From Dokdonella fugitiva (GTDB lineage Bacteria; Pseudomonadota; Gammaproteobacteria; Xanthomonadales; Rhodanobacteraceae), in assembly GCF_014138265.1 (NCBI RefSeq), contig NZ_JACGXL010000001.1, positions 1,124,525 to 1,188,524 on the forward strand: DNA of 64,000 nt, given 5' to 3'. Numbering within the stretch: position 1 is the first letter of the stretch; the number at the start of each line of letters is the position of its first letter. Shown here piece by piece: positions 1-64,000 of this stretch. Made by a program: the position numbers and the translations under genes. The notes under the pieces were generated by a model. It searched no databases. It was not told the origin of the DNA and saw only the letters and a list, made by a program, of their open reading frames with translations.

Positions 1-393
1 GAATCGACATTGCGGCGCAGATGAACGAAAACCACGGCGACGAGTCGATCGGTGCACACGATGACTCGCATCGCTCCATCCGCAGCCGACCGCGACGCGG
101 GCATCCATCCGCAAGCAACCCGGCCGGCTCGAAGTGCGATCTTCGAGGCGCGCCGGCCGGGCCGCACCTCCGTGGCGCCGGGCGACGGATACCGCGCCGA
201 CCCCACGCTCCCTTGGCGCGCGCGAAGGATGTCCGCCCGCCGGTGTTTCCGTCCGTGCGGTTGCCAACATAACGGAACGCCGCGTGTACGGTTTCGCACA
301 TATCGCTCGTATTGGCTCCCCGGATGATCTAGGCTGGCAGCGTCGCCGTCTGTCGACGTCAGGAAAGACACTGCGGAAAGGATCCGATCATCC
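1..393. other. Left edge, no supported gene; upstream region of the first Crp/Fnr gene
   Basis: One forward frame is open from the window edge to a stop at 270-272. It could be the tail of a gene beginning outside, but after about 20 codons its composition is Arg/Pro/Ala-rich and low-complexity, so I do not call it. The last 100 bases presumably carry the promoter of the regulator starting at 394. I see a ribosome-binding site (GGAAAGGAT, about 376-384) but no clear -35/-10 pair and no convincing palindrome. Confidence 0.3.
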
Positions 394-1113
394 ATGTCCG
401 CCACCCACGACCCGCGCCAGAACCACCTCATGCGCGCGCTGCCCGCGTCCGAATGCGAGCGCCTCATTCCTCACCTCGAACTCGTGCCGATGCCGCTCGG
501 CGACGTCTTGTACGAATCAGGCAGCCAGCTGCGCTACGTCTATTTCCCGACGACGTCGATCGTGTCGCTCCTGTACGTCCTGGAAGACGGCGCGTCGGCC
601 GAGATCGCCGTGGTAGGCAACGACGGCATGGTGGGCGTCGCGCTGTTCATGGGTGGGGAGACGACGCCGAGTCGGGCGGTCGTGCAGAGCGCAGGGCACG
701 CTTATCGGCTCAGAGGACAAGTCCTGAAGGACGAATTCCATCGCGCCGCGGCGCTGCAGCATCTGTTGCTGCGATACACGCAGGCGTTGCTCACGCAGAT
801 GGCGCAGACGGCGGTGTGCAACCGGCATCATTCGATCGACCAGCAGTTGTGCCGGTGGCTGCTGCTGAGCCTGGATCGCCTGCCTTCGCCGCATCTTGCG
901 ATGACGCAGGAACTCATCGCCAACATGCTCGGCGTGCGTCGCGAAGGCGTCACCGAGGCGGCGGGCAAGCTGCAGGTCGACGGCCTGATCAGCTACAGCC
1001 GCGGTCGCATCACCGTGCTCGATCGGCCGCGCCTCGAGGCGCGCGCCTGCGAGTGTTACCAGGTGGTCAGGAAGGAATTCGACCGCTTGCTGCCCGATGT
1101 CGTCATGGCGTGA
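394..1113 (+). CDS. Crp/Fnr family transcriptional regulator
   Basis: A 239-residue cytoplasmic DNA-binding regulator of the Crp/Fnr superfamily. Residues about 20-130 form a cNMP-binding-like beta-roll (YFPTTSIVSLL at 50-60, GNDGMVG at 75-81). Residues about 150-215 form the Crp-type winged helix, with the recognition region TQELIANMLGVRREGVTEAA at 171-190. There is no Fnr-type N-terminal cysteine cluster, so oxygen sensing through an Fe-S cluster is unlikely; the ligand is unknown. The start has a GGAAAGGAT ribosome-binding site. It resembles the second Crp-type regulator at 2054-2815 (both have TQ..(A/L)..MLGVRR.GVTEAAG.LQ..GLI), so the two are probably paralogues. The regulon cannot be read from the sequence. 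Confidence 0.9.
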   Translation: MSATHDPRQNHLMRALPASECERLIPHLELVPMPLGDVLYESGSQLRYVYFPTTSIVSLLYVLEDGASAEIAVVGNDGMVGVALFMGGETTPSRAVVQSAGHAYRLRGQVLKDEFHRAAALQHLLLRYTQALLTQMAQTAVCNRHHSIDQQLCRWLLLSLDRLPSPHLAMTQELIANMLGVRREGVTEAAGKLQVDGLISYSRGRITVLDRPRLEARACECYQVVRKEFDRLLPDVVMA

Positions 1114-1279
1114 GGCGATCGCGCTATTCGACCGGCGGCGAATGACCTATGTGCGTCTACGCACGGACGTCATGCCTTCCCGACCGTACATTCCGTCGAC
1201 CGCGTGGCCGCTGCGACATACCGCGCACGACGCCACGCGCCAGTGCGCCCTGCAATGCGCGCCACTTCCGGAGTCCGGC

Positions 1280-1501
1280 ATGCTGCACAACGCGCTCGTT
1301 TTCCTTGTGGCGGCCGTCGTCGCGGGGCTGTTCGGATTCACACGCATCGTCGGTACTCCGTTCGGTGTCGCCAAGATCCTTTGCGTGACGTTCGCCATCC
1401 TTTGCATCGTTTCGTTGTACCTGATGCGACGCGCCCGCGCGCGCGCGCGAGCCGTGGATCGCGGGCGCGCCGAGGCGGACACGAACGGCTCGCAAGGCTA
1501 G
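1280..1501 (+). CDS. DUF1328 (YtjA-like) small membrane protein
   Basis: A 73-residue protein that starts MLHNALVFLVAAVVAGLFGF, matching the DUF1328/YtjA family (usually 50-60 residues, function unknown). It has two hydrophobic segments, residues 4-20 and 30-48, separated by a short Gly/Thr turn. The basic tail (RRARARARAVDRGR) is longer than usual and probably faces the cytoplasm. The ATG at 1280 was chosen over upstream in-frame starts because the family begins exactly there. Genes of this family often sit near general-stress and envelope-stress genes, which fits the neighbourhood. Its stop codon shares the tetranucleotide CTAG (1498-1501) with the stop of the convergent gene. Confidence 0.8.
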   Translation: MLHNALVFLVAAVVAGLFGFTRIVGTPFGVAKILCVTFAILCIVSLYLMRRARARARAVDRGRAEADTNGSQG

Positions 1502-1785
1502 TCGGCGATCCATGATCTCGCCCGCTCGCTGCGCACGGCCCGCAGGTCATCCTCGATGTCCTCGATCGGGGTGCCGACGCCGTACGTACCCATGATCAAC
1601 GACTCGACCATCGAAGGTATGTCGGCCGGCCGCTCCCCGTGGATGATCGACAGGTCGTCGATCCAGAACGTCAGGGTCGACGATACGCAGGCATCGAGGA
1701 TGCGACGTGCGCTGGCACCCGGATCGTCACGCAGCGAAGCGACCCCTCTCGCCTGGAACACATGGTTGCGCATTCGGTTGTCCAT
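1498..1785 (-). CDS. Hypothetical protein, 95 residues
   Basis: An unrecognised protein convergent with the DUF1328 gene; their stop codons overlap within CTAG. The mixed, non-repetitive composition (FWIDDLSIIHGERPADIPSM in the middle, SERARSWIAD at the end) looks like a real folded cytoplasmic protein. There is no signal peptide or membrane segment. The C-terminal half weakly resembles the end of the 95-residue protein at 9806-10093: both have a DD pair near residue 43, an IEDI/VEDI segment and a terminal S.(D/S)WI(A/I)(D/G). The start is the first ATG of the frame; no strong ribosome-binding site was found. Function unknown. Confidence 0.55.
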   Translation of the reverse strand: MDNRMRNHVFQARGVASLRDDPGASARRILDACVSSTLTFWIDDLSIIHGERPADIPSMVESLIMGTYGVGTPIEDIEDDLRAVRSERARSWIAD

Positions 1786-2053
1786 TCGTGATGGGTTACC
1801 GACTCGACGATGCCCATCCAGGGATGCTGCGCGGGACCCGCCGCCGGTGGCAAGCGAGCGTGTCGAACGCCCTCAGTCGCACGATACGCGTGAATCGGCG
1901 GCCGGTTCGTGCGGTGGCGTACGCAACGGAAACGCCGAGCGGAATCACCCGCACGACTACGTGCGATGGCGGACAGACGCGCGCGATCCGTAACAGCTAG
2001 GCTCCCGGTCCATCGTCGACGGCAACGCGGCGGCAACCAGGAAAATGCCTGCA

Positions 2054-2815
2054 ATGCCGGTCATGCAACGCACCACACCATCCAATCGGCTGCTCGCCGC
2101 GCTGCCGGCGCACGAGCGCGAGCGCTGCCTCGCCGCATGCATGCAGGTCGAACTCGTTTACGGCGGCAGCCTCCAGGAGGACGGCGAACGGATCCGTCAC
2201 GCCTACTTTCCGACGGGTGGATTCATATCGCTGCTCGCGACCGTCGACGCCCGCGCCACGCTGGAAGTGGGCATGATCGGCGACGAGGGCATGTACGGCC
2301 ACGAGCTGGCCCTCGGTGGCGATGTCGCATCGCTGCGCGCGTTGACCCAGGGTGCGGGCAGCGCGTGGCGAATGCCGGCTTCGAAATTCTTGCGCTGCCT
2401 GCGGGACATGCCCTCGTTGCACAAGCTCGTGGATCGCTACGCGTACGTGCAATCACGCCAGATTGCGCGAAACGCCGCGTGCGCGCGCTTCCATGTGATC
2501 GAGAAGCGGCTAGCACGTTGGCTGTTGATGACCGCGGACCGCGCGCACGCCGACACGTTCTACGTCACCCAGGGTTTCCTGGCGTTCATGCTGGGCGTGC
2601 GCCGCGTCGGCGTCACGGAAGCCGCGGGCGCCCTGCAGTCGCGCGGATTGATCCGCTACCGGCGCGGCAAGGTCGCGATCATCGATCGCGAGCGCCTCGC
2701 GGCGGCGGCGTGCACCTGTTATCGCTCGGATCTGGAGACCTATCGACAGGGCATGGACAGATGGATCAGGAAGACCGGCGTCAGTCGCGCGCCACATGCC
2801 CAACCTTCCCGATGA
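2054..2815 (+). CDS. Crp/Fnr family transcriptional regulator (second copy)
   Basis: A 253-residue regulator with a cNMP-binding-like domain (residues about 25-140) and a Crp-type winged helix (about 150-215; VTQGFLAFMLGVRRVGVTEA at 171-190). It is similar over its length to the regulator at 394-1113 but has diverged in the effector domain, so the two may answer different signals from related DNA sites. ATG 2054 is preferred because AGGAAA at 2039-2044 lies nine bases upstream; an ATG three codons earlier (2045) abuts that motif and is less likely. The C-terminal tail (RWIRKTGVSRAPHAQPSR) is a low-complexity extension absent from the first copy. Confidence 0.88.
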   Translation: MPVMQRTTPSNRLLAALPAHERERCLAACMQVELVYGGSLQEDGERIRHAYFPTGGFISLLATVDARATLEVGMIGDEGMYGHELALGGDVASLRALTQGAGSAWRMPASKFLRCLRDMPSLHKLVDRYAYVQSRQIARNAACARFHVIEKRLARWLLMTADRAHADTFYVTQGFLAFMLGVRRVGVTEAAGALQSRGLIRYRRGKVAIIDRERLAAAACTCYRSDLETYRQGMDRWIRKTGVSRAPHAQPSR

Positions 2816-2905
2816 TGATGCGTGCGGCAGCGAACCGACGCGCACGCGAGTCGCGCGCATGCTGCATCCGTGGGCAAGCACGGCTCGCACTCAAAGGCCC
2901 TTTCG

Positions 2906-3355
2906 ATGAATCCCGACGCACCCCATGACAAAGCCTACCGCGACGCGCAAGCCGACCAGGCGTTCACGTCCGAAGGCGGCTACGTCGCTCACGACGCCGA
3001 TGAAGCATCCTCGCCTTCCGACCGCATCCGCCTGATGACGCAGCACTCGATTCACTACGACGGGCGTCGCTACCGCTACGGCGACTATCGGTACGATCGA
3101 CTCGCGGATGCCATCGCCTATTCGCGACTGATGACGTCGCGATACCTGACGCGGAGCGGCGGCGCCACGGTGATCGATGAAAGCATCGAGCTGCCCGACG
3201 CACCGACCCGGCAACTCATGGCGGATCTTTCGATCTCGTTGAAGGGCGGCATGTTCACGTTCGACGGATTCCGCTACGACCAGCTGAGCGATGCCGTGAA
3301 CCATGCGCGCCTGCGCCGCCGCCGCGAGGCCTATGCGCGCGCGCGAATCGATTGA
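2906..3355 (+). CDS. Hypothetical protein with an internal duplication
   Basis: A 149-residue soluble protein of unknown function. Two copies of a roughly 25-residue unit are visible: residues 51-75 (YDGRRYRYGDYRYDRLADAI then AYSRL) and 111-136 (ending FDGFRYDQLSDAVNHARL). They share the pattern (F/Y)-x-x-(F/Y)RYD-x-L-x-DA-x-x-x-(A/S)RL. The Tyr/Arg-rich units and acidic linker suggest a small two-lobed binding protein. The ATG at 2906 follows AAAGG at about 2893-2897; an earlier in-frame start at 2822 would add a low-complexity leader. It lies 27 bases upstream of the BON-domain gene and may share its transcript. Confidence 0.6.
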   Translation: MNPDAPHDKAYRDAQADQAFTSEGGYVAHDADEASSPSDRIRLMTQHSIHYDGRRYRYGDYRYDRLADAIAYSRLMTSRYLTRSGGATVIDESIELPDAPTRQLMADLSISLKGGMFTFDGFRYDQLSDAVNHARLRRRREAYARARID

Positions 3356-3382
3356 TGGTGTCACCAGGACTACGGACCTACC

Positions 3383-4237
3383 ATGCGCACGAACCGCAGC
3401 ATTCGAATCGCCTTCCTGTCGACCGCACTGCTCTGCGCGGGATTCGCGGCCAGCGCCCGCGATGCAACGACCCTGGCCAACACCCTGGTCACCGCCGATC
3501 TTCGGCGGGAGACGCAGATCCTCACGATCTATGCGATGAATCCGATCCTCCAGGATTGCGTGCTGAGGGTGACCGTCGCGGGTGCGAACGCGTCGCTGGT
3601 CGGCAAGGTCGGCGGCGATGCCGAAAGGCAACTCGCCGAGCAGATCGCGATGAGCATCGACGGCATCACGCACGTCGACAACCTGATCGGGTTCACCGAT
3701 GCACTTCCGTCCCAACAATCGAACAGCGGCATCCGCTTCCGGCAGAAGATCGACGACGCGACGATCACTGCTTCCATCCGCTCGAAGCTGCTGTGGCGCG
3801 CCGAAACGAGCGGACTCGATATCGATGTCGCCACCACGAATGGAACGGTGCGCCTCGACGGATCCGTCTACCGGCGCGAACAACGTGACATCGCCGCGCG
3901 TGTCGCAGCCGATACCGGAGGCGTCCGCGCCGTCGACGACGGCATCGTCGTCTTCAACCACTCCCCGCTCACGGAGGACGCTCGATCCGCGCAGACCGCG
4001 ATCGCTTCGCGCAGCGGGCTTCCCGTTTCGGACACGTGGGTCGCCGCGCGCGTCGAATCCGCGTTCTCGTTGTCCCCCAGCGTGAGCCACTACCGCATCG
4101 CCGCCTCCGCGATCGGCGGCGTCGTTTCGCTGCGAGGTCACGCGGGGACGCGCGAAGCGCGCACGAGCGCCATCGAGATCGCCGGCCATACGCGGGGCGT
4201 GCTCAGCGTCGATGCGAGTCGCCTGATCGGGGAATGA
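3383..4237 (+). CDS. Periplasmic protein with three BON domains (OsmY-like)
   Basis: A 284-residue exported protein. Residues 1-25 are a Sec signal peptide (basic MRTNRSIRI, hydrophobic core, cleavage near FAASA-RDA). Three BON domains follow at about 41-102, 125-190 and 218-282. Each has the family pattern of a helix, then G.V.L.G.V......I........V..V.(D/N), for example TTNGTVRLDGSVYRREQRDI. BON proteins such as OsmY and DolP bind phospholipid or guard the envelope under osmotic stress; the exact role here is inferred. The neighbouring NhaA antiporter, DUF1328 protein and Crp regulators fit an envelope or osmotic stress setting. An inverted repeat follows the stop. Confidence 0.82.
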   Translation: MRTNRSIRIAFLSTALLCAGFAASARDATTLANTLVTADLRRETQILTIYAMNPILQDCVLRVTVAGANASLVGKVGGDAERQLAEQIAMSIDGITHVDNLIGFTDALPSQQSNSGIRFRQKIDDATITASIRSKLLWRAETSGLDIDVATTNGTVRLDGSVYRREQRDIAARVAADTGGVRAVDDGIVVFNHSPLTEDARSAQTAIASRSGLPVSDTWVAARVESAFSLSPSVSHYRIAASAIGGVVSLRGHAGTREARTSAIEIAGHTRGVLSVDASRLIGE

Positions 4238-4244
4238 CTCCAAA

Positions 4245-4270
4245 TCGACCGGGCGGTCGTGCCCGGTCGA
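4245..4270. terminator. Inverted repeat between convergent genes, probable terminator
   Basis: TCGACCGGGC at 4245-4254 pairs perfectly with GCCCGGTCGA at 4261-4270 around a six-base loop. It lies between the convergent ends of the BON-domain gene (4237) and nhaA (4342). There is no T-run on either side, so it may slow polymerase or protect the 3' end rather than act as a classical intrinsic terminator. Confidence 0.5.
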
Positions 4271-4341
4271 GGTGCCGCCTGGGGCGATCTCGAACGCACG
4301 TAAGGGAGCCCGTCGTCGACCCCGTGAAGCGCTGCTTCCGA

Positions 4342-5694
4342 TCAATGCCGCTTCGATCGGTCGGCGCGAGATGCTTCCGCCATCCGATGGCGCTTTGAAG
4401 TCAGCCACGTCAGCGTCGCCAGGCCGCATACCGCCGACAGCGTCGATGCGGACAGGATGCCGATCTTGGCGGACCCGAGTTCATCGGCCCGCAGTGCCAG
4501 CTCGGCGATCAACAGCGACATGGAGAATCCGATGCCGGTGAGCATCGCGCCTCCGCCGATCAGCGCCCACGTCAGGCGCGCGGGACGGGAAGCCCAGCCG
4601 AGCGCGTTCGCGGCATAGGCGAAAGAAAGGACTCCCAGCGGTTTTCCGCAGAACAGGCCGATCGCCACGGCGGTCGCCAGCGACCAATCGACGGCCACCT
4701 GCGACATCGGCAGCCCCGCGCTCGCGAGCGCGAACGCAGGCAGGACCAGGAAAGCCACCCAGGGATGCAACGCGAGCTCCAATCGTTCGAGCGGCGAAAA
4801 GGCCTCGCGCGCCGCGATTCCGGCGCGCCGAAGATCCTGCCGATCCCCGCTATCACCAGCCCGGTCATCCCCCGGCGGATAGGCGACGACCTTGCCCAGG
4901 ATCGCCTTGAGGCGACTGTCGCTTACCCAGCGGCCCGTCGGCGTCATCAGGCCGAGGAGCATGCCGGCTGTCGTTGGATGGATGCCGGATCGATCCAGCG
5001 CAAGCCAGGCCAGTACGCCAGCGACGATGTATGCGACCACGTGGCGAATGCCCATGCTCCGCATGAGCAGCACGCCGAAGAGGGAGACGGCCACGCAGCC
5101 CAGCGCAAGCCAATCGATTCCGCCCCCGTATCCGATCGCAATGACGACGATCGCACCGATGTCGTCGAATATCGCGAGCGACAGCAGGAACAAGCGCAGG
5201 CTGGGCGGAATGCGCGAGCCCAGCAACGCCAAGCATCCGACGACGAAAGCGGTGTCGGTCGCCATGACGACGCCCCACGCGCGACCTTCCATCCCGCCGC
5301 CCCGCAGCCACGTGAACAACACCGCCGGCACCACCATCCCGCCGATCGCCGCGGCCATCGAAAACGCCGCCGATCGCAGGTTGCGCAGCCCGCCGAATAC
5401 CATCTCCCGCTTGAGCTCCAATGCGATGACGAAGAAGAACAAGGTCATTCCACCGTCGATGATCCAGTGCTTGAACGAGCGGGAAAACTCGGCATCACCC
5501 CAACGCAAGGCGACCGTGGTCTCCCACAGCTCCATGTAGGTGTCGCGCCATCCGGAATTGGAGAGAGCGAGAGCGATCACCGTGCACAGGAGGAGCACCG
5601 AACCCGCGGCGGCTTCGACGCGGAGAAATTGTGCAAAGGGGCGCATGAACCGATCCATGGGTTCCGCGGGAAGCCTGTCGAGGCTGCGTTTCAT
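4342..5694 (-). CDS. nhaA: Na+/H+ antiporter NhaA
   Basis: A 450-residue inner-membrane antiporter that exchanges cytoplasmic Na+ for external H+ in pH and salt homeostasis. The hallmarks are the paired aspartates in LSLAIFDDIGAIVVIAIGY (D177, D178), which bind the ion in this family, the unwound-helix motif ATDTAFVVGCLALLG (T146, D147), and ALELKREM at 91-98. About 12 membrane helices are apparent. It is somewhat longer than the E. coli protein (388), mainly through a hydrophilic loop (PPGDDRAGDSGDRQDL) before the last third and a basic tail. I chose the ATG at 5694 because the upstream in-frame extension is Arg/Ser-rich and lacks family similarity. Confidence 0.95.
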   Translation of the reverse strand: MKRSLDRLPAEPMDRFMRPFAQFLRVEAAAGSVLLLCTVIALALSNSGWRDTYMELWETTVALRWGDAEFSRSFKHWIIDGGMTLFFFVIALELKREMVFGGLRNLRSAAFSMAAAIGGMVVPAVLFTWLRGGGMEGRAWGVVMATDTAFVVGCLALLGSRIPPSLRLFLLSLAIFDDIGAIVVIAIGYGGGIDWLALGCVAVSLFGVLLMRSMGIRHVVAYIVAGVLAWLALDRSGIHPTTAGMLLGLMTPTGRWVSDSRLKAILGKVVAYPPGDDRAGDSGDRQDLRRAGIAAREAFSPLERLELALHPWVAFLVLPAFALASAGLPMSQVAVDWSLATAVAIGLFCGKPLGVLSFAYAANALGWASRPARLTWALIGGGAMLTGIGFSMSLLIAELALRADELGSAKIGILSASTLSAVCGLATLTWLTSKRHRMAEASRADRSKRH

Positions 5695-5898
5695 GCGAAC
5701 AGACACGATACCGCCAAATGGGCGCCGCGGCTGGAATCGATCACGTGGACCCGCGCAGATCCACACCGCGCGGCACCCGCTGAGGCGAGATGAACGCGCG
5801 GCGTGCCCGGCCTTCTTTCCGATCAATGGGGAGATGCGTCGCGCGCTCGACGCGCTCATCGCCGAGTCGATACGGACATGCAATGCGTCGAGTATCGC

Positions 5899-6171
5899 TC
5901 AGCGTCCTCGAAGATAGTTGCATCGCTGCCACATGCGCAGCCACGCGCACACGGGCGCGAAGTTGATGTCGAGGCTGTGCGGGAGGCCCGCGGCGACCTC
6001 TTCCGCGAGGCGATCGATACCGTGCACCTTGTCGAGCATTCGTCGCTCGACCGCGTCTTCGGGCACCACGGCGAGCACCATGCCGTTGACGTGAACCTCG
6101 AGCCGGCCGCCGCGGCGCAGGTAGAACGTCGCCGGCCCCGCCTGGTGCTTGCTGAAGATCAGGCCGCTCAT
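5899..6171 (-). CDS. Hypothetical protein, 90 residues
   Basis: An unrecognised small soluble protein. The N-terminal half reads as a beta-rich segment (ATFYLRRGGRLEVHVNGMVL) and the C-terminal half as helical, with a Cys/Trp-containing end (FAPVCAWLRMWQRCNYLRG). There is no signal peptide or membrane span. It begins seven bases after the stop of the 6179-6478 gene on the same strand, so the two almost certainly form an operon and may work together. Confidence 0.6.
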   Translation of the reverse strand: MSGLIFSKHQAGPATFYLRRGGRLEVHVNGMVLAVVPEDAVERRMLDKVHGIDRLAEEVAAGLPHSLDINFAPVCAWLRMWQRCNYLRGR

Positions 6172-6178
6172 CGCGCGC

Positions 6179-6478
6179 TCACGCCGGGCTGCCCATCGTC
6201 AGGTAGTGCTCGCCGGAAATCACGCGGAAGCCGGCGAGGTTGCACGACGCGAGTTCGGCAAGCACCGTGCGCGCGACCTGCGCCGCGTGCAGCATGCCCG
6301 AAGACAGGTCCACGCAGATGTCGACCCACGCGTAGCCTTGCGGCGCAGTGACCCGTTGCATCATGCGGAACCCGGTCGACTCCTTCGGCAGGTGCATGAC
6401 GAGCGGGACGCGCGCCTCGACTTCGATCGTCGCGACGACGCTCCAGTTGCCGCTCGATCCGGCGAATGACGCGTGCAT
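6179..6478 (-). CDS. Small hypothetical protein, member of a local three-gene family
   Basis: A 99-residue protein of unknown function. Its C-terminal half (WVDICVDLSSGMLHAAQVAR at 51-70, then FRVISGEHYL at 84-93) aligns with the proteins at 8911-9189 (WELFVNFARG..., IIAGEHWL) and 9459-9788 (WYDGYIDFSIG..., LVAGREWL). The shared core is W-(3-4)-(V/I)-(D/N)-(L/F), a helix, then a strand ending (S/A)G(E/R)(H/E)(Y/W)L. ATG 6478 was chosen because the upstream extension is low-complexity and the family begins near here. It is the first gene of a two-gene operon with the 90-residue protein downstream. Confidence 0.65.
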   Translation of the reverse strand: MHASFAGSSGNWSVVATIEVEARVPLVMHLPKESTGFRMMQRVTAPQGYAWVDICVDLSSGMLHAAQVARTVLAELASCNLAGFRVISGEHYLTMGSPA

Positions 6479-6688
6479 GTCGGTAGCCTGCGCAGCCGCA
6501 TGATCAGTGCGGCAGGGAACGATCGGCCACCGGGACGGCGCGCTGGGGACGGTGGATGCGAATGCAGCCCGTGATCGGGACGCTGCTTCGCTGCGCGCCA
6601 AGGCAGTTGAATGATTCGCCCGACCCTACGCGCTCACCACAGGCTTGTCGAGCGGAAATATTTTCCCACCATCGCGCGCGACTGCGAC

Positions 6689-6949
6689 TCAGCGGCGACG
6701 ATGACTCTTGCGCTCGTCGTGCAGGGCGACACGGATCGTCGCACCGTCCTGGGTGGAACCGTTCAACGCAGCGATCGCGTTGCGCGCTTCGTGCCCTTCC
6801 ATCTGCAGCTCCGCGAATCCGCGGCATTCGCCACTGAACAGGTCGCGCGCCATGCGCAGGCCGAACACGCGGCCGTGCTGGGCGAAGAGCGAATGGAGCG
6901 AACTGTCGGTCATCGACTTGGGCAAGCCGCGGACATCCAATGTGATCAT
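6689..6949 (-). CDS. RRM-domain RNA-binding protein
   Basis: An 86-residue single RNA-recognition-motif protein. RNP2 is ITLDVRGLP at residues 2-10 and RNP1 is CRGFAELQM at 42-50, with the usual beta-alpha-beta spacing; the basic tail HDERKSHRRR could add RNA affinity. Such single-RRM proteins in bacteria are small and often cold- or stress-induced; the target RNA is unknown. The start codon overlaps the stop of the desaturase gene as ATGA, yet it also has its own strong ribosome-binding site (CAGGAG at about 6955-6960 in the complement), so expression can be coupled and boosted. Co-transcription with a membrane desaturase suggests a shared cold or membrane-stress response. Confidence 0.88.
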   Translation of the reverse strand: MITLDVRGLPKSMTDSSLHSLFAQHGRVFGLRMARDLFSGECRGFAELQMEGHEARNAIAALNGSTQDGATIRVALHDERKSHRRR

Positions 6950-7995
6950 GAACTTCTCCTGTTTGATTCGACGGATGCCGCACCCATGCGCGGCTCCCGG
7001 ATGTCGCGAAAGGACACGAGGCGCCGGCGCTCTTCGTCCCACAGGGCGAGCCGCACGCAGCGGAAGCCTTCGAGGACCCCTATTCGATTGACGTCGGCAA
7101 GTTCGGGCAACGCATCGGCGGCGTCGCGGAAACGGTAGAACGGCACGCGACTCGACAGGTGATGCAGGTGATGCATGCCGATGTTCGCGGTGAGCCAGCG
7201 AAGGACGCGCGGCAAGTCGTAATGGGAACTTCCGGCGAGGGCGGCGTCGCGCGCGTTCCAGCGCGGCGCGTCCTCCCAATAGGTGTGTTCGAACTGGTGC
7301 TGCACGAAGAACAGCCAGACGCCGATCGTCGCCGCGAGGACGAGGACGGGCAATTGCACGGCGAGGAACGCGCCGACGCCGAGCGTGGACATCGCGAGCG
7401 CGATCAGCACGCCGGCCACGACATTCGTACCCATCGTGCTGATCCACGGACCCGCTCCGTCGCGCATGAAGCCCGCGGGTATGCGGTTCTGGACCAGGAA
7501 TACGAACACCGGGCCGATGCCGAACATGACCAGCGGATGCCGGTACAACCGGTATCGCAAGCGCGCCCACGGTCCGCGCGCGCGATATTCGGCGACGGTG
7601 ATCGTGTCGACGTCGCCGGTGCCGCGCTTGCCGAGGTGCCCTTGCGTCGCGTGATGGATCGCGTGGGCGCGGCGCCAGTGTGCATACGGCGTGAGCGTGA
7701 GCACGCCGAGCGACCGGCCGACCGCGTCGTTCGCCTTGCGCGACGCGAAGAAGCTGCCGTGCCCGCAGTCGTGTTGCAGCAGGAACAGCCGGACGAGAAA
7801 ACCGGCGGTCGGCGCGAGCGCGAGCGCGTACAGCCACCATCGCCCACTCGACCAGCCCCAATACGTCGCGATCCAGCTGCTCGCGAACAGCAACGCGGTC
7901 AACGCGAGTTCGTACGTCGCGCGCGCATTGCTCGGCGTACGGAATGCCTCGAGCTTCCGCACCCAGTTACCGGACGAATCGACGAGGGCTACCAC
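6946..7995 (-). CDS. Membrane fatty acid desaturase
   Basis: A di-iron integral-membrane desaturase or hydroxylase acting on lipid acyl chains. With the GTG start at 7995 it has 349 residues. The three histidine boxes are HDCGH (75-79), HAIHH (111-115) and HHLHH (275-279), set between hydrophobic helices as the family requires. The GTG overlaps the stop of the upstream 98-residue gene by seven bases, which suggests coupling; a longer in-frame start at 8118 would overlap that gene far more. The end overlaps the RRM gene as ATGA. The exact substrate and double-bond position cannot be told. It is likely a membrane-fluidity enzyme of the stress island. Confidence 0.88.
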   Translation of the reverse strand: MVALVDSSGNWVRKLEAFRTPSNARATYELALTALLFASSWIATYWGWSSGRWWLYALALAPTAGFLVRLFLLQHDCGHGSFFASRKANDAVGRSLGVLTLTPYAHWRRAHAIHHATQGHLGKRGTGDVDTITVAEYRARGPWARLRYRLYRHPLVMFGIGPVFVFLVQNRIPAGFMRDGAGPWISTMGTNVVAGVLIALAMSTLGVGAFLAVQLPVLVLAATIGVWLFFVQHQFEHTYWEDAPRWNARDAALAGSSHYDLPRVLRWLTANIGMHHLHHLSSRVPFYRFRDAADALPELADVNRIGVLEGFRCVRLALWDEERRRLVSFRDIREPRMGAASVESNRRSS

Positions 7996-8285
7996 TTCGG
8001 GCGTGGAACGCTGTCTAGCCGGAACAGCGTGATGCGCGCACCGGGAAACCGCGCTTCCAGAGTCGTCAGCAGGCGCGCCTCGACCGTCGCCAGGTCGAAG
8101 CGATTGGGTGGCCCCCACAAGGAATACCGATGCCCCGAACGATCCTCGTTCGGGCGCGTCTGTTCGCGCGAAACGGTGACGTCATTGCAGCCGCATGCCG
8201 CCGACCAGAGACGCTTCAGCGCGACCGGCCCGATCGACAGGCCACGCGCGAGGCGAAACTGGAATTGAGGCACGTGAGCATTCAT
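7989..8285 (-). CDS. Hypothetical protein, 98 residues, first gene of the desaturase operon
   Basis: An unrecognised cytoplasmic protein. The middle is polar (VTVSREQTRPNEDRSGHRYS). The last third alternates in a helix-strand manner (FDLATVEARLLTTLEARFPG, then ARITLFRLDSVPRPKW). There is no signal sequence. Its stop lies inside the first codons of the desaturase gene, so it leads the 98-residue gene / desaturase / RRM operon. The C-terminal 'ARFPGARITLFRLDSV' pattern suggests a compact alpha/beta fold, but I cannot assign a family. Confidence 0.6.
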   Translation of the reverse strand: MNAHVPQFQFRLARGLSIGPVALKRLWSAACGCNDVTVSREQTRPNEDRSGHRYSLWGPPNRFDLATVEARLLTTLEARFPGARITLFRLDSVPRPKW

Positions 8286-8537
8286 CGCCGCTCCGGAAGG
8301 TGAAGCGCAACGGACGATCGAAGGCGTATCGCCGTGCTGCGGCAGGAGTGAAACCGGCTCGCGCGCAAGCGACGAGCACTCTCACCATACACCCATCCCG
8401 TGCAGAAAGCCCGTGAATTGTTCGGATCGCGTACCCACGCGAAACGAGCGCGAGCACGTGCATCGCGCACGCCGCCGCGCGATATCGCGCGCATTTCCTC
8501 GAGCGAAGCCCGTGCCTTGGGCGCAATCCCCGCATGA

Positions 8538-8783
8538 TTAGCTCGCGATGCGCTCGCCGAGCGGGAACCGCAGGCGCGATCGCGCTGCGCGCTGCTTCCA
8601 GCCGTCGAGGTCGATCCATACGGGCTCGCCGCGACCGACGCCGACGGAGGATCGCGTGTAGTAGACGCGCCCGTCCGCGACGCGATCGACGATCGCGCAT
8701 TGCCACGACCGGTTGCGCGGGTAGCGGAACCAGACCACATCCCCCGTACGGGGCTCCCACCGCGGATCACGATGTCTGTCCAT
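8538..8783 (-). CDS. Hypothetical small protein with an SH3-like look
   Basis: An 81-residue protein. Residues about 12-55 read as a small beta-barrel: PRTGDVVWFRYPRNRSWQC, then AIVDRVADGRVYYTRS, then EPVWIDLDGW. This 'G(D)VVWFRY...(A/V)IV..V.DGRVYY' spacing is typical of KOW/SH3-type barrels that bind protein or nucleic acid, but I cannot name a family. ATG 8783 is preferred over 8834 because the extra 17 residues are unstructured. Upstream lies a pentanucleotide tandem repeat (8874-8893) and the 92-residue gene on the same strand. Confidence 0.55.
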   Translation of the reverse strand: MDRHRDPRWEPRTGDVVWFRYPRNRSWQCAIVDRVADGRVYYTRSSVGVGRGEPVWIDLDGWKQRAARSRLRFPLGERIAS

Positions 8784-8873
8784 GGGGCGATGCTCACGGA
8801 CGTCCGTCGCGCAGGTTGAGACAACGGACCGCATCCTTGCGTCATGTCGTGCGATCGGCGTGCGGCGGCCTGC

Positions 8874-8893
8874 CCTGTCCTGTCCTGTCCTGT
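8874..8893. repeat. Tandem CCTGT repeat, four copies
   Basis: Four perfect head-to-tail copies of CCTGT lie in the 127-base gap between two leftward genes, about 90 bases upstream of the ATG at 8783. Short repeats in such positions can vary in number by slippage and change promoter spacing; whether this one does is not shown. Confidence 0.7.
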
Positions 8894-8910
8894 CGGGCCG
8901 ATCCCGCGGC

Positions 8911-9189
8911 TCAGTCGGCCACGAGCCAATGCTCGCCCGCGATGATCGTGAGCGGTACGCGGTCGCAGCCCGCGAACATCGCGAGCGTGCGCATCAGTGT
9001 GCACGCCGCGACGGTCCCGCGCGATTCACCGCGCGCGAAGTTGACGAAAAGTTCCCACCTCGACGTCGACGCGCTGTTCGACGCCAGCAGTGCGCGATAC
9101 CGGCTCGGCGCGGCATCGCAGGCGAGCTTCACGACCGGGTGGGCGATCGGTGTCTCGACGACGCCGATCGGGCGCCATTGTGGCTGCAT
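8911..9189 (-). CDS. Small hypothetical protein, member of the local three-gene family
   Basis: A 92-residue protein whose core aligns with the proteins at 6179-6478 and 9459-9788: SRWELFVNFARG (43-54), a helix (TVAACTLMRTLAMFAG), then VPLTIIAGEHWLVAD (78-92). The strong ribosome-binding site GGAGG seven to eight bases upstream supports ATG 9189. It is divergent from the 9459 gene, its apparent paralogue, across a 269-base region that holds a T-rich palindrome. No signal peptide or membrane segment is present. Function unknown. Confidence 0.65.
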   Translation of the reverse strand: MQPQWRPIGVVETPIAHPVVKLACDAAPSRYRALLASNSASTSRWELFVNFARGESRGTVAACTLMRTLAMFAGCDRVPLTIIAGEHWLVAD

Positions 9190-9361
9190 GTCGTTCCTCC
9201 GGGCGTCTCTGCCCACGCGAAACCCGACGATGCCCGCGCGCGCGTGAAACGAGCGTTCAAGAATGATCAGAGGAATGTCATGCGCGCGGCGGGAAAAGCT
9301 GGAGCGCAACGATCGGCCTCGACGACCGGCACGAATCCGCGCTTCCGGCGGGGCCGGCGCG

Positions 9362-9378
9362 TGGGAATTTTTTTCCCA
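9362..9378. promoter_or_regulatory. T-rich palindrome in a divergent intergenic region
   Basis: TGGGAA at 9362-9367 and TTCCCA at 9373-9378 form a perfect inverted repeat around five thymines. It lies 81 bases upstream of the gene starting at 9459 and 173 upstream of the one starting at 9189. A related element, GGAAA-TAT-TTTCC, occurs at 6654-6666, 176 bases upstream of the paralogue starting at 6478. It could be a common operator or a hairpin. Confidence 0.35.
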
Positions 9379-9458
9379 TTGCCGCACCCTGTCGTGAAGC
9401 GTACGTTCGGCCGCACGGGAAGCCCGCACCGCGCGGGCATCCGGCAGGAATCGTCGCC

Positions 9459-9788
9459 GTGGGCATCGCCATGAATCCGAAAGCAGGATGGCAGCAGGTC
9501 GTCGTGTTCGAGGCGGACAGCGATGCGCAGTCGGCGGTGAACGCGTTCATTGCGCGCTTCCGGCCCGGCGACGACCATGGCGTGTGTCGCATCGAGCAGG
9601 CCACGCGCTCGCCCGCGGGCTTCCAGTGGTACGACGGCTACATCGATTTCAGCATCGGCGAACGGCGTGCGATCCATCTCGCGTCACGGCTCGTCGACGA
9701 ACTCGGGCGCGCGGAACTGCCGCTCTATCGACTGGTCGCGGGGCGCGAGTGGCTCGATCTCGCGGCCGCGCAGAAAGCACCCGACTGA
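9459..9788 (+). CDS. Small hypothetical protein, member of the local three-gene family
   Basis: A 109-residue protein related to those at 6179-6478 and 8911-9189. The N-terminal strand-helix part (WQQVVVFEADSDAQSAVNAF at 11-30) precedes the shared core FQWYDGYIDFSIGERRA (55-71), a helix (HLASRLVDELG) and PLYRLVAGREWLDLA (88-102). GTG 9459 is preferred because CAGGAA at about 9445-9450 lies eight bases upstream; ATG 9471 is the alternative. The next gene starts 17 bases after its stop, behind a GGAGG ribosome-binding site, so they form an operon. Function unknown. Confidence 0.65.
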   Translation: MGIAMNPKAGWQQVVVFEADSDAQSAVNAFIARFRPGDDHGVCRIEQATRSPAGFQWYDGYIDFSIGERRAIHLASRLVDELGRAELPLYRLVAGREWLDLAAAQKAPD

Positions 9789-9805
9789 CGACGGAGGAAT
9801 TCCCC

Positions 9806-10093
9806 ATGCATGCTCGCCTTCGCTCGCCGGGCCGCGGCGCCCTTCGCATCGGTCGGCTGTCCGAGGGTGCGGCCGTGCTCGCTCAGCGCGTGCACGACCA
9901 GCTCGCGAAAGGCGATCGCACCGTGTTCGCCGCCGACGACGGCGTCGTCTACGTCGACCAGCCCGAGCGCACCGACGGCATCCCGCTGCACTGGATCGCG
10001 GGCACCTTCACGCTCGGCCAGTCGTATCCCGACCTCGTCGAGGACATCGCGTTCCTCAGCAACAGTCGCAGCAAGGACTGGATCATCGGCTGA
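9806..10093 (+). CDS. Hypothetical protein, 95 residues
   Basis: A small soluble protein with the ribosome-binding site GGAGG at 9793-9797. The N-terminal half is helical (VLAQRVHDQLAKGDRTVFAA) and the C-terminal part is beta-rich (DDGVVYVDQPE, WIAGTFTLGQSYPDLVEDIA, ending SRSKDWIIG). Its last 50 residues weakly resemble the protein at 1498-1785, so the two may be distant relatives. It is the second gene of the operon beginning at 9459. I do not recognise a family. Confidence 0.6.
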   Translation: MHARLRSPGRGALRIGRLSEGAAVLAQRVHDQLAKGDRTVFAADDGVVYVDQPERTDGIPLHWIAGTFTLGQSYPDLVEDIAFLSNSRSKDWIIG

Positions 10094-10147
10094 CGCGGCA
10101 GCCACTCGCGCGAGCACCGCCACGCCGGATCATCCAGGGCGGATCGC

Positions 10148-10537
10148 TCAGACCGGATCGATCGAGCCGCCGTCGTGCGAGGGCGCGAATCCTGGGAGCG
10201 GATCGGGACACGGAAGCTGCTCGAGCTGCGCCAGATCCGGATCGACGACGTCGTAGTCGCCGAGCGGTCGCGTGCCGTCGGCCATGCGCCAGCCGAGGAC
10301 GCGCCAGCCACCGTCGCGATCGACCGCGTCGCTGGCGAAGCGCGCCGGCTCCGCGCGGAAGCCGAGGACGTTCCAGACGTCGCGCGCGTCGTCGACGAGC
10401 ACGAGCTCGATGCGTGCGCTGCGCAGCGGGAGTTCGCCGCCGCCCTTGCCGAGCATCGCGTAGCAGCGTTCGATGCGCCGCGAGCCCGCGACGGCGAGCG
10501 GAACGCGGCGCGGGGAAATCGGATTCGTCTGTTGCAT
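10148..10537 (-). CDS. Hypothetical protein, 129 residues
   Basis: An unrecognised protein with the strong ribosome-binding site AGGAGG upstream of ATG 10537. It opens MQQTNPISPRRVPLAVAGSR, followed by a beta-rich core (ARIELVLVDDARDVWNVLGF) and an acidic C-terminus (DYDVVDPDLAQLEQLPCPDP). There is no signal peptide or membrane helix. It is transcribed away from the DUF924 gene across a 180-base divergent region. Confidence 0.6.
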   Translation of the reverse strand: MQQTNPISPRRVPLAVAGSRRIERCYAMLGKGGGELPLRSARIELVLVDDARDVWNVLGFRAEPARFASDAVDRDGGWRVLGWRMADGTRPLGDYDVVDPDLAQLEQLPCPDPLPGFAPSHDGGSIDPV

Positions 10538-10717
10538 GGCGGCCTCCTGTTCTGCGGGACGCCGAGGCTCGGCGAGCGCCGTCTCAAAACCGGCGACAGG
10601 CGTCCATGCATGCATCGGCCGCGAACGGCCAGCCCGATCACCGACGGGCATCGCTGGCGTATCGGGCTGGGCGAGGATAGATTCACAAGCCCGCTTGGCC
10701 GACGCGACGCCCCGCAC

Positions 10718-11257
10718 GTGATTGCCGACCCCTTCGATCTCGTCTCGTTCTGGAAGCAGGCCGGCACCGCGAAATGGTTCAGCCGCGACGACGCGTTCGA
10801 CGCGGCGTTGCGCGAGCGCTATGCCGCCGCGCACCACGCCGCGGCGCGACGCGAACTCGACGGCTGGCGCGGCACCGCGGACGGCTCCCTCGCGCTCGTG
10901 CTGCTGCTCGACCAGATCCCGCGCAACCTGTTCCGCAACAGCGCGCACGCCTTCGCGACCGACGGCCTCGCGCGCGAGGTCGCGTCGGCGGCGGTGGACG
11001 CGGGTCGTGACCGCGCGGTCGATCGCGACCTGCGCCTGTTCTTCTACATGCCGTTCGAACACTCCGAGGCGCTCGCCGACCAGGATCGTTCGCTCGCGCT
11101 GTTCGGTGCGATGGGCGACGACTACTACCTCAAGTACGCGACCGCGCACCGCGACGTGATCGTGCGCTTCGGCCGCTTCCCGCATCGCAACGCCGCGCTC
11201 GGCCGCGCGAGCACGGCCGATGAGCAGGCGTGGCTCGACGCGGGTGGCGGGTTCTGA
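10718..11257 (+). CDS. DUF924 family protein
   Basis: A 179-residue all-helical, TPR-like cytoplasmic protein of the DUF924 family (function unknown, usually 175-190 residues). The family signature is intact: VLxFW-like FDLVSFWKQAGTAKWFSRDD at the start, LALVLLLDQIPRNLFRNSAH in the middle, and LFFYMPFEHSEALADQDRSL. The GTG at 10718 gives the family's usual N-terminus; upstream in-frame starts add an unrelated stretch. It converges on the hexosaminidase gene, with 19 bases between stops. Confidence 0.85.
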   Translation: MIADPFDLVSFWKQAGTAKWFSRDDAFDAALRERYAAAHHAAARRELDGWRGTADGSLALVLLLDQIPRNLFRNSAHAFATDGLAREVASAAVDAGRDRAVDRDLRLFFYMPFEHSEALADQDRSLALFGAMGDDYYLKYATAHRDVIVRFGRFPHRNAALGRASTADEQAWLDAGGGF

Positions 11258-11276
11258 GCCGCGTCGCAGCGCGACG

Positions 11277-13559
11277 TCACCGCGGCGGCAGCAGCTCGAC
11301 CGTGTCGATCGCCCACAGCGGATCGTGTCCCTCGCCGCTGAACACGAAGCAGAGGTCGTGCGCGCCCGAGCGTGGCGGCAGCTCCGCTTCGAGCACGCTC
11401 ACCGCCGGATTCATGCGTGCGCGATCGAGCGGCAGGCTCGCCAGCAGCATCCCCGCGCAGCCGTCGCGCACGAGCAGTTCGCCCGCAGGTGTCGACGGCG
11501 CCGGCCGCGGCACGATGTTCGCGACGTCCTTGTAGAGCTGGAAGTTGTAGGGCAGCTGGCCGACCGCGACGCGGATGCGCGCGGCGTCGTCGAGTGGCGC
11601 GCGCGCCCAGGTCCAGCACGGATCGAACAGGTCGACGTCGTAGAAGGCGCGCGGTCCCGGCGTCGGCGCGTCATCCTCGATGCGCAGCACCAGCTTGCCG
11701 CTGCATTGCGCAAGCTCGCTGCTCGCGCGCCGATGCGCGGCATCCGCCCTGCGCTCGGTGATGTCGCCGGCACGACGGCCATCGAGCCAGGTCGCGGCGC
11801 GGATCGTCGCGCCCGCGGGCGGCGTCAGCGCACCGCCCGCATCGATGGCTGCGTGCACATCGGGCGCGCGCCCGTCGAGTGTGTAGCGCATCGGCAGGCC
11901 GGCCTGGTTCGACAACACGATCCCCTGCGCCGTGTCGGTGAAACGCACCTCGAACGCACTCTGCGCCGCGGCGACGCCGTGCGCGCGCCAACGCTCCATC
12001 TGCGGCACGAGGCGCGCGACGAACCGCGACCAGTCGCGCGCCTCGCGCGGCGACCACAGCGCCTCGGCGAGTGCGGCGAGTCGCGGGAACGCCGCGTGCT
12101 CGACCATCGCGGTCGTGCGCATGTGTTCGCTCCAGAGGTTCGCCTGCGCGCCGAGCACGTGCGCCGCCGCGGCCGCGTCCATGCCGGCCGTCGCGTCGAA
12201 TGCGTAGATGTCGGCGAGCGTGCGCAGGTCGGGCCGGCCCGACGGCTCGTCCGCGGCATCGCTCTGCAGGTGATCGAAGTAGAGGTCGGGCGAGGGCGCC
12301 ATCACCACCGGATGCCCTGCATTCGCTGCTTCGATGCCACCCTTCGTGCCGCGCCACGACATCACCGCGGCGTCGGCCGGCACGCCACCTTCGAGGATCT
12401 CGTCCCAGCCGATCAGCTTGCGGCCGCGCGCGGCGAGATGCTGCTGCATGCGGGCGATGAACCAGCCCTGCAGCGCGTTCTCATCGGCGAGGCCGAGTTC
12501 GCGCATGCGCGCCTGCACGCGCGAGGATGCCTTCCACTGGTCCTTCACCGCCTCGTCGCCACCGACATGGATGTACGTCGACGGGAACAGCTCGATCACT
12601 TCGTCGAGCACGTCCTGCATGAACGCGATCGTCGGCTCGTCGACGTTCAGGATGTAGCCGTGCACGCCCCAGTCGGGCGAAACGACCGGTTCGTCCGCCG
12701 ATGCGCCGAGTTCCGGATAGGCAGCGATCGCGGCCTGCATGTGCCCGGGCATGTCGATCTCGGGCACGATCGTCACGTAGCGCTCGGCCGCGTAGCGCAC
12801 GATGTCGCGGATCTCGTCCTGCGTGTAGTAGCCACCGTAGCGCACGGGCTTGCCGGCCGCGTCGGTGCCCGCGGCGCCAGCCGGACGACGCCACGCGCCG
12901 ACCTCGGTGAGGCGCGGATGACGCTTGATCTCGATGCGCCAGCCCTGGTCGTCGGTGAGATGCCAATGGAACGTGTCGAGCTTGGCGAGCGCGAGTTCGT
13001 CGATGAAGCGCTTGACGAACTCGGGCGGCTGGAAATGCCGCGCGGAATCGAGCATCGCGCCGCGCCACGCGAAGCGTGGTCGATCTTCGATGCGCACCGC
13101 AGAGACTTCGATGGCGCGTGCCGGACTCATCTCCGGCGTGAGCAACTGCCACAACGTCGTGGTTCCGCGGAACAGGCCGCGTGGCTCGCGTGCGGCGAGT
13201 TCGATGTGCGTGCGGTCGACGACGAGACGATAGCCCTCGCCTTCCGGCACGGTCGCGTCGCCGGGCCGCAGCGCCAACACGACCGCCGCATCACCCGCAC
13301 CGGCCTGCGCCGCGACGTCGAGCTGCAGGCCGCGATCGCGTGCGACGCGCGCGGCGAACCCGCGCGCGATCGCGAGCGCCTCGTCGCCGCCGGCGACCTC
13401 GAGTCGCGCACCGTCGCGCAGCACGTAGCGGCCGCGCCCGACCTCGAGCTGCGCGGGCCACGGCAGCAGCGCCGGCAGTACCGACGGCGCACGCGGTACC
13501 GGCGGGTTCGAGCTGCATGCGGCGACGAACAACAACGCGAACACGGACCATCGGCGCAT
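11277..13559 (-). CDS. Beta-N-acetylhexosaminidase, GH20 lipoprotein
   Basis: A 760-residue exported enzyme that removes terminal GlcNAc/GalNAc from chitooligosaccharides or glycans. It has a lipoprotein signal peptide (lipobox FVAAC, then SSNPP). A GH20b N-terminal domain occupies about residues 35-155, and the GH20 barrel begins near FAWRGAMLDSARHFQP. The catalytic Asp-Glu pair is D335-E336 in HVGGDEA; substrate residues such as HWHLTDDQGWRIEIKRHP are also present. The C-terminal 200 residues form an extra beta-rich domain. It lies downstream of the TonB receptor and kinase genes on the same strand but behind a terminator, so it may have its own promoter. It supplies GlcNAc to the nag pathway. 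Confidence 0.92.
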   Translation of the reverse strand: MRRWSVFALLFVAACSSNPPVPRAPSVLPALLPWPAQLEVGRGRYVLRDGARLEVAGGDEALAIARGFAARVARDRGLQLDVAAQAGAGDAAVVLALRPGDATVPEGEGYRLVVDRTHIELAAREPRGLFRGTTTLWQLLTPEMSPARAIEVSAVRIEDRPRFAWRGAMLDSARHFQPPEFVKRFIDELALAKLDTFHWHLTDDQGWRIEIKRHPRLTEVGAWRRPAGAAGTDAAGKPVRYGGYYTQDEIRDIVRYAAERYVTIVPEIDMPGHMQAAIAAYPELGASADEPVVSPDWGVHGYILNVDEPTIAFMQDVLDEVIELFPSTYIHVGGDEAVKDQWKASSRVQARMRELGLADENALQGWFIARMQQHLAARGRKLIGWDEILEGGVPADAAVMSWRGTKGGIEAANAGHPVVMAPSPDLYFDHLQSDAADEPSGRPDLRTLADIYAFDATAGMDAAAAAHVLGAQANLWSEHMRTTAMVEHAAFPRLAALAEALWSPREARDWSRFVARLVPQMERWRAHGVAAAQSAFEVRFTDTAQGIVLSNQAGLPMRYTLDGRAPDVHAAIDAGGALTPPAGATIRAATWLDGRRAGDITERRADAAHRRASSELAQCSGKLVLRIEDDAPTPGPRAFYDVDLFDPCWTWARAPLDDAARIRVAVGQLPYNFQLYKDVANIVPRPAPSTPAGELLVRDGCAGMLLASLPLDRARMNPAVSVLEAELPPRSGAHDLCFVFSGEGHDPLWAIDTVELLPPR

Positions 13560-13590
13560 GCGAACCTCCCGCTGTGAAGCCACCCTACAC

Positions 13591-13622
13591 AAAAAAAGAC
13601 GGACCGGGATGAGCCGGCCCGT
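13591..13622 (-). terminator. Intrinsic terminator after the TonB receptor gene
   Basis: On the minus strand ACGGGCCGG pairs with CCGGTCCGT (nine base pairs including one G-T) around a six-base loop, and CTTTTTTT follows at once. This is a textbook intrinsic terminator, 22 bases past the receptor stop codon and 32 before the hexosaminidase start. Confidence 0.9.
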
Positions 13623-13643
13623 GAACTTCGCACGTTGGAGTCG

Positions 13644-16391
13644 TCAGAAGTTGAAGCGCAGGTTCGCCATGTAGCGACGGCCGGTCGTGTACTCGCCGAA
13701 CAGCTCGTCCTTGTTGCCGACCGCGTACTGGTGGTACTTCTCGTCGAGCAGGTTCATCGCGTCGAACGTGACCATGAAGTTCTGGTTGAACTTCCAGCCG
13801 AGGCTGAGGCCGAGGTCGGCGTAGTCGTCGACGACCGCGGGCGGCGCGCCGGCCACGTAGCCGCCGGCGAGGTAGTGGTCGCGCCAGTTGTAGTTCACGC
13901 GCGCGCTGAACGGTCCGTTCTCGTAGTACGGGCCGACGCTGATCGAGTTCTCCGACTGGTACGGCATCGGCGTGCCCTGGCTCGTCTCGCCGTCCGCGTA
14001 GGTGTAGTTCGCCACCATGCCGAAGCCGGTGCTGCCGAACGCCTGCTGGTAGGTGAGCGTGAAGCCCTTGATCTTCGCCGTACCCGCGTTGCGCGGGCGC
14101 GAGACGCTGTAGTCGCAGAAACCGTCGGCGGTGCAGCCGTGGCTGCCGACGAGCGAATCCCACTGGGTCGGATCGGTGTCGCGGATCGAGTTGTAGTGGC
14201 GCTCGGTCGACGGGATGGTGTCGATGTAGTTGAGCACGTGCTTGAAGAAGATCGAGCCCGCGATCACCGACTGCTCGGCGAAGTACCACTCGGCCGACAG
14301 GTTGAAGTTCACCGACTTATACGGCTTCAGGTCGGCATTGCCGCCGCTGCCGGTGAGTACGGTGTCGTTGAGGAACGTGTTGTTGACCATCTGGTTGTAC
14401 GGTGCCCAGGCGATCACTTCCGAACCGGACAGGCGCAGCACGACGTCCGGCGCGGCGTCGTAGGCGACGTTGAACGACGGCAGCCAGTTGTTGATCGACG
14501 AGTTCTTCGTCTGGTACCAGCCCGGCAATGCCGGCAGCACCGGCGCGACGCTGCCCGGCAGGTTGTAGCCGGAGCCTTCCTGCTCGGTGTGCACGTAGCG
14601 CAGCCCGACGTTGCCGCGCCATGCGTCGTTGCCGAAGTCGAGCTGCGCGTACGCGGCCGAGTTCTTCTGCGTCAGCGCCCAGGTGTTGTTGAGATAGCTG
14701 CCCGGGTCCGGATGCGCGAAGTCGAGGTGGCTGTTGCGGATCCAGTTGAGGATGTTCTGCTCGCCGACCTGGAGGTGGTTCGCCTGGTCCGGCGAGAAGC
14801 CCGAGAACTCGCCGAGGATGTCGGTCGGATCGATCACGCCGACGTCGGCGAGCGTGCCCGGCGTGACGCCACCGTAGACGTTGAGGCCGTAGTTCTCGTC
14901 GTGCTTGGCGTAGCGCACGCCGACGAGCAGGCGGTTGATGAGGCTGCCGGTGAAGTCCTTGCTGAAGTCGAGCTGGCCGTAGCTGTCCTTCGCGTGCGCC
15001 ATGAACACGCCGTTGTTGCCGAGCCAGCCGCCGCCCCAGTTGGCGGGATCGCGGCCCGCGGCCGGGTCGTCGAACGTGTAGCCGTGGCGGTCGTCCCAGC
15101 TGAAGCCGCCGAAGTAGACCGGCTCGAGCAGGTACTGGCTGATCTTCGGGTTGTCCGACTTGGTCGTGCCGAGCTGGCCGGAGAGGTTCCAGCCTTCGCC
15201 GTGGTAGGCGGCGCGCAGGTCGAGGCCCTTGGTCGTCACTTCGGACGAACGCAGCTGGTTGTCGTAGATGATGCCCGCGCCCTCGCCGGCGGAATGGCCG
15301 CCGGTGACGAGGCCGTTGTTGCCCTGCGTGAAGCTGTCGACCGCGGCCATCGTGGCCGTGTTCCAGTGCAGGAAGTTGTAGACCGACTGGTTGTAGTTGT
15401 CGAAGCTTTCCTTGATGTACATGCCGCTCAGGGTCGCGTCGAACCGCTCGTCCGGCTTGAACTGCAGGTTGACGACCGCGCTGTTGCGCTTGCGCGTCTG
15501 CTGGAAGTACGCCGCGTTGATCTCGTCGGGGACGAGCGCGTTCGCGTCGAGCGCGCCGCTCGCGACCTGTGCCGCGATCGCCGGGCTCGCCGCCGCGTAG
15601 TCGGACACCGGGTGGTAACCGAAGATCTCGATGCCCTGGCGGTCGACCTTTTCCTCGTAGTGCTGCGCGGCGATGTTGAAGCCGAACGTGCTCTGGTCGT
15701 TCTTCCAGCTGTACAGCACCGACGCGTTGGGTTTGCCGTCCTCGGCCTGGTCGTTGTAGTTGTAGCCGATCGAACCCGCGATCGAGTTCGCGTCGAGGTC
15801 GAGCGGCAGGCGCGTGTGCATCATGACCGTGCCGCCGAGGCTTCCTTCCGGCAGGCGCGCTTCGGACGACTTGTACACCTCGAGACGACCGAGGATTTCC
15901 GGCGCGAGCAGCGTGTAGTCGAAGCCGCGGTTCGGCTGTTCGCCGTACAGCCAGATCGCCTGCGCGACCGGATGGCCGTCGATGAACGACAGGTTGAGGC
16001 TCGGGTCGGTGCCGTCGATGCTGACGCGCTCGCCCTGGCCGAAGCGGCGGTCGAGCGTGACGCCGGGGATCATCACCATCGCTTCCGCGACGTTCGTGTT
16101 CGGGAACTTGCCGATGTCCTCGGCGGTGATCGCATCGACGATCGCGTTGGCGTCGCGCTTGGTGTCGAGCGACGCCTTCAGGCTCTCGCGGATGCCGTGC
16201 ACGACGATCGCTTCCATCTCCTGCGCGCGCGTGCCGTCCTGCGCGGTGCCGGCGGCGCCGTCGGCGGACGCATCCGCGGTGGACGCGTCGGCGTCGGCCG
16301 CGACCTCCGCGGCATGCGCCGCGGCGGCGAACGCGAATGCGGCAAGGATGCTCGCCGACAGCATCGTCTTTCGGTATGTCCTGATCTTCAC
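13644..16391 (-). CDS. TonB-dependent outer-membrane receptor, probably for GlcNAc or chitooligosaccharides
   Basis: A 915-residue outer-membrane transporter. It has a signal peptide ending near HAA-EV, an Ala/Asp-rich linker, then the plug domain (IVVHGIRESLKASLDTKRDA, NVAEAMVMIPGVTLDR, GSLGGTVMMHTRLPLD). A long beta-barrel ends in the outer-membrane signature ANLRFNF with C-terminal Phe. The start is GTG with AGGAGG upstream. The plug sequence belongs to the large Xanthomonadales sugar-receptor group. Its place 66 bases after the kinase gene and beside nagP/nagR points to uptake of GlcNAc or chitin fragments; the substrate is inferred. Confidence 0.92.
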   Translation of the reverse strand: MKIRTYRKTMLSASILAAFAFAAAAHAAEVAADADASTADASADGAAGTAQDGTRAQEMEAIVVHGIRESLKASLDTKRDANAIVDAITAEDIGKFPNTNVAEAMVMIPGVTLDRRFGQGERVSIDGTDPSLNLSFIDGHPVAQAIWLYGEQPNRGFDYTLLAPEILGRLEVYKSSEARLPEGSLGGTVMMHTRLPLDLDANSIAGSIGYNYNDQAEDGKPNASVLYSWKNDQSTFGFNIAAQHYEEKVDRQGIEIFGYHPVSDYAAASPAIAAQVASGALDANALVPDEINAAYFQQTRKRNSAVVNLQFKPDERFDATLSGMYIKESFDNYNQSVYNFLHWNTATMAAVDSFTQGNNGLVTGGHSAGEGAGIIYDNQLRSSEVTTKGLDLRAAYHGEGWNLSGQLGTTKSDNPKISQYLLEPVYFGGFSWDDRHGYTFDDPAAGRDPANWGGGWLGNNGVFMAHAKDSYGQLDFSKDFTGSLINRLLVGVRYAKHDENYGLNVYGGVTPGTLADVGVIDPTDILGEFSGFSPDQANHLQVGEQNILNWIRNSHLDFAHPDPGSYLNNTWALTQKNSAAYAQLDFGNDAWRGNVGLRYVHTEQEGSGYNLPGSVAPVLPALPGWYQTKNSSINNWLPSFNVAYDAAPDVVLRLSGSEVIAWAPYNQMVNNTFLNDTVLTGSGGNADLKPYKSVNFNLSAEWYFAEQSVIAGSIFFKHVLNYIDTIPSTERHYNSIRDTDPTQWDSLVGSHGCTADGFCDYSVSRPRNAGTAKIKGFTLTYQQAFGSTGFGMVANYTYADGETSQGTPMPYQSENSISVGPYYENGPFSARVNYNWRDHYLAGGYVAGAPPAVVDDYADLGLSLGWKFNQNFMVTFDAMNLLDEKYHQYAVGNKDELFGEYTTGRRYMANLRFNF

Positions 16392-16457
16392 GGTGAACCC
16401 CTCCTCCAGTGGTGTGGTCCGCGGACGCGTTCGCTGCGCGCCGCTCGCCGGCTCGTG

Positions 16458-17534
16458 TCAGTCCGTCGTCGTTTTCGTCCCAGTCCGTTCCGTGGCCACC
16501 GCGCCCGCTGCGCGACGGCCGCCGTTGTCGCGGTCGAAATACCAGCTCGCGGCGCCGATGACGCCGAGTTGCGCATGGTCGACCAGTCGTATCGAAGTGC
16601 GCGCGAGCGCCTCGCGCATCGCACCCTTGTCGAGGAAGCGCTCGATGAAGCGGCTGCGCACGAGCAGCTCCTTCATCTGCGGCAGCACGCCGCCGGCGAG
16701 GTAGATGCCGCCCTGCGCGCCGTACAGCAGCGCGAGGTCGCCGAGCACGCTGCCGAACCAGCCGCAGAACACCTCGACCGTCTCGCTCGCGAGCGCGTCG
16801 CTGCCGGCGAGCGCGGCGGCGCTGATCTGCGCCGGCGTCTGCGCGAGCGGCGACGCGCCGCGCAGCGCGCGGATCGCCGCGTAGAGGTTGGTCAGGCCGG
16901 TACCCGAGAGCACGTGCTCGATCAGTACGCGCGGGCTGCGCTTGCGCAGTTCGCCCAGCACCTCGAACTCGAAGTCGGTGGTCGCCGCGAGCGTGGCCTG
17001 GCCGACCTCGGTAGCGAGGATCACCGGCCGGCCATCCTGCGCGATGTGCACGGCGCCGCCGAGGCCGGTGCCGGGCCCGACAACGAGCATCGGCCCGGGC
17101 CGGTGCTCGGCCGGGCCGCCGAGCAGCAGCGCGCTCGCGTCGTCGACATGGCCGACCGCGTAGGCGACCGCCTTGAAGTCGTTGACGACCGCGAGGTCGT
17201 CGAGATCGAGGCGCGTGCGCAGGTCCGAGATCGACACCGGCCACGGCAGGTTCACGTTGACCACGGCGTCGTCGACGACGAAGCCGGCGATCGCGAGCGC
17301 GGCCGACGACACCGGCGTGCGCACGTAGCTCGAGCGGAACGACTGGATGATCGCGGCGAGGCTCGGGAAATCCGCGCAGGCGTACTTGCAGTAATCGCCG
17401 ATCGCGAACGCGCTGCCGCGATCGTCCGCGACCGGCACGATCGAAGCGATGCGCGCGTGGGTGCCGCCGACGTCGGCCGCGATCAGCGGCTGGCCGGCGA
17501 CACGCGATGCGATGCGGTAGCGGTTCTCGTTCAC
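16458..17534 (-). CDS. Glucokinase-family sugar kinase, likely GlcNAc kinase
   Basis: A 358-residue ATP-dependent hexokinase of the bacterial glucokinase (Glk) family. It has the phosphate-binding loop AADVGGTHARIA (19-30), the catalytic VVNDFKAVAY (N118, D119) and the nucleotide-binding VVGPGTGLGGA (151-161). In Xanthomonas nag loci a Glk-type enzyme takes the place of NagK and makes GlcNAc-6-P for NagA; the same role is inferred here from position. A GTG start was read at 17534. It is the first gene of the leftward arm and faces nagP across a region carrying a palindromic operator. Confidence 0.85.
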   Translation of the reverse strand: MNENRYRIASRVAGQPLIAADVGGTHARIASIVPVADDRGSAFAIGDYCKYACADFPSLAAIIQSFRSSYVRTPVSSAALAIAGFVVDDAVVNVNLPWPVSISDLRTRLDLDDLAVVNDFKAVAYAVGHVDDASALLLGGPAEHRPGPMLVVGPGTGLGGAVHIAQDGRPVILATEVGQATLAATTDFEFEVLGELRKRSPRVLIEHVLSGTGLTNLYAAIRALRGASPLAQTPAQISAAALAGSDALASETVEVFCGWFGSVLGDLALLYGAQGGIYLAGGVLPQMKELLVRSRFIERFLDKGAMREALARTSIRLVDHAQLGVIGAASWYFDRDNGGRRAAGAVATERTGTKTTTD

Positions 17535-17612
17535 CCCATTCCCCGGAACTGGCTGGCGCGGCCGGCCACCCGCAGGTGGCCCGGCCTCGGACGGGACGCA
17601 GTCTCGGCGCGC

Positions 17613-17628
17613 TTGACAACGTTGTCAA
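17613..17628. promoter_or_regulatory. Palindromic operator, probable NagR site
   Basis: TTGACAACGTTGTCAA is a perfect 16-base palindrome in the 276-base divergent region between the kinase gene and nagP. Its form (central CG, arms TGACAA/TTGTCA) fits a LacI-family operator, and the only LacI-type regulator in the window is the adjacent nagR. It also contains TTGACA in both orientations, so a bound repressor could mask a -35 box on either strand. Confidence 0.75.
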
Positions 17629-17756
17629 CTTGCACTGCAAAATGATGTCAGGGGCATCCGCAGCTAGTATCCGGAGGCCGCGGTTCTGGCAAAGGGGGCG
17701 GGAATTCTCCCGCTAAAGCAGCTGTCGGGCGCTGGGCTGACCCGCGCGACGACACG

Positions 17757-17771
17757 ATGACAACGTTAATA
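17757..17771. promoter_or_regulatory. Second, imperfect operator upstream of nagP
   Basis: ATGACAACGTTAATA repeats the left arm and centre of the 17613-17628 palindrome (TGACAACGTT) with a degenerate right arm. Its centre is 144 bases from the first. It lies 40-54 bases before the nagP start, in the 5' leader or promoter. It could be an auxiliary operator for looping repression. Confidence 0.45.
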
Positions 17772-17810
17772 CGCCAAGGCCAAACCGGTCAGGCGAACAG
17801 GAGAGCCTCG

Positions 17811-19082
17811 ATGGCTGCCACCGCCGCGAATACGTCCGTGCCGAGCCGGCACGCACCGATGCTGATCATCGGCCTGCTGTTCTTCATCTTCGGTTTCGTG
17901 ACCTGGATGAACGGGCCGCTGATCCAGTTCGTCGAACTCGCATTCGAGCTCGACACGGTCAACGCGTTCCTCGTGCTGATGGCGTTCTACCTGTCCTACT
18001 TCTTCCTCGCCCTGCCGTCGGCGGCGATCCTGCGCCGCACCGGCATGAAGCGCGGCATGGCGATCGGCCTGTTCGTAATGGCGCTCGGCGCGCTCGCGTT
18101 CGGCCAGTTCGCGGTGCAGCGCTGGTATCCGGGCGCGCTCGGCGGCCTGTTCGTCATCGGCGCCGGCCTCGCCCTGCTGCAGACCGCGGCGAATCCGTAC
18201 ATCAGCATCCTCGGCCCGATCGAAAGCGCGGCGCAACGCATCGCCTTCATGGGCATCTGCAACAAGGTCGCCGGCATCCTCGCGCCGTTCGCGCTCGGCG
18301 TGTTCGTGCTGCACGGCCTCGGCGACCTCAAGGCGCAGGTGCAGGCGGCCGACCCGGCCACGCGCAGCGCCCTGCTCGACGCGTTCGCGGCGCGCGTGCA
18401 CCTGCCCTACCTCGGCATGGCGGTCGTGCTCGCAGCCCTCGGTGTCTGGATCGTCCACTCGCCGCTACCGGAGGTGCGCTCGTCCGAAGCGAACGCGGCC
18501 GGCGCCGGCGGGCGCGACAGCTTGCGCGCGTATCCGCACCTCTGGCTCGGCGTGCTCTGCCTGTTCGTCTACGTCGGCGTCGAGGTCATGGCCGGCGACG
18601 CGATCGGCACGTACGGACGCGGCTTCGGCCTGCCGCCGGACTCGACCAAGCTGTTCACCTCGTTCACGCTGTTCGCGATGCTCGTCGGCTACGTCTGCGG
18701 CCTGATCCTGATCCCGCGTTTCGTCTCGCAGCAACGCTACCTCGCGATCTCGGCCATGCTCGGCGTCGCGTTCGCGCTGTGCGCGTACGCGACGAGCGGC
18801 TACGTCTCGGTCGGCTTCGTCGCCGCGCTCGGTTTCGCCAACGCGATGATGTGGCCGGCGATCTTCCCGCTCGCGATCAAGGGACTCGGGCGGCTCACCG
18901 AGATCGGCTCGGCGCTGCTGATCATGGGCATCGCCGGCGGCGCGCTGATCCCGCAGGCGTTCGCGATCCTGCGCGAACACCACGACTTCCAGGCCGCGTT
19001 CGTCGCGATCATGGTGCCGTGCTACCTCTACATCCTCTACTACGCGATGCGCGGCCACCGCGTCGACCTCGGCGCGCACTGA
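17811..19082 (+). CDS. nagP: N-acetylglucosamine MFS permease NagP
   Basis: A 423-residue inner-membrane sugar:H+ symporter of the FucP/NagP group with about 12 helices. The N-terminus LLFFIFGFVTWMNGPLIQFV and the segment GLALLQTAANPYISILGP match NagP-type permeases, and AMMWPAIFPLAIKGLGRLT is typical of the C-terminal half. ATG 17811 is supported by CAGGAGAG at 17798-17805; an in-frame ATG at 17757 lies within the second operator and lacks a ribosome-binding site. It is the first gene of the rightward nag operon and imports GlcNAc released in the periplasm. Confidence 0.92.
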   Translation: MAATAANTSVPSRHAPMLIIGLLFFIFGFVTWMNGPLIQFVELAFELDTVNAFLVLMAFYLSYFFLALPSAAILRRTGMKRGMAIGLFVMALGALAFGQFAVQRWYPGALGGLFVIGAGLALLQTAANPYISILGPIESAAQRIAFMGICNKVAGILAPFALGVFVLHGLGDLKAQVQAADPATRSALLDAFAARVHLPYLGMAVVLAALGVWIVHSPLPEVRSSEANAAGAGGRDSLRAYPHLWLGVLCLFVYVGVEVMAGDAIGTYGRGFGLPPDSTKLFTSFTLFAMLVGYVCGLILIPRFVSQQRYLAISAMLGVAFALCAYATSGYVSVGFVAALGFANAMMWPAIFPLAIKGLGRLTEIGSALLIMGIAGGALIPQAFAILREHHDFQAAFVAIMVPCYLYILYYAMRGHRVDLGAH

Positions 19083-19152
19083 CGATGGACGCACGTTCCG
19101 CGCGCGCCCCGTCTCCACTACGATGCGGCGTCACGGGCGCCGGAGACCAGCA

Positions 19153-20190
19153 GTGAGCCGTCCCACCATCAAGGATGTCGCGCGACACGCGAACGTGTCG
19201 CTGAAGACCGTCTCGCGCGTGATCAACGGCGAGGCGTCGGTGCGCGACGACACGCGCGAGCGCGTGCAGCGCGCGATCGACGAACTCGACTACGCGCCGG
19301 ACCAGGCCGCGCGCAACCTGCGCGGCGCGACCTCGCACGCGCTCGGCCTCGTCTACGACAACCCGAACCCGTACTACGTGATCAGCGTGCAGAACGGCGT
19401 GCTCGCCGCCTGCCGCGACCAGGACTTCGGCCTGCAGATCCACCCGTGCGACTCGAACGCGCCCGACCTCGCCGACGAGCTGCGCGAGCTCGTCGCCCAT
19501 GCGCGCCTTGCCGGCCTCGTACTCGCGCCGCCGATGTCCGAGCGCATGGAACTGATCCGCTACCTCGCCGAGCACGGCATCCGCTTCGTGCGCATCATCT
19601 CGGCGGCGGAAGACCCGAACGACGGCTACCCGTGCGTCTACGTCGACGACCGCGATGCCGCCTACGACATCACCGAACATTTGATCCAGCTCGGCCACCA
19701 GCGCATCGGCTTCCTCTGGGGCGGCGCCGAGCACCGTTCGAGCCCGGAGCGCTTCAAGGGCTACGAGGCCGCACTGAAGGACTACGGCATCCCGCTCGAC
19801 AAGAAACTCGTGATCCCGGGCGACTACTCGTTCGACGACGGTTTCCGCGGTGCCCGCCGCCTGTTCGCGCTGCGCGAGCCGCCGACGGCGATCTTCGGTT
19901 CCAATGACGAGATCGCGGCGGGCGTACTCGCCGCGGCGAAGGCGAACGGCATCGACGTGCCGTACGAACTGTCGATCGCCGGCTTCGAGGACAGCCCGTT
20001 CTCGCGCCAGTCGTGGCCGGCGCTGACCACCGCGAAGCAGGCGACCGAGGACATCGCGCGCCACGCGGCGCTGCGCCTCATCGCCGAACTCAAGCCGGCG
20101 GGCAGCGGCGTCCTCCATGTCAACCGCGGCTTCAGTCCGCAGCTCGTGATCCGCGACTCGACCGCGCGCGTGCGCACGACCACGCCATGA
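19153..20190 (+). CDS. nagR: LacI-family repressor NagR
   Basis: A 345-residue LacI-family regulator. The N-terminal helix-turn-helix and hinge are complete (SRPTIKDVARHANVSLKTVS then RVINGEASV at 2-30; PDQAARNLRGATSHALGLV). A periplasmic-binding-protein-like effector domain follows, with FGSNDEIAAGVLAAA and the C-terminal FSPQLVIRDST. The GTG start has GGAG seven bases upstream. Homologues in Xanthomonadales nag clusters repress GlcNAc genes until GlcNAc or a derivative binds. Its stop overlaps the start of nagB-II as ATGA. The palindrome at 17613-17628 is its likely target. Confidence 0.92.
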   Translation: MSRPTIKDVARHANVSLKTVSRVINGEASVRDDTRERVQRAIDELDYAPDQAARNLRGATSHALGLVYDNPNPYYVISVQNGVLAACRDQDFGLQIHPCDSNAPDLADELRELVAHARLAGLVLAPPMSERMELIRYLAEHGIRFVRIISAAEDPNDGYPCVYVDDRDAAYDITEHLIQLGHQRIGFLWGGAEHRSSPERFKGYEAALKDYGIPLDKKLVIPGDYSFDDGFRGARRLFALREPPTAIFGSNDEIAAGVLAAAKANGIDVPYELSIAGFEDSPFSRQSWPALTTAKQATEDIARHAALRLIAELKPAGSGVLHVNRGFSPQLVIRDSTARVRTTTP

Positions 20191-21251
20191 GCGCCGTGCC
20201 CGAGGACACCATGCCGACCAATCCACCCAGCGCCGCCGAGGCGACCCGCATGTACCGCGAAGTGCGCGAATCGGCCGGCGCGATCGCGCGCCAGCTCGAG
20301 GCGAACCGTGCAGTGGTCGGCGAACTCGCCGCGCTGCTGCGGCGCGAGCGCCCGCGCCTGGTCGCGACCGGCGCGCGCGGCAGTTCCGACAATGCGGCAA
20401 CGTTCGCGAAGTACCTCATCGAGACGCGCCTCGGCGTGACGACCACCTCGGCCGCGCCGTCGGTGCAGTCGATCTACGCGGCGCGGCCGGAACTCGACGG
20501 CGCGCTGTTCCTCGCGATCTCGCAGTCCGGCAAGAGCCCCGACCTCGTCGCCCAGGCCACCGCCGCGCGCCGCGCGGGCGCGCGCGTGGTCGCGATGGTC
20601 AACGTGGTCGACTCGCCGCTCGCGGCCGCGGCGGACGTCGTCGTTCCGCTGCACGCAGGGCCCGAACTCAGCGTCGCCGCGACCAAGAGCTACCTCTGTT
20701 CGCTGTCCGCGCTGCTCCAGCTCGCCGCCGAATGGGGCGAGGACGCGCACCTGCGCGACGCGCTCGCACGCGTGCCCGATGCGCTCGACGCGGGCTGGAA
20801 CGAAGACTGGTCGGCGCTCGTCGACGGCCTCGCTGACGCGCGCAACCTGTTCGTCGTCGGCCGCGGCTTCGGCCTCTCGGCGGCGCAGGAAGTCGCACTC
20901 AAGTTCAAGGAAACCTGCGGCCTGCACGCGGAAGCGTTCAGCGCGGCCGAAGTGCAGCACGGCCCGATGACGCTCGTCGATCGCGGCTTCCCGGTGCTGT
21001 TCTTCGCGCAGCACGACGACAGCTTCGACAGCACGATCGCGGTCGCCGAACGCTTCCGCGAGCGCGACGCGCGCGTCTGGGTCGCCGCGCCCGGCGGTGG
21101 CGACCTGCGGTTCGCGGCAATCACCGATCCCGCCTGCGCGCCGCTGCTCGCGGTGCACCGCTGCTACGGCGCGATCAACGCGCTCGCGCTGCGCCGTGGA
21201 CGCGATCCCGACGCGCCGCCGCACCTGCGCAAGGTGACCGAGACGCGCTGA
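20187..21251 (+). CDS. nagB-II: Glucosamine-6-phosphate deaminase, SIS type (NagB-II)
   Basis: A 354-residue enzyme of two SIS domains that converts GlcN-6-P to fructose-6-P and ammonia. It resembles the isomerase half of GlmS without the glutaminase domain, which is the NagB-II layout. Visible motifs are TGARGSSDNAATFAKYLIE, ISQSGKSPDLVAQ, VGRGFGLSAAQEVALKFKET and AEAFSAAEVQHGP. ATG 20187 overlaps the nagR stop (ATGA); ATG 20211, with GAGGA close upstream, is an alternative. Its own stop overlaps the nagA start (TGATG). It acts after NagA. Confidence 0.92.
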   Translation: MSAVPEDTMPTNPPSAAEATRMYREVRESAGAIARQLEANRAVVGELAALLRRERPRLVATGARGSSDNAATFAKYLIETRLGVTTTSAAPSVQSIYAARPELDGALFLAISQSGKSPDLVAQATAARRAGARVVAMVNVVDSPLAAAADVVVPLHAGPELSVAATKSYLCSLSALLQLAAEWGEDAHLRDALARVPDALDAGWNEDWSALVDGLADARNLFVVGRGFGLSAAQEVALKFKETCGLHAEAFSAAEVQHGPMTLVDRGFPVLFFAQHDDSFDSTIAVAERFRERDARVWVAAPGGGDLRFAAITDPACAPLLAVHRCYGAINALALRRGRDPDAPPHLRKVTETR

Positions 21252-22372
21252 TGCCGACCGCGCTCCTCAATGCCCGCGTGCTCGTCGACGACGGCTTTCG
21301 CGACGACCTCGCGGTCGTCGTCGATGCCGGCGTCATCGTCGCGGTCGAGCACGCACGCGACACGCACGGCACGACCGAACGGCTCGACCTCGGTGGCCAC
21401 TGGCTCGCACCCGGCTTCATCGACGTTCAGGTCAACGGCGGCGGCGGCGTACTGTTCAACGACGCACCGACGGTCGAGACGATCCGGCGCATCGGCGCCG
21501 CGCACCGACGCTATGGCACGACCGGCTTCCTGCCGACCCTGATCAGCGACGACGCCGAGACGATGCGCGCGGCCATCGATGCGGTCGACGCGGCGATCGC
21601 CGACGGCGTGCCCGGCGTGCTCGGCATCCACCTCGAAGGCCCGTACATCGCGCCCGCGCGGCGCGGCGCGCACGACGCAAGCAAGTTCCGCGCGCTCGAC
21701 GACGATGAACTCGAACTCGCCTGCTCGCTGCGCCACGGCGTCACCGTGCTCACGCTCGCGCCGGACCAGGTGCCGCCCGCGCGCGTGCGCGAACTCGCCG
21801 CACGCGGCGTGATCGTCTGCATCGGCCACACGGCGGCCGACTACGCGCAGGCGCGCGCCGCCCTCGACGCCGGCGCGCGCGGCTTCACCCACCTCTACAA
21901 CGCGATGTCGCCGCTGCAGGGGCGCGAACCGGGCGTGGTCGGCGCCGCGCTCGAGGATCGCGCGAGCTGGTGCGGGCTCATCGTCGACGGCCACCACGTG
22001 CATCCGGCTTCCCTGCGCGTCGCGCTCGCGGCGAAACCACGCGGCAAGCTGCTGCTCGTGACCGACGCGATGCCGCCGGTCGGCGCCGAATCGGACACCT
22101 ACGAACTCGCGGGCGTGACGATCCGCTGCCGCGACGGCCGCTGCGAGACGCCCGACGGCGTGCTCGCGGGCTCGGCGCTCGACATGGCGAGTGCGGTGCG
22201 CAACACGGTCGCGACGCTCGGCGTACCGCTCGGGGACGCCGTGCGCATGGCCTCGACCTGGCCGGCCGAGTTCCTCGGCGTCGCCGACCGCCGCGGGCGC
22301 ATCGCGCCCGGCCTGCGCGCCGAACTCGTCGAACTCGACGCCGACCTGCGCGTCGTGCGCTGCTGGCCCTGA
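21251..22372 (+). CDS. nagA: N-acetylglucosamine-6-phosphate deacetylase NagA
   Basis: A 373-residue amidohydrolase that removes acetate from GlcNAc-6-P. The metal and catalytic residues expected for the family are present: GFIDVQVNG (55-63), E129 in HLEGPYIAP, H193 in IGHTAADY, H214 in THLYNAM and the catalytic D272 in TDAMPPVG. Its start overlaps the nagB-II stop, so the last three genes of the nagP-R-B-A operon are translationally linked. A REP-like inverted repeat follows the stop. Confidence 0.95.
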   Translation: MPTALLNARVLVDDGFRDDLAVVVDAGVIVAVEHARDTHGTTERLDLGGHWLAPGFIDVQVNGGGGVLFNDAPTVETIRRIGAAHRRYGTTGFLPTLISDDAETMRAAIDAVDAAIADGVPGVLGIHLEGPYIAPARRGAHDASKFRALDDDELELACSLRHGVTVLTLAPDQVPPARVRELAARGVIVCIGHTAADYAQARAALDAGARGFTHLYNAMSPLQGREPGVVGAALEDRASWCGLIVDGHHVHPASLRVALAAKPRGKLLLVTDAMPPVGAESDTYELAGVTIRCRDGRCETPDGVLAGSALDMASAVRNTVATLGVPLGDAVRMASTWPAEFLGVADRRGRIAPGLRAELVELDADLRVVRCWP

Positions 22373-22388
22373 GCCCACCGACGCCTCC

Positions 22389-22415
22389 GTAGGGGCCCAA
22401 CCCGCGGGCGACCGC
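22389..22415. repeat. REP-like palindromic element
   Basis: GTAGGGGCCC, then AACCCGC, then GGGCGACCGC: a GCCC/GGGC stem inside the GTAGG...GCGACCGC frame seen in many Xanthomonadales extragenic palindromes. It is just after the nag operon and could help end or stabilise the transcript. I found no second clear copy in the window. Confidence 0.4.
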
Positions 22416-22466
22416 CGCAACCCGGTATGCCGTGGCGTGTCGGCTCCACCATTGCCACTCCCGGCG

Positions 22467-22493
22467 TGTCGATTCCCCGCCTTCCCGTTCGTC
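22467..22493 (+). promoter_or_regulatory. Putative ECF42 sigma-factor promoter
   Basis: TGTCGA at 22467-22472 and CGTC at 22490-22493 are 17 bases apart. This matches the target motif reported for ECF42 sigma factors (-35 TGTCGA, -10 CG(A/T)C). It lies 64 bases before the DGPF gene, the usual partner and target of ECF42 factors, and the ECF42-type sigma gene is the last gene of the same cluster. The match was read by eye. Confidence 0.65.
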
Positions 22494-22556
22494 ATCCTCG
22501 ATGAAGGCCGGTGCAGTCCCGCGGGGCGCCCGGCGCCCGCGAACGAGGAGACGGCG

Positions 22557-22934
22557 ATGCGAGTCATGGTGATGGTGCGGGCGACCGATGCGTCCGAGCG
22601 CGGCGAGCTGCCGAGCCAGGAACTCCTGGCGGCGATGGGCCGCTTCAACGAAGACCTCGCCAACGCCGGCATCCTGCTCGCGGCCGACGGCCTCAAGCCG
22701 AGTTCGGCCGGCGCGCGCGTACGCTACGCCGGCAAGACGCGCACGGTCGTCGACGGCCCGTTCGCACAAGCGAAGGAACTCGTCGCCGGCTTCTGGCTGT
22801 GGCAGGTGCGCTCGCTCGACGAGGCGATCGAATGGGCACGACGTTGCCCCAACCCGTTCGAGGGGGGGCTGTCGGAGGTCGAGATCCGCCCGCTCTACGA
22901 AGCCGAGGACTTCGGCGCACAGGTGCAGCCGTGA
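22557..22934 (+). CDS. YCII-related (DGPF-domain) protein
   Basis: A 125-residue cytoplasmic protein with a ferredoxin-like YCII fold. It has the family opening MRVMVMVRA, the helix LLAAMGRFNEDLANAGILLA and the diagnostic DGPF at 66-69 (RTVVDGPFAQAKELVAGFWL). The biochemical role of DGPF proteins is unknown, but they are coded beside ECF42 sigma factors in many bacteria and are their main targets. The ribosome-binding site GAGGAG is at 22545-22550. The stop overlaps the next start as GTGA. Confidence 0.9.
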   Translation: MRVMVMVRATDASERGELPSQELLAAMGRFNEDLANAGILLAADGLKPSSAGARVRYAGKTRTVVDGPFAQAKELVAGFWLWQVRSLDEAIEWARRCPNPFEGGLSEVEIRPLYEAEDFGAQVQP

Positions 22935-23341
22935 GGATCGAGCCGTACCTGTTCCTCGAAGGCCGCTGCGACGAGGCGATCGCGTTCTACCGCCACGCGC
23001 TCGACGCCGAGCTGCTCATGCTCATGCGCTACGGCGACAGCCCCGACCCGCACGCACGCGGCCCGGTCGATCCGGCCAAGGTCATGCACGCGGCGCTGCG
23101 CGTAGGCGACACGCTGCTCATGCTCTCCGACGGCCTCGCCGGCGGCGCGCCGCACTTCGAGGGGATCGCCCTGTCGCTCGCGATCGACGACGATGCCGGC
23201 GCGCGCCGGTGCTTCGACGCGCTCGCCGACGGCGGCAGCGTCACGTCACCGCTCGCCGCGACGTTCTTCGCCCGTTCGTTCGGCATGCTCACGGACCGTT
23301 TCGGCGTGTCGTGGATGGTGCTGACGCCGAAGCCGATGTAA
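22931..23341 (+). CDS. VOC/PhnB-like glyoxalase-fold protein
   Basis: A 136-residue protein of the vicinal-oxygen-chelate fold, PhnB-like group: RIEPYLFLEGRCDEAIAFYR at the start, VMHAALRVGDTLLMLSDG in the middle, and FGMLTDRFGVSWMVLTPKP at the end. PhnB-like members usually lack the metal-binding set of true glyoxalases, and no enzyme activity can be assigned. The GTG start overlaps the DGPF gene stop (GTGA), so translation is coupled. VOC proteins are common companions in ECF42/DGPF clusters. Confidence 0.87.
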   Translation: MRIEPYLFLEGRCDEAIAFYRHALDAELLMLMRYGDSPDPHARGPVDPAKVMHAALRVGDTLLMLSDGLAGGAPHFEGIALSLAIDDDAGARRCFDALADGGSVTSPLAATFFARSFGMLTDRFGVSWMVLTPKPM

Positions 23342-23391
23342 ACCCGCACACGACGCCGCCGCGTCGCCCGCCTCGTCCCAGGAGACCCGCC

Positions 23392-23922
23392 ATGCTCGTC
23401 CTCGTCGCGATCCTCGTCCTTGCCCTCGCGGCCCTGCTCGTCTTCGCGTCGACCAAGCCCGCCGTGTTCAGCGTGCGTCGCGGCACGGTGATCCGCGCCA
23501 CACCCGAACGGGTTTTCGGCTACGTCGACGACTTCCGTCGCTGGCCCGAGTGGTCGCCGTGGGAAACGCGCGATCCGGCAATGCAGCGCAACCTGGGCGG
23601 CGCATCGAGCGGCGCCGGCGCGATCTACGAATGGAACGGCAACAAGGACGTCGGCCAGGGCCGCATGGAGATCGTCGAGTCGACGCCGTCCTCTCGCATC
23701 GCGATCAGCCTCCACTTCATCAAGCCGTTCGAAGCGAACAACATGGCGACGTTCACGTTCGCCGCGGACGACGACATGACGGTCGTCGACTGGGTCATGC
23801 ACGGGCCGAACCGGTTCGCCTCGAAGGTCATGCAGGTGTTCATGGACATGGACCGGATGATCGGCAAGGACTTCGAAGCCGGCCTGGCCAAGCTCAAGGC
23901 GGCCGCCGAGGCGGCGAGATGA
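23392..23922 (+). CDS. SRPBCC (polyketide cyclase/START-like) protein with membrane anchor
   Basis: A 176-residue protein. Residues 1-20 form one hydrophobic helix (MLVLVAILVLALAALLVFAS), and the rest is an SRPBCC hydrophobic-pocket domain: IRATPERVFGYVDDFRRWPE, then WSPWE, and later MATFTFAADDDMTVVDWVMH. These domains bind small hydrophobic ligands; the ligand is unknown. The ribosome-binding site AGGAG is at 23380-23384. It is the third gene of the ECF42 cluster and probably belongs to the same transcript. Confidence 0.85.
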   Translation: MLVLVAILVLALAALLVFASTKPAVFSVRRGTVIRATPERVFGYVDDFRRWPEWSPWETRDPAMQRNLGGASSGAGAIYEWNGNKDVGQGRMEIVESTPSSRIAISLHFIKPFEANNMATFTFAADDDMTVVDWVMHGPNRFASKVMQVFMDMDRMIGKDFEAGLAKLKAAAEAAR

Positions 23923-24049
23923 ATGGCGCAGCGATGAAACGATCGTTCGAACCCGCCGCGACCGCGATCGCCGCGACGCGACGATCGGCATGCCGATGCG
24001 CACTTCCGGTGCTTGTGCGGCCCGCGCGGAGGTGGTCTGATCGGCGGCC

Positions 24050-25312
24050 ATGCCGACCGACCCGCTCCACCGCACGATCGACGCGATCTGGCGCATCGAA
24101 TCGCCCAAGCTCATCGCGAGCCTCACGCGCATGGTGCGCGACATCGGCCTCGCCGAGGAGCTGGCGCAGGACGCCCTCGTCGCCGCGCTCGAGAACTGGC
24201 CCGCCGCGGGCATGCCCGACAATCCCGCGGCGTGGCTCATGGCGACCGCGAAGCGTCGCGCGATCGACCAGATGCGTCGCCACCAGCTGCAGGAGCGCAA
24301 GCACGAACAACTCGGCTACGACCTCGTCGCCGAACAGGAGGAAGGTCACGCCGACATCACCGATGCGCTCGACGACGACATCGGCGACGACCTGCTGCGT
24401 CTCGTCTTCACGTCCTGCCATCCCGTGCTGTCCAAGGACGCGCGCGTAGCGCTCACCTTGCGCGTGCTCGGTGGCCTGACCACCGACGAGATCGCGCGCG
24501 CGTTCCTCGTGCCCGAGGCGACGATCGCGCAGCGCATCGTGCGCGCGAAGAAGACGCTCGCCGCGGCCGACGTGCCATTCGAGGTACCGCGCGGCCCCGA
24601 ACTCGCCGAACGCCTGGCCGCAGTGCTCGAGGTGATCTACCTCGTGTTCAACGAAGGCTATTCGGCGACCGCTGGCGACGACTGGATGCGCCCGGCATTG
24701 TGCGAGGACGCGCTGCGCCTCGGCCGCGTGCTGCAGGGCCTCATGCCGGAACAGGCCGAAGTGCACGGCCTCGTCGCGCTGATGGAGATCCAGGCTTCGC
24801 GTGCGCGCGCGCGCGTCGGCCCGGGCGGCGAACCGATCCTGCTGCTCGAGCAGAACCGCGCGCTGTGGGACCGCCTCGCGATCCAGCGCGGCCTCGCCGC
24901 GCTCGCGCGCGCGGACCGGCTCGGCGGATCGCTCGGCCCGTACGCGCTGCAGGCCGCGATCGCCGCCTGCCATGCGCGCGCGCGCGTCGCCGACGAGACC
25001 GACTGGCCGCGCATCGCGGCGCTCTACGGCGTGCTCGCCGGCGTCACGCCGTCGCCGATCGTCGAGCTCAACCGCGCGGTCGCGGTCTCGATGGCGAACG
25101 GTCCCGCCGACGGCCTCGCGATCGTCGACGCGCTCGTCGGCGAGCCGTCGCTGCAGAACTACCACCTGCTGCCGAGCGTGCGCGGCGACTTCCTCGCCAA
25201 GCTCGGCCGCAACACCGAAGCGCGCGACGAGTTCGAGCGCGCGGCGTCGCTCACGCGCAACGAACGCGAACGCGCGCTGCTGCTCTCGCGCGCCGCGGCG
25301 TGCGGCGCGTGA
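24050..25312 (+). CDS. ECF42-type RNA polymerase sigma factor with long C-terminal extension
   Basis: A 420-residue sigma factor, twice the length of an ordinary ECF factor. Sigma region 2 is at about 15-78 (ELAQDALVAALENWPAAGMP, then PAAWLMATAKRRAIDQMRR). Region 4 is at about 128-175 (LTTDEIARAFLVPEATIAQR then IVRAKKTL). The rest is the DUF6596/TPR-like extension typical of ECF42 (LEVIYLVFNEGYSAT, then LNRAVAVSMANGPADGLAIV, ending with paired ...LGRNTEARDEFERAASL repeats). ECF42 factors lack an anti-sigma factor; the extension controls activity. A 127-base gap without obvious signals separates it from the SRPBCC gene. The likely regulon is this cluster, through the promoter at 22467-22493. 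Confidence 0.92.
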   Translation: MPTDPLHRTIDAIWRIESPKLIASLTRMVRDIGLAEELAQDALVAALENWPAAGMPDNPAAWLMATAKRRAIDQMRRHQLQERKHEQLGYDLVAEQEEGHADITDALDDDIGDDLLRLVFTSCHPVLSKDARVALTLRVLGGLTTDEIARAFLVPEATIAQRIVRAKKTLAAADVPFEVPRGPELAERLAAVLEVIYLVFNEGYSATAGDDWMRPALCEDALRLGRVLQGLMPEQAEVHGLVALMEIQASRARARVGPGGEPILLLEQNRALWDRLAIQRGLAALARADRLGGSLGPYALQAAIAACHARARVADETDWPRIAALYGVLAGVTPSPIVELNRAVAVSMANGPADGLAIVDALVGEPSLQNYHLLPSVRGDFLAKLGRNTEARDEFERAASLTRNERERALLLSRAAACGA

Positions 25313-25316
25313 GCGG

Positions 25317-29450
<4,134 letters not shown>

Positions 29451-29454
<4 letters not shown>

Positions 29455-30734
29455 CGGTGACTCTCCGTGGCGTCCGTCGCCGTTCGTGCCGCGAGCAACA
29501 TCGGTTGGCCGGTCAGGCGCTGGATCTCGATCAGCGCGCGTTGCGCGTCGACCGCGACGTCGAGCTGCTGGCGCAGCTCCGCCGTGCGCGCCGACTGCAG
29601 CTGCGCCCATTCGAGATAACTCGCCGCGCCGCCGCGATAAGCGCGTTCCGCGGCGGCCTCGGCCTTCGCGAGCAGCGGCAGCACGTCGTCGCGCACGCGT
29701 TCGACCTCGAGCTGCGCCGCGCGATAGCGACCGTGCGCGTCGATCAGGGTCGACCGCAGCGCGAGGTCCTTGCCCTCGCGTTCGACGTCGAGGGCCGCGA
29801 GTTCCGCCTCGGCCGCGTGCCGTGCAGGCAGAGCGCGCTCGCGCGCGCCAAGCGGGATCGACACGCTCGCGAGCAACGCGGTGTCATCGCCGGCCTCGAG
29901 CCGGCGCACCCCGACTTGCCATTGCACGTCGGCGGCGCCGTCGCTGCGTGCGAGCTGCAGGCGCGCCTCGCGGATGCGCCGCTCGTCGGCGAACCGCGCC
30001 AGCTCCGGTGCCTGTTCGAGCAGCGCGGCGAGCGCGGATGCATCGGCGATCGGTGGCAGCAGGGTCGGATCGGTGGTAGCGACGTCGAACCGCGGTTCGC
30101 GTTCGCCCCACAGTGCCGCCAGGTGCCGGCGCGCGGCGTCCAGCCGCTGCACGCCACGATCGCGGTCGAGCCGCGCGCGCGCGAGCGCCGCGCGCGCGCC
30201 GAGCACGACCGATTCGGGCGATGCTCCCGCGCGCAGGCGCGCTTCGGCCGCGGCGACCGCGCGTTCGCGTTGCGCGACGTCGAGTTCGGCGATGTCCTGC
30301 TGCGCGCGCACGGCGACGATCGCGAGGTAACGCCGCGCGACGTCGGCGAGCAGGTCGAGGCGTCGCGTCTCGCGCTCCACCGCGAGCGCATCGATCCGGC
30401 TCTGCGCGAGCGCGCGGCGCGCATCGAGCTTGCCGCCGCGTTCGAACACCGAAGCGAGCGTCAGCGACAGTTCGGCCGCGCGCACGCCGCGCGTCGCGCC
30501 GGTGCCGAACGCGTTCTCGAGCGTCGCGCCGGCGGTGACCGCGGGGCGCAGCGATGCGCCCGCGAGATCCGCGGCGAGGACGTCGCCGCGCAGGCCGACC
30601 CAACGCAGGTCGGGATGCCGCTCGGCGACGCGCGCGAACGCGTCGTCGAGCGTGATGACGGAATGCGCCTGCGCCGATGCGATGCCGCACCGTGCAAGCG
30701 CCAGGGCGGCCGTCGCCGCCAGACGCAACCACAT
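29451..30734 (-). CDS. Outer-membrane efflux channel, TolC/CzcC-like
   Basis: A 427-residue outer-membrane efflux protein: a signal peptide ending near ASA-QAH, then two OEP repeats of helical coiled-coil. Typical pieces are ITLDDAFARVAERHPDLRW at the N-terminus and GGAASYLEWAQLQSARTAEL near the C-terminus, where CzcC-type proteins have YLE-(V/A/W)-xxAQ. ATG 30734 is supported by GGAG upstream. The gene order channel-adaptor-pump is that of czcCBA and cusCBA loci. Confidence 0.9.
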
Positions 30735-30789
30735 GGGGAATTCTCCGATGCCTCGAGGGACGAGCCGGCCAGGCCGGCACAACGACTCG

Positions 30790-31140
30790 TCAGGCGGCGA
30801 TCGGCGGGCGCAGCGCGACCGGATACGGCGTCGGCCGGAACGTGCGCGAAGGCATCGCTGTCGGTGCCGCGGCGATCGGCGCGATCGGCGCGACCTGCAC
30901 GGCCGGCGCCGCGGCGGTCACGTGCACGCAGCACTGGCCGCAATGCTGCATCGGGCAGCAGTCCGCGTCGCCCGCATCGGGCGGCGTCGCCGACATCACG
31001 GCACCGGCGGGCGCCGCCGCGAGCTGCAGGTCGGTGATGTCGCAGGCGGCGGCGAGCATCGGCTTCGCGACGAGGCCGAACGCGACCAGCGCCAGCAGGA
31101 GCAGGCGCAAGGCGAACGACGCTGGCGGGCGCGACGACAC
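30790..31140 (-). CDS. Small exported Cys/His-rich protein, probably metal-binding
   Basis: A 116-residue protein read from a GTG start, leading the RND efflux operon. It has a Sec signal peptide (FALRLLLLALVAFGLVAKPM, cleavage near LAA-ACD), then a metal-ligand cluster DCCPMQHCGQCCVH at 60-73 (C61, C62, H66, C67, C70, C71, H73). An Ala/Pro-rich stretch and the end VALRPPIAA follow. The layout (signal peptide, Cys/His cluster, Pro-rich tail ending LRPPIA) is the same as in the CopL-like protein at 40653-41048. A role in sensing or buffering metal for the pump is inferred; no known family was recognised with certainty. Confidence 0.65.
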   Translation of the reverse strand: MSSRPPASFALRLLLLALVAFGLVAKPMLAAACDITDLQLAAAPAGAVMSATPPDAGDADCCPMQHCGQCCVHVTAAAPAVQVAPIAPIAAAPTAMPSRTFRPTPYPVALRPPIAA

Positions 31141-31148
31141 GGGCGGCG

Positions 31149-31178
31149 AGGTTAGCGGCGCACGCGACGGTTACACAA
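31149..31178 (-). promoter_or_regulatory. Possible promoter of the RND efflux operon
   Basis: On the minus strand TTGTGT (31178-31173) and TAACCT (31154-31149) are 18 bases apart, just before the 30790-31140 gene. If used, transcription would start almost at the GTG codon, giving a leaderless message. No MerR-type dyad is evident. Confidence 0.3.
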
Positions 31179-31211
31179 TTGCATCGCGCCGTTGCGGCCG
31201 CCCGTGCACGA

Positions 31212-33717
<2,506 letters not shown>

Positions 33718-33817
33718 CGCTTCGGTTCCTGCGCGGCCATCGTCGACCCTCCCCGGCGGACGCCGCGAGTATCGCCGATCGGGGCTTGCGCGTATCGAGG
33801 CGACGTGTGCGCGGCGG

Positions 33818-35098
33818 TCAGGCGCCGGCGAGCACGGCACCGCCGCGACTGCGCCCGCGCACCTGCAACGCGAGCACCGCGGCGACCACGCCGGTCGCGC
33901 CGGCGATGATGAACGCGTAGAAGTAGTCGCCCTGCACCGTGCGCATCGCGCCCGCGAAGAACGCCGCGCACGCGGCGCCGAGCTGGTGGCCGGCGACGAC
34001 CCAGCCGAACACGACCGGCGCGTCGCGTTCGCCGAACGCGTCGTTGGCCAGGCGCAGGGTCGGCGGCACGGTCGCGATCCAATCGAGGCCGTAGAACACC
34101 GTGAACACGCCGAGGCTGTAGAACGAGAAATCCGAGAACGGCAGGAACACGAGCGAGAGCCCGCGCAGGCCGTAGTAGGCGAACAGCAGCTTGCGCGCGT
34201 CGTAGCGATCGGTGAGCCAGCCCGACAGGGTCGTGCCGACGAGGTCGAACGCGCCCATCGCGGCGAGCAGGCCGGCGGCTTGCACCTCGCCGAGGCCACG
34301 GTCGCTGCACATCGCGATGAAGTGCGTGCCGACCAGGCCGTTGGTGGTGAAGCCGCAGATGAAGAACGTGCCGAACAGGAACCAGAAGTTGCGGTCGCGC
34401 GATGCCCTTGCGAGCGTGCCGAAGGTCGCCTGCAGCAGGCTGCCGGACGGCGCCGGCGCACGCGCGATCGGCGCATCGGCCGGTGCGCCGTACGGGCGCA
34501 GGCCGACGTCCGCGGGGTGTTCGGGCAGCAGCCACAGCGCGAGCGGGATCAGGATCGCGCACGCCGCCGCCACGGTGCAGACGACCGTGCGCCAGCCATC
34601 GTGCTGCGCGAGCGCGGCGAGCAGCGGCAGGAACACGAGCGTGCCGGTCGCCGCGCTCGCAGTGAGCAGGCCCATCATGAGTCCGCGCCGTTCGACGAAC
34701 CAGCGGTTGACGACCGCGGCGCCGAGCACGACTGCGACGCAGCCGGTGCCGACGCCGGTGAGCACGCCCCAGGTGAGCACGAGATGCAGCGGCGAGGTCA
34801 TGAACGCGCTCGCGGCGCTCGCCGCCGACATCAAGGCGAGCGCGGCGACGAGCACGGTGCGGATGCCGAGGCGCTGCATCAGCGCGGCCGCGAATGGACC
34901 GGCGAGACCGTACAGGAAGATGCCGATCGCCGCCGACAGCGAGATCACGTCGCGGCTCCAGCCGAACGCGTGCTCGAGCGGCACGATCAGCACGCCGGGC
35001 GTCGCGCGCAAGCCGGCGGCGACGAGCAGCGACAGGAACACGACCGCGGTCGCGACGAATGCGTAGTTCTGGCCAAGCCGGCGCGCGAGGGCTATCAT
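33818..35098 (-). CDS. MFS transporter (MCT/OFA-like), divergent from a TetR regulator
   Basis: A 426-residue MFS protein with about 12 helices and motifs of the monocarboxylate/oxalate-formate group: VPLEHAFGWSRDVISLSAAI in the first loop, YGLAGPFAAALMQRLGIRTV, and RWFVERRGLMMGLLTASAAT. The start is probably ATG 35098 (MIALARRLGQN); a TTG eight codons upstream is the only alternative. ATG 35098 is immediately next to the first copy of a duplicated operator-like sequence and has no ribosome-binding site, so the message may be leaderless. The divergent TetR gene likely controls it. Substrate unknown, possibly an organic acid. Confidence 0.86.
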   Translation of the reverse strand: MIALARRLGQNYAFVATAVVFLSLLVAAGLRATPGVLIVPLEHAFGWSRDVISLSAAIGIFLYGLAGPFAAALMQRLGIRTVLVAALALMSAASAASAFMTSPLHLVLTWGVLTGVGTGCVAVVLGAAVVNRWFVERRGLMMGLLTASAATGTLVFLPLLAALAQHDGWRTVVCTVAAACAILIPLALWLLPEHPADVGLRPYGAPADAPIARAPAPSGSLLQATFGTLARASRDRNFWFLFGTFFICGFTTNGLVGTHFIAMCSDRGLGEVQAAGLLAAMGAFDLVGTTLSGWLTDRYDARKLLFAYYGLRGLSLVFLPFSDFSFYSLGVFTVFYGLDWIATVPPTLRLANDAFGERDAPVVFGWVVAGHQLGAACAAFFAGAMRTVQGDYFYAFIIAGATGVVAAVLALQVRGRSRGGAVLAGA

Positions 35099-35151
35099 GA
35101 TGTTACTGACCGGTACGTCCAAGGAGACACGGATGTTACTGACCGGTACGT
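35099..35151. promoter_or_regulatory. Tandem 20-base repeats, probable TetR operators
   Basis: GATGTTACTGACCGGTACGT occurs perfectly at 35099-35118 and 35132-35151, period 33 bases (about three helical turns). Each copy contains a near-palindrome, TACTG-ACCGGT-ACGTA or close to it, with an ACCGGT centre of the kind TetR-family proteins bind. They fill most of the 72-base gap between the divergent MFS and tetR genes. One copy abuts the MFS start codon. Confidence 0.7.
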
Positions 35152-35174
35152 ACGACCGTCAAGAGCCGCCATGA
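35133..35174 (+). CDS. Possible 13-residue leader peptide coupled to tetR
   Basis: A short frame (MLLTGTYDRQEPP) begins seven bases after AAGGAG (35121-35126) and ends with TGA overlapping the tetR ATG as ATGA. Translation of the leader would bring ribosomes to the tetR start, which has no ribosome-binding site of its own. The 33-base duplication is a whole number of codons, so the frame extends back to ATG 35100 as MLLTGTSKETR-MLLTGTYDRQEPP. It may be a real leader or a by-product of the operator repeat. Confidence 0.4.
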   Translation: MLLTGTYDRQEPP

Positions 35175-35776
35175 AACGTCCACGAACCCCTGCCCGCCCG
35201 ACCCCCGATAGCGCCCCGCCGCGCGCCGCCGAACGCATCCGCGAGAGCGCGCGCGAACTGTTCTACCGCGAGGGCATCCGCGCGATCGGCGTCGACGAAA
35301 TCGTCAGCCGCGCCGGCGTGACCAAGCCGAGCCTGTATCGCAGCTTCGCCTCGAAGGACGAACTCGCCGCGGCCTACCTCGAGGATTACGACGGCGCGTT
35401 CTGGGAACGCTTCGACGCCGCTGCGATCGACCATCCCGGCGACCCGCGCGCGCAACTGCTCGCCTATCTCGACGGACTCGCGCAGCGCGCGACGAAGTCG
35501 GGCTATCGCGGTTGCGGGCTCACCAACGCCGCGGTCGAGTATCCCGAACCCGGCCATCCCGCGCGCAAGGTCGCCGAAGCGCACAAGCGCGCACTGCGCG
35601 AGCGTCTCGTCGCGATGGCGAAGCAGATGGGTGCGCGCGACGCGCAGGTGCTCGGCGACGGCCTGCTGCTGCTGCTCGAAGGCGCGTTCGCGAGTGGTCA
35701 GCTGTTCGGCAAGGGCGGGCCCGCGCGTTCGCTCGTCGCCGCCGCCGAGCGCCTCATCGACGCGAGCATCGGGTAG
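35171..35776 (+). CDS. TetR/AcrR family transcriptional regulator
   Basis: A 201-residue repressor. Residues about 20-66 are the TetR helix-turn-helix (ERIRESARELFYREGIRAIG, then VDEIVSRAGVTKPSLYRSFA-SKDEL). The rest is a helical ligand-binding and dimer domain (GCGLTNAAVEYPEPGHPARK). It is divergent from the MFS gene at 33818-35098 across 72 bases with two operator-like repeats, the usual layout for a repressor controlling itself and an efflux or uptake pump. The inducer is unknown. No ribosome-binding site precedes its ATG; translation may depend on the upstream leader frame. Confidence 0.9.
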   Translation: MKRPRTPARPTPDSAPPRAAERIRESARELFYREGIRAIGVDEIVSRAGVTKPSLYRSFASKDELAAAYLEDYDGAFWERFDAAAIDHPGDPRAQLLAYLDGLAQRATKSGYRGCGLTNAAVEYPEPGHPARKVAEAHKRALRERLVAMAKQMGARDAQVLGDGLLLLLEGAFASGQLFGKGGPARSLVAAAERLIDASIG

Positions 35777-35824
35777 GCGCGAGCGAGCGCCCGGTTCCCC
35801 TCGTGGGGGCGGTGCGCACGCGCG

Positions 35825-37162
35825 CTATGCGTCGCGCGCCTTGCGCCGGGCGGCACGCATCGCTTGGAGCTTCTCGCGGAACTTGCCTTCGAGCCCGCGT
35901 TCGGTCGGTTCGTAGAACGTGCTGTCGGCGAGCGCGTCCGGCAGGCACTGCTGGTCGAGTGCGACGCCGCCTTCGACGTCGTGGTCGTAGCGATAGCCGG
36001 CGCCATAGCCGAGGCCCTTCATGAGCTTCGTCGGCGCATTGCGCAGATGCATCGGCACCTCGAGCGTGCCGGTGTCGCGCACGACCTCGCGCACGCCGTT
36101 GAACGCCGCGTAGGCCGCGTTGCTCTTCGGCGCGACCGCGAGATAGAGCGCGAGTTCGGCGAGGCCGAGCTCGCCCTCGGGGCTACCGAGGCGATCGTAG
36201 GTTTCCCATGCGTCGAGCGCCATGCGCCACGCGCGCGGATCGGCGAGGCCGATGTCCTCGACCGCCATGCGCGTCATCCTGCGCGCGAGATAGGCACGGT
36301 CGACGCCGCCGTCGAGCATGCGCGCGAGCCAGTACAGCGCGGCGTCCGGATCGGACGAACGCACCGATTTGTGCAGCGCCGAGATCTGGTCGTAGAACTG
36401 TTCGCCGCCCTTGTCGAAGCGGCGCGTACGGTCGGCGAGCACCTGTTCCAGCGTCGCCGCGTCGACGACGCCGTCCTGGGCGAGCTCGGCCGCGATCTCG
36501 AGGAAGGTCAGCGCACGGCGCACGTCGCCGTCGGCCGCGCGCGCCATCGCCTCGAGCGCGTCGTCGTCGACGCGCAGCGCGACGGCGCCGAGGCCGCGTT
36601 CGGCGTCGGTGAGCGCGCGCCGCAAGGCGGCGACGATCGCCTCGGCCGGCACCGCGTCGAGCACGTGCACGCGGCAGCGCGACAGCAATGCGGAGTTGAG
36701 CTCGAACGACGGATTCTCGGTGGTCGCGCCGACGAACACGATCACGCCGCGCTCGATGTACGGCAGGAAAGCGTCCTGCTGCAGCTTGTTGAAGCGATGC
36801 ACCTCGTCGACGAACAGCACGGTGCGGACGCCCTGCTCGTAGCGCACCTGCGCTTCGGCGAGCGCGGCGCGCACTTCGGGCAACCCGGACAGCACGGCGG
36901 AGATCGCGCGGAACTCCGCAACGGCGTACTTGGCGAGCAGCAGCGCGAGCGTGGTCTTGCCGCAACCGGGCGGCCCCCACAGGATCATCGAATGGACGTG
37001 GCCCGACTCGATCGCGCGCCGCAACGCCGTGTCCGGCGCGAGCAGGCGCGGCTGGCCGACGACCTCGTCGAGCGATCGCGGCCGCATGCGCTCGGCGAGC
37101 GGCTTCAGGCCTTCGGGTTCGGCGAACAACGTCCGGGTCGGCGACGGGGTTTTGCGCGGCAT
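35825..37162 (-). CDS. rarA: Replication-associated recombination protein A (RarA/MgsA)
   Basis: A 445-residue AAA+ ATPase related to clamp-loader subunits that acts at stalled replication forks. It has Walker A GPPGCGKT (63-70), Walker B LFVDE (116-120) with VHRFNKLQQDAFLPYIE, and sensor 1 FVGATTENPSFELNSALLSR. The C-terminal tetramerisation part has DKGGEQFYDQISALHKSVRS, MAVEDIGLADPRA and MKGLGYGAGYRYDHD. All are standard for the family and the length is usual. The start is ATG 37162; an upstream extension in the same frame is not family-like. It lies 62 bases downstream of a hypothetical gene on the same strand. Confidence 0.95.
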   Translation of the reverse strand: MPRKTPSPTRTLFAEPEGLKPLAERMRPRSLDEVVGQPRLLAPDTALRRAIESGHVHSMILWGPPGCGKTTLALLLAKYAVAEFRAISAVLSGLPEVRAALAEAQVRYEQGVRTVLFVDEVHRFNKLQQDAFLPYIERGVIVFVGATTENPSFELNSALLSRCRVHVLDAVPAEAIVAALRRALTDAERGLGAVALRVDDDALEAMARAADGDVRRALTFLEIAAELAQDGVVDAATLEQVLADRTRRFDKGGEQFYDQISALHKSVRSSDPDAALYWLARMLDGGVDRAYLARRMTRMAVEDIGLADPRAWRMALDAWETYDRLGSPEGELGLAELALYLAVAPKSNAAYAAFNGVREVVRDTGTLEVPMHLRNAPTKLMKGLGYGAGYRYDHDVEGGVALDQQCLPDALADSTFYEPTERGLEGKFREKLQAMRAARRKARDA

Positions 37163-37224
37163 GGCGCATGATAGCGCCGCCGCGCATCGACGGCGCCGCG
37201 AAGCGGCGGCGTCCCCGTCCTGCG

Positions 37225-37668
37225 TCAGTGGCTCTTCAGGAATACTTCGAACGCCTCGTGGAAATTCGCCGGCTCCTTTTCCCCCATGAAACTGAAAGCG
37301 AGATTGATCGGCCGCCAGACACGACCATCGAGCAGTTTCACCGCGAGGAACGGATAGTCGTAGAAGCTGTCGGGATCGCCGCTCGGCTCGGGCTTGAACC
37401 ATCGCGCGGGTTCCGTATTGCGCAAGACTTCGCCGGCATAGGCGCCGAACGCGTACATCGACTTGCCGACCTGATGCACGTCGGCACCGCCGGCCTTCCA
37501 TTCGTTCATGACCTGATCGACGAGTGCCAGCCGCGACGGGTCGTAGCTCGTCATGTCGACGTTGTACTGCGCCTTCATGATCCGCACCGTGTCCCCGGCG
37601 TAGTCGCGCACGGTCTCGATCGAAGGCTGGAAATGCAATGGAATGGCCACGTACGTTCGCTCCGCCAC
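37225..37668 (-). CDS. Hypothetical cytoplasmic protein, 147 residues
   Basis: I do not recognise the family. From the GTG at 37668 (or an ATG at 37734 that would add 22 residues) the protein is soluble with a mixed fold: FQPSIETVRDYAGDTVRIMK, LALVDQVMNEWKAGGADVHQ, and MYAFGAYAGEVLRNTEPARW followed by a beta-rich end (YPFLAVKLLDGRVWRPINLA, FSFMGEKE). The 'FGAYAGEVLR' and 'NLAFSFMG' pieces recall small cytosolic proteins of immunity-like or DUF families, but this is only an impression. It sits just upstream of rarA and downstream of copB, all on the minus strand. Confidence 0.6.
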   Translation of the reverse strand: MAERTYVAIPLHFQPSIETVRDYAGDTVRIMKAQYNVDMTSYDPSRLALVDQVMNEWKAGGADVHQVGKSMYAFGAYAGEVLRNTEPARWFKPEPSGDPDSFYDYPFLAVKLLDGRVWRPINLAFSFMGEKEPANFHEAFEVFLKSH

Positions 37669-37775
37669 GGTCTCGCCCGCATTTCCGGGCGACCGGCGAT
37701 CGTCACCGCTCCGGCGTCGCCCGGTCAAGCGCATTCGCGGGCGCGGATCGCGCGACGATCCCACGCCCGCGACGG

Positions 37776-37801
37776 GATCGCCGATCGACGGATCGGCGAT
37801 C
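37776..37801. terminator. Strong inverted repeat after copB
   Basis: GATCGCCGATC (37776-37786) and GATCGGCGATC (37791-37801) form an 11-base perfect stem with a four-base loop, six bases past the copB stop. There is no T-run. It probably marks the 3' end of the copLAB transcript or protects it. Confidence 0.55.
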
Positions 37802-37806
37802 GAAGA

Positions 37807-38808
37807 TCAGAACCAGAACCGTACGCCGGCGACCCATTGCGTCTCGGCGACCGCCTCGCCGTCCGCTCGCGCCGCGTCGGCCGTGGCACCGAGGCGCCAG
37901 CGGCGTTCGATGCCGACATACGGCGCCAACTCGCGGCGGATCTCGTAGCGCAGGCGCAAGCCGAACGCGGCATCGGACAGTCCGGCGCCGATGCCGGCGG
38001 CAGGATCGCTGCGACCGTACGCGTTGAGCTCGACGCGCGGCTGCAGCACGAGGCGCTGCGTGAGCAGGGCTTCGTACTCGACTTCTGCGCGCAACGCGGT
38101 CCTGCCCTGCTCGCCGACGTAGGCGGTCGCGCTCACCTCGAACCAATACGGCGCAAGCCCTTGCACGCCGAACGCGGCCCAGTTGCGATCGGTGCCGCGG
38201 CCGAGGTCGCGGCGCACGCCGACCTGGGTGTCCCAGTACGGCGCGATCGCGTGTCCCCAGAGCAGTTCGACGTCGGCGTGTTCGGTGCGCCCGTGCAAGC
38301 GTTCGCCTTCGCTGCGCAGCCACGCGCGATCGCCGTCGCCGCCGTAAGCGAGGCGCGCGCTCCACGCGAGCGCCGTGCCCGCGTCGGCATGCGCGGCTTC
38401 GAGACGGTCGAACGCGACGATACCGTAAGCTGCGCGATCGTCCATGCCCATCACGTCGACCATTTCGGCCGGCGACATCGCACCCATCGCGTGCTGCGGC
38501 GGTGGCGGCGCGACGTGGCCCGATGGTGGTCGTAGATCGATCGCGGGCGTGGATGCAGACGACGGGTTCGTCGCGTCGTGCATGCCCGCATGATGGGGCG
38601 CCATCGCAGCCATGCCCGCGTGATCCACGCCGGCATGATCCGCGTTCGCGCGGTGCGTCGCGTGCGCTTTCGACGACGCACGCCCGGGCGCGGGCATCGC
38701 GTGCGCGGCGTGGCCGCTCGCCACGTCGCCATCGCGCGCGGCCGGTTCCTGCGCCTGCGCGAGCGACGCCGCGAATGTGAAGGCGAAACCGTATCGGACG
38801 AGGTTCAT
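37807..38808 (-). CDS. copB: Copper resistance protein CopB, outer membrane
   Basis: A 333-residue outer-membrane protein of the CopB/PcoB family. It has a signal peptide (LVRYGFAFTFAASLAQA) and a His/Met-rich N-terminal part that can bind copper (HAGVDHAGMAAMAPHHAGMH, then MGAMSPAEMVDVMGMDD). The CopB beta-barrel follows (WSARLAYGGDGDRAWLRSEG, then HADVELLWGHAIAPYWDTQV, ending WVAGVRFWF with terminal Phe). It is translationally coupled to copA by ATGA overlap. It is last in the copL-copA-copB operon, followed by a strong inverted repeat. Confidence 0.95.
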   Translation of the reverse strand: MNLVRYGFAFTFAASLAQAQEPAARDGDVASGHAAHAMPAPGRASSKAHATHRANADHAGVDHAGMAAMAPHHAGMHDATNPSSASTPAIDLRPPSGHVAPPPPQHAMGAMSPAEMVDVMGMDDRAAYGIVAFDRLEAAHADAGTALAWSARLAYGGDGDRAWLRSEGERLHGRTEHADVELLWGHAIAPYWDTQVGVRRDLGRGTDRNWAAFGVQGLAPYWFEVSATAYVGEQGRTALRAEVEYEALLTQRLVLQPRVELNAYGRSDPAAGIGAGLSDAAFGLRLRYEIRRELAPYVGIERRWRLGATADAARADGEAVAETQWVAGVRFWF

Positions 38809-40553
38809 GCAACCACCACTTCGCGGAACATGCCCGCTTCCATGTGGTAGAGCAGGTGGCAGTGGTAGGCCCAGCGCCCGATCGCGTCGGCGCTGACGCG
38901 ATAGGCGATCTTCTGCGCAGGCTGCACGACGAGCGTGTGCTTGCGCGCGAGGAATTCGCCGTCGGGCGACTCGAGCTCGCTCCACATGCCGTGCAGGTGG
39001 ATCGGGTGCGCCATCATCGTGTCGTTGACGAGCACGATGCGCACGCGCTCGCCGTGCCGCAGGCGCAGCGGCTCGGCGTCGGAGAACTTCCTGCCGTCGA
39101 AGCTCCACACGTAGCGTTCCATGTGCCCGGTCAGGTGCAGCTCGATCTCGCGGCCGACGTCGGCCGCGATCGGCGCGGTGACCGAACGCAGGTCGGCGTA
39201 GGTGAGCACGCGACGGCCGTTGTCGCGCAGGCCGACGCCGGGGTCGTCGAGGTTCGTGCGCGGCGTGTCCACGCGCATGTCGACGAACGCACCCGACTCT
39301 TCCGGCGCGTGGCGCGACGCGGACGCGGCGCCATGCCCCATCGACGCGTGGTCCATGCCCGCCATCGACGCGCCGCAGCCGCCTTCCATGCCCTTCATGC
39401 CGGGCATGCCGTGGTCCATCGCGCCCATCATGTCGCCCATCGTCAGCAGAACGCGCGCGTCGAGTGCGGGCACTTCGGCGGCCATGCCCGCGCGCGGCGC
39501 GAGCGTGCCGCGCGCGTACCCGGAGCGATCCATTGCTTGCGCGAAGATCGTGTAGGGGGCATCGTCCTTCGGTTCGACCAGCACGTCGCAGGTCTCGGCC
39601 GGTGCGAGGCGGAACTCGTCGACCACGACCGGTTCGACGTCCTGGCCGTCGTGTGCGACCACGCGCAGCTTCAGGCCTGGTATGCGCACGTCGAAGAACG
39701 TCATCGACGCGCCGTTGATGAAGCGCAGGCGCACGCGTTCGCCGCGCTCGAACAGGCCGGTCCAGTTCGACGCGGGTGGCGCACCGTTCATGAGGAACGT
39801 GTAGGCGTGGCCCGACACGTCGGCGAGGTCGCTCGGGTTCATGCGCATCTCGTTCCACATGCGCCGTGCGGCGAGCGCGGCGGACACGCCTTGCATGCTC
39901 GCGTCACGCAGGAAATCGCCCGCGGTCGGCTTGCCGAAGTTGTAGTAGTCGCTGTGTTTCTTCAGCGTCGCGTAGATGCGTTCGGGATCGGTGTCGGTCC
40001 AGTCCGACAGCAGCACGACGTGCTCGCGTTCTGCCGGAAAGCGCTCGCCGCCGCGCGGTTCGACCACGATCGGGCCGTACAGGCCGAGCTGCTCCTGGAA
40101 GCGCGAATGGCTGTGGTACCAGTACGTGCCGGCCTGGTTCACCGTGAAGCGGTAGGTGTAGCTGCCACCGGCCTCGATGCCCATGAACGAGAGGCCGGGC
40201 ACGCCGTCCATGTCGGCCGGCAGCACGATGCCGTGCCAGTGGATCGAGCTGCGCTCGGCGAGTGCGTTGCGCACGCGCAAGGTCACCGTGTCGCCTTCGC
40301 GCCAGCGCAGCAGCGGGGCCGGCAGGCTGCCGTTGACGACGACCGCCCGACGCGCATGGCCGGTGAAGTCGACCGTGGTCGCGCCGATCTCGAGGTCGAA
40401 GCGCGTACCCGACAGCACGCCCTGAGCACTGCGTGCGCGCAGAGGCGCGAAGCCGCACGCGGCAAGCAGGGCGCCACCGGCGACACCCTGGACGAAACGC
40501 CGCCGCGACGGCAGCGCGGGAAGCCGGCTCGTGCCGGCAGGAAGAAATCGCAT
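38805..40553 (-). CDS. copA: Multicopper oxidase CopA, copper resistance
   Basis: A 582-residue periplasmic multicopper oxidase that oxidises Cu(I) or binds copper. It has a twin-arginine signal peptide (SRRRFVQG at 16-23). Copper sites include HWHG (105-108), YHSH (146-149), HPIHLHG (516-522) and HCHLLYHMEAGM (564-575). A Met/His-rich loop (GDMMGAMDHGMPGMKGMEGG, then MAGMDHASMGHG) before the last domain is typical of CopA/PcoA. The start is ATG 40553, 99 bases after the CopL-like gene. Its stop overlaps the copB start. Confidence 0.96.
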   Translation of the reverse strand: MRFLPAGTSRLPALPSRRRFVQGVAGGALLAACGFAPLRARSAQGVLSGTRFDLEIGATTVDFTGHARRAVVVNGSLPAPLLRWREGDTVTLRVRNALAERSSIHWHGIVLPADMDGVPGLSFMGIEAGGSYTYRFTVNQAGTYWYHSHSRFQEQLGLYGPIVVEPRGGERFPAEREHVVLLSDWTDTDPERIYATLKKHSDYYNFGKPTAGDFLRDASMQGVSAALAARRMWNEMRMNPSDLADVSGHAYTFLMNGAPPASNWTGLFERGERVRLRFINGASMTFFDVRIPGLKLRVVAHDGQDVEPVVVDEFRLAPAETCDVLVEPKDDAPYTIFAQAMDRSGYARGTLAPRAGMAAEVPALDARVLLTMGDMMGAMDHGMPGMKGMEGGCGASMAGMDHASMGHGAASASRHAPEESGAFVDMRVDTPRTNLDDPGVGLRDNGRRVLTYADLRSVTAPIAADVGREIELHLTGHMERYVWSFDGRKFSDAEPLRLRHGERVRIVLVNDTMMAHPIHLHGMWSELESPDGEFLARKHTLVVQPAQKIAYRVSADAIGRWAYHCHLLYHMEAGMFREVVVA

Positions 40554-40652
40554 TGCTGGACAATCCCATCGATTCACGCGGTGCATTGCGCTAGAAAAAA
40601 CCACGCGCACGCGAACGGCGACGCCGCCGCGCACGTCCTCTCGTCGACGGGA

Positions 40653-41048
40653 TCAGGCGATCGGCGGTCGCAGTGGCGGCGGATTGACGCGGCCTGGCGC
40701 GCGCGCGCCAGGCAATACCATCGGCGATGCCGACGCGAGCTCGCTGCGCGCGCAGGCGAGCGGCGCGACCGCACCGACCGCGTGAGCGAACGCGCAGGCG
40801 CAGGCGACGCGGCAGCAACCGTCGGACCCGGGGCCGTGCTTGGCGGGCATCGTCGTGCCGTCGTGGCCGCAGCCCTCGCCGGCATGGGTCGACACGGCCG
40901 CCGCCATCGCGGCGTGCAGCGGCGTCGCAGCGGCGAGGTAACCGCCGAGCGCGAGCGAGATCGCGAGCAGGCAGGCGAGCACGCGCACCGCACGCAAGCG
41001 CGCGAGGCGGGACAGGCGAAGCCGGCGGGTGGCGAAAACGTGCGTCAC
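40653..41048 (-). CDS. copL: CopL-like metal-binding regulatory protein
   Basis: A 131-residue small exported protein upstream of copAB, the place of CopL in Xanthomonas copper operons, where it is needed for copper-induced expression. It has a basic N-terminus, a hydrophobic signal segment (VLACLLAISLALGGYLAAAT), then a metal-ligand stretch EGCGHDGTTMPAKHGPGSDG followed by CCRVACACAFAH, and a Pro-rich end PPLRPPIA. A GTG start at 41048 was read since no ATG precedes the signal segment. The assignment rests on position and layout, as CopL sequences vary. Confidence 0.75.
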   Translation of the reverse strand: MTHVFATRRLRLSRLARLRAVRVLACLLAISLALGGYLAAATPLHAAMAAAVSTHAGEGCGHDGTTMPAKHGPGSDGCCRVACACAFAHAVGAVAPLACARSELASASPMVLPGARAPGRVNPPPLRPPIA

Positions 41049-41114
41049 GGGCGAGAATGGTACGCGCCCCCTGCAAGCCCCGCAAAGCCCTCTCCCTGAC
41101 GCCCGGCTCGCACG

Positions 41115-41966
41115 ATGAATTATCGCCACGGGTTCCACGCCGGCAATTTCGCCGACGTGTTCAAGCACGCCGCGCTGATCGGCCTGCTCGACGCGCTGCA
41201 GGCCAAGCCTGCCGCGCTCTGCTATTTCGACACGCACGCGGGTCGCGCGCTGTACGACCTGCACAGCGAACAGGCGCGCAAGACGCAGGAACACGCGGAC
41301 GGCATCCAGCGCGTGCTCGGCGCCACCCGCCTGCCGCGCGCGCTGCAGCGCTACGTCGACCTCGTGCACGCGTTCCAGCCGGCCACCGCCGCCGGCATCG
41401 CGTTCTACCCGGGTTCGCCGCTGATCGCACAGCGACTGCTGCGCGACGACGATCGTGCCATCGTGTGCGAGCTGCACGAGGAGGAAGCCGCCGCCTTGCG
41501 CGAAGCGCTCGCCGGCGACGCGCGGTTCGCGATCCACCAGCGCGACGGCTACGCGGCGACGAAGGCATTGCTGCCGCCGCCGCAGAAACGCGGCCTCGTG
41601 CTCGTCGATCCACCGTTCGAGGCGCAAGGCGCCGAGTTCGAGCGGATCCAGGACGCGCTCGCGCAGGCGTGGACGCGCTGGCCCAACGCGACCTACGCGG
41701 TCTGGTATCCGATCAAGCTGCGCGAGACGATCGTGCCGTTCCACCGTTGGCTGCGCGACGCGGCAGGCCGTGCCGACGTGCTCGTGGGCGAACTGCTGCT
41801 GCATCCGGACAACTCCGGCCTGCGCCTCAACGGCTGCGGTCTCGCGATCGTCAACCCGCCATGGCAGTTCGACCGGGCGCTCGAGGAATGGCTGCCCGTG
41901 GTGCGCGAGCTGCTTGCGCAGAGCCGCTACGGTTCGTCGCGCGTGCAATGGATCAAGCGCGACTGA
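41115..41966 (+). CDS. rlmJ: 23S rRNA (adenine(2030)-N6)-methyltransferase RlmJ
   Basis: A 283-residue Rossmann-fold methyltransferase that modifies A2030 of 23S rRNA. The diagnostic N-terminus MNYRHGFHAGNFADVFKHAA is complete, with YFDTHAGRALYDL for the SAM region and the catalytic DPPF at 165-168 (GLVLVDPPFE). The C-terminal LRLNGCGLAIVNPPWQFD is also standard. The length equals that of the E. coli enzyme within a few residues. It is divergent from copL across 66 bases and followed by a small hairpin. Confidence 0.96.
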   Translation: MNYRHGFHAGNFADVFKHAALIGLLDALQAKPAALCYFDTHAGRALYDLHSEQARKTQEHADGIQRVLGATRLPRALQRYVDLVHAFQPATAAGIAFYPGSPLIAQRLLRDDDRAIVCELHEEEAAALREALAGDARFAIHQRDGYAATKALLPPPQKRGLVLVDPPFEAQGAEFERIQDALAQAWTRWPNATYAVWYPIKLRETIVPFHRWLRDAAGRADVLVGELLLHPDNSGLRLNGCGLAIVNPPWQFDRALEEWLPVVRELLAQSRYGSSRVQWIKRD

Positions 41967-41983
41967 GCGCATACGGGATGCGC
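41967..41983 (+). terminator. Small hairpin directly after rlmJ
   Basis: GCGCAT (41967-41972), then ACGGG, then ATGCGC (41978-41983) form a six-base stem beginning at the base after the stop codon. There is no T-run, so it is at best a weak terminator. Confidence 0.35.
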
Positions 41984-42061
41984 TGTCCCGGAAGTCATGC
42001 CTGACGACGGCATCGCCGGGCGTTACCATCGCCCGCAACGCAAGCGATATCGGCGCACGCC

Positions 42062-42346
42062 ATGGCCACCGCCCGCCCCATCCACGTTCCGACGACCCTG
42101 CTCGCCTCGCCCGTTGCGATCTCGATCGCCGCCTTCGCGTTCCTCGTCGCGTTCCCGCACAACCTCGTCGCATGGAACATCGGCGCCTGGACCGTCGTCG
42201 CCGCGACCGCCCTGCTCGCGCTGCTGCTGCCGTTCGCCGCCTGGTCGCTCGCGAAGGACGCAGCGACGCGTACCTGGCCGCGGATCGTCGCGTTCGCGGC
42301 CGGCGCGCTCTATCTCGTGGTACTCGGGATCGGCGCGATCACCTGA
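42062..42346 (+). CDS. Small integral membrane protein, 94 residues
   Basis: An unassigned protein with three hydrophobic helices: about 13-30 (LLASPVAISIAAFAFLVAF), 38-60 (NIGAWTVVAATALLALLLPF) and 73-93 (IVAFAAGALYLVVLGIGAIT). Between the last two is a short charged loop (SLAKDAATRTWPR). The size and helix count resemble many uncharacterised inner-membrane proteins. It is followed 44 bases later by a secreted YCII protein on the same strand. Confidence 0.6.
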   Translation: MATARPIHVPTTLLASPVAISIAAFAFLVAFPHNLVAWNIGAWTVVAATALLALLLPFAAWSLAKDAATRTWPRIVAFAAGALYLVVLGIGAIT

Positions 42347-42390
42347 TCGTTCGAAGCGTCCGCGGCACGTCGCCGCGCAAGGGAGGTTCC

Positions 42391-42852
42391 ATGCGGAGCA
42401 TCGTCCTGGGCTTGCTGCTGGTGCTGTCGACCACTCCGGTGGACGCCGCGGATGCACCGAAGGCGGCCGAACCCGTCGCCGATCCCACGCTCGCCAAGCA
42501 GCTCGGCGCCGACGAACGCGGCATGCGCCACTACATCCTCGCGATCCTCAAGACCGGCCCCAAGCGCATGCCGGACGGCAAGGCGCGCGACGAGATGTTC
42601 GCGGGGCACTTCGCCAACATCACGCGGCTCGCCGATGCGGGCAAGCTCGCGGTCGCCGGCCCGTTCGGCGACAAGACCGACTGGCGCGGGATGTTCGTGT
42701 TCGCGGTCCAGACACCGGAAGAAGCCGCGGAGCTCGTCGCGACCGATCCGGTGATCGCGAGCGGCGAGATGGTCGCCGAATACCACCGGCTGTATGCGTC
42801 GGCCGCACTGATGTCGGTGTACGCGACGCACCTGAGGATCGCGCCGAAGTAG
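42391..42852 (+). CDS. Exported YCII-related protein
   Basis: A 153-residue protein with a Sec signal peptide (MRSIVLGLLLVLSTTPVDA-AD) followed by a YCII-type ferredoxin-like domain: MRHYILAILKTGPKRMPDGK, MFAGHFANITRLADAGKLAV then AGPFGDKTDWRGMFVFAV, and an end with two strand-helix units. It differs from the cytoplasmic DGPF protein at 22557 and lacks DGPF. Periplasmic YCII proteins are less common and no activity is established. GGGAGG at about 42381-42386 supports the start. Confidence 0.82.
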   Translation: MRSIVLGLLLVLSTTPVDAADAPKAAEPVADPTLAKQLGADERGMRHYILAILKTGPKRMPDGKARDEMFAGHFANITRLADAGKLAVAGPFGDKTDWRGMFVFAVQTPEEAAELVATDPVIASGEMVAEYHRLYASAALMSVYATHLRIAPK

Positions 42853-42856
42853 CGCC

Positions 42857-43258
42857 GTGCGCACCGCGTCCTGCAGCTGCGGCCAGTTGCGCATCGAGGT
42901 CGACGGCGAGCCGCTCGGCATCGGCGTCTGCCATTGCCTCGCCTGCCAGCGCCGCACGGGCAGCGTGTTCGCCGCGCTCGCATCGTTCGCGCCGCCGTAT
43001 CGCGTCCACGGACAGGCGACCGAATACGTGCGCGCCGGCGACCACGGCTCGCGCTTCCGCTTCTGCTTCTGCCCGGTCTGCGGCACGACCGTGTTCCACA
43101 CCGAGGAAGGCTGCGAGGCACGTTCGGTATCCGTCGCGATCGGCGCGTTCGCCGACCCCGCGTTCCCGCCACCACGCGCCTCCGTCTACGACCGTCGTCG
43201 CCACCCCTGGGTGAGCTTGCCACCCGGCGTGGATGCCTTCGACGAGGATCCGCCCTGA
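42857..43258 (+). CDS. GFA/CENP-V family zinc-binding protein
   Basis: A 133-residue protein of the glutathione-dependent formaldehyde-activating (GFA) fold. Zinc ligands are clear: CSCGQLRI (C6, C8), CHCLACQRRTGSVFA (C25, C27, C30) and FCFCPVCGTTVF (C70, C72, C75). Family members range from S-hydroxymethylglutathione synthases to proteins of unknown use, so enzyme activity is not certain. The GTG start is four bases after the stop of the YCII gene, suggesting co-transcription. Confidence 0.9.
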   Translation: MRTASCSCGQLRIEVDGEPLGIGVCHCLACQRRTGSVFAALASFAPPYRVHGQATEYVRAGDHGSRFRFCFCPVCGTTVFHTEEGCEARSVSVAIGAFADPAFPPPRASVYDRRRHPWVSLPPGVDAFDEDPP

Positions 43259-43273
43259 GCCCTGCGGCGCCCG

Positions 43274-45445
43274 TCAGGGCGCCGTGACCTCGAACGTGAC
43301 CGGCACGATCACGCGCGGATGCGCGTTGTCGCCGTTGTCGATGCACAGGTCCGCGCTGTAGGTGCCGGCAGCGAGCGACGTCGCGTCGAACGTGAGCGTG
43401 ACGTCGTTCGCCTCGCCCGGCATCGCGGCGCCGCCGCCGACGTCCCAGTGCAGCCATGGCACCGCGTCGCGCACGTTGCACGGGCCGAGGCTCGCGATCG
43501 CGAATGCGCTGAGGCCGTTCGAGCGCCCGTCCGGGCCGACCACGTCGACCGCGGTCGCGTGCCCGGTCGCGGTGTCGACCGTGTAGATGCTTTCGGCCTG
43601 CTGCGCGGCGTCGCCGGCGAGTAGGTAAAGCGTGCCGGTGGCGTCGTCGAAGTCCATGTCGGCGCCGGCGACCTGGAAGCCGAGCGGTCCGATCACGCTC
43701 GCGTGGGCGCTGTTTCGATCGATCGCGACGAGGCTGCTGCTGACGCCGTCGATCCCATAGAGCAGGCCTTCAGGGCTCACCGCGATCGCCTGCACCTGGG
43801 TGCCGAGTTGCGCATCGTCGATGCCGCCGATCGCGCCGACGATCGTCGATGCGCCCGTCGCGGGATCGATGCGCAGCAGGTGCGAGGTGCGTCGTTCGAA
43901 GCCGCCGAACGAAACGCCCCAGAAGCGGTTGCTGGTCGCGTCGTAATGCATGCCGACCCAGTCCTCCTCGGGCGCGGGCGCGGTCCAGCCGATGTGCACG
44001 AACTGGTCGATGCAGGCGCAATCGGTCGTCTGCACCGCGAGCAGTTCGTCCTGCCAGTGGTCGATCGCGTAGACGGTGCCGAAATCGTTGCCGCCGAAGT
44101 CGGCCGCGGCGATGCGGCGCATGCCGTAGAACACCGGCACGATCGGATCCGGGTGCAGCACGTCGAACGTGACGAGCGGCGGATCGGTCGGCCACTGGTC
44201 GAACGCATAGGCGGGCAAGGTCGCACCGAGCGGTCCCGGTCGAGTCGACGATGCGCGCGCCGGCGCCCCCGTCGCCGCGGCGCCCATGCCCCAGCCGAGC
44301 GGCAGCGTGCCGATGTTGCCGATCGCGAGCATCGCGGTCGTCGTCGCTCCCGCGTTCGCGCTGGCCGAGATCGTCGTGGGCGTGACCTGGATGATCGGCT
44401 TGCCGACCGTGAGTTCGGCGCTCGCCGACGCGGTGTACGCGCTCACCGGGATCGGCGAGTAGCGCACGACGAGTCCGTCCTGCAGGCGCGCAGCGTTGCG
44501 CGAATAGGTCTGCGCGGGCAGCGCGCCGGAGTTGAGTCCGGCGGTCGCCCACAGGCCGTGGTCGTACTGCGCATCGCCGAACGACGTGTCCTCGTACTGG
44601 AAGTCGATCGTGCCGTCGGCCTCGTGCAGCACGAGTTCGAACGTCACGCCGTCGGGCGTCGCCGGGAAGCGCAGGTCGTCCTTCCACTCGACGACGAAGC
44701 GGCGATCGGGCGCGTCGCCGAGCGTCTGCGCGTAGACCGTGCCCGGCGACTGGAAGAACGTGTCCCACCAGGGCAGCAACGCGGGACCAAGCGTCGTCGC
44801 CGGCAGCGGCGACGGCGTGTACGGCAGGTAGCCGGCGTCGACACCGAACAGGATACCGCCGTTGATGCCCACGGTGACGCGATCGGCGGTGATGCCGTAG
44901 TAGGTGAACGGGAAGCCGATCGCCACCGGCGCGGTCGCGTTGCGCGACGGATCGATGTCGAGCGGCGTGCCCGTCGCGGCGATTTCGACGAACGCGTACT
45001 GCGGACCTTGCGCACCATCGTCGAAGCCGTCGCCGAACACGCGATCGGGATCGTTCTGCGCGACGCTGTAGTCGGGCGCGACCGGGAACGCGGTCCACTG
45101 CGTCTGCAGCACGCGTGATTCGAGCGCGGTCGCGATTCGGTTGTAGCGGTACGTGCCACCCGGCGCGATCGCCTGCGGCTCGAGGATCTTGAAGCGACCG
45201 ATGTCGTCCTGCTCGGCGGTCACGAACGCGAGCGTTTCGCCGGTCCCGTTGGTGATCGTGTAGCAATAGTTGACCTCGGTTCCGGTCATCACGCTGAGGC
45301 TCGGCTGGTCGCCGCAGCTGCCCGGCGTGGTGTCGGTCGACAAGGTCAGCGCAAGGTGGAGGCCGGGCGTGCCGGCGACGGCCGGCCCGGCGCACAGCGC
45401 GAGCAGGAACGCGGCGGGGAATCGTAGCGTGCGGAAGGCATTCAT
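43274..45445 (-). CDS. Large secreted protein with beta-rich repeats
   Basis: A 723-residue exported protein of unknown function. The signal peptide ends at PAVA-GTP. Next is a domain with few cysteines, then DRVFGDGFDDG (134-144), then an antifreeze/nidogen-like beta region (GFPFTYYGITADRVTVGING, PWWDTFFQSPGTVYAQTLGD). A propeller-like part follows with repeated FGTVYAIDHW, RFWGVSFGGF, GLLYGIDGVS and GTLYLLAGDA units. It ends in an immunoglobulin-like segment (SLAAGTYSADLCIDNGDNAH) similar to the end of the neighbouring FG-GAP protein. Its start overlaps that gene's stop (ATGA), so they are made together. Confidence 0.8.
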   Translation of the reverse strand: MNAFRTLRFPAAFLLALCAGPAVAGTPGLHLALTLSTDTTPGSCGDQPSLSVMTGTEVNYCYTITNGTGETLAFVTAEQDDIGRFKILEPQAIAPGGTYRYNRIATALESRVLQTQWTAFPVAPDYSVAQNDPDRVFGDGFDDGAQGPQYAFVEIAATGTPLDIDPSRNATAPVAIGFPFTYYGITADRVTVGINGGILFGVDAGYLPYTPSPLPATTLGPALLPWWDTFFQSPGTVYAQTLGDAPDRRFVVEWKDDLRFPATPDGVTFELVLHEADGTIDFQYEDTSFGDAQYDHGLWATAGLNSGALPAQTYSRNAARLQDGLVVRYSPIPVSAYTASASAELTVGKPIIQVTPTTISASANAGATTTAMLAIGNIGTLPLGWGMGAAATGAPARASSTRPGPLGATLPAYAFDQWPTDPPLVTFDVLHPDPIVPVFYGMRRIAAADFGGNDFGTVYAIDHWQDELLAVQTTDCACIDQFVHIGWTAPAPEEDWVGMHYDATSNRFWGVSFGGFERRTSHLLRIDPATGASTIVGAIGGIDDAQLGTQVQAIAVSPEGLLYGIDGVSSSLVAIDRNSAHASVIGPLGFQVAGADMDFDDATGTLYLLAGDAAQQAESIYTVDTATGHATAVDVVGPDGRSNGLSAFAIASLGPCNVRDAVPWLHWDVGGGAAMPGEANDVTLTFDATSLAAGTYSADLCIDNGDNAHPRVIVPVTFEVTAP

Positions 45446-47673
45446 GGCGTCTCGAAACCGTCGGCGAAGATGAGGTCGGGGTTGCCGCCCGTGACGTTCA
45501 GGGTGACCGGCACCGCGACCGTCGCGTGCGAGGCGTCGGAGGTCTGCACGCACAAGGTCGCCGTGTACGTGCCCGCGGCGAGCGCACCCGCGTCGACGCC
45601 GACGCTGACGTCCGCGGTCGTCGCGGCGGCGACGTCGCCGCCGGCCGGCGTCGCCGCGAGCCACGGCACGTCGCCCGCGGCGCTGCAGGCGGCTTCGCTT
45701 TCGCCGATCGCGAACGAGAGCGTGCTGCCGGTTTCGCCGGCGTTGCCGACGTGCAGCGTATCCGATGCGTTGCCGCCCGGCGCGAGCGTGAAGGCGAATT
45801 GCAACGGCGAAACCTGCGCGAGCGCCTGCGGCACGTCGCTGCAGCCGAACGACACGGTGTCGATCCACCAGCCGCTGCGCGACGCACTGACGTCGCTCGC
45901 GATGCGCCAGCGCAGCCGCACCGGCTGGCCGATCGCGGTCGCGGGATAGTTCGCGCGCGTGCTGATCCAGCCGCCGCTGTCGCCGGTCCAGGCGGCGCGC
46001 CCGGCGATCGCGCTGGAGCCGATCATCGTGTCGGCGTAACCGCCTTCGACGAAGCTGCCCCCGGCGTCGACGAAATCGACCCAGGCGCCGCCCGCGATCG
46101 CGATCTCGAGCACGCCGCCGTCGTAGGTCGGCTCGAGGTCGTAGTGCTGGCGGAACGCGAGCATCGCACCGGCCTGCGGCACGAACGTCGGCGCCTCGAG
46201 CATCGTGTCGGACGGCGACGACGGATCCGCGGCGAATGCGGCGTTCGGCGCGGTGTCGGCATCGGCGACGGTCTGCCAGGTGTTCGCGCCCTGCGCGACG
46301 GCGACGCTCCAGCCCGACGGCAAGCCGGGCGCGGCGACGCCGTCGAACGCCTCGACCAGCGGCGTCGTGCACGTGCCTGCGCCGGCATCGAACACGTAGC
46401 CGGCGCCCGGCCAACCGTCGGCGCCGCTCGCGAATTCCGCGCCGATCAGCGCGGTGCTGCCGTCGAGCGCGGCGCCGATGCCGAATTCCGCGCCGTCCGA
46501 CGCGTCGGCGGCGACGAGCTTCGCCTGTTGCGACCAGGCGCCGCCGGATCGCGTGTAGACGTACGCGGCACCCGCGTTCTGCGCGACCGCGAGATCGGAG
46601 AACAGCGAACCGGCGATCGCGACGCCGCCCGACAGCGCGACCGACGTGCCGAACCCGTCGCCGTTGAACGCATCGCCGGCGACGAGCTTGCCCTGCTCGC
46701 TCCAGCTTGCACCGCTACCGACGAACACGTACGCGGCGCCCTGCCCGGCCATGCCGTTCGAGGAGGCGCCGATGATCGCCTGTCCGGCGTCGAGCGCGAC
46801 CGCTCCGCCGAAACCGTCCCACGCTTCGCCGTCGCTCGCGACGAGGCGCGTGCGCTCGCTCCAGCTGCCGCCGTCGCGCGTGTAGACGTACGCGGTGCCT
46901 TGCCCCTGGTTCGCGCCGACCGTCGCCGACACCGCGCCGACGAGCACGCTGTCGCCGCGCACCGATACCGCGCGGCCGAACTGCACCCACGCTGCGCCGT
47001 CGGAAGCGGCGAGTTTCGATTCGAGGTTCCAGCCGCCGTCGAATGCGTAGACGTACGCGGCGCCCTGGCTCGTGTTGCCGTTCACCGTCGCGTTCTGCGC
47101 GCCGACCACGACGGTATCGCCGTCGATCGCGACTGCGTTGCCGTAGCCGTCGAACGCGGCGCCGTCGGTGGCGGCGAGCTTCGCCTGCTGCGTCCACGTC
47201 GTGCCGGAGCGCTCGAATACGTACGCCGCACCCTGCCCGGCGACGCCGCCGATCGCCGCGAAGCGCGCGCCGACGACGATGCGCTCGCCGGAGATCGCGA
47301 GTGCGAAGCCGAACTCGTCGCCGGCGACGCCGTCGTCGGCGACGAGGCGCGCCTGCTGCGTCCACACGCCGCCGTCGCGCACGTAGACGAAGGCGGCGCC
47401 CTGGCCGTCGTTGCCGCCGACATCGGCGCCCGCCGCACCGACCACGGCGGTGTCGCCGTCGAGCGCGACCGCGCGGCCGGCGTAGTCGTTGCTCGCGGCG
47501 ACGTCGGCAAGCAACTTCGCCTGCTGCGTCCAGCCGGCGCCACCAGCGACGACGCCGCCGTGCACGGGATCGGGCGGCGCGGCCGTGGCGATCGAAGCGA
47601 GCAGCGAGGCGATGAACGCGAGTACGAGGACGACGGCGTCGCGACGGGCGCGGCGGATCGGTTGGTGCGGCAT
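45442..47673 (-). CDS. Secreted FG-GAP repeat protein with C-terminal Ig-like domain
   Basis: A 743-residue exported protein. The signal peptide ends near ATA-APPDP. Seven or more FG-GAP/beta-propeller repeats follow, each like W.QQAKL.A.DGA..D.FG.AVA..GD...VGA...(G)QGAAYVY (about residues 45-400). Then comes a jelly-roll 'choice-of-anchor' domain (GWSVAVAQGANTW, LAFRQHYDLEPTYDGGVLEI). An Ig-like domain (ALAAGTYTATLCVQTSDASH) and the end NPDLIFADGFETP complete it. ATG 47673 fits GGAGG five bases away; the preceding ATG is too close. The function is probably adhesion or an extracellular role; this is inferred. Confidence 0.82.
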   Translation of the reverse strand: MPHQPIRRARRDAVVLVLAFIASLLASIATAAPPDPVHGGVVAGGAGWTQQAKLLADVAASNDYAGRAVALDGDTAVVGAAGADVGGNDGQGAAFVYVRDGGVWTQQARLVADDGVAGDEFGFALAISGERIVVGARFAAIGGVAGQGAAYVFERSGTTWTQQAKLAATDGAAFDGYGNAVAIDGDTVVVGAQNATVNGNTSQGAAYVYAFDGGWNLESKLAASDGAAWVQFGRAVSVRGDSVLVGAVSATVGANQGQGTAYVYTRDGGSWSERTRLVASDGEAWDGFGGAVALDAGQAIIGASSNGMAGQGAAYVFVGSGASWSEQGKLVAGDAFNGDGFGTSVALSGGVAIAGSLFSDLAVAQNAGAAYVYTRSGGAWSQQAKLVAADASDGAEFGIGAALDGSTALIGAEFASGADGWPGAGYVFDAGAGTCTTPLVEAFDGVAAPGLPSGWSVAVAQGANTWQTVADADTAPNAAFAADPSSPSDTMLEAPTFVPQAGAMLAFRQHYDLEPTYDGGVLEIAIAGGAWVDFVDAGGSFVEGGYADTMIGSSAIAGRAAWTGDSGGWISTRANYPATAIGQPVRLRWRIASDVSASRSGWWIDTVSFGCSDVPQALAQVSPLQFAFTLAPGGNASDTLHVGNAGETGSTLSFAIGESEAACSAAGDVPWLAATPAGGDVAAATTADVSVGVDAGALAAGTYTATLCVQTSDASHATVAVPVTLNVTGGNPDLIFADGFETP

Positions 47674-47888
47674 CATTCCCTCCGGGATCGACAAAGGAGC
47701 CACCGGCGAGCGTCGGATCGCGACGGGGAGCTCCCGCCGGCAGCAAGGCCGCAACGATCGCGCGCCGCGCGCGGGCGCACACTCGAAAGCCGTTGCATTC
47801 GCATTACGAAAAAATTTGCCCGATGGGACAGCCGCTTGCAGGTGGGCCGCAATGCGAAGCGAACGCCGTGCGTGCGACGGCGCGCGCT

Positions 47889-50231
47889 TCAGGCGTCGGG
47901 CGGATGACGCAATGCGGTCGGGATCGTGCGTTCGCCGGCGAGCCGCTCCGCCTGCGCCAGCGCGCCGTACCACGGTGCCGACGCATGCAGGCGGTGGAAC
48001 AACTCGACCTGCAGCAGCGCGCAGCGGTAGTCGCGATCGGCCCACGCCGACACGCGGCCGATCGTCGCCTGGGCGTCGGCATCGCGCCCGAGCGCGAGTT
48101 GCCAGCGCCCGTACGCATCGACCGCGGCGACGAGATCGTCGGCGACGCCGCCGGCGTCGGCATGCGCGAGCGCGCGCGTGAACGCAGCATCGGCCGCCTC
48201 GCGCCGGCCCGCGGCCGCATCGATCACCGCCTGCGCGAGCGACTCCCAGGCGAGGCTGCGCTCGTCGCCGGCCACGGCCTCCGCGTCGAATGCCGCTTGC
48301 GCGCCGCGACCGAGCGCGACGAGCGCGCGGCTGCGCGCCGCATGGAACCAGGCCCGCAACGCCGCGACGTCGGGCGTGCGCTCGCCCGCGAGCGCGGTGG
48401 CGGCGATCGCTTCGGCGTCCTGCCAGCGTCCGTCGTCGACCGCCATCGAGGCGCGCACGCGCGCGATGCGCAGCGCGGATTCGGGATTGCGCGAAGCCGG
48501 CTCCTGCGCCGCCTCGCCGACGAGCACGCCTGCCTCGGCGAGGCGACCGAGCGCGTACAGCACGTCGATGCGATCGGCGAGCATCTGCATGCGCAACTGC
48601 GGATCGCGCACGCGCGCGCGCAAGGTCCAGGCGCGGTCGCTGAGCACGAGCGCGCCCGCGTGGTCGAGCAGGCGTTCGCGGCAGGCGAACAGCATCGACA
48701 GCGTGTGCAACTGCTCGTTGACCGCATTGAAGCGCTCGAACACGGCGGCGGCGCGCTCGAGTGCGGGTTGTGCCGCGTCGATGCGGCCGCGTTGCAGCTC
48801 GAGTTCACCCGCGACCATGTCGAGGCGCGCCTGCCCCGGCGCATCGCCGGCCTGCTGCAGTTCGATCCGCGCGCGCGCGAGATCCTGCAGCGCGTCCGCG
48901 TAGCGGCCCTGTGCGGCGCGCGCGGCACCGCGGCCGCCGTACGCCTGGCCGAGCTCGAGCGGCCGGTGCCAGGCTTCGACTTCGGCGATCGCGGCCGCGA
49001 AGTCGCGCTCGGACTGCGCGTAGTCGCCGCGGTTGAGGTGGATCGTGCCGAGTCCGGTCAGCGCACCTGCGCGCAGGGCCGGATCCTTGGCGGCCGGCTC
49101 GTCCTCGAGCAGCGAGGTGAGCGCCTTGGCCACCGCGTCGAGGTTGCCGGCGCGGAAATCGACCTGGGCGAGGCGGTAGCGCAGCTGCGGTTCCGCCTGC
49201 ACGAGCGCCGGCGCGCGCAGCAGGATCGCGCGCGCGACCTCGAGCTGGTTCGCGAGCATCGCCGCGTTCGCGCGCTGCAGCGTCTCGTCGAGCGCCGCGT
49301 CGGGCCCCGGCTCGTCGGGTGCGAGGCGGCCGAGGCGCACGAGCAGGCGGTCGCCGGCGGCGCGCAGGGTCGACAGCGCCTCGCGTCCGTCCGCTTCCAC
49401 CGCGATCGGTTCGCCGTACGCCGGGCGGGCGTGCAGCGCGACGTGCCACCCTTGCGCCGTGACCGTCGCAGCGCCGTCGACGAGCAGGTCGACGCCGGTC
49501 GCGGCGCGCAGGTGCACGTCGTCGCCGGCGGCGCCATCCGCGTGCAGCGCCGCGAGCACGGCCTCGCTCGGCGGTACGCGCAGGCCGCCCGCGCGCAGGC
49601 GCGTCGCGAGCGCGTCCATGCCGCCGAGGCGCAACCAGTCCTGCGGCGGCGTCGCGGTGACGTCGAGCGGACGCACGAGCGCGCCCGGCGTCGCCGCCTC
49701 GGCCGGCGGTGGCGGAGAGCGCCAGCGCGTCCAGGCGACGAATCCGAATGCACACACGAGCAGCGCGGCCACGACGGCGAACCAGCGCCTGCGAGGCGCC
49801 TCATGGCGTGGCGGCTCGACCGGCGCCTGCTCGCGCGGCTCGGGTTCGTGCGATGGCGGCGTCGCAGGCATGGGCGACGGCGCGTCGGCGCCGTCCGCGG
49901 CCGGCGTCGCCAGCGTGCGCACTTCGGCCAGCCAGCGGTAGCCGAACTTCGGCATCGTGCGGATGTAGTGCTGGTCGTTGCCGTCGTCGCCGATCGCGCG
50001 GCGCGCGCGCAGCACGATCTGGCCGAGCTGCGCGTCCGAGACGTCGACGCGGCCCCACAGCGCCGCGACGAGCTCGTCGCGGCCGACCGCGCGCTCGCGG
50101 TTCTCGATCAGGTACAGCAGGCAGTCGAATACCCGCGTCGGCACGGTCACCGGCACGCCACCGCGGCGCAGTTCGCGCGCGGAGCGGTCGAGGCGGAAGT
50201 CGTCGAAGAGGTAGGTGATCGGCGATGGCAT
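47889..50231 (-). CDS. Membrane-anchored winged-helix regulator with TPR domain (CadC-like)
   Basis: A 780-residue one-component regulator. Residues 5-102 are an OmpR/PhoB-type winged helix (TRVFDCLLYLIENRERAVGR, DAQLGQIVLRARRAIGDDGN, YIRTMPKFGYRWLAEV). A Pro-rich linker follows, then one transmembrane helix at about 150-168 (FAVVAALLVCAFGFVAW). A large periplasmic helical domain with many TPR-like units (AGALTGLGTIHLNRGDYAQS, YADALQDLARARIELQQAGD) completes it. This is the CadC/ToxR plan with a sensing TPR part. It lies 215 bases upstream of the two secreted-protein genes on the same strand and may control them. ATG 50231 begins the family-like PITYLFDDFRLD. Confidence 0.87.
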   Translation of the reverse strand: MPSPITYLFDDFRLDRSARELRRGGVPVTVPTRVFDCLLYLIENRERAVGRDELVAALWGRVDVSDAQLGQIVLRARRAIGDDGNDQHYIRTMPKFGYRWLAEVRTLATPAADGADAPSPMPATPPSHEPEPREQAPVEPPRHEAPRRRWFAVVAALLVCAFGFVAWTRWRSPPPPAEAATPGALVRPLDVTATPPQDWLRLGGMDALATRLRAGGLRVPPSEAVLAALHADGAAGDDVHLRAATGVDLLVDGAATVTAQGWHVALHARPAYGEPIAVEADGREALSTLRAAGDRLLVRLGRLAPDEPGPDAALDETLQRANAAMLANQLEVARAILLRAPALVQAEPQLRYRLAQVDFRAGNLDAVAKALTSLLEDEPAAKDPALRAGALTGLGTIHLNRGDYAQSERDFAAAIAEVEAWHRPLELGQAYGGRGAARAAQGRYADALQDLARARIELQQAGDAPGQARLDMVAGELELQRGRIDAAQPALERAAAVFERFNAVNEQLHTLSMLFACRERLLDHAGALVLSDRAWTLRARVRDPQLRMQMLADRIDVLYALGRLAEAGVLVGEAAQEPASRNPESALRIARVRASMAVDDGRWQDAEAIAATALAGERTPDVAALRAWFHAARSRALVALGRGAQAAFDAEAVAGDERSLAWESLAQAVIDAAAGRREAADAAFTRALAHADAGGVADDLVAAVDAYGRWQLALGRDADAQATIGRVSAWADRDYRCALLQVELFHRLHASAPWYGALAQAERLAGERTIPTALRHPPDA

Positions 50232-50458
50232 GCGTGGAACCGGCGCGGCCGGGCGCGAGCGCCGGACCCGCGCCGCAACGGCGGCGCGTCCGCGATCATA
50301 GCGTCGCCGCCGCCGCGCCGCGTGCTGCACCGCGACTAGCCGCGTGCGGGCCGACCGTGCGGCCGTCCACGGCCGCACTGCCAACCGCGACACGTCGCGT
50401 GCGCGCTGCCGCGCACGGGCGCCGCGTCGACCGCGTTCCGCCCTCGTCCGCCCCGGTG

Positions 50459-50496
50459 CCGCCATAATCTTCCGCCATAAATCGGCCGCGTATACT
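50459..50496 (+). promoter_or_regulatory. Promoter and 9-base direct repeat upstream of the macroglobulin gene
   Basis: TATACT at 50491-50496 is a near-consensus -10 box 30 bases before the ATG. CCGCCATAA occurs twice, at 50459-50467 and 50472-50480 (period 13), across the position of the -35 box, which itself is poor. The pair may be a binding site for an activator. Confidence 0.5.
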
Positions 50497-50525
50497 TCAC
50501 GCGCCATCTACCCGGGGAGTCCACA

Positions 50526-53500
50526 ATGGATCTGCGTTCGCCCGCGTCGCGCCTGCGACTCGTCGGCACGGCGTTGCTCGTCGCCGTCACCCTCGCCGCC
50601 TGCAACCGTTCCGCCGACCAGGTGCCGGAAGTGCAAGGCAAGAAGCCCATCGCGGCCGAGGCGGCCAAGCCGGCGAAGGCCGAAGGCTTCGCACTCGCCT
50701 CCGCGCGCGCCGAGCAGCACGACGGCCAGCTCGCGCTCGCGCTCGAATTCAGCCAGCCGCTGGTCGGCACGCAGGCGTTCGACACGCTGATCGGCGTGAC
50801 CGATCCGAAGGGCGCCGCCGTGGAGGGCAGCTGGTCGCTCGACGAGGACGGCAAGACGCTGCACTTCCCGTTCATCCAGGCCGACCAGAGCTACGCGGTC
50901 AAGATCAAGGGCGAGCTTGCCGCCGCCGACGGCAAGACGCTCGGCAGCGAGCTGTCCAAGGACGTCTACACCGGCCCGATGGAACCGAACGCGGCGTTCG
51001 CCTCGCAGGGCAACGTGCTGCCCGCGCGCGAGACGCGCGGCCTGCCGGTGATCTCGGTCAACGTCAAGGACGTCGACGTCGAGTTCATGCGCGTGCGCGA
51101 CGAGGAAGTCGCGAACTTCTTCGCCGCCTACCAGAAGAACGGCAAGCGCAGCTCCTACGAACTCGATCCGCGCTACGGCTGGGGCCGCGAGGGCTCGCCG
51201 ATCACGCAGATCGCCGACTCGGTCTACTCGAACCGCTTCGCGCTCGCCGGCAAGGACAACGAGCGCGCGGTCAACTACCTGCCGATCCAGTCGATCTCCG
51301 AACTGTCCAAGCCCGGCCTGTATTTCGCGGTGATGAAGCGCGCCGGCACCTTCAACGAGGAGTTCGAGACGAGCTTCTTCTTCGTCAGCGACATCGGCCT
51401 GCACACGCGCGCTTACGCGCAAGCACTGTTCGTGCACGCGGCGTCGCTGAAGAGCGGCGCGCCGCTCGCGGGCGTCGAATTGTCCGTGCTCGACGGCAAG
51501 GGCGAGTCGATCGTCGCCGGCAAGACCGACGGCAACGGCAACGCCCAGCTCGCCTACACGCTCAAGGCCGACCAGGTGCTCGTCGCGAAGAGCGGCAACG
51601 ACGTCTCGCTGCTGCCGTTCAACCAGCCGGCGCTCGACCTGTCCGACTTCGCGGTCGCCGGCCGCAAGCAGGCGTGGTTCGACGTGTTCGCGTGGGCCGA
51701 CCGCGACCTGTACCGCCCGGGCGAGACGATCGCGCTGTCGGCGCTCTTGCGCGACTTCGACGGCAACCTGATCAAGCCACAGCCGCTGTTCATCACGCTC
51801 AAGCAGCCGGACGGCCGCACCTACGCCGAGACGAAGCTCGAACCGAAGGACCTCAACTACTTCGAATGGTCGCGCGAGATCCCGGTCGACGCGCCGACCG
51901 GACGCTGGCAGGTCGAGTTCCGTACCGACCCGAAATCGAGCCAGGTCACGCAGGGTCTCACGTTCCGCATCGAGGAATTCCTGCCCGAGCGCCTCAAGCT
52001 CGATCTCGCGAGCGAACAGGCCGTGCTCAAACCCGGCGAGCCGCTCAAGCTCGCGGTCGAGGGCGACTACCTCTACGGCGCGCCGGCCGCGGGCAACCGC
52101 TTCACCGCGCGCCTCACCGTCGCCGCCGACCAGCATCCGGTCGACGCGCACAAGGATTTCTGGTTCGGCGATCCGACCGTCGAGTTGCCCAAGGAAGCGA
52201 AGGACGTCGTCGACGAAGCGCTCGACGAGCACGGCAAGCTCGAGCAGGACATCGAGATCCCCGAAGGCGCGAAGCCGGCGACGCCGATTGCCGCGATGCT
52301 CTCGGGCAGCGTCTACGAAAGCGGCGGCCGCACCGTCACGCGCACGCTCAAGCGCACCGTATGGCCGGCCGAGGCGCTGGTCGGCGTGCGCCCGCTGTTC
52401 GACCTCAAGGAAGGCTCCGACGCGCGTGGACGCGCGGGCTTCGAACTGATCCGCAGCAACGCGGCGGGCGACCTCGTAGCAGGCCAGCACCTCAAGCTCA
52501 CGCTCGTGCGCGAGCACCGCGATTTCCACTGGACCTTCGACAAGGACAGCGGCTGGCACTTCGAATACGTGCAGCGCTACGAGGACAGCGAGAAGCGCGA
52601 CATCGACGTCGAGGCGGGCAAGGTCGCGAAGTTCGACGTGCCGGTCGACTGGGGCAACTACCGCGTCGAGATCCTCGATCCGGCGACCGGCCTGACCACG
52701 CGCCTGCCGTTCTTCGCGGGCTGGAGCTGGAACGACGACAACCGCGGCAAGGAAGCGCGTCCCGACAAGGTCAAGCTCGCGCTCGACAAGCCGAACTACC
52801 ACGAAGGCGACACGCTCAAGGTCACGATCACGCCGCCGCAGGGCGGACCGGGCCTGCTGCTGGTCGAGTCGGACCATCTCATCTATTCGAAGAACATCGA
52901 CGCGCAGCCGGGCGCGGTGTTCGAGATCCCGGTGACGAAGGAGTTCGAGCGCCACGACGTCTACGTGACCGCGCTGGTGTTCCGCGGTGGTTCGGCGACC
53001 GACAAGATCACCCCCGCACGCGCGGTCGGCGAAGCCTGGGTGCCGATGGATCGCGCCAACCGCAAGATCGACGTCGCGGTCGACGCGCCGAAGCAGATGA
53101 AGCCCGAGACCGACCTGCCGGTCGCGGTGAAGGCGCCCGCGCTCGCGGGCAAGAAGGCCTACGTGACCGTCTCCGCGGTCGACGTCGGCATCCTCAACAT
53201 CACGCGCTTCGCGCGCCCGGACGCGAACGCGTGGTTCTTCGCGCAGCGTGCGCTCGGCATCGACGCGTACGACCTGTACGGCCGCGTGATCGAGAGCTTC
53301 GACGGCAACACGGCCAAGCTCCGCTACGGCGGCGACATGGCGCTCGGCGCGCTGCCGCAGGCGCGCCGGCCGACCGCCAAGGTGCTGACCGTCGATCTCT
53401 TCTCCGGCGTCGTGGCGCTCGACGCCAAGGGCGAGGCGAAGGTCGCGCTGAAGATGCCCGACTTCAACGGCACGGTGCGCGTCGTGGCGCAGGTGTTCGG

Positions 53501-55484
53501 CGAGAACCAGTACGGTGGCGCCGATGCCGAGACGATCGTGCGCGCGCCTTTGGTCGCCGAGATCTCGACGCCGCGCGTGCTCGCGCCGGGCGACAAGTCG
53601 GCGCTCACGCTCGACCTGCAGAACTTCTCCGGCAGCGAGCGCGAGTTCGCGGTCAAGGTGTCGACGCAGAAGCCGCTCGCGATCGACAAGGGCGAGCGCA
53701 AGGTCAAGCTCGCCGACGGCGCCAAGACCACGCTCAATTTCCCGCTCAGCGCGCTCGACGGCTACGGCGTCGGCAAGATCGCCGTGCAGGCGTCGAGCGG
53801 CGAACTGAAGATCGACCGCCACTTCGAGATGGTCGTGCGCGCGGCGTGGCCGAGCGTGATGCGCTCGAGCGCGCGTTCACTCGACGCGCTCGCCCCGGTC
53901 ACGCTCGGCGGTGACGCGATCGACGGCCTGCTCGCCGATTCGGTCGCCGCGCGCCTGACCGTGTCGAGCCTGCCGCCGCTGCCGTTCGCCTCGGCGCTGC
54001 AGGACCTCCTCAAGTATCCGTACGGCTGCATCGAGCAGACCACCAGCAAGGGGTACGGCGCGTTGCTGCTCGACGACAAGACCGCCGAGAACCTGCACAC
54101 CGACGGCCTGCCCGCCGAGCAGCGCAAGGAGCGCGTCGACGGTGCGATCGGCCGCATCGCCTCGATGCAGATCCCGTCGGGCCACTTCTCGATGTGGGGC
54201 GGCGACAGCTACGTCAACGAGTACATCACGCCGTACGTGGTCGAGTTCCTCGAGGACGCGCGCGACGACGGCTTCCTCGTTCCCGACGAGATGCTGCAGA
54301 AGGCGCTCAAGCGCCTCAACGACGACCTGCTCTCGGGCGGCCACCCGTTCTACGGCTACGAGCACAGCGACCACTTGCGCTTCGCCAACGAGGCGTACTC
54401 GGGCTACGTGCTCGCGCGCGTGAACCGCGCGCCGCTCGGCACGTTGCGCGCGTTGTACGACAACGACAAGGGCAAGTCGGTCACCGCGCTGCCGCTCGTG
54501 CACCTCGCGATCGCGCTCAAGCTCATGGGCGACGAGCCGCGTGCGCAGAAGGCGATCGCCGACGCGTTCGCGATGAAGGTCGAGCGCCCGTGGTACCTCG
54601 GCGACTACGGCTCGAACCTGCGCGACACCTCGCTCATGCTCGCGCTCGCGCACCGCTACGGCCTGTCCAAGCCGGAATACGACGGCCGCGTGTTCGACAT
54701 CGCGCGTTCGCTCGGCAACGAGGAACACCAGGCGAGCGACCAGCAGCGCAAATACGGCTACCGCTGGCTCTGGCTCAGCACGCAGGAGCAGATCGCGATC
54801 GCGCGCCTCGGCAAGACGCTGATCAAGGACGGCGACAAGGTCGTGTCGGGTTCGCTCGCGATCGGCGCGAACACGAGCGAGATCAGCCCGGACCGCCTGT
54901 GGAGCCGCACGTTCGCCGGTACCGACCTCGCCGCGGGCGTGCGCTTCACGCCGCAGGGCGACCTGCCGCTGTACGTGAGCACCGACATCGCCGGCATCCC
55001 GAAGACCGCACCCGCGCCGGACGACCACTACGTGTGGATCCAGCGCCAGTTCTACACGCTCGACGGCAAGCCGTGGGAACCGGGCCCGCTCAAGGAAGGC
55101 GACAGCCTCATCGTCGGCCTCAAGCTCGAGGCGCGCGAGGCGATGCCAGACGCGCTGCTGGTCGACCTGCTGCCGGGTGGCCTCGAGATCGAGAATTTCA
55201 ACCTCACCGACGCCAAGCAATGGGCCGACGTCGTCGTCGACGGCATCACGATCACCGATCGAGCGCAGGCGGCCGAAGTGCGCCACGAGGAGTTCCGCGA
55301 CGACCGCTACGTCGCCGCGCTCAACCTCGGCAAGGGCCAGACCGCGCACGTCTTCTACCTCGTGCGCGCGGTGACGCCGGGCACGTTCCAGGTACCGCCG
55401 CCACTGGTCGAGGACATGTACATGCCGCAAGTGCGCGGCATCGGCAAGAGCACCCCGGCATCGGTGAGAGTCGTCGAACCTTGA
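50526..55484 (+). CDS. yfhM: Bacterial alpha-2-macroglobulin lipoprotein (YfhM type)
   Basis: A 1652-residue periplasmic lipoprotein, almost the same length as E. coli YfhM (1653). It has a lipobox (LAAC, C26). MG-type beta domains occupy roughly 40-1100, including FDVFAWADRDLYRPGETIAL and KLALDKPNYHEGDTLKVTIT. The thioester motif is CIEQ with C1168 in YPYGCIEQTTSKGYGALLLD, followed by an alpha/alpha toroid and a C-terminal receptor-type domain. Such proteins trap invading proteases by covalent capture and protect the cell when the envelope is breached, commonly with PBP1C, which is two genes downstream. The ribosome-binding site GGGGAG precedes the start. Confidence 0.96.
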   Translation: MDLRSPASRLRLVGTALLVAVTLAACNRSADQVPEVQGKKPIAAEAAKPAKAEGFALASARAEQHDGQLALALEFSQPLVGTQAFDTLIGVTDPKGAAVEGSWSLDEDGKTLHFPFIQADQSYAVKIKGELAAADGKTLGSELSKDVYTGPMEPNAAFASQGNVLPARETRGLPVISVNVKDVDVEFMRVRDEEVANFFAAYQKNGKRSSYELDPRYGWGREGSPITQIADSVYSNRFALAGKDNERAVNYLPIQSISELSKPGLYFAVMKRAGTFNEEFETSFFFVSDIGLHTRAYAQALFVHAASLKSGAPLAGVELSVLDGKGESIVAGKTDGNGNAQLAYTLKADQVLVAKSGNDVSLLPFNQPALDLSDFAVAGRKQAWFDVFAWADRDLYRPGETIALSALLRDFDGNLIKPQPLFITLKQPDGRTYAETKLEPKDLNYFEWSREIPVDAPTGRWQVEFRTDPKSSQVTQGLTFRIEEFLPERLKLDLASEQAVLKPGEPLKLAVEGDYLYGAPAAGNRFTARLTVAADQHPVDAHKDFWFGDPTVELPKEAKDVVDEALDEHGKLEQDIEIPEGAKPATPIAAMLSGSVYESGGRTVTRTLKRTVWPAEALVGVRPLFDLKEGSDARGRAGFELIRSNAAGDLVAGQHLKLTLVREHRDFHWTFDKDSGWHFEYVQRYEDSEKRDIDVEAGKVAKFDVPVDWGNYRVEILDPATGLTTRLPFFAGWSWNDDNRGKEARPDKVKLALDKPNYHEGDTLKVTITPPQGGPGLLLVESDHLIYSKNIDAQPGAVFEIPVTKEFERHDVYVTALVFRGGSATDKITPARAVGEAWVPMDRANRKIDVAVDAPKQMKPETDLPVAVKAPALAGKKAYVTVSAVDVGILNITRFARPDANAWFFAQRALGIDAYDLYGRVIESFDGNTAKLRYGGDMALGALPQARRPTAKVLTVDLFSGVVALDAKGEAKVALKMPDFNGTVRVVAQVFGENQYGGADAETIVRAPLVAEISTPRVLAPGDKSALTLDLQNFSGSEREFAVKVSTQKPLAIDKGERKVKLADGAKTTLNFPLSALDGYGVGKIAVQASSGELKIDRHFEMVVRAAWPSVMRSSARSLDALAPVTLGGDAIDGLLADSVAARLTVSSLPPLPFASALQDLLKYPYGCIEQTTSKGYGALLLDDKTAENLHTDGLPAEQRKERVDGAIGRIASMQIPSGHFSMWGGDSYVNEYITPYVVEFLEDARDDGFLVPDEMLQKALKRLNDDLLSGGHPFYGYEHSDHLRFANEAYSGYVLARVNRAPLGTLRALYDNDKGKSVTALPLVHLAIALKLMGDEPRAQKAIADAFAMKVERPWYLGDYGSNLRDTSLMLALAHRYGLSKPEYDGRVFDIARSLGNEEHQASDQQRKYGYRWLWLSTQEQIAIARLGKTLIKDGDKVVSGSLAIGANTSEISPDRLWSRTFAGTDLAAGVRFTPQGDLPLYVSTDIAGIPKTAPAPDDHYVWIQRQFYTLDGKPWEPGPLKEGDSLIVGLKLEAREAMPDALLVDLLPGGLEIENFNLTDAKQWADVVVDGITITDRAQAAEVRHEEFRDDRYVAALNLGKGQTAHVFYLVRAVTPGTFQVPPPLVEDMYMPQVRGIGKSTPASVRVVEP

Positions 55485-55486
55485 AC

Positions 55487-56848
55487 ATGAGGGACGCGGC
55501 TGCGGCTGCGGCGGCGGGCGCGGGTGCGCCCGCCGCCGTGCGAGCGGTATCGGCCGTGGCGGCGCGCAGGCCGGTCACCGTCCTGCTGGCGATGCATGTG
55601 GCGCAGCTCGCGTTCCTGTTGTGGCTCGTCCATTCGATGGGCTTCTGCTGCGATGCGTCCTACTACGATGACGTCGCATCGCGGTTGTTCACGCAAGGCC
55701 TGATGTACACGGACATCTACAGCGGCTACCGCAGCTACTTCGTACCGTTCGTCCTCGGCGCCCTGCGCTGGCCCGCACAGTGGTTCCCGAGCGTGGACGC
55801 AACGACGTGGATGCGCGTGTCGTTATGTTGCGCATACTCGCTCTGTTCCTTCGCGACGACGCTGCGCGTCGTGCGTCGCGCCGGCTGGCGCGACGCCGTG
55901 ACGATCGCACTGCCGGTATTCTTCAATCCGCTCGTCCTGCACCAGGTGCCGCTGCCGATGCAGGAAGCGGTGATCGCCCTGCTGGTGCTGCCGATGCTCG
56001 TGTTGCTACTGGCGACGCGGACCACGCTCGCGCGCCGCTGCGCCCTCGCGATCGTGTGCGGCGGCGTCGCGTTCCTGATCCGCCTGCCGATGGCGTGGCT
56101 GATCATCGCCTGCGCGGCGTACCTGCTCGCCTGCTTGCGCTGGGAAGGTCTTCGCTGGCGGACACCCGGCGCGCCGTCCGGATCCTTGTCGATCGCCGCT
56201 GCCGTGCTCGCCCTGGCCGCGCTGCTGGGTCCGCAGCTCGTCATCTCGCACGCGCGATTCCACAGTTGGGCCCCCTATCCGAACGACGCTTCCTACGCGC
56301 GCCAGTGGATCTTCGGCGTCGACGACTACCGGCGCGACACCGTCATCGAAGACGACCATTCGGCCGTCGACTACGCCACTCCCTATCGGGCACTGTCGAA
56401 CGATCGCAAGACGCTCGCGTTCTACGTCGAAACGATTCCGGACGGCCCCGTGCTCGCGCTCACGCATGCGTGGATCACGCTGCACCCCTGGGGGTGGCGC
56501 ACGTATCCCCGGCGTGCGGAGGCCGAACCCTCGCTGGCGGTGCTCGCGTTTTCCGCCACGCTGGTGTTCCTCGCGTTGTCCTATTTCGGCGGCGTCCGGT
56601 CGCGTCCGGAAGAGCGACCGACGATGGTCATGCTGTTCGCGCTGGTCTCCCTGTCGACGGCATCGGTCGCCTTCGCTGCAGCGGAAACACGCTTCGGACT
56701 CATCGGCTACACCGCGGCGGGCGTCGCGGCGGCGCGATTGCTGGCGGACAGCGGCGGGCGCGAGCGGGCGCTGCATGCGCTGCCGGGCCTCGCCGCGTAC
56801 GTCGGCGCCTGCCTCGTCATCGCCATGCTGCTCGCCCACACGCGCTGA
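55487..56848 (+). CDS. Polytopic membrane protein, GT-C glycosyltransferase-like
   Basis: A 453-residue inner-membrane protein with about 10-11 hydrophobic helices. The first outer loop CCDASYYDDVASRLFTQGLM, then YTDIYSGYRSYFVPFVLGAL, has the acidic pair and spacing seen in GT-C enzymes of the ArnT/PMT type that use polyprenyl-phosphate sugars. The overall helix pattern agrees, but no single family was certain. The N-terminus is Ala-rich (MRDAAAAAAAGAGAPAAV). It starts two bases after the macroglobulin stop and ends three before pbpC, so all three share an operon. Most genomes have yfhM and pbpC adjacent with nothing between. Confidence 0.65.
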   Translation: MRDAAAAAAAGAGAPAAVRAVSAVAARRPVTVLLAMHVAQLAFLLWLVHSMGFCCDASYYDDVASRLFTQGLMYTDIYSGYRSYFVPFVLGALRWPAQWFPSVDATTWMRVSLCCAYSLCSFATTLRVVRRAGWRDAVTIALPVFFNPLVLHQVPLPMQEAVIALLVLPMLVLLLATRTTLARRCALAIVCGGVAFLIRLPMAWLIIACAAYLLACLRWEGLRWRTPGAPSGSLSIAAAVLALAALLGPQLVISHARFHSWAPYPNDASYARQWIFGVDDYRRDTVIEDDHSAVDYATPYRALSNDRKTLAFYVETIPDGPVLALTHAWITLHPWGWRTYPRRAEAEPSLAVLAFSATLVFLALSYFGGVRSRPEERPTMVMLFALVSLSTASVAFAAAETRFGLIGYTAAGVAAARLLADSGGRERALHALPGLAAYVGACLVIAMLLAHTR

Positions 56849-56851
56849 CGC

Positions 56852-59227
56852 ATGCGAACGCGCACCGCGCCCTCTCCTGCGTCACCCCGCCGCTGGCGAC
56901 GGCGCCTGCGCCACGCCACGGCATGCGTCGTGCTGGTCGCAACGCTGGTGTTCCTGCTCGACCGCCTGTTCCCGCTGCCGCTGCCCGACGGGTTGGGCGG
57001 CAGCACGGTGGTGCTCGCGCGCGACGGCACGCCGCTGCGTGCGTTTCCCGACCGCGACGGCGTCTGGCGCTATCCGGTCGCGGTCGAAGACGTGTCGCCG
57101 CTCTACGTCGAGGCGCTGCTCACCTATGAGGACCGCTGGTTCTGGCGCCATCCGGGCGTGAATCCGTTCGCGCTCGCGCGTGCATTCGCGCAGTGGATCG
57201 TGCACGGCCGGCTGGTTTCCGGAGGCTCGACGTTGACGATGCAGGTCGCGCGCATCCTCGACGGCATGCCGCACAGCGCGCTCGGCAAGTTGCGCCAGAT
57301 CGCGCGCGCGCTGCAGCTCGAGGCGCACCTGTCCAAGCGCGAGATCCTCGCGCTCTACCTCGAGCGCGCGCCGTTCGGGGGCACCATCGAAGGCGTCGAG
57401 GCGGCATCGTGGGCCTACCTCGGCAAACCCGCCTCGCGCCTCTCGCGCGCGGAAGCCGCGTTGCTCGCCGTGCTGCCGCAGATGCCGAGCCGGCTGCGCC
57501 CGGACCGCAACGCGGATGCCGCGCGCGTCGCGCGCGACAAGGTGCTCGCGCGGATGGCCGACCTCGGCGTGTGGACGCCCGCCGAAGTACACGACGCGCG
57601 CGTCGAGTCGGTCGCTGCGCGCGCGCTGCAGCCACCGCTGAGCGCAGCGCTGCTCGCCGAACGCCTGCATGCGGAACGACCGGGCGAACGGCGCATCGCG
57701 ACGACGATCGACGCGGAGCTGCAGCATGCGCTCGAAGCGCGCGTGAGCGACTACCTCGGACGCCTGCCCGAGCGCACTTCGGCTGCGCTGCTCGTCGTCG
57801 ACAATGCGACGCTCGGGGCGCGTGCGTACGTCGGCTCGGCGGAGTTCGGTGACGAACAGCGGCTCGGCCACGTCGACATGGTGCGTGCATGGCGTTCGCC
57901 CGGTTCGACCCTGAAGCCGTTCCTCTACGGACTCGCGCTCGACGACGGCCTCATCGATTCGGAGAGCCTGCTCGTCGACGCGCCGCAGTCGTTCGGCGGC
58001 TATCGCCCCGGCAATTTCGATCTCGCCTACAACGGCCCGATCGGCGCCGCCGAAGCGCTGCGCCTGTCGCTCAACGTGCCTGCGGTCGACCTCGTCGACC
58101 GCATCGGTCCGATCCGCTTCGCCGCGCGCCTCGCCAACGCCGGACTCGACCTGCGCCTGCCGCGCGGTGCCGCGCCGAACCTGTCGGTGATCCTCGGCGG
58201 TGCGGGCGTGCGCATGGAGGACCTCGTCGGCGCATACACCGCGCTCAATCGCGGCGGCGTCGCCGGTCGCGTGCGCTACGCCCGCGACGACGCGACGATC
58301 GATCGACGCATCCTGTCCGACGGCGCGGCGTGGATCGTGCGCGACATCCTCGAGGCGAATCCGCGTCCCGGCTACGCCCCGGGCACGTTCGATCCCGGCT
58401 CGCGTCCACGCGTCGCCTGGAAGACCGGCACGAGCTACGGCTTCCGTGACGCCTGGGCGGTAGGTGCTACGCGCACCTACACGATCGCGGTGTGGATCGG
58501 CCGCCCCGACGGCACGCCGCTGCCGGGCCAGTACGGCGCGGTCACCGCGCTGCCGCTGATGTTCCAGATCGTCGACAGCCTGCCGCGCAGTGCGGTCGCT
58601 GCGGCACCGTCGCCGCCGCCGCCGGGCGTGAGCGAGCGCGAGGTGTGCTGGCCGCTCGGTCTCGCCTACGACCCGGCGCATCCCGAGCTGTGCCACCAGA
58701 AGCACACCGCGTGGGTGCTCGACGGGGTGATCCCGCCGACGCTGGCCGAGCGTGATGCGACGAGCTGGAGCGCCGGCCTGCTGCATGTGCGCGTCGACGC
58801 CGCGACCGGCGAACGCCTCAGCGCCGGCTGCGAGCGCAGGCGCGCGCGCGAGGTCGACGTCGCGCGCTGGCCCGCCCTCGTCTATCCATGGCTGTCGCGC
58901 GACCTGCGTCGGCGCGCGAGCCTGCCGGGCCTCGCGCGCGGCTGCGCCGAGGACGGCCTCGCCGCGACCTTGCCGCTGCGCATCGACGGCATCGGCGCGG
59001 ACGCGGCGATCGCCCGCGCGCCGAACAGCAGCACGCCGGCGACCCTGCACCTGCGCGCACTCGGCGCGGCCGGCGACGTGCAGTGGCTCGTCAACGGCCG
59101 CCTTGCCGGCAGCACCCGCGGCGGCGCCGCGTTCGAACATGCGTTCGAGCACACCGGGCCGCAAACGATCACTGCGCTCGCCGACAGTGGCGCCTGGGCG
59201 CAATTGCAGGTGCGCGTGTTGCGCTGA
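56852..59227 (+). CDS. pbpC: Penicillin-binding protein 1C
   Basis: A 791-residue bifunctional peptidoglycan synthase. It has one N-terminal membrane helix (about 24-38). The GT51 glycosyltransferase domain has catalytic Glu93 in TYEDRWFWRHPG and VSGGSTLTMQVARI. The transpeptidase has the nucleophile Ser352 in SPGSTLKPF, SLN in LRLSLNVPAVDL and the KTGT box (WKTGTSYGFRDAW). The C-terminal PBP1C-specific BiPBP_C domain completes it (HLRALGAAGDVQWLVNGRLA). PBP1C with YfhM is thought to repair and guard the wall after attack. The length is close to the E. coli protein (770). Confidence 0.95.
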   Translation: MRTRTAPSPASPRRWRRRLRHATACVVLVATLVFLLDRLFPLPLPDGLGGSTVVLARDGTPLRAFPDRDGVWRYPVAVEDVSPLYVEALLTYEDRWFWRHPGVNPFALARAFAQWIVHGRLVSGGSTLTMQVARILDGMPHSALGKLRQIARALQLEAHLSKREILALYLERAPFGGTIEGVEAASWAYLGKPASRLSRAEAALLAVLPQMPSRLRPDRNADAARVARDKVLARMADLGVWTPAEVHDARVESVAARALQPPLSAALLAERLHAERPGERRIATTIDAELQHALEARVSDYLGRLPERTSAALLVVDNATLGARAYVGSAEFGDEQRLGHVDMVRAWRSPGSTLKPFLYGLALDDGLIDSESLLVDAPQSFGGYRPGNFDLAYNGPIGAAEALRLSLNVPAVDLVDRIGPIRFAARLANAGLDLRLPRGAAPNLSVILGGAGVRMEDLVGAYTALNRGGVAGRVRYARDDATIDRRILSDGAAWIVRDILEANPRPGYAPGTFDPGSRPRVAWKTGTSYGFRDAWAVGATRTYTIAVWIGRPDGTPLPGQYGAVTALPLMFQIVDSLPRSAVAAAPSPPPPGVSEREVCWPLGLAYDPAHPELCHQKHTAWVLDGVIPPTLAERDATSWSAGLLHVRVDAATGERLSAGCERRRAREVDVARWPALVYPWLSRDLRRRASLPGLARGCAEDGLAATLPLRIDGIGADAAIARAPNSSTPATLHLRALGAAGDVQWLVNGRLAGSTRGGAAFEHAFEHTGPQTITALADSGAWAQLQVRVLR

Positions 59228-59553
59228 CGAATGGTTGGGTGGGCCGACGAAAGAAGTGGCCACCACGCCCGGTCTGTCGCGGCGACCCGGTGGCGATGGT
59301 GCTGCGCTGCATCGTTGCCGGCGTCGTGCAAGGAAACGCCCGCGATCGCGGTCTTGATCGGCGTACCGGCACATTGCAGCGCAGCAATCGACGAAGCGTT
59401 CGCCCGCAGCGGCGAAGCGTGACATCGGGAGCGACCGTTGCGGGTCGAATACGCCGCGTTAACGCGAACGCGATTAACGTAGAGAGGCCAGTCGCCGGAC
59501 GCTCGGCGCAAACCAGGGGCATGCGCCCCATCATCCATACGGAGATCACTCGA
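59228..59553. other. 326-base intergenic region upstream of the metallophore cluster
   Basis: No supported gene; the short frames present are low-complexity. It probably holds the promoter of the precursor gene. TTGCGG (59438-59443) and TAACGC (59460-59465), 16 bases apart, are the best -35/-10 pair I see. GCGTTAACGC at 59456-59465 is a perfect palindrome, followed by the related GCGATTAACG. This may be an operator. The ribosome-binding site GGAGA lies at 59541-59545. Confidence 0.4.
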
Positions 59554-60057
59554 ATGTCCAGCAAGATCGGCAACACCCTCAGCGTCGCGATCGGCGCAGC
59601 GTTCATCGGTTCGCTTTCGCTGAGCCAGCTCGCCGCGGCCAGCCCGGCGTTCCAGGCCAGCGACCTTGCGACGGGCTACATGCTCGCGGCCGCCGGCGAA
59701 GGCAAGTGCGGCGAAGGCAAGTGCGGCGTCGAGAAGATGGACACCAACAAGGACGGCAAGGTGTCGATGGAAGAAGCGAAGGCGGCGAAGATGGCCGACC
59801 TCGAGAAGCACTTCAAGGACGTCGATACGAACGGCGACGGTTTCGTCGACAAGGCGGAAATGGACGCGCACCATGCCGCGATGAACAAGAAGGGCAAGGA
59901 AGCGTCCTGCGGCGGCGACAAGAAGAAGGCCGAAGGTTCGTGCGGCGGCGACAAGAAGAAGGCGGAAGGTTCCTGCGGCGGCGACAAGAAGAAGTCCGCC
60001 GAGGGTTCGTGTGGCGGCCACAAGGACGCCGAGGGCAGCTGCGGCGGCGCCCGCTGA
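59554..60057 (+). CDS. HvfA/BufA-like RiPP metallophore precursor with EF-hands
   Basis: A 167-residue exported protein. The signal peptide ends near QLAAA-S (about 30). A tandem [10 protein letters not shown] lies at 49-58, followed by two EF-hand loops, [12 protein letters not shown] (63-74) and [12 protein letters not shown] (91-102). Then come one ASCGG and four EGSCGG units spaced by Lys-rich linkers (C119, C130, C141, C153, C163). EGKCG repeats are the sites modified by MNIO enzymes in HvfA-type precursors (Cys to oxazolone/thioamide), and the next two genes are such an enzyme and its partner. The EF-hands between two Cys blocks are unusual. ATG 59554 follows GGAGA by eight bases; ATG 59521 is an alternative. 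Confidence 0.82.
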
Positions 60058-60058
60058 G

Positions 60059-60934
60059 ATGCCCATCCGTAGTCCCGCGCTGCACGGTGCAGGACTCGGC
60101 CTGCGGCGGGCCCTGTTGGGCCCGCTGCAGGAACACCTCGCGACCGCCGCCGAGGCGGAGCCGCGCGCGATCGATTTCTTCGAGATCGCACCGGAGAACT
60201 GGATCGGCGTCGGCGGCAAGCTCGGCCGCAGCCTGCGCGAGCTGACCGAACGCCATGCGTTCGTCTGCCACGGCCTGTCGCTCTCGCTCGGCGGACCCGA
60301 GCCGCTCGACGAAACGCTGCTCGCACGCATCCGCCGCCTGCTCGATGCGCACGGCATCGGGGTCTATTCCGAACATCTGTCGTACTGCTCCGACGACGGC
60401 CACCTGTACGACCTCATGCCGATTCCGTTCACCGACGAGGCCGTGCACCACGTCGCCGCACGGATCCGCCAGACGCAGGACGTGCTCGGCCAGCGCATCG
60501 CGGTCGAGAACGTGTCGTATTACGCGGCACCGTCGCAGGCGATGACGGAGATCGACTTCGTCAACGCGGTGCTGCGCGAGGCCGACTGCGACCTGCTGCT
60601 CGACGTCAACAACATCCACGTCAACAGCGTGAACCACGGCTACGACGCCGGCGCGTTCCTCGACGCCCTGCCCGGCGAACGCGTCGCCTACATCCACGTC
60701 GCCGGCCACTACGTCGAAGCGCCGGACCTGCTGGTCGATACGCACGGCGCGGCGATCATCGACCCGGTCTGGCAGCTGCTCGCGCGCGCGTACCGCAACT
60801 TCGGCGTGCGGCCGACGCTGGTCGAACGCGACTTCAACTTCCCGCCGCTCGCCGAACTGATCGGAGAGGTGCACACGATCCGCACGATCCAGGCCGACCA
60901 CGGGAGCGCGAGTCGCGATGCGCGCAGCGCCTGA
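60059..60934 (+). CDS. DUF692 multinuclear non-haem iron oxidase (MNIO), HvfB/BufB/MbnB type
   Basis: A 291-residue TIM-barrel enzyme of the DUF692 family. Members bind two or three irons and convert Cys residues of a precursor peptide to oxazolone/thioamide or related groups. The ligands and neighbours are in place: [83 protein letters not shown] and [12 protein letters not shown]. It starts one base after the precursor stop and overlaps the partner gene by 17 bases. The product of the modification is inferred. Confidence 0.93.
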
Positions 60935-61694
60935 GGCCGGCTCCACCCGCGCGGCGCAGTACGCGTTCGCCGCGCACATCCGCGATCCGCTGCGCGCGCC
61001 GGCACCGCCCGACGTCGAACCGCGCCGCATGGCCGTCTACACGGAACTGTTCTTCAACAACGTGTCGAACCTGCTCGCGGCGAACTTCCCGGTGATCCGG
61101 CGCCTGCACGACGACACGGCCTGGGAAGCGCGCGTGCGCGCGTTCTACCGCGACCATCGCGCGCGCACGCCGTTGTTCACCGAGATCGCGCGCGAGTTCA
61201 TCCGCCATCTCGAAGCACGCGCCGACGCCGGTGCGGGCGATCCGCCGTTCCTGGTCGAACTTGCGCACTACGAATGGAGCGAACTCGCGCTCAGCCTCGA
61301 CGAAGCCGACGTGAACGCGCCCGGTTGCGACCGCGCCGGCGACGTGCTCGCCGGCGTGCCCGTTCTGTCGCCGGTCGCGCGCCTGCTCGCCTACCGCTGG
61401 CCGGTGCACCGCATCGGGCCCGACTTCATCCCCGACGAACCCGCACCGCAACCGGTGCTGCTGCTGCTCGTGCGCGACCGCGACGACGAGGTGCGCTTCA
61501 TCGAGATCGACGCGCTCTCGGCGATGCTGGTCGAGCGCCTCGGCGCGAACCGGCACCGCACGGGCGCCGGCTGCATCGACGACCTGCTCGCCGAACTGGG
61601 CCGCGCGGGCGATCCGGCGCTGCTGGCGTCCGGTGCGGCGATCCTGAACCACCTGCGCACGCGCGACGTGATCCTCGGCACCGCCGTCGCCTGA
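60918..61694 (+). CDS. DUF2063 partner protein, HvfC/BufC-like
   Basis: A 258-residue protein of the DUF2063 family that recruits the precursor peptide to the DUF692 oxidase. The N-terminal helical domain has [33 protein letters not shown] then NFPVIRRL, and [15 protein letters not shown]. The rest ([34 protein letters not shown]) is standard for the family. Its start lies inside the end of the oxidase gene, so the two are translated together. No DoxX-type membrane gene (HvfD) follows; the next genes are on the other strand. Confidence 0.9.
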
Positions 61695-61729
61695 GCGGTC
61701 GCGTGGCCGCGATCGACCGTGACCGCCCG

Positions 61730-62635
61730 CTAGCCCGACGCCGACTTCACGAGCAGGTGCTTGGCGAGCGCGCCCTGCAGGTGGCCGACGCCGCGCGCGA
61801 GGTGGAGCACCGCGAACGGCAGCACGATCCCGAGCAGCAGCGCGAGCGGCATGATCACGAGCGGCGGCACGACCGACTGGCCGTCGAGGTAGATGCCGCC
61901 CTCGATGACGCCGAACTGCGCCAGCACGAGCGCGAACGGCCCGGCGATCATGCCGATCGACAACGTGATGCCGACCACCGCGAGCGTGAAGTAGAGGATG
62001 CCGAGCGGCAGCATGAGCACCATGTACAGCAGCGTCGACCACGTGCGCGGATCGGTGAACATCGCGGTGATGCGCGCGCGCCAGGACAGCTCGCGGTCGG
62101 TGTACGGCGGCCGCCGTGGCATGCGCTCGCCGAGCATGACCTCGATGATGCGTCCCTCGACGAGCGCGAGCACGCGCACGGTACCGAAGAACAGTACTGC
62201 GAACGCGATGCCGAAGATGAGGATCGACAGGCCGAGCGAGAGCGACAGGCCGGTCACCGCCCAGGTGAAGTAGAAAATGCCGGTCGCGAGCGACAGCAAC
62301 ATGTAGAACAGTGCGGCGTACGCGCGCGGATCGCCGGCGACGCCGAAGAAGCGGCCGATCGCGCTACGCCGCGGCGGCGGCGGCGGCGGGCGCAGCGCCT
62401 GCTGCACCACCTGCTCCTTGTCGACGTAGATCGCGGCGACCTCTTCCGGCGCACCATAGCTGTTGGCAATCTTCGCGAGCACGTCCGCTTCGGACTTGCC
62501 CGGGTTCTCGGCGAGCTCGGCGCGCAGGTGGTCCTCGGCGTCGTAGAGCGCGTCCTGGATCAATGCCGGGTCGGCGCCGCCGAGCGCGGCGCGCAGCTGG
62601 TCGAGGTATTCCCTGATCGTACGTGGCGTGCTCAT
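61730..62635 (-). CDS. Membrane sensor/permease-like protein (HAAS-type N-terminus plus putative sensor domain)
   Basis: A 301-residue protein. Residues about 1-75 are a soluble helical part of the HAAS/DUF1700 kind (TIREYLDQLRAALGGADPAL, DAEDHLRAELAENPGKSEAD, VLAKIANSYGAPEEVAAIY). After a poly-Pro linker come two similar blocks with paired membrane helices (FYMLLSLATGIFYFTWAVTG and LYMVLMLPLGILYFTLAVVG). They resemble the 'putative sensor' domain. Such proteins are typically coded with PadR regulators, as here. The start overlaps the padR stop (ATGA). The signal sensed is unknown. Confidence 0.82.
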   Translation of the reverse strand: MSTPRTIREYLDQLRAALGGADPALIQDALYDAEDHLRAELAENPGKSEADVLAKIANSYGAPEEVAAIYVDKEQVVQQALRPPPPPPRRSAIGRFFGVAGDPRAYAALFYMLLSLATGIFYFTWAVTGLSLSLGLSILIFGIAFAVLFFGTVRVLALVEGRIIEVMLGERMPRRPPYTDRELSWRARITAMFTDPRTWSTLLYMVLMLPLGILYFTLAVVGITLSIGMIAGPFALVLAQFGVIEGGIYLDGQSVVPPLVIMPLALLLGIVLPFAVLHLARGVGHLQGALAKHLLVKSASG

Positions 62636-62991
62636 GTGCCCTCCAGCACGGTGTCGACGAAATCGCGGGTCGCGGTCCAGGCGTAGCTCCATTCATCGAG
62701 GACGCGGCGCCCGAGCGGGGTGATGCGGTAGTAGCGGCGCGGCGGGCCCGCGACCGACGGCTCGACCTCGCTCGCGAGCAGGCCGGCCGAATCGAGGTTG
62801 CGCAGCACCGGGTACAGCGCGCTCTGCTTGCCGCTGAGCACGCCCTCGCCGGTCTCATCGAGCTGCTTGGCGATCTGGTAGCCGTACATCGGCGACCGTG
62901 CGCGCGCGAGCACCGCGAGCAGCACGAGCGAAACGATGCCGGCGCTCAGCTCCTTGTGGAACTTCCACAGGTGGGTTTCGGTGGCGACCAT
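62632..62991 (-). CDS. PadR family transcriptional regulator
   Basis: A 119-residue winged-helix repressor: ELSAGIVSLVLLAVLARARS, PMYGYQIAKQL, GEGVLSGKQSALYPVLRNLD and GPPRRYYRITPLGRRVLDEW are the usual PadR helices and wing. It is coded first and coupled to the sensor/permease gene by an ATGA overlap. In such pairs PadR commonly represses its own operon. An inverted repeat overlapping a -10-like box lies upstream. Confidence 0.93.
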   Translation of the reverse strand: MVATETHLWKFHKELSAGIVSLVLLAVLARARSPMYGYQIAKQLDETGEGVLSGKQSALYPVLRNLDSAGLLASEVEPSVAGPPRRYYRITPLGRRVLDEWSYAWTATRDFVDTVLEGT

Positions 62992-63025
62992 GCCATGCCC
63001 TTCATGTCTGCATAGGCTCAGGTGG

Positions 63026-63054
63026 ACTATAGTGTTTACTTCGCACTAGCAGAC
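63026..63054 (-). promoter_or_regulatory. Putative promoter and operator of the padR operon
   Basis: On the minus strand a -10-like TATAGT (63031-63026) lies about 35 bases before the padR start; the -35 (GTCTGC at 63054-63049) is weak. TAGTG at 63030-63034 and CACTA at 63044-63048 form an inverted repeat around nine bases that overlaps the -10, as expected for autorepression by PadR. Confidence 0.45.
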
Positions 63055-63126
63055 GGGCCGGAAGTCATGCCCACGCCCGGCCGCCCGGGGCATGGTCTAA
63101 TGGGCGTTTCCCCGCACGGCCCGCAC

Positions 63127-64000
63127 ATGATCGATCGACTCGACGGCCTTTCCGGAATGGCACGCCAGCTGCTGCAGGAGGCGACCGCGGCGCTGCAACG
63201 ACGCGACGCGGCGACGACCCTGCAGCGCGCGACCGCGCTGCGCGCGCTCGCGCCGAAGCATCCGGAGTCGCTGCGCCTGTTCGCGGCGATCGCGCGACTG
63301 CAGGGCCGCGCCGACGACGCGGTCGCCCTGCTCCGCGAAGCCGTGGCGGCGCGTCCGGACGACATGCTCGTGCTCGGCAACCTCGCCCACGCCCTGGCCG
63401 AACGGAACCTGCTCGACGAGGCGGCCGACCTGCTGCGCCGCTGCGTCGCGCTGGAGCCCACGCAACCCGCGCATGCACTCGCACTCGCGCAGATGCTCGA
63501 GCGCATGAACGACGCCGAGGCCGCGTCCAGGGTGCTCGGCGAACTGCTGGAGCGCGAGCCGACGTCCGTACCCGCGCGGCTCGCCCTCGCACGCATGCAT
63601 TTCATGCTCGGCCGGACCGACGACGCGGTGGCAGAATATCGCCGCGTACTCGCCGACGCGCCGGACACGGTGGCTGCGTGGTACGGCCTGTCCAACCTGC
63701 GCGAACCGCCGTTCGACGCGCGCGACGTCGCGGCGATCGAACGCCTGCACGCGCGCACCGACCTGCCCGACCACGCGCGCGCTTCGATCGGCTTCGCGCT
63801 CGCGCGCGCCTACGAGGCGAGCGACCGGCACGCGGATGCGTGGCCCGTGCTGGTCGCGGCGAACACGACCTGGCGCCGGCGCCAGCACTGGGACGGCGCG
63901 AGGATGTCGCAGCACGTGCGCGCGACGACCGCCGCATTCGAGACGCTGCCTGCGCGCGACGACGACCAGCGCGGTACGGGCCTCGTGTTCATCGTCGGCC
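63127..64000 (+). CDS. TPR-repeat sulfotransferase, N-terminal part (cut by window end)
   Basis: An open frame of 291 codons running off the right edge. Residues about 1-190 are TPR repeats (DAVALLREAVAARPDDMLVL, EAADLLRRCVALEPTQPAHA, DAVAEYRRVLADAPDTVAAW). The last visible residues, GTGLVFIVG, are the strand that enters the PAPS-binding loop of sulfotransferases in TPR-sulfotransferase fusions, where PRSGTT usually follows. An in-frame ATG at 63100 is an alternative start; neither has a clear ribosome-binding site. The substrate and the C-terminal catalytic domain lie outside the window. Confidence 0.8.
   Translation, partial: MIDRLDGLSGMARQLLQEATAALQRRDAATTLQRATALRALAPKHPESLRLFAAIARLQGRADDAVALLREAVAARPDDMLVLGNLAHALAERNLLDEAADLLRRCVALEPTQPAHALALAQMLERMNDAEAASRVLGELLEREPTSVPARLALARMHFMLGRTDDAVAEYRRVLADAPDTVAAWYGLSNLREPPFDARDVAAIERLHARTDLPDHARASIGFALARAYEASDRHADAWPVLVAANTTWRRRQHWDGARMSQHVRATTAAFETLPARDDDQRGTGLVFIVG

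Follow-up and report, generated by a model that had tools for sequence, protein, structure and literature searches.

The window analysed here, a stretch of 64,000 nucleotides from Dokdonella fugitiva, contains a compact cluster of three genes (59554-61694, + strand), the first of which encodes a RiPP precursor with a pair of EF-hand loops between two blocks of cysteine motifs. The cluster is a real and conserved feature. The two-sided cysteine layout and the near-fixed distance between cysteine and calcium ligand are new, and the remainder is mostly of a known kind. Based on the gene families and their conservation, it is reasonably probable that the cluster is an HvfABC-type (captophorin/oxazolin) operon whose single modifying enzyme would act on both blocks, yielding a periplasmic copper buffer with a calcium-folded spacer.

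Gene cluster and precursor architecture

The precursor gene (59554..60057, +; ATG at 59554, stop codon at 60055-60057) encodes 167 residues of the HvfA/captophorin type with EF-hands (NF050137, EF-hand_5). A probable ribosome-binding site, GGAGA, lies 8 nt 5' of the ATG (59541..59545, +). It is kept in 5/5 aligned same-genus upstream regions (D. fugitiva window included) and is, by eye, their sole clear common element. The N-terminus looks hydrophobic by eye, and about residues 1-30 (59554..59643, +) are a probable Sec signal peptide. A29, F33, L38, G41, and Y42 are invariant in 12/12 aligned EF-type precursors. The N-terminal Cys block (residues 49-58, 59698..59727, +) contains C52 and C57. 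It is followed by EF-hand loop 1 (residues 63-74, 59740..59775, +) and loop 2 (residues 91-102, 59824..59859, +), which were found both by Pfam and by a strict pattern and have canonical ligands throughout. The C-terminal Cys block (residues 116-165, 59899..60048, +) consists of five [AG]SCGG units with C119, C130, C141, C153, and C163, completing the seven cysteines of the precursor.

The MNIO gene (DUF692/MbnB_TglH_ChrH, HvfB family; 60059..60934, +; NF003818, PF05114) starts with its ATG at 60059, one base past the precursor stop, leaving a gap of 1 nt. The ATG of the HvfC-type partner (DUF2063 + NGO1945_C; 60918..61694, +; NF050145, PF09836, PF22106), the presumed precursor-recognition protein, overlaps the MNIO end by 17 nt. 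The coordinates, precursor motifs, and tight junctions given in an earlier note on this DNA were thus all borne out. The MNIO matches PF05114 with E 3.2e-103, the only such match in the genome, and the partner matches DUF2063 with E 3.5e-24. The HvfB model NF003818 (434.5 bits, cut-off 360), the HvfC model NF050145 (290.3 bits, cut-off 142), and the HvfA domain NF050137 (27.4 bits, cut-off 19.5) all score above their cut-offs, which is the basis for the HvfABC-type reading. The HvfA equivalog NF050188 scores 18.9 bits, below its cut-off of 95, and the precursor is therefore filed as HvfA-type by domain and not as HvfA proper. Other MNIO families fit less well: the BufB model reaches 266.6 bits (cut-off 310), the methanobactin MbnB-type model TIGR04159 51 bits (cut-off 325), and DUF2282, the Bufferin Buf1 precursor domain, is absent among the Pfam matches of the locus.

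The 5' neighbour is a PBP1C-like gene (Transgly, Transpeptidase, BiPBP_C), and the 3' neighbours on the opposite strand encode a HAAS/Sensor protein and a PadR regulator; neither DoxX nor a known metal gene is among the three neighbouring ORFs scanned. The PBP1C-like gene (56852-59227) sits just upstream of the cluster and 1.4 kb past a bacterial alpha-2-macroglobulin gene (50526-55484 of the window). A scan of 59200-61900 gave no promoter-like site and one terminator-like site (mean of 1.7 in shuffled sequences). Inverted repeats are absent from the precursor gene.

EF-hand_5 (PF13202) matches two stretches of the precursor with E 3.4e-10 and 39.4 bits (cut-off 25.9). In 20,000 shuffles of precursor residues 49-167, searched with a PROSITE-type EF-loop pattern, two loops never appeared and at least one appeared 181 times, so the EF pair is not a product of chance. 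The earlier note had allowed that a separate EF-hand gene might have been fused here by annotation error. This is excluded because relatives repeat the same layout and the whole-gene Ka is below Ks against 4/4 same-genus orthologues compared (Ka 0.049 vs Ks 0.22 against the nearest, L003). The nearest named relative, L032, is from D. fugitiva and is 90% identical.

An AlphaFold2 model of the precursor based on 41 sequences has a mean pLDDT of 58.4 and a pTM of 0.38. Residues 61-110 reach 85-91 by block (loop 1 in blocks of 85-86, loop 2 in blocks of 86-91), residues 32-56 and 126-167 stay below 50, and both Cys arms, including most of the C-terminal block, are mostly of low confidence. EF-hand proteins, alone or in a complex, make up the best 50 of 857 Foldseek matches; the best E is 0.025, and none of these 50 is at or below 0.001. 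The 41 sequences had been picked beforehand as EF-type; EF-hand_5 is matched by all of them and the HvfA domain by 40.

The calcium unit inside the cysteine array

The earlier note had proposed a search for other precursors combining EF-hands and Cys motifs beside DUF692, and such precursors were found. An HvfB profile search in 398 genomes of the order matched 304, of which 215 were above the cut-off. Loci were taken from the best 150 HvfB places by E-value (hand count), and weaker HvfB loci are therefore missing. After leaving out eight places near contig ends and two others, the survey comprised 140 loci, some sharing a genome. Two strict EF loops are present in the precursors of 47/140 loci, and a Cys block follows the EF pair in 44 of these 47, none following in the other three. 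In the surveyed part of the order the EF pair is thus usually placed inside the Cys array and not at its end, and precursors of this group seem as a rule to have a rear block behind the calcium unit. One locus (L187) has a single strict loop and resembles an EF pair whose first loop has changed; 91 loci lack EF loops, and one lacks a precursor ORF. L117, L140, L174, L185, L205, and L208 are cut by contig ends, their precursors, where found, being counted among the 91. Loose-pattern EF calls inside the repeat arrays of L117, L131, L135, L151, L154, L190, and L196 were rejected as false. In the viral collection there was one locus (L112), where the motif ORF was not found in the orientation given.

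A separate set of 80 named loci was chosen by likeness to EF-type precursors and is hence biased. It contains 33 loci with EF-hands, rear cysteines, and an MNIO, one with EF-hands and rear cysteines without MNIO, three with EF-hands and MNIO without rear cysteines, 22 with EF-hands and neither of these, 15 with an MNIO and no EF-hands, and six with neither. All 22 loci that have EF-hands and lack both rear cysteines and MNIO have Pseudomonas in their titles (the sequences of L071 and L086 break off shortly after the gene). Together with the bias of the set, this confounds with taxonomy the association of a rear block with a neighbouring MNIO.

These Pseudomonas loci (L071, L074-L079, L081-L084, L086, L087, L089-L091, L093, L094, L101, L107, L109, and L110) encode EF-hand EGKCG precursors. 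HvfB is above the cut-off in 24/25 genomes (the 22 Pseudomonas and those of L092, L097, and L104). An EGKCG precursor within 400 nt upstream of HvfB was found in 0/10 loci examined, L241 having one spurious ORF. In these genomes the maturase thus seems to act on the EF precursor in trans. In the two loci that were read, a NADH-dehydrogenase-like gene lies upstream (by eye).

Spacing between cysteines and calcium ligands

For the spacing we compared 97 EF-pair precursors, drawn from all loci gathered and each differing from the others within the last 90 residues; here and in the MNIO analysis, Ala was also allowed at loop position 8, while the survey counts use the strict pattern. The distance from the last Cys before the EF pair to the first Ca ligand is 6 residues in 67 precursors, 9 in 26, 18 in two, and 7 and 13 in one each. 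It is 6 in 66/72 precursors with a rear block and 9 in 24/25 without. The distance from the second loop to the first rear Cys ranges from 9 to 28 residues in those 72 precursors, and the loop-to-loop distance from 24 to 29 among the 97. Kinship inflates the constancy of these spacings, but the comparison of front with rear gaps draws on one and the same set of 72 proteins. Immediately ahead of the EF pair, 81/97 precursors have EGKCG. The conserved 'L..GY' region was matched in 43/88 EF and 89/108 other precursors with a pattern too narrow for these counts to be telling.

Motif types and conservation of the MNIO

In both blocks of the 97 precursors the residue before Cys is most often Lys, followed by Ser, and the rear block of the relatives is K-type, S-type, or mixed. 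Arrays entirely free of Lys also occur beside HvfB, all Ser (GSCG) in L161 and L163 and all Ala (GACG) in L158 and L173. From 211 MNIOs found, 195 were distinct and at least 255 residues long, and R16, R17, D258, and F259 are invariant in 195/195, unchanged across the precursor tail types. These residues were paired by motif, not by alignment, with Arg15, Arg16, Asp249, and Phe250 of FonB, the specificity/catalytic residues described in the excerpted text of PMC13097082. The occurrence of EGSCG and EGACG arrays beside HvfB enzymes with known specificity residues widens the predicted substrate range.

In a FastTree tree of the 195 MNIOs at least 14 changes are required to explain the EF/no-EF label, with 10 rows without precursor uncounted and 63/192 inner branches open. 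The EF pair therefore seems to be a module that has come or gone several times, gain and loss not being distinguished by the tree.

The earlier interpretation stands in part. Its idea that two motif types may mean two modification states is unsupported and unnecessary, given that precursors of EGSCG or EGACG units only adjoin the same type of HvfB with the four residues invariant, and that FonBC, as far as the excerpts of PMC13097082 go, lets Ala, Arg, or Thr take the place of the Lys. Its oxazolone/thioamide chemistry is out of date: in the parts of the texts available, 5-thiooxazole was later assigned to EGKCG products, oxazolin included (PMC13097082), with support from PMC13419390. The calcium-gated fold that it suggested is possible.

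Proposed function and alternatives

In the cytoplasm, HvfC would bind the precursor by its N-terminal part and present the Cys motifs to the MNIO, which would turn the Cys of both EGKCG and [AG]SCGG motifs into 5-thiooxazole. The product is probably secreted; the modified precursor would leave the cytoplasm through Sec. In the periplasm, Ca2+ would occupy the two EF loops and the central unit would fold, flanked by two flexible thiooxazole arms that would bind copper. As judged from sequence, the precursor likely binds copper via enzyme-modified cysteines on both sides of the EF-hand unit. The spacer with flexible arms is suggested by the confident EF region and the mostly low-confidence arms of the model. 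Modification of both blocks is suggested by the 44/47 two-sided precursors with rear blocks of K-, S-, or mixed type, by the all-Ser and all-Ala arrays that adjoin HvfB enzymes with four invariant residues, and by FonBC, which accepts Ala, Arg, or Thr at the Lys position and Ala after Cys (PMC13097082, in excerpt). Several points speak against this explanation. The enzyme might not accept S-type arrays as substrates, and these would then bind metal as plain thiols. Some EF-type relatives (such as L046 and L051) have a single motif before the EF pair, and FonBC turnover needed two repeats according to the part of PMC13097082 available. The low equivalog score, the three neighbouring ORFs lacking DoxX or a known metal gene, and the E-values of the best 50 of 857 Foldseek matches weigh against it as well.

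It is rather unlikely that only the N-terminal EGKCG block is modified and the SCGG tail serves with free thiols or disulphides as a separate soft-metal arm. This would fit the predominance of EGKCG directly before the EF pair (81/97), its gap of exactly 6 in 66/72 precursors with a rear block, the variable motif and spacing of the rear block, and the absence of Ser from the residues that the excerpts of PMC13097082 report for FonBC. However, precursors made solely of EGSCG or EGACG repeats adjoin HvfB, and the four MNIO residues are the same whatever the tail. We regard as unlikely that the EF pair is a Ca2+ switch, open for the enzyme without Ca2+ in the cytoplasm and folded with Ca2+ in the periplasm, where the arms would share a copper site. 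The near-fixed Cys-to-EF spacing is compatible with such coupling to a calcium-gated fold, and the position of the EF pair between the arms (44/47 EF precursors of the survey) and the canonical ligands of both loops agree with it, but the C-side gap varies widely (9 to 28), the model has little confidence in either arm, and 91/140 HvfB loci lack EF loops, which means that the basic function does not require calcium. That Ca2+ folding after export joins the thiooxazoles of the N- and C-arms in one copper site, making a calcium-clasped copper peptide, is quite doubtful. If true, it would be a RiPP with calcium-dependent copper affinity, hence differing between cytoplasm and periplasm. With the EF pair inside the array and a near-fixed Cys-Ca distance, the link between calcium and copper is directly testable with the three genes.

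Relation to known systems

Precursors with EF-hands and EGKCG beside an MNIO are not new as such. In the excerpted text of PMC12452194, EGKCG precursors are divided into two types, the second of which has two EF-hand_5 fused C-terminally to a short EGKCG domain. These chimaeras occur in clusters with MNIO and DUF2063 genes, and the roles suggested for them concern copper and perhaps Ca2+ homeostasis or signalling. In our precursor, too, a short EGKCG block, which in the Buf_EGKCG/EF-hand_5 chimaeras follows a predicted TM helix, precedes two EF-hand_5 units, and the precursor is a variant of this type and not a non-member. The difference is that the published EF-hands are C-terminal and no Cys block behind them is mentioned in that excerpt, whereas here five SCGG units follow; that the chimaeras end with the EF-hands is our reading of the text. 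Among the matches listed in the openly licensed literature we recognised no further paper on an EF-hand/HvfA fusion.

The HvfABC system of Haemophilus influenzae (oxazolin; PMC13419390, PMC13097082, both in excerpt) shares HvfB- and HvfC-family enzymes and EGKCG motifs, but the D. fugitiva precursor stays below the HvfA equivalog cut-off and has EF-hands and an SCGG tail in addition. The fontiphorin/captophorin cluster FonABC is, in the part of PMC13097082 available, also a minimal ABC cluster with MNIO, PME1, and Lys-Cys motifs, and its specificity residues RR and DF have counterparts in the D. fugitiva MNIO, but EF-hands have 0 occurrences in the main text. Bulbicupramide (MmrABC, Microbulbifer) is alike in its EGKCG cassettes and MNIO/DUF2063; according to the excerpts of PMC12538549 its product binds copper and the EGKCG precursor loses 4 H per Cys, whereas EF-hand has 0 occurrences in the text.

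Lanmodulin is weakly alike, our precursor scoring 17.6 bits against NF053806, far below the cut-off of 135, and 28/41 EF-type precursors matching at E <= 0.001. The EF loops of lanmodulin have Pro at loop position 2, unlike the precursor loops, where this is found in 2/194. Since the precursor scores far under the cut-offs of both the lanmodulin and the XopAW profile, these matches were put down to generic EF-hand similarity.

Some HvfA-type precursors (L014, L016, and L036) have another central unit with two Cys (KKCTEMPDKAAQDKC-like) in place of the EF-hands. Their tails carry the motif EGSCS, which has Ser after Cys; in the excerpts of PMC13097082, Ala is the only substitute for Gly that FonBC tolerated at this position. 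In L022 and L176 an acidic residue precedes Cys (GECG, GDCG), and Glu at that position severely impaired FonBC.
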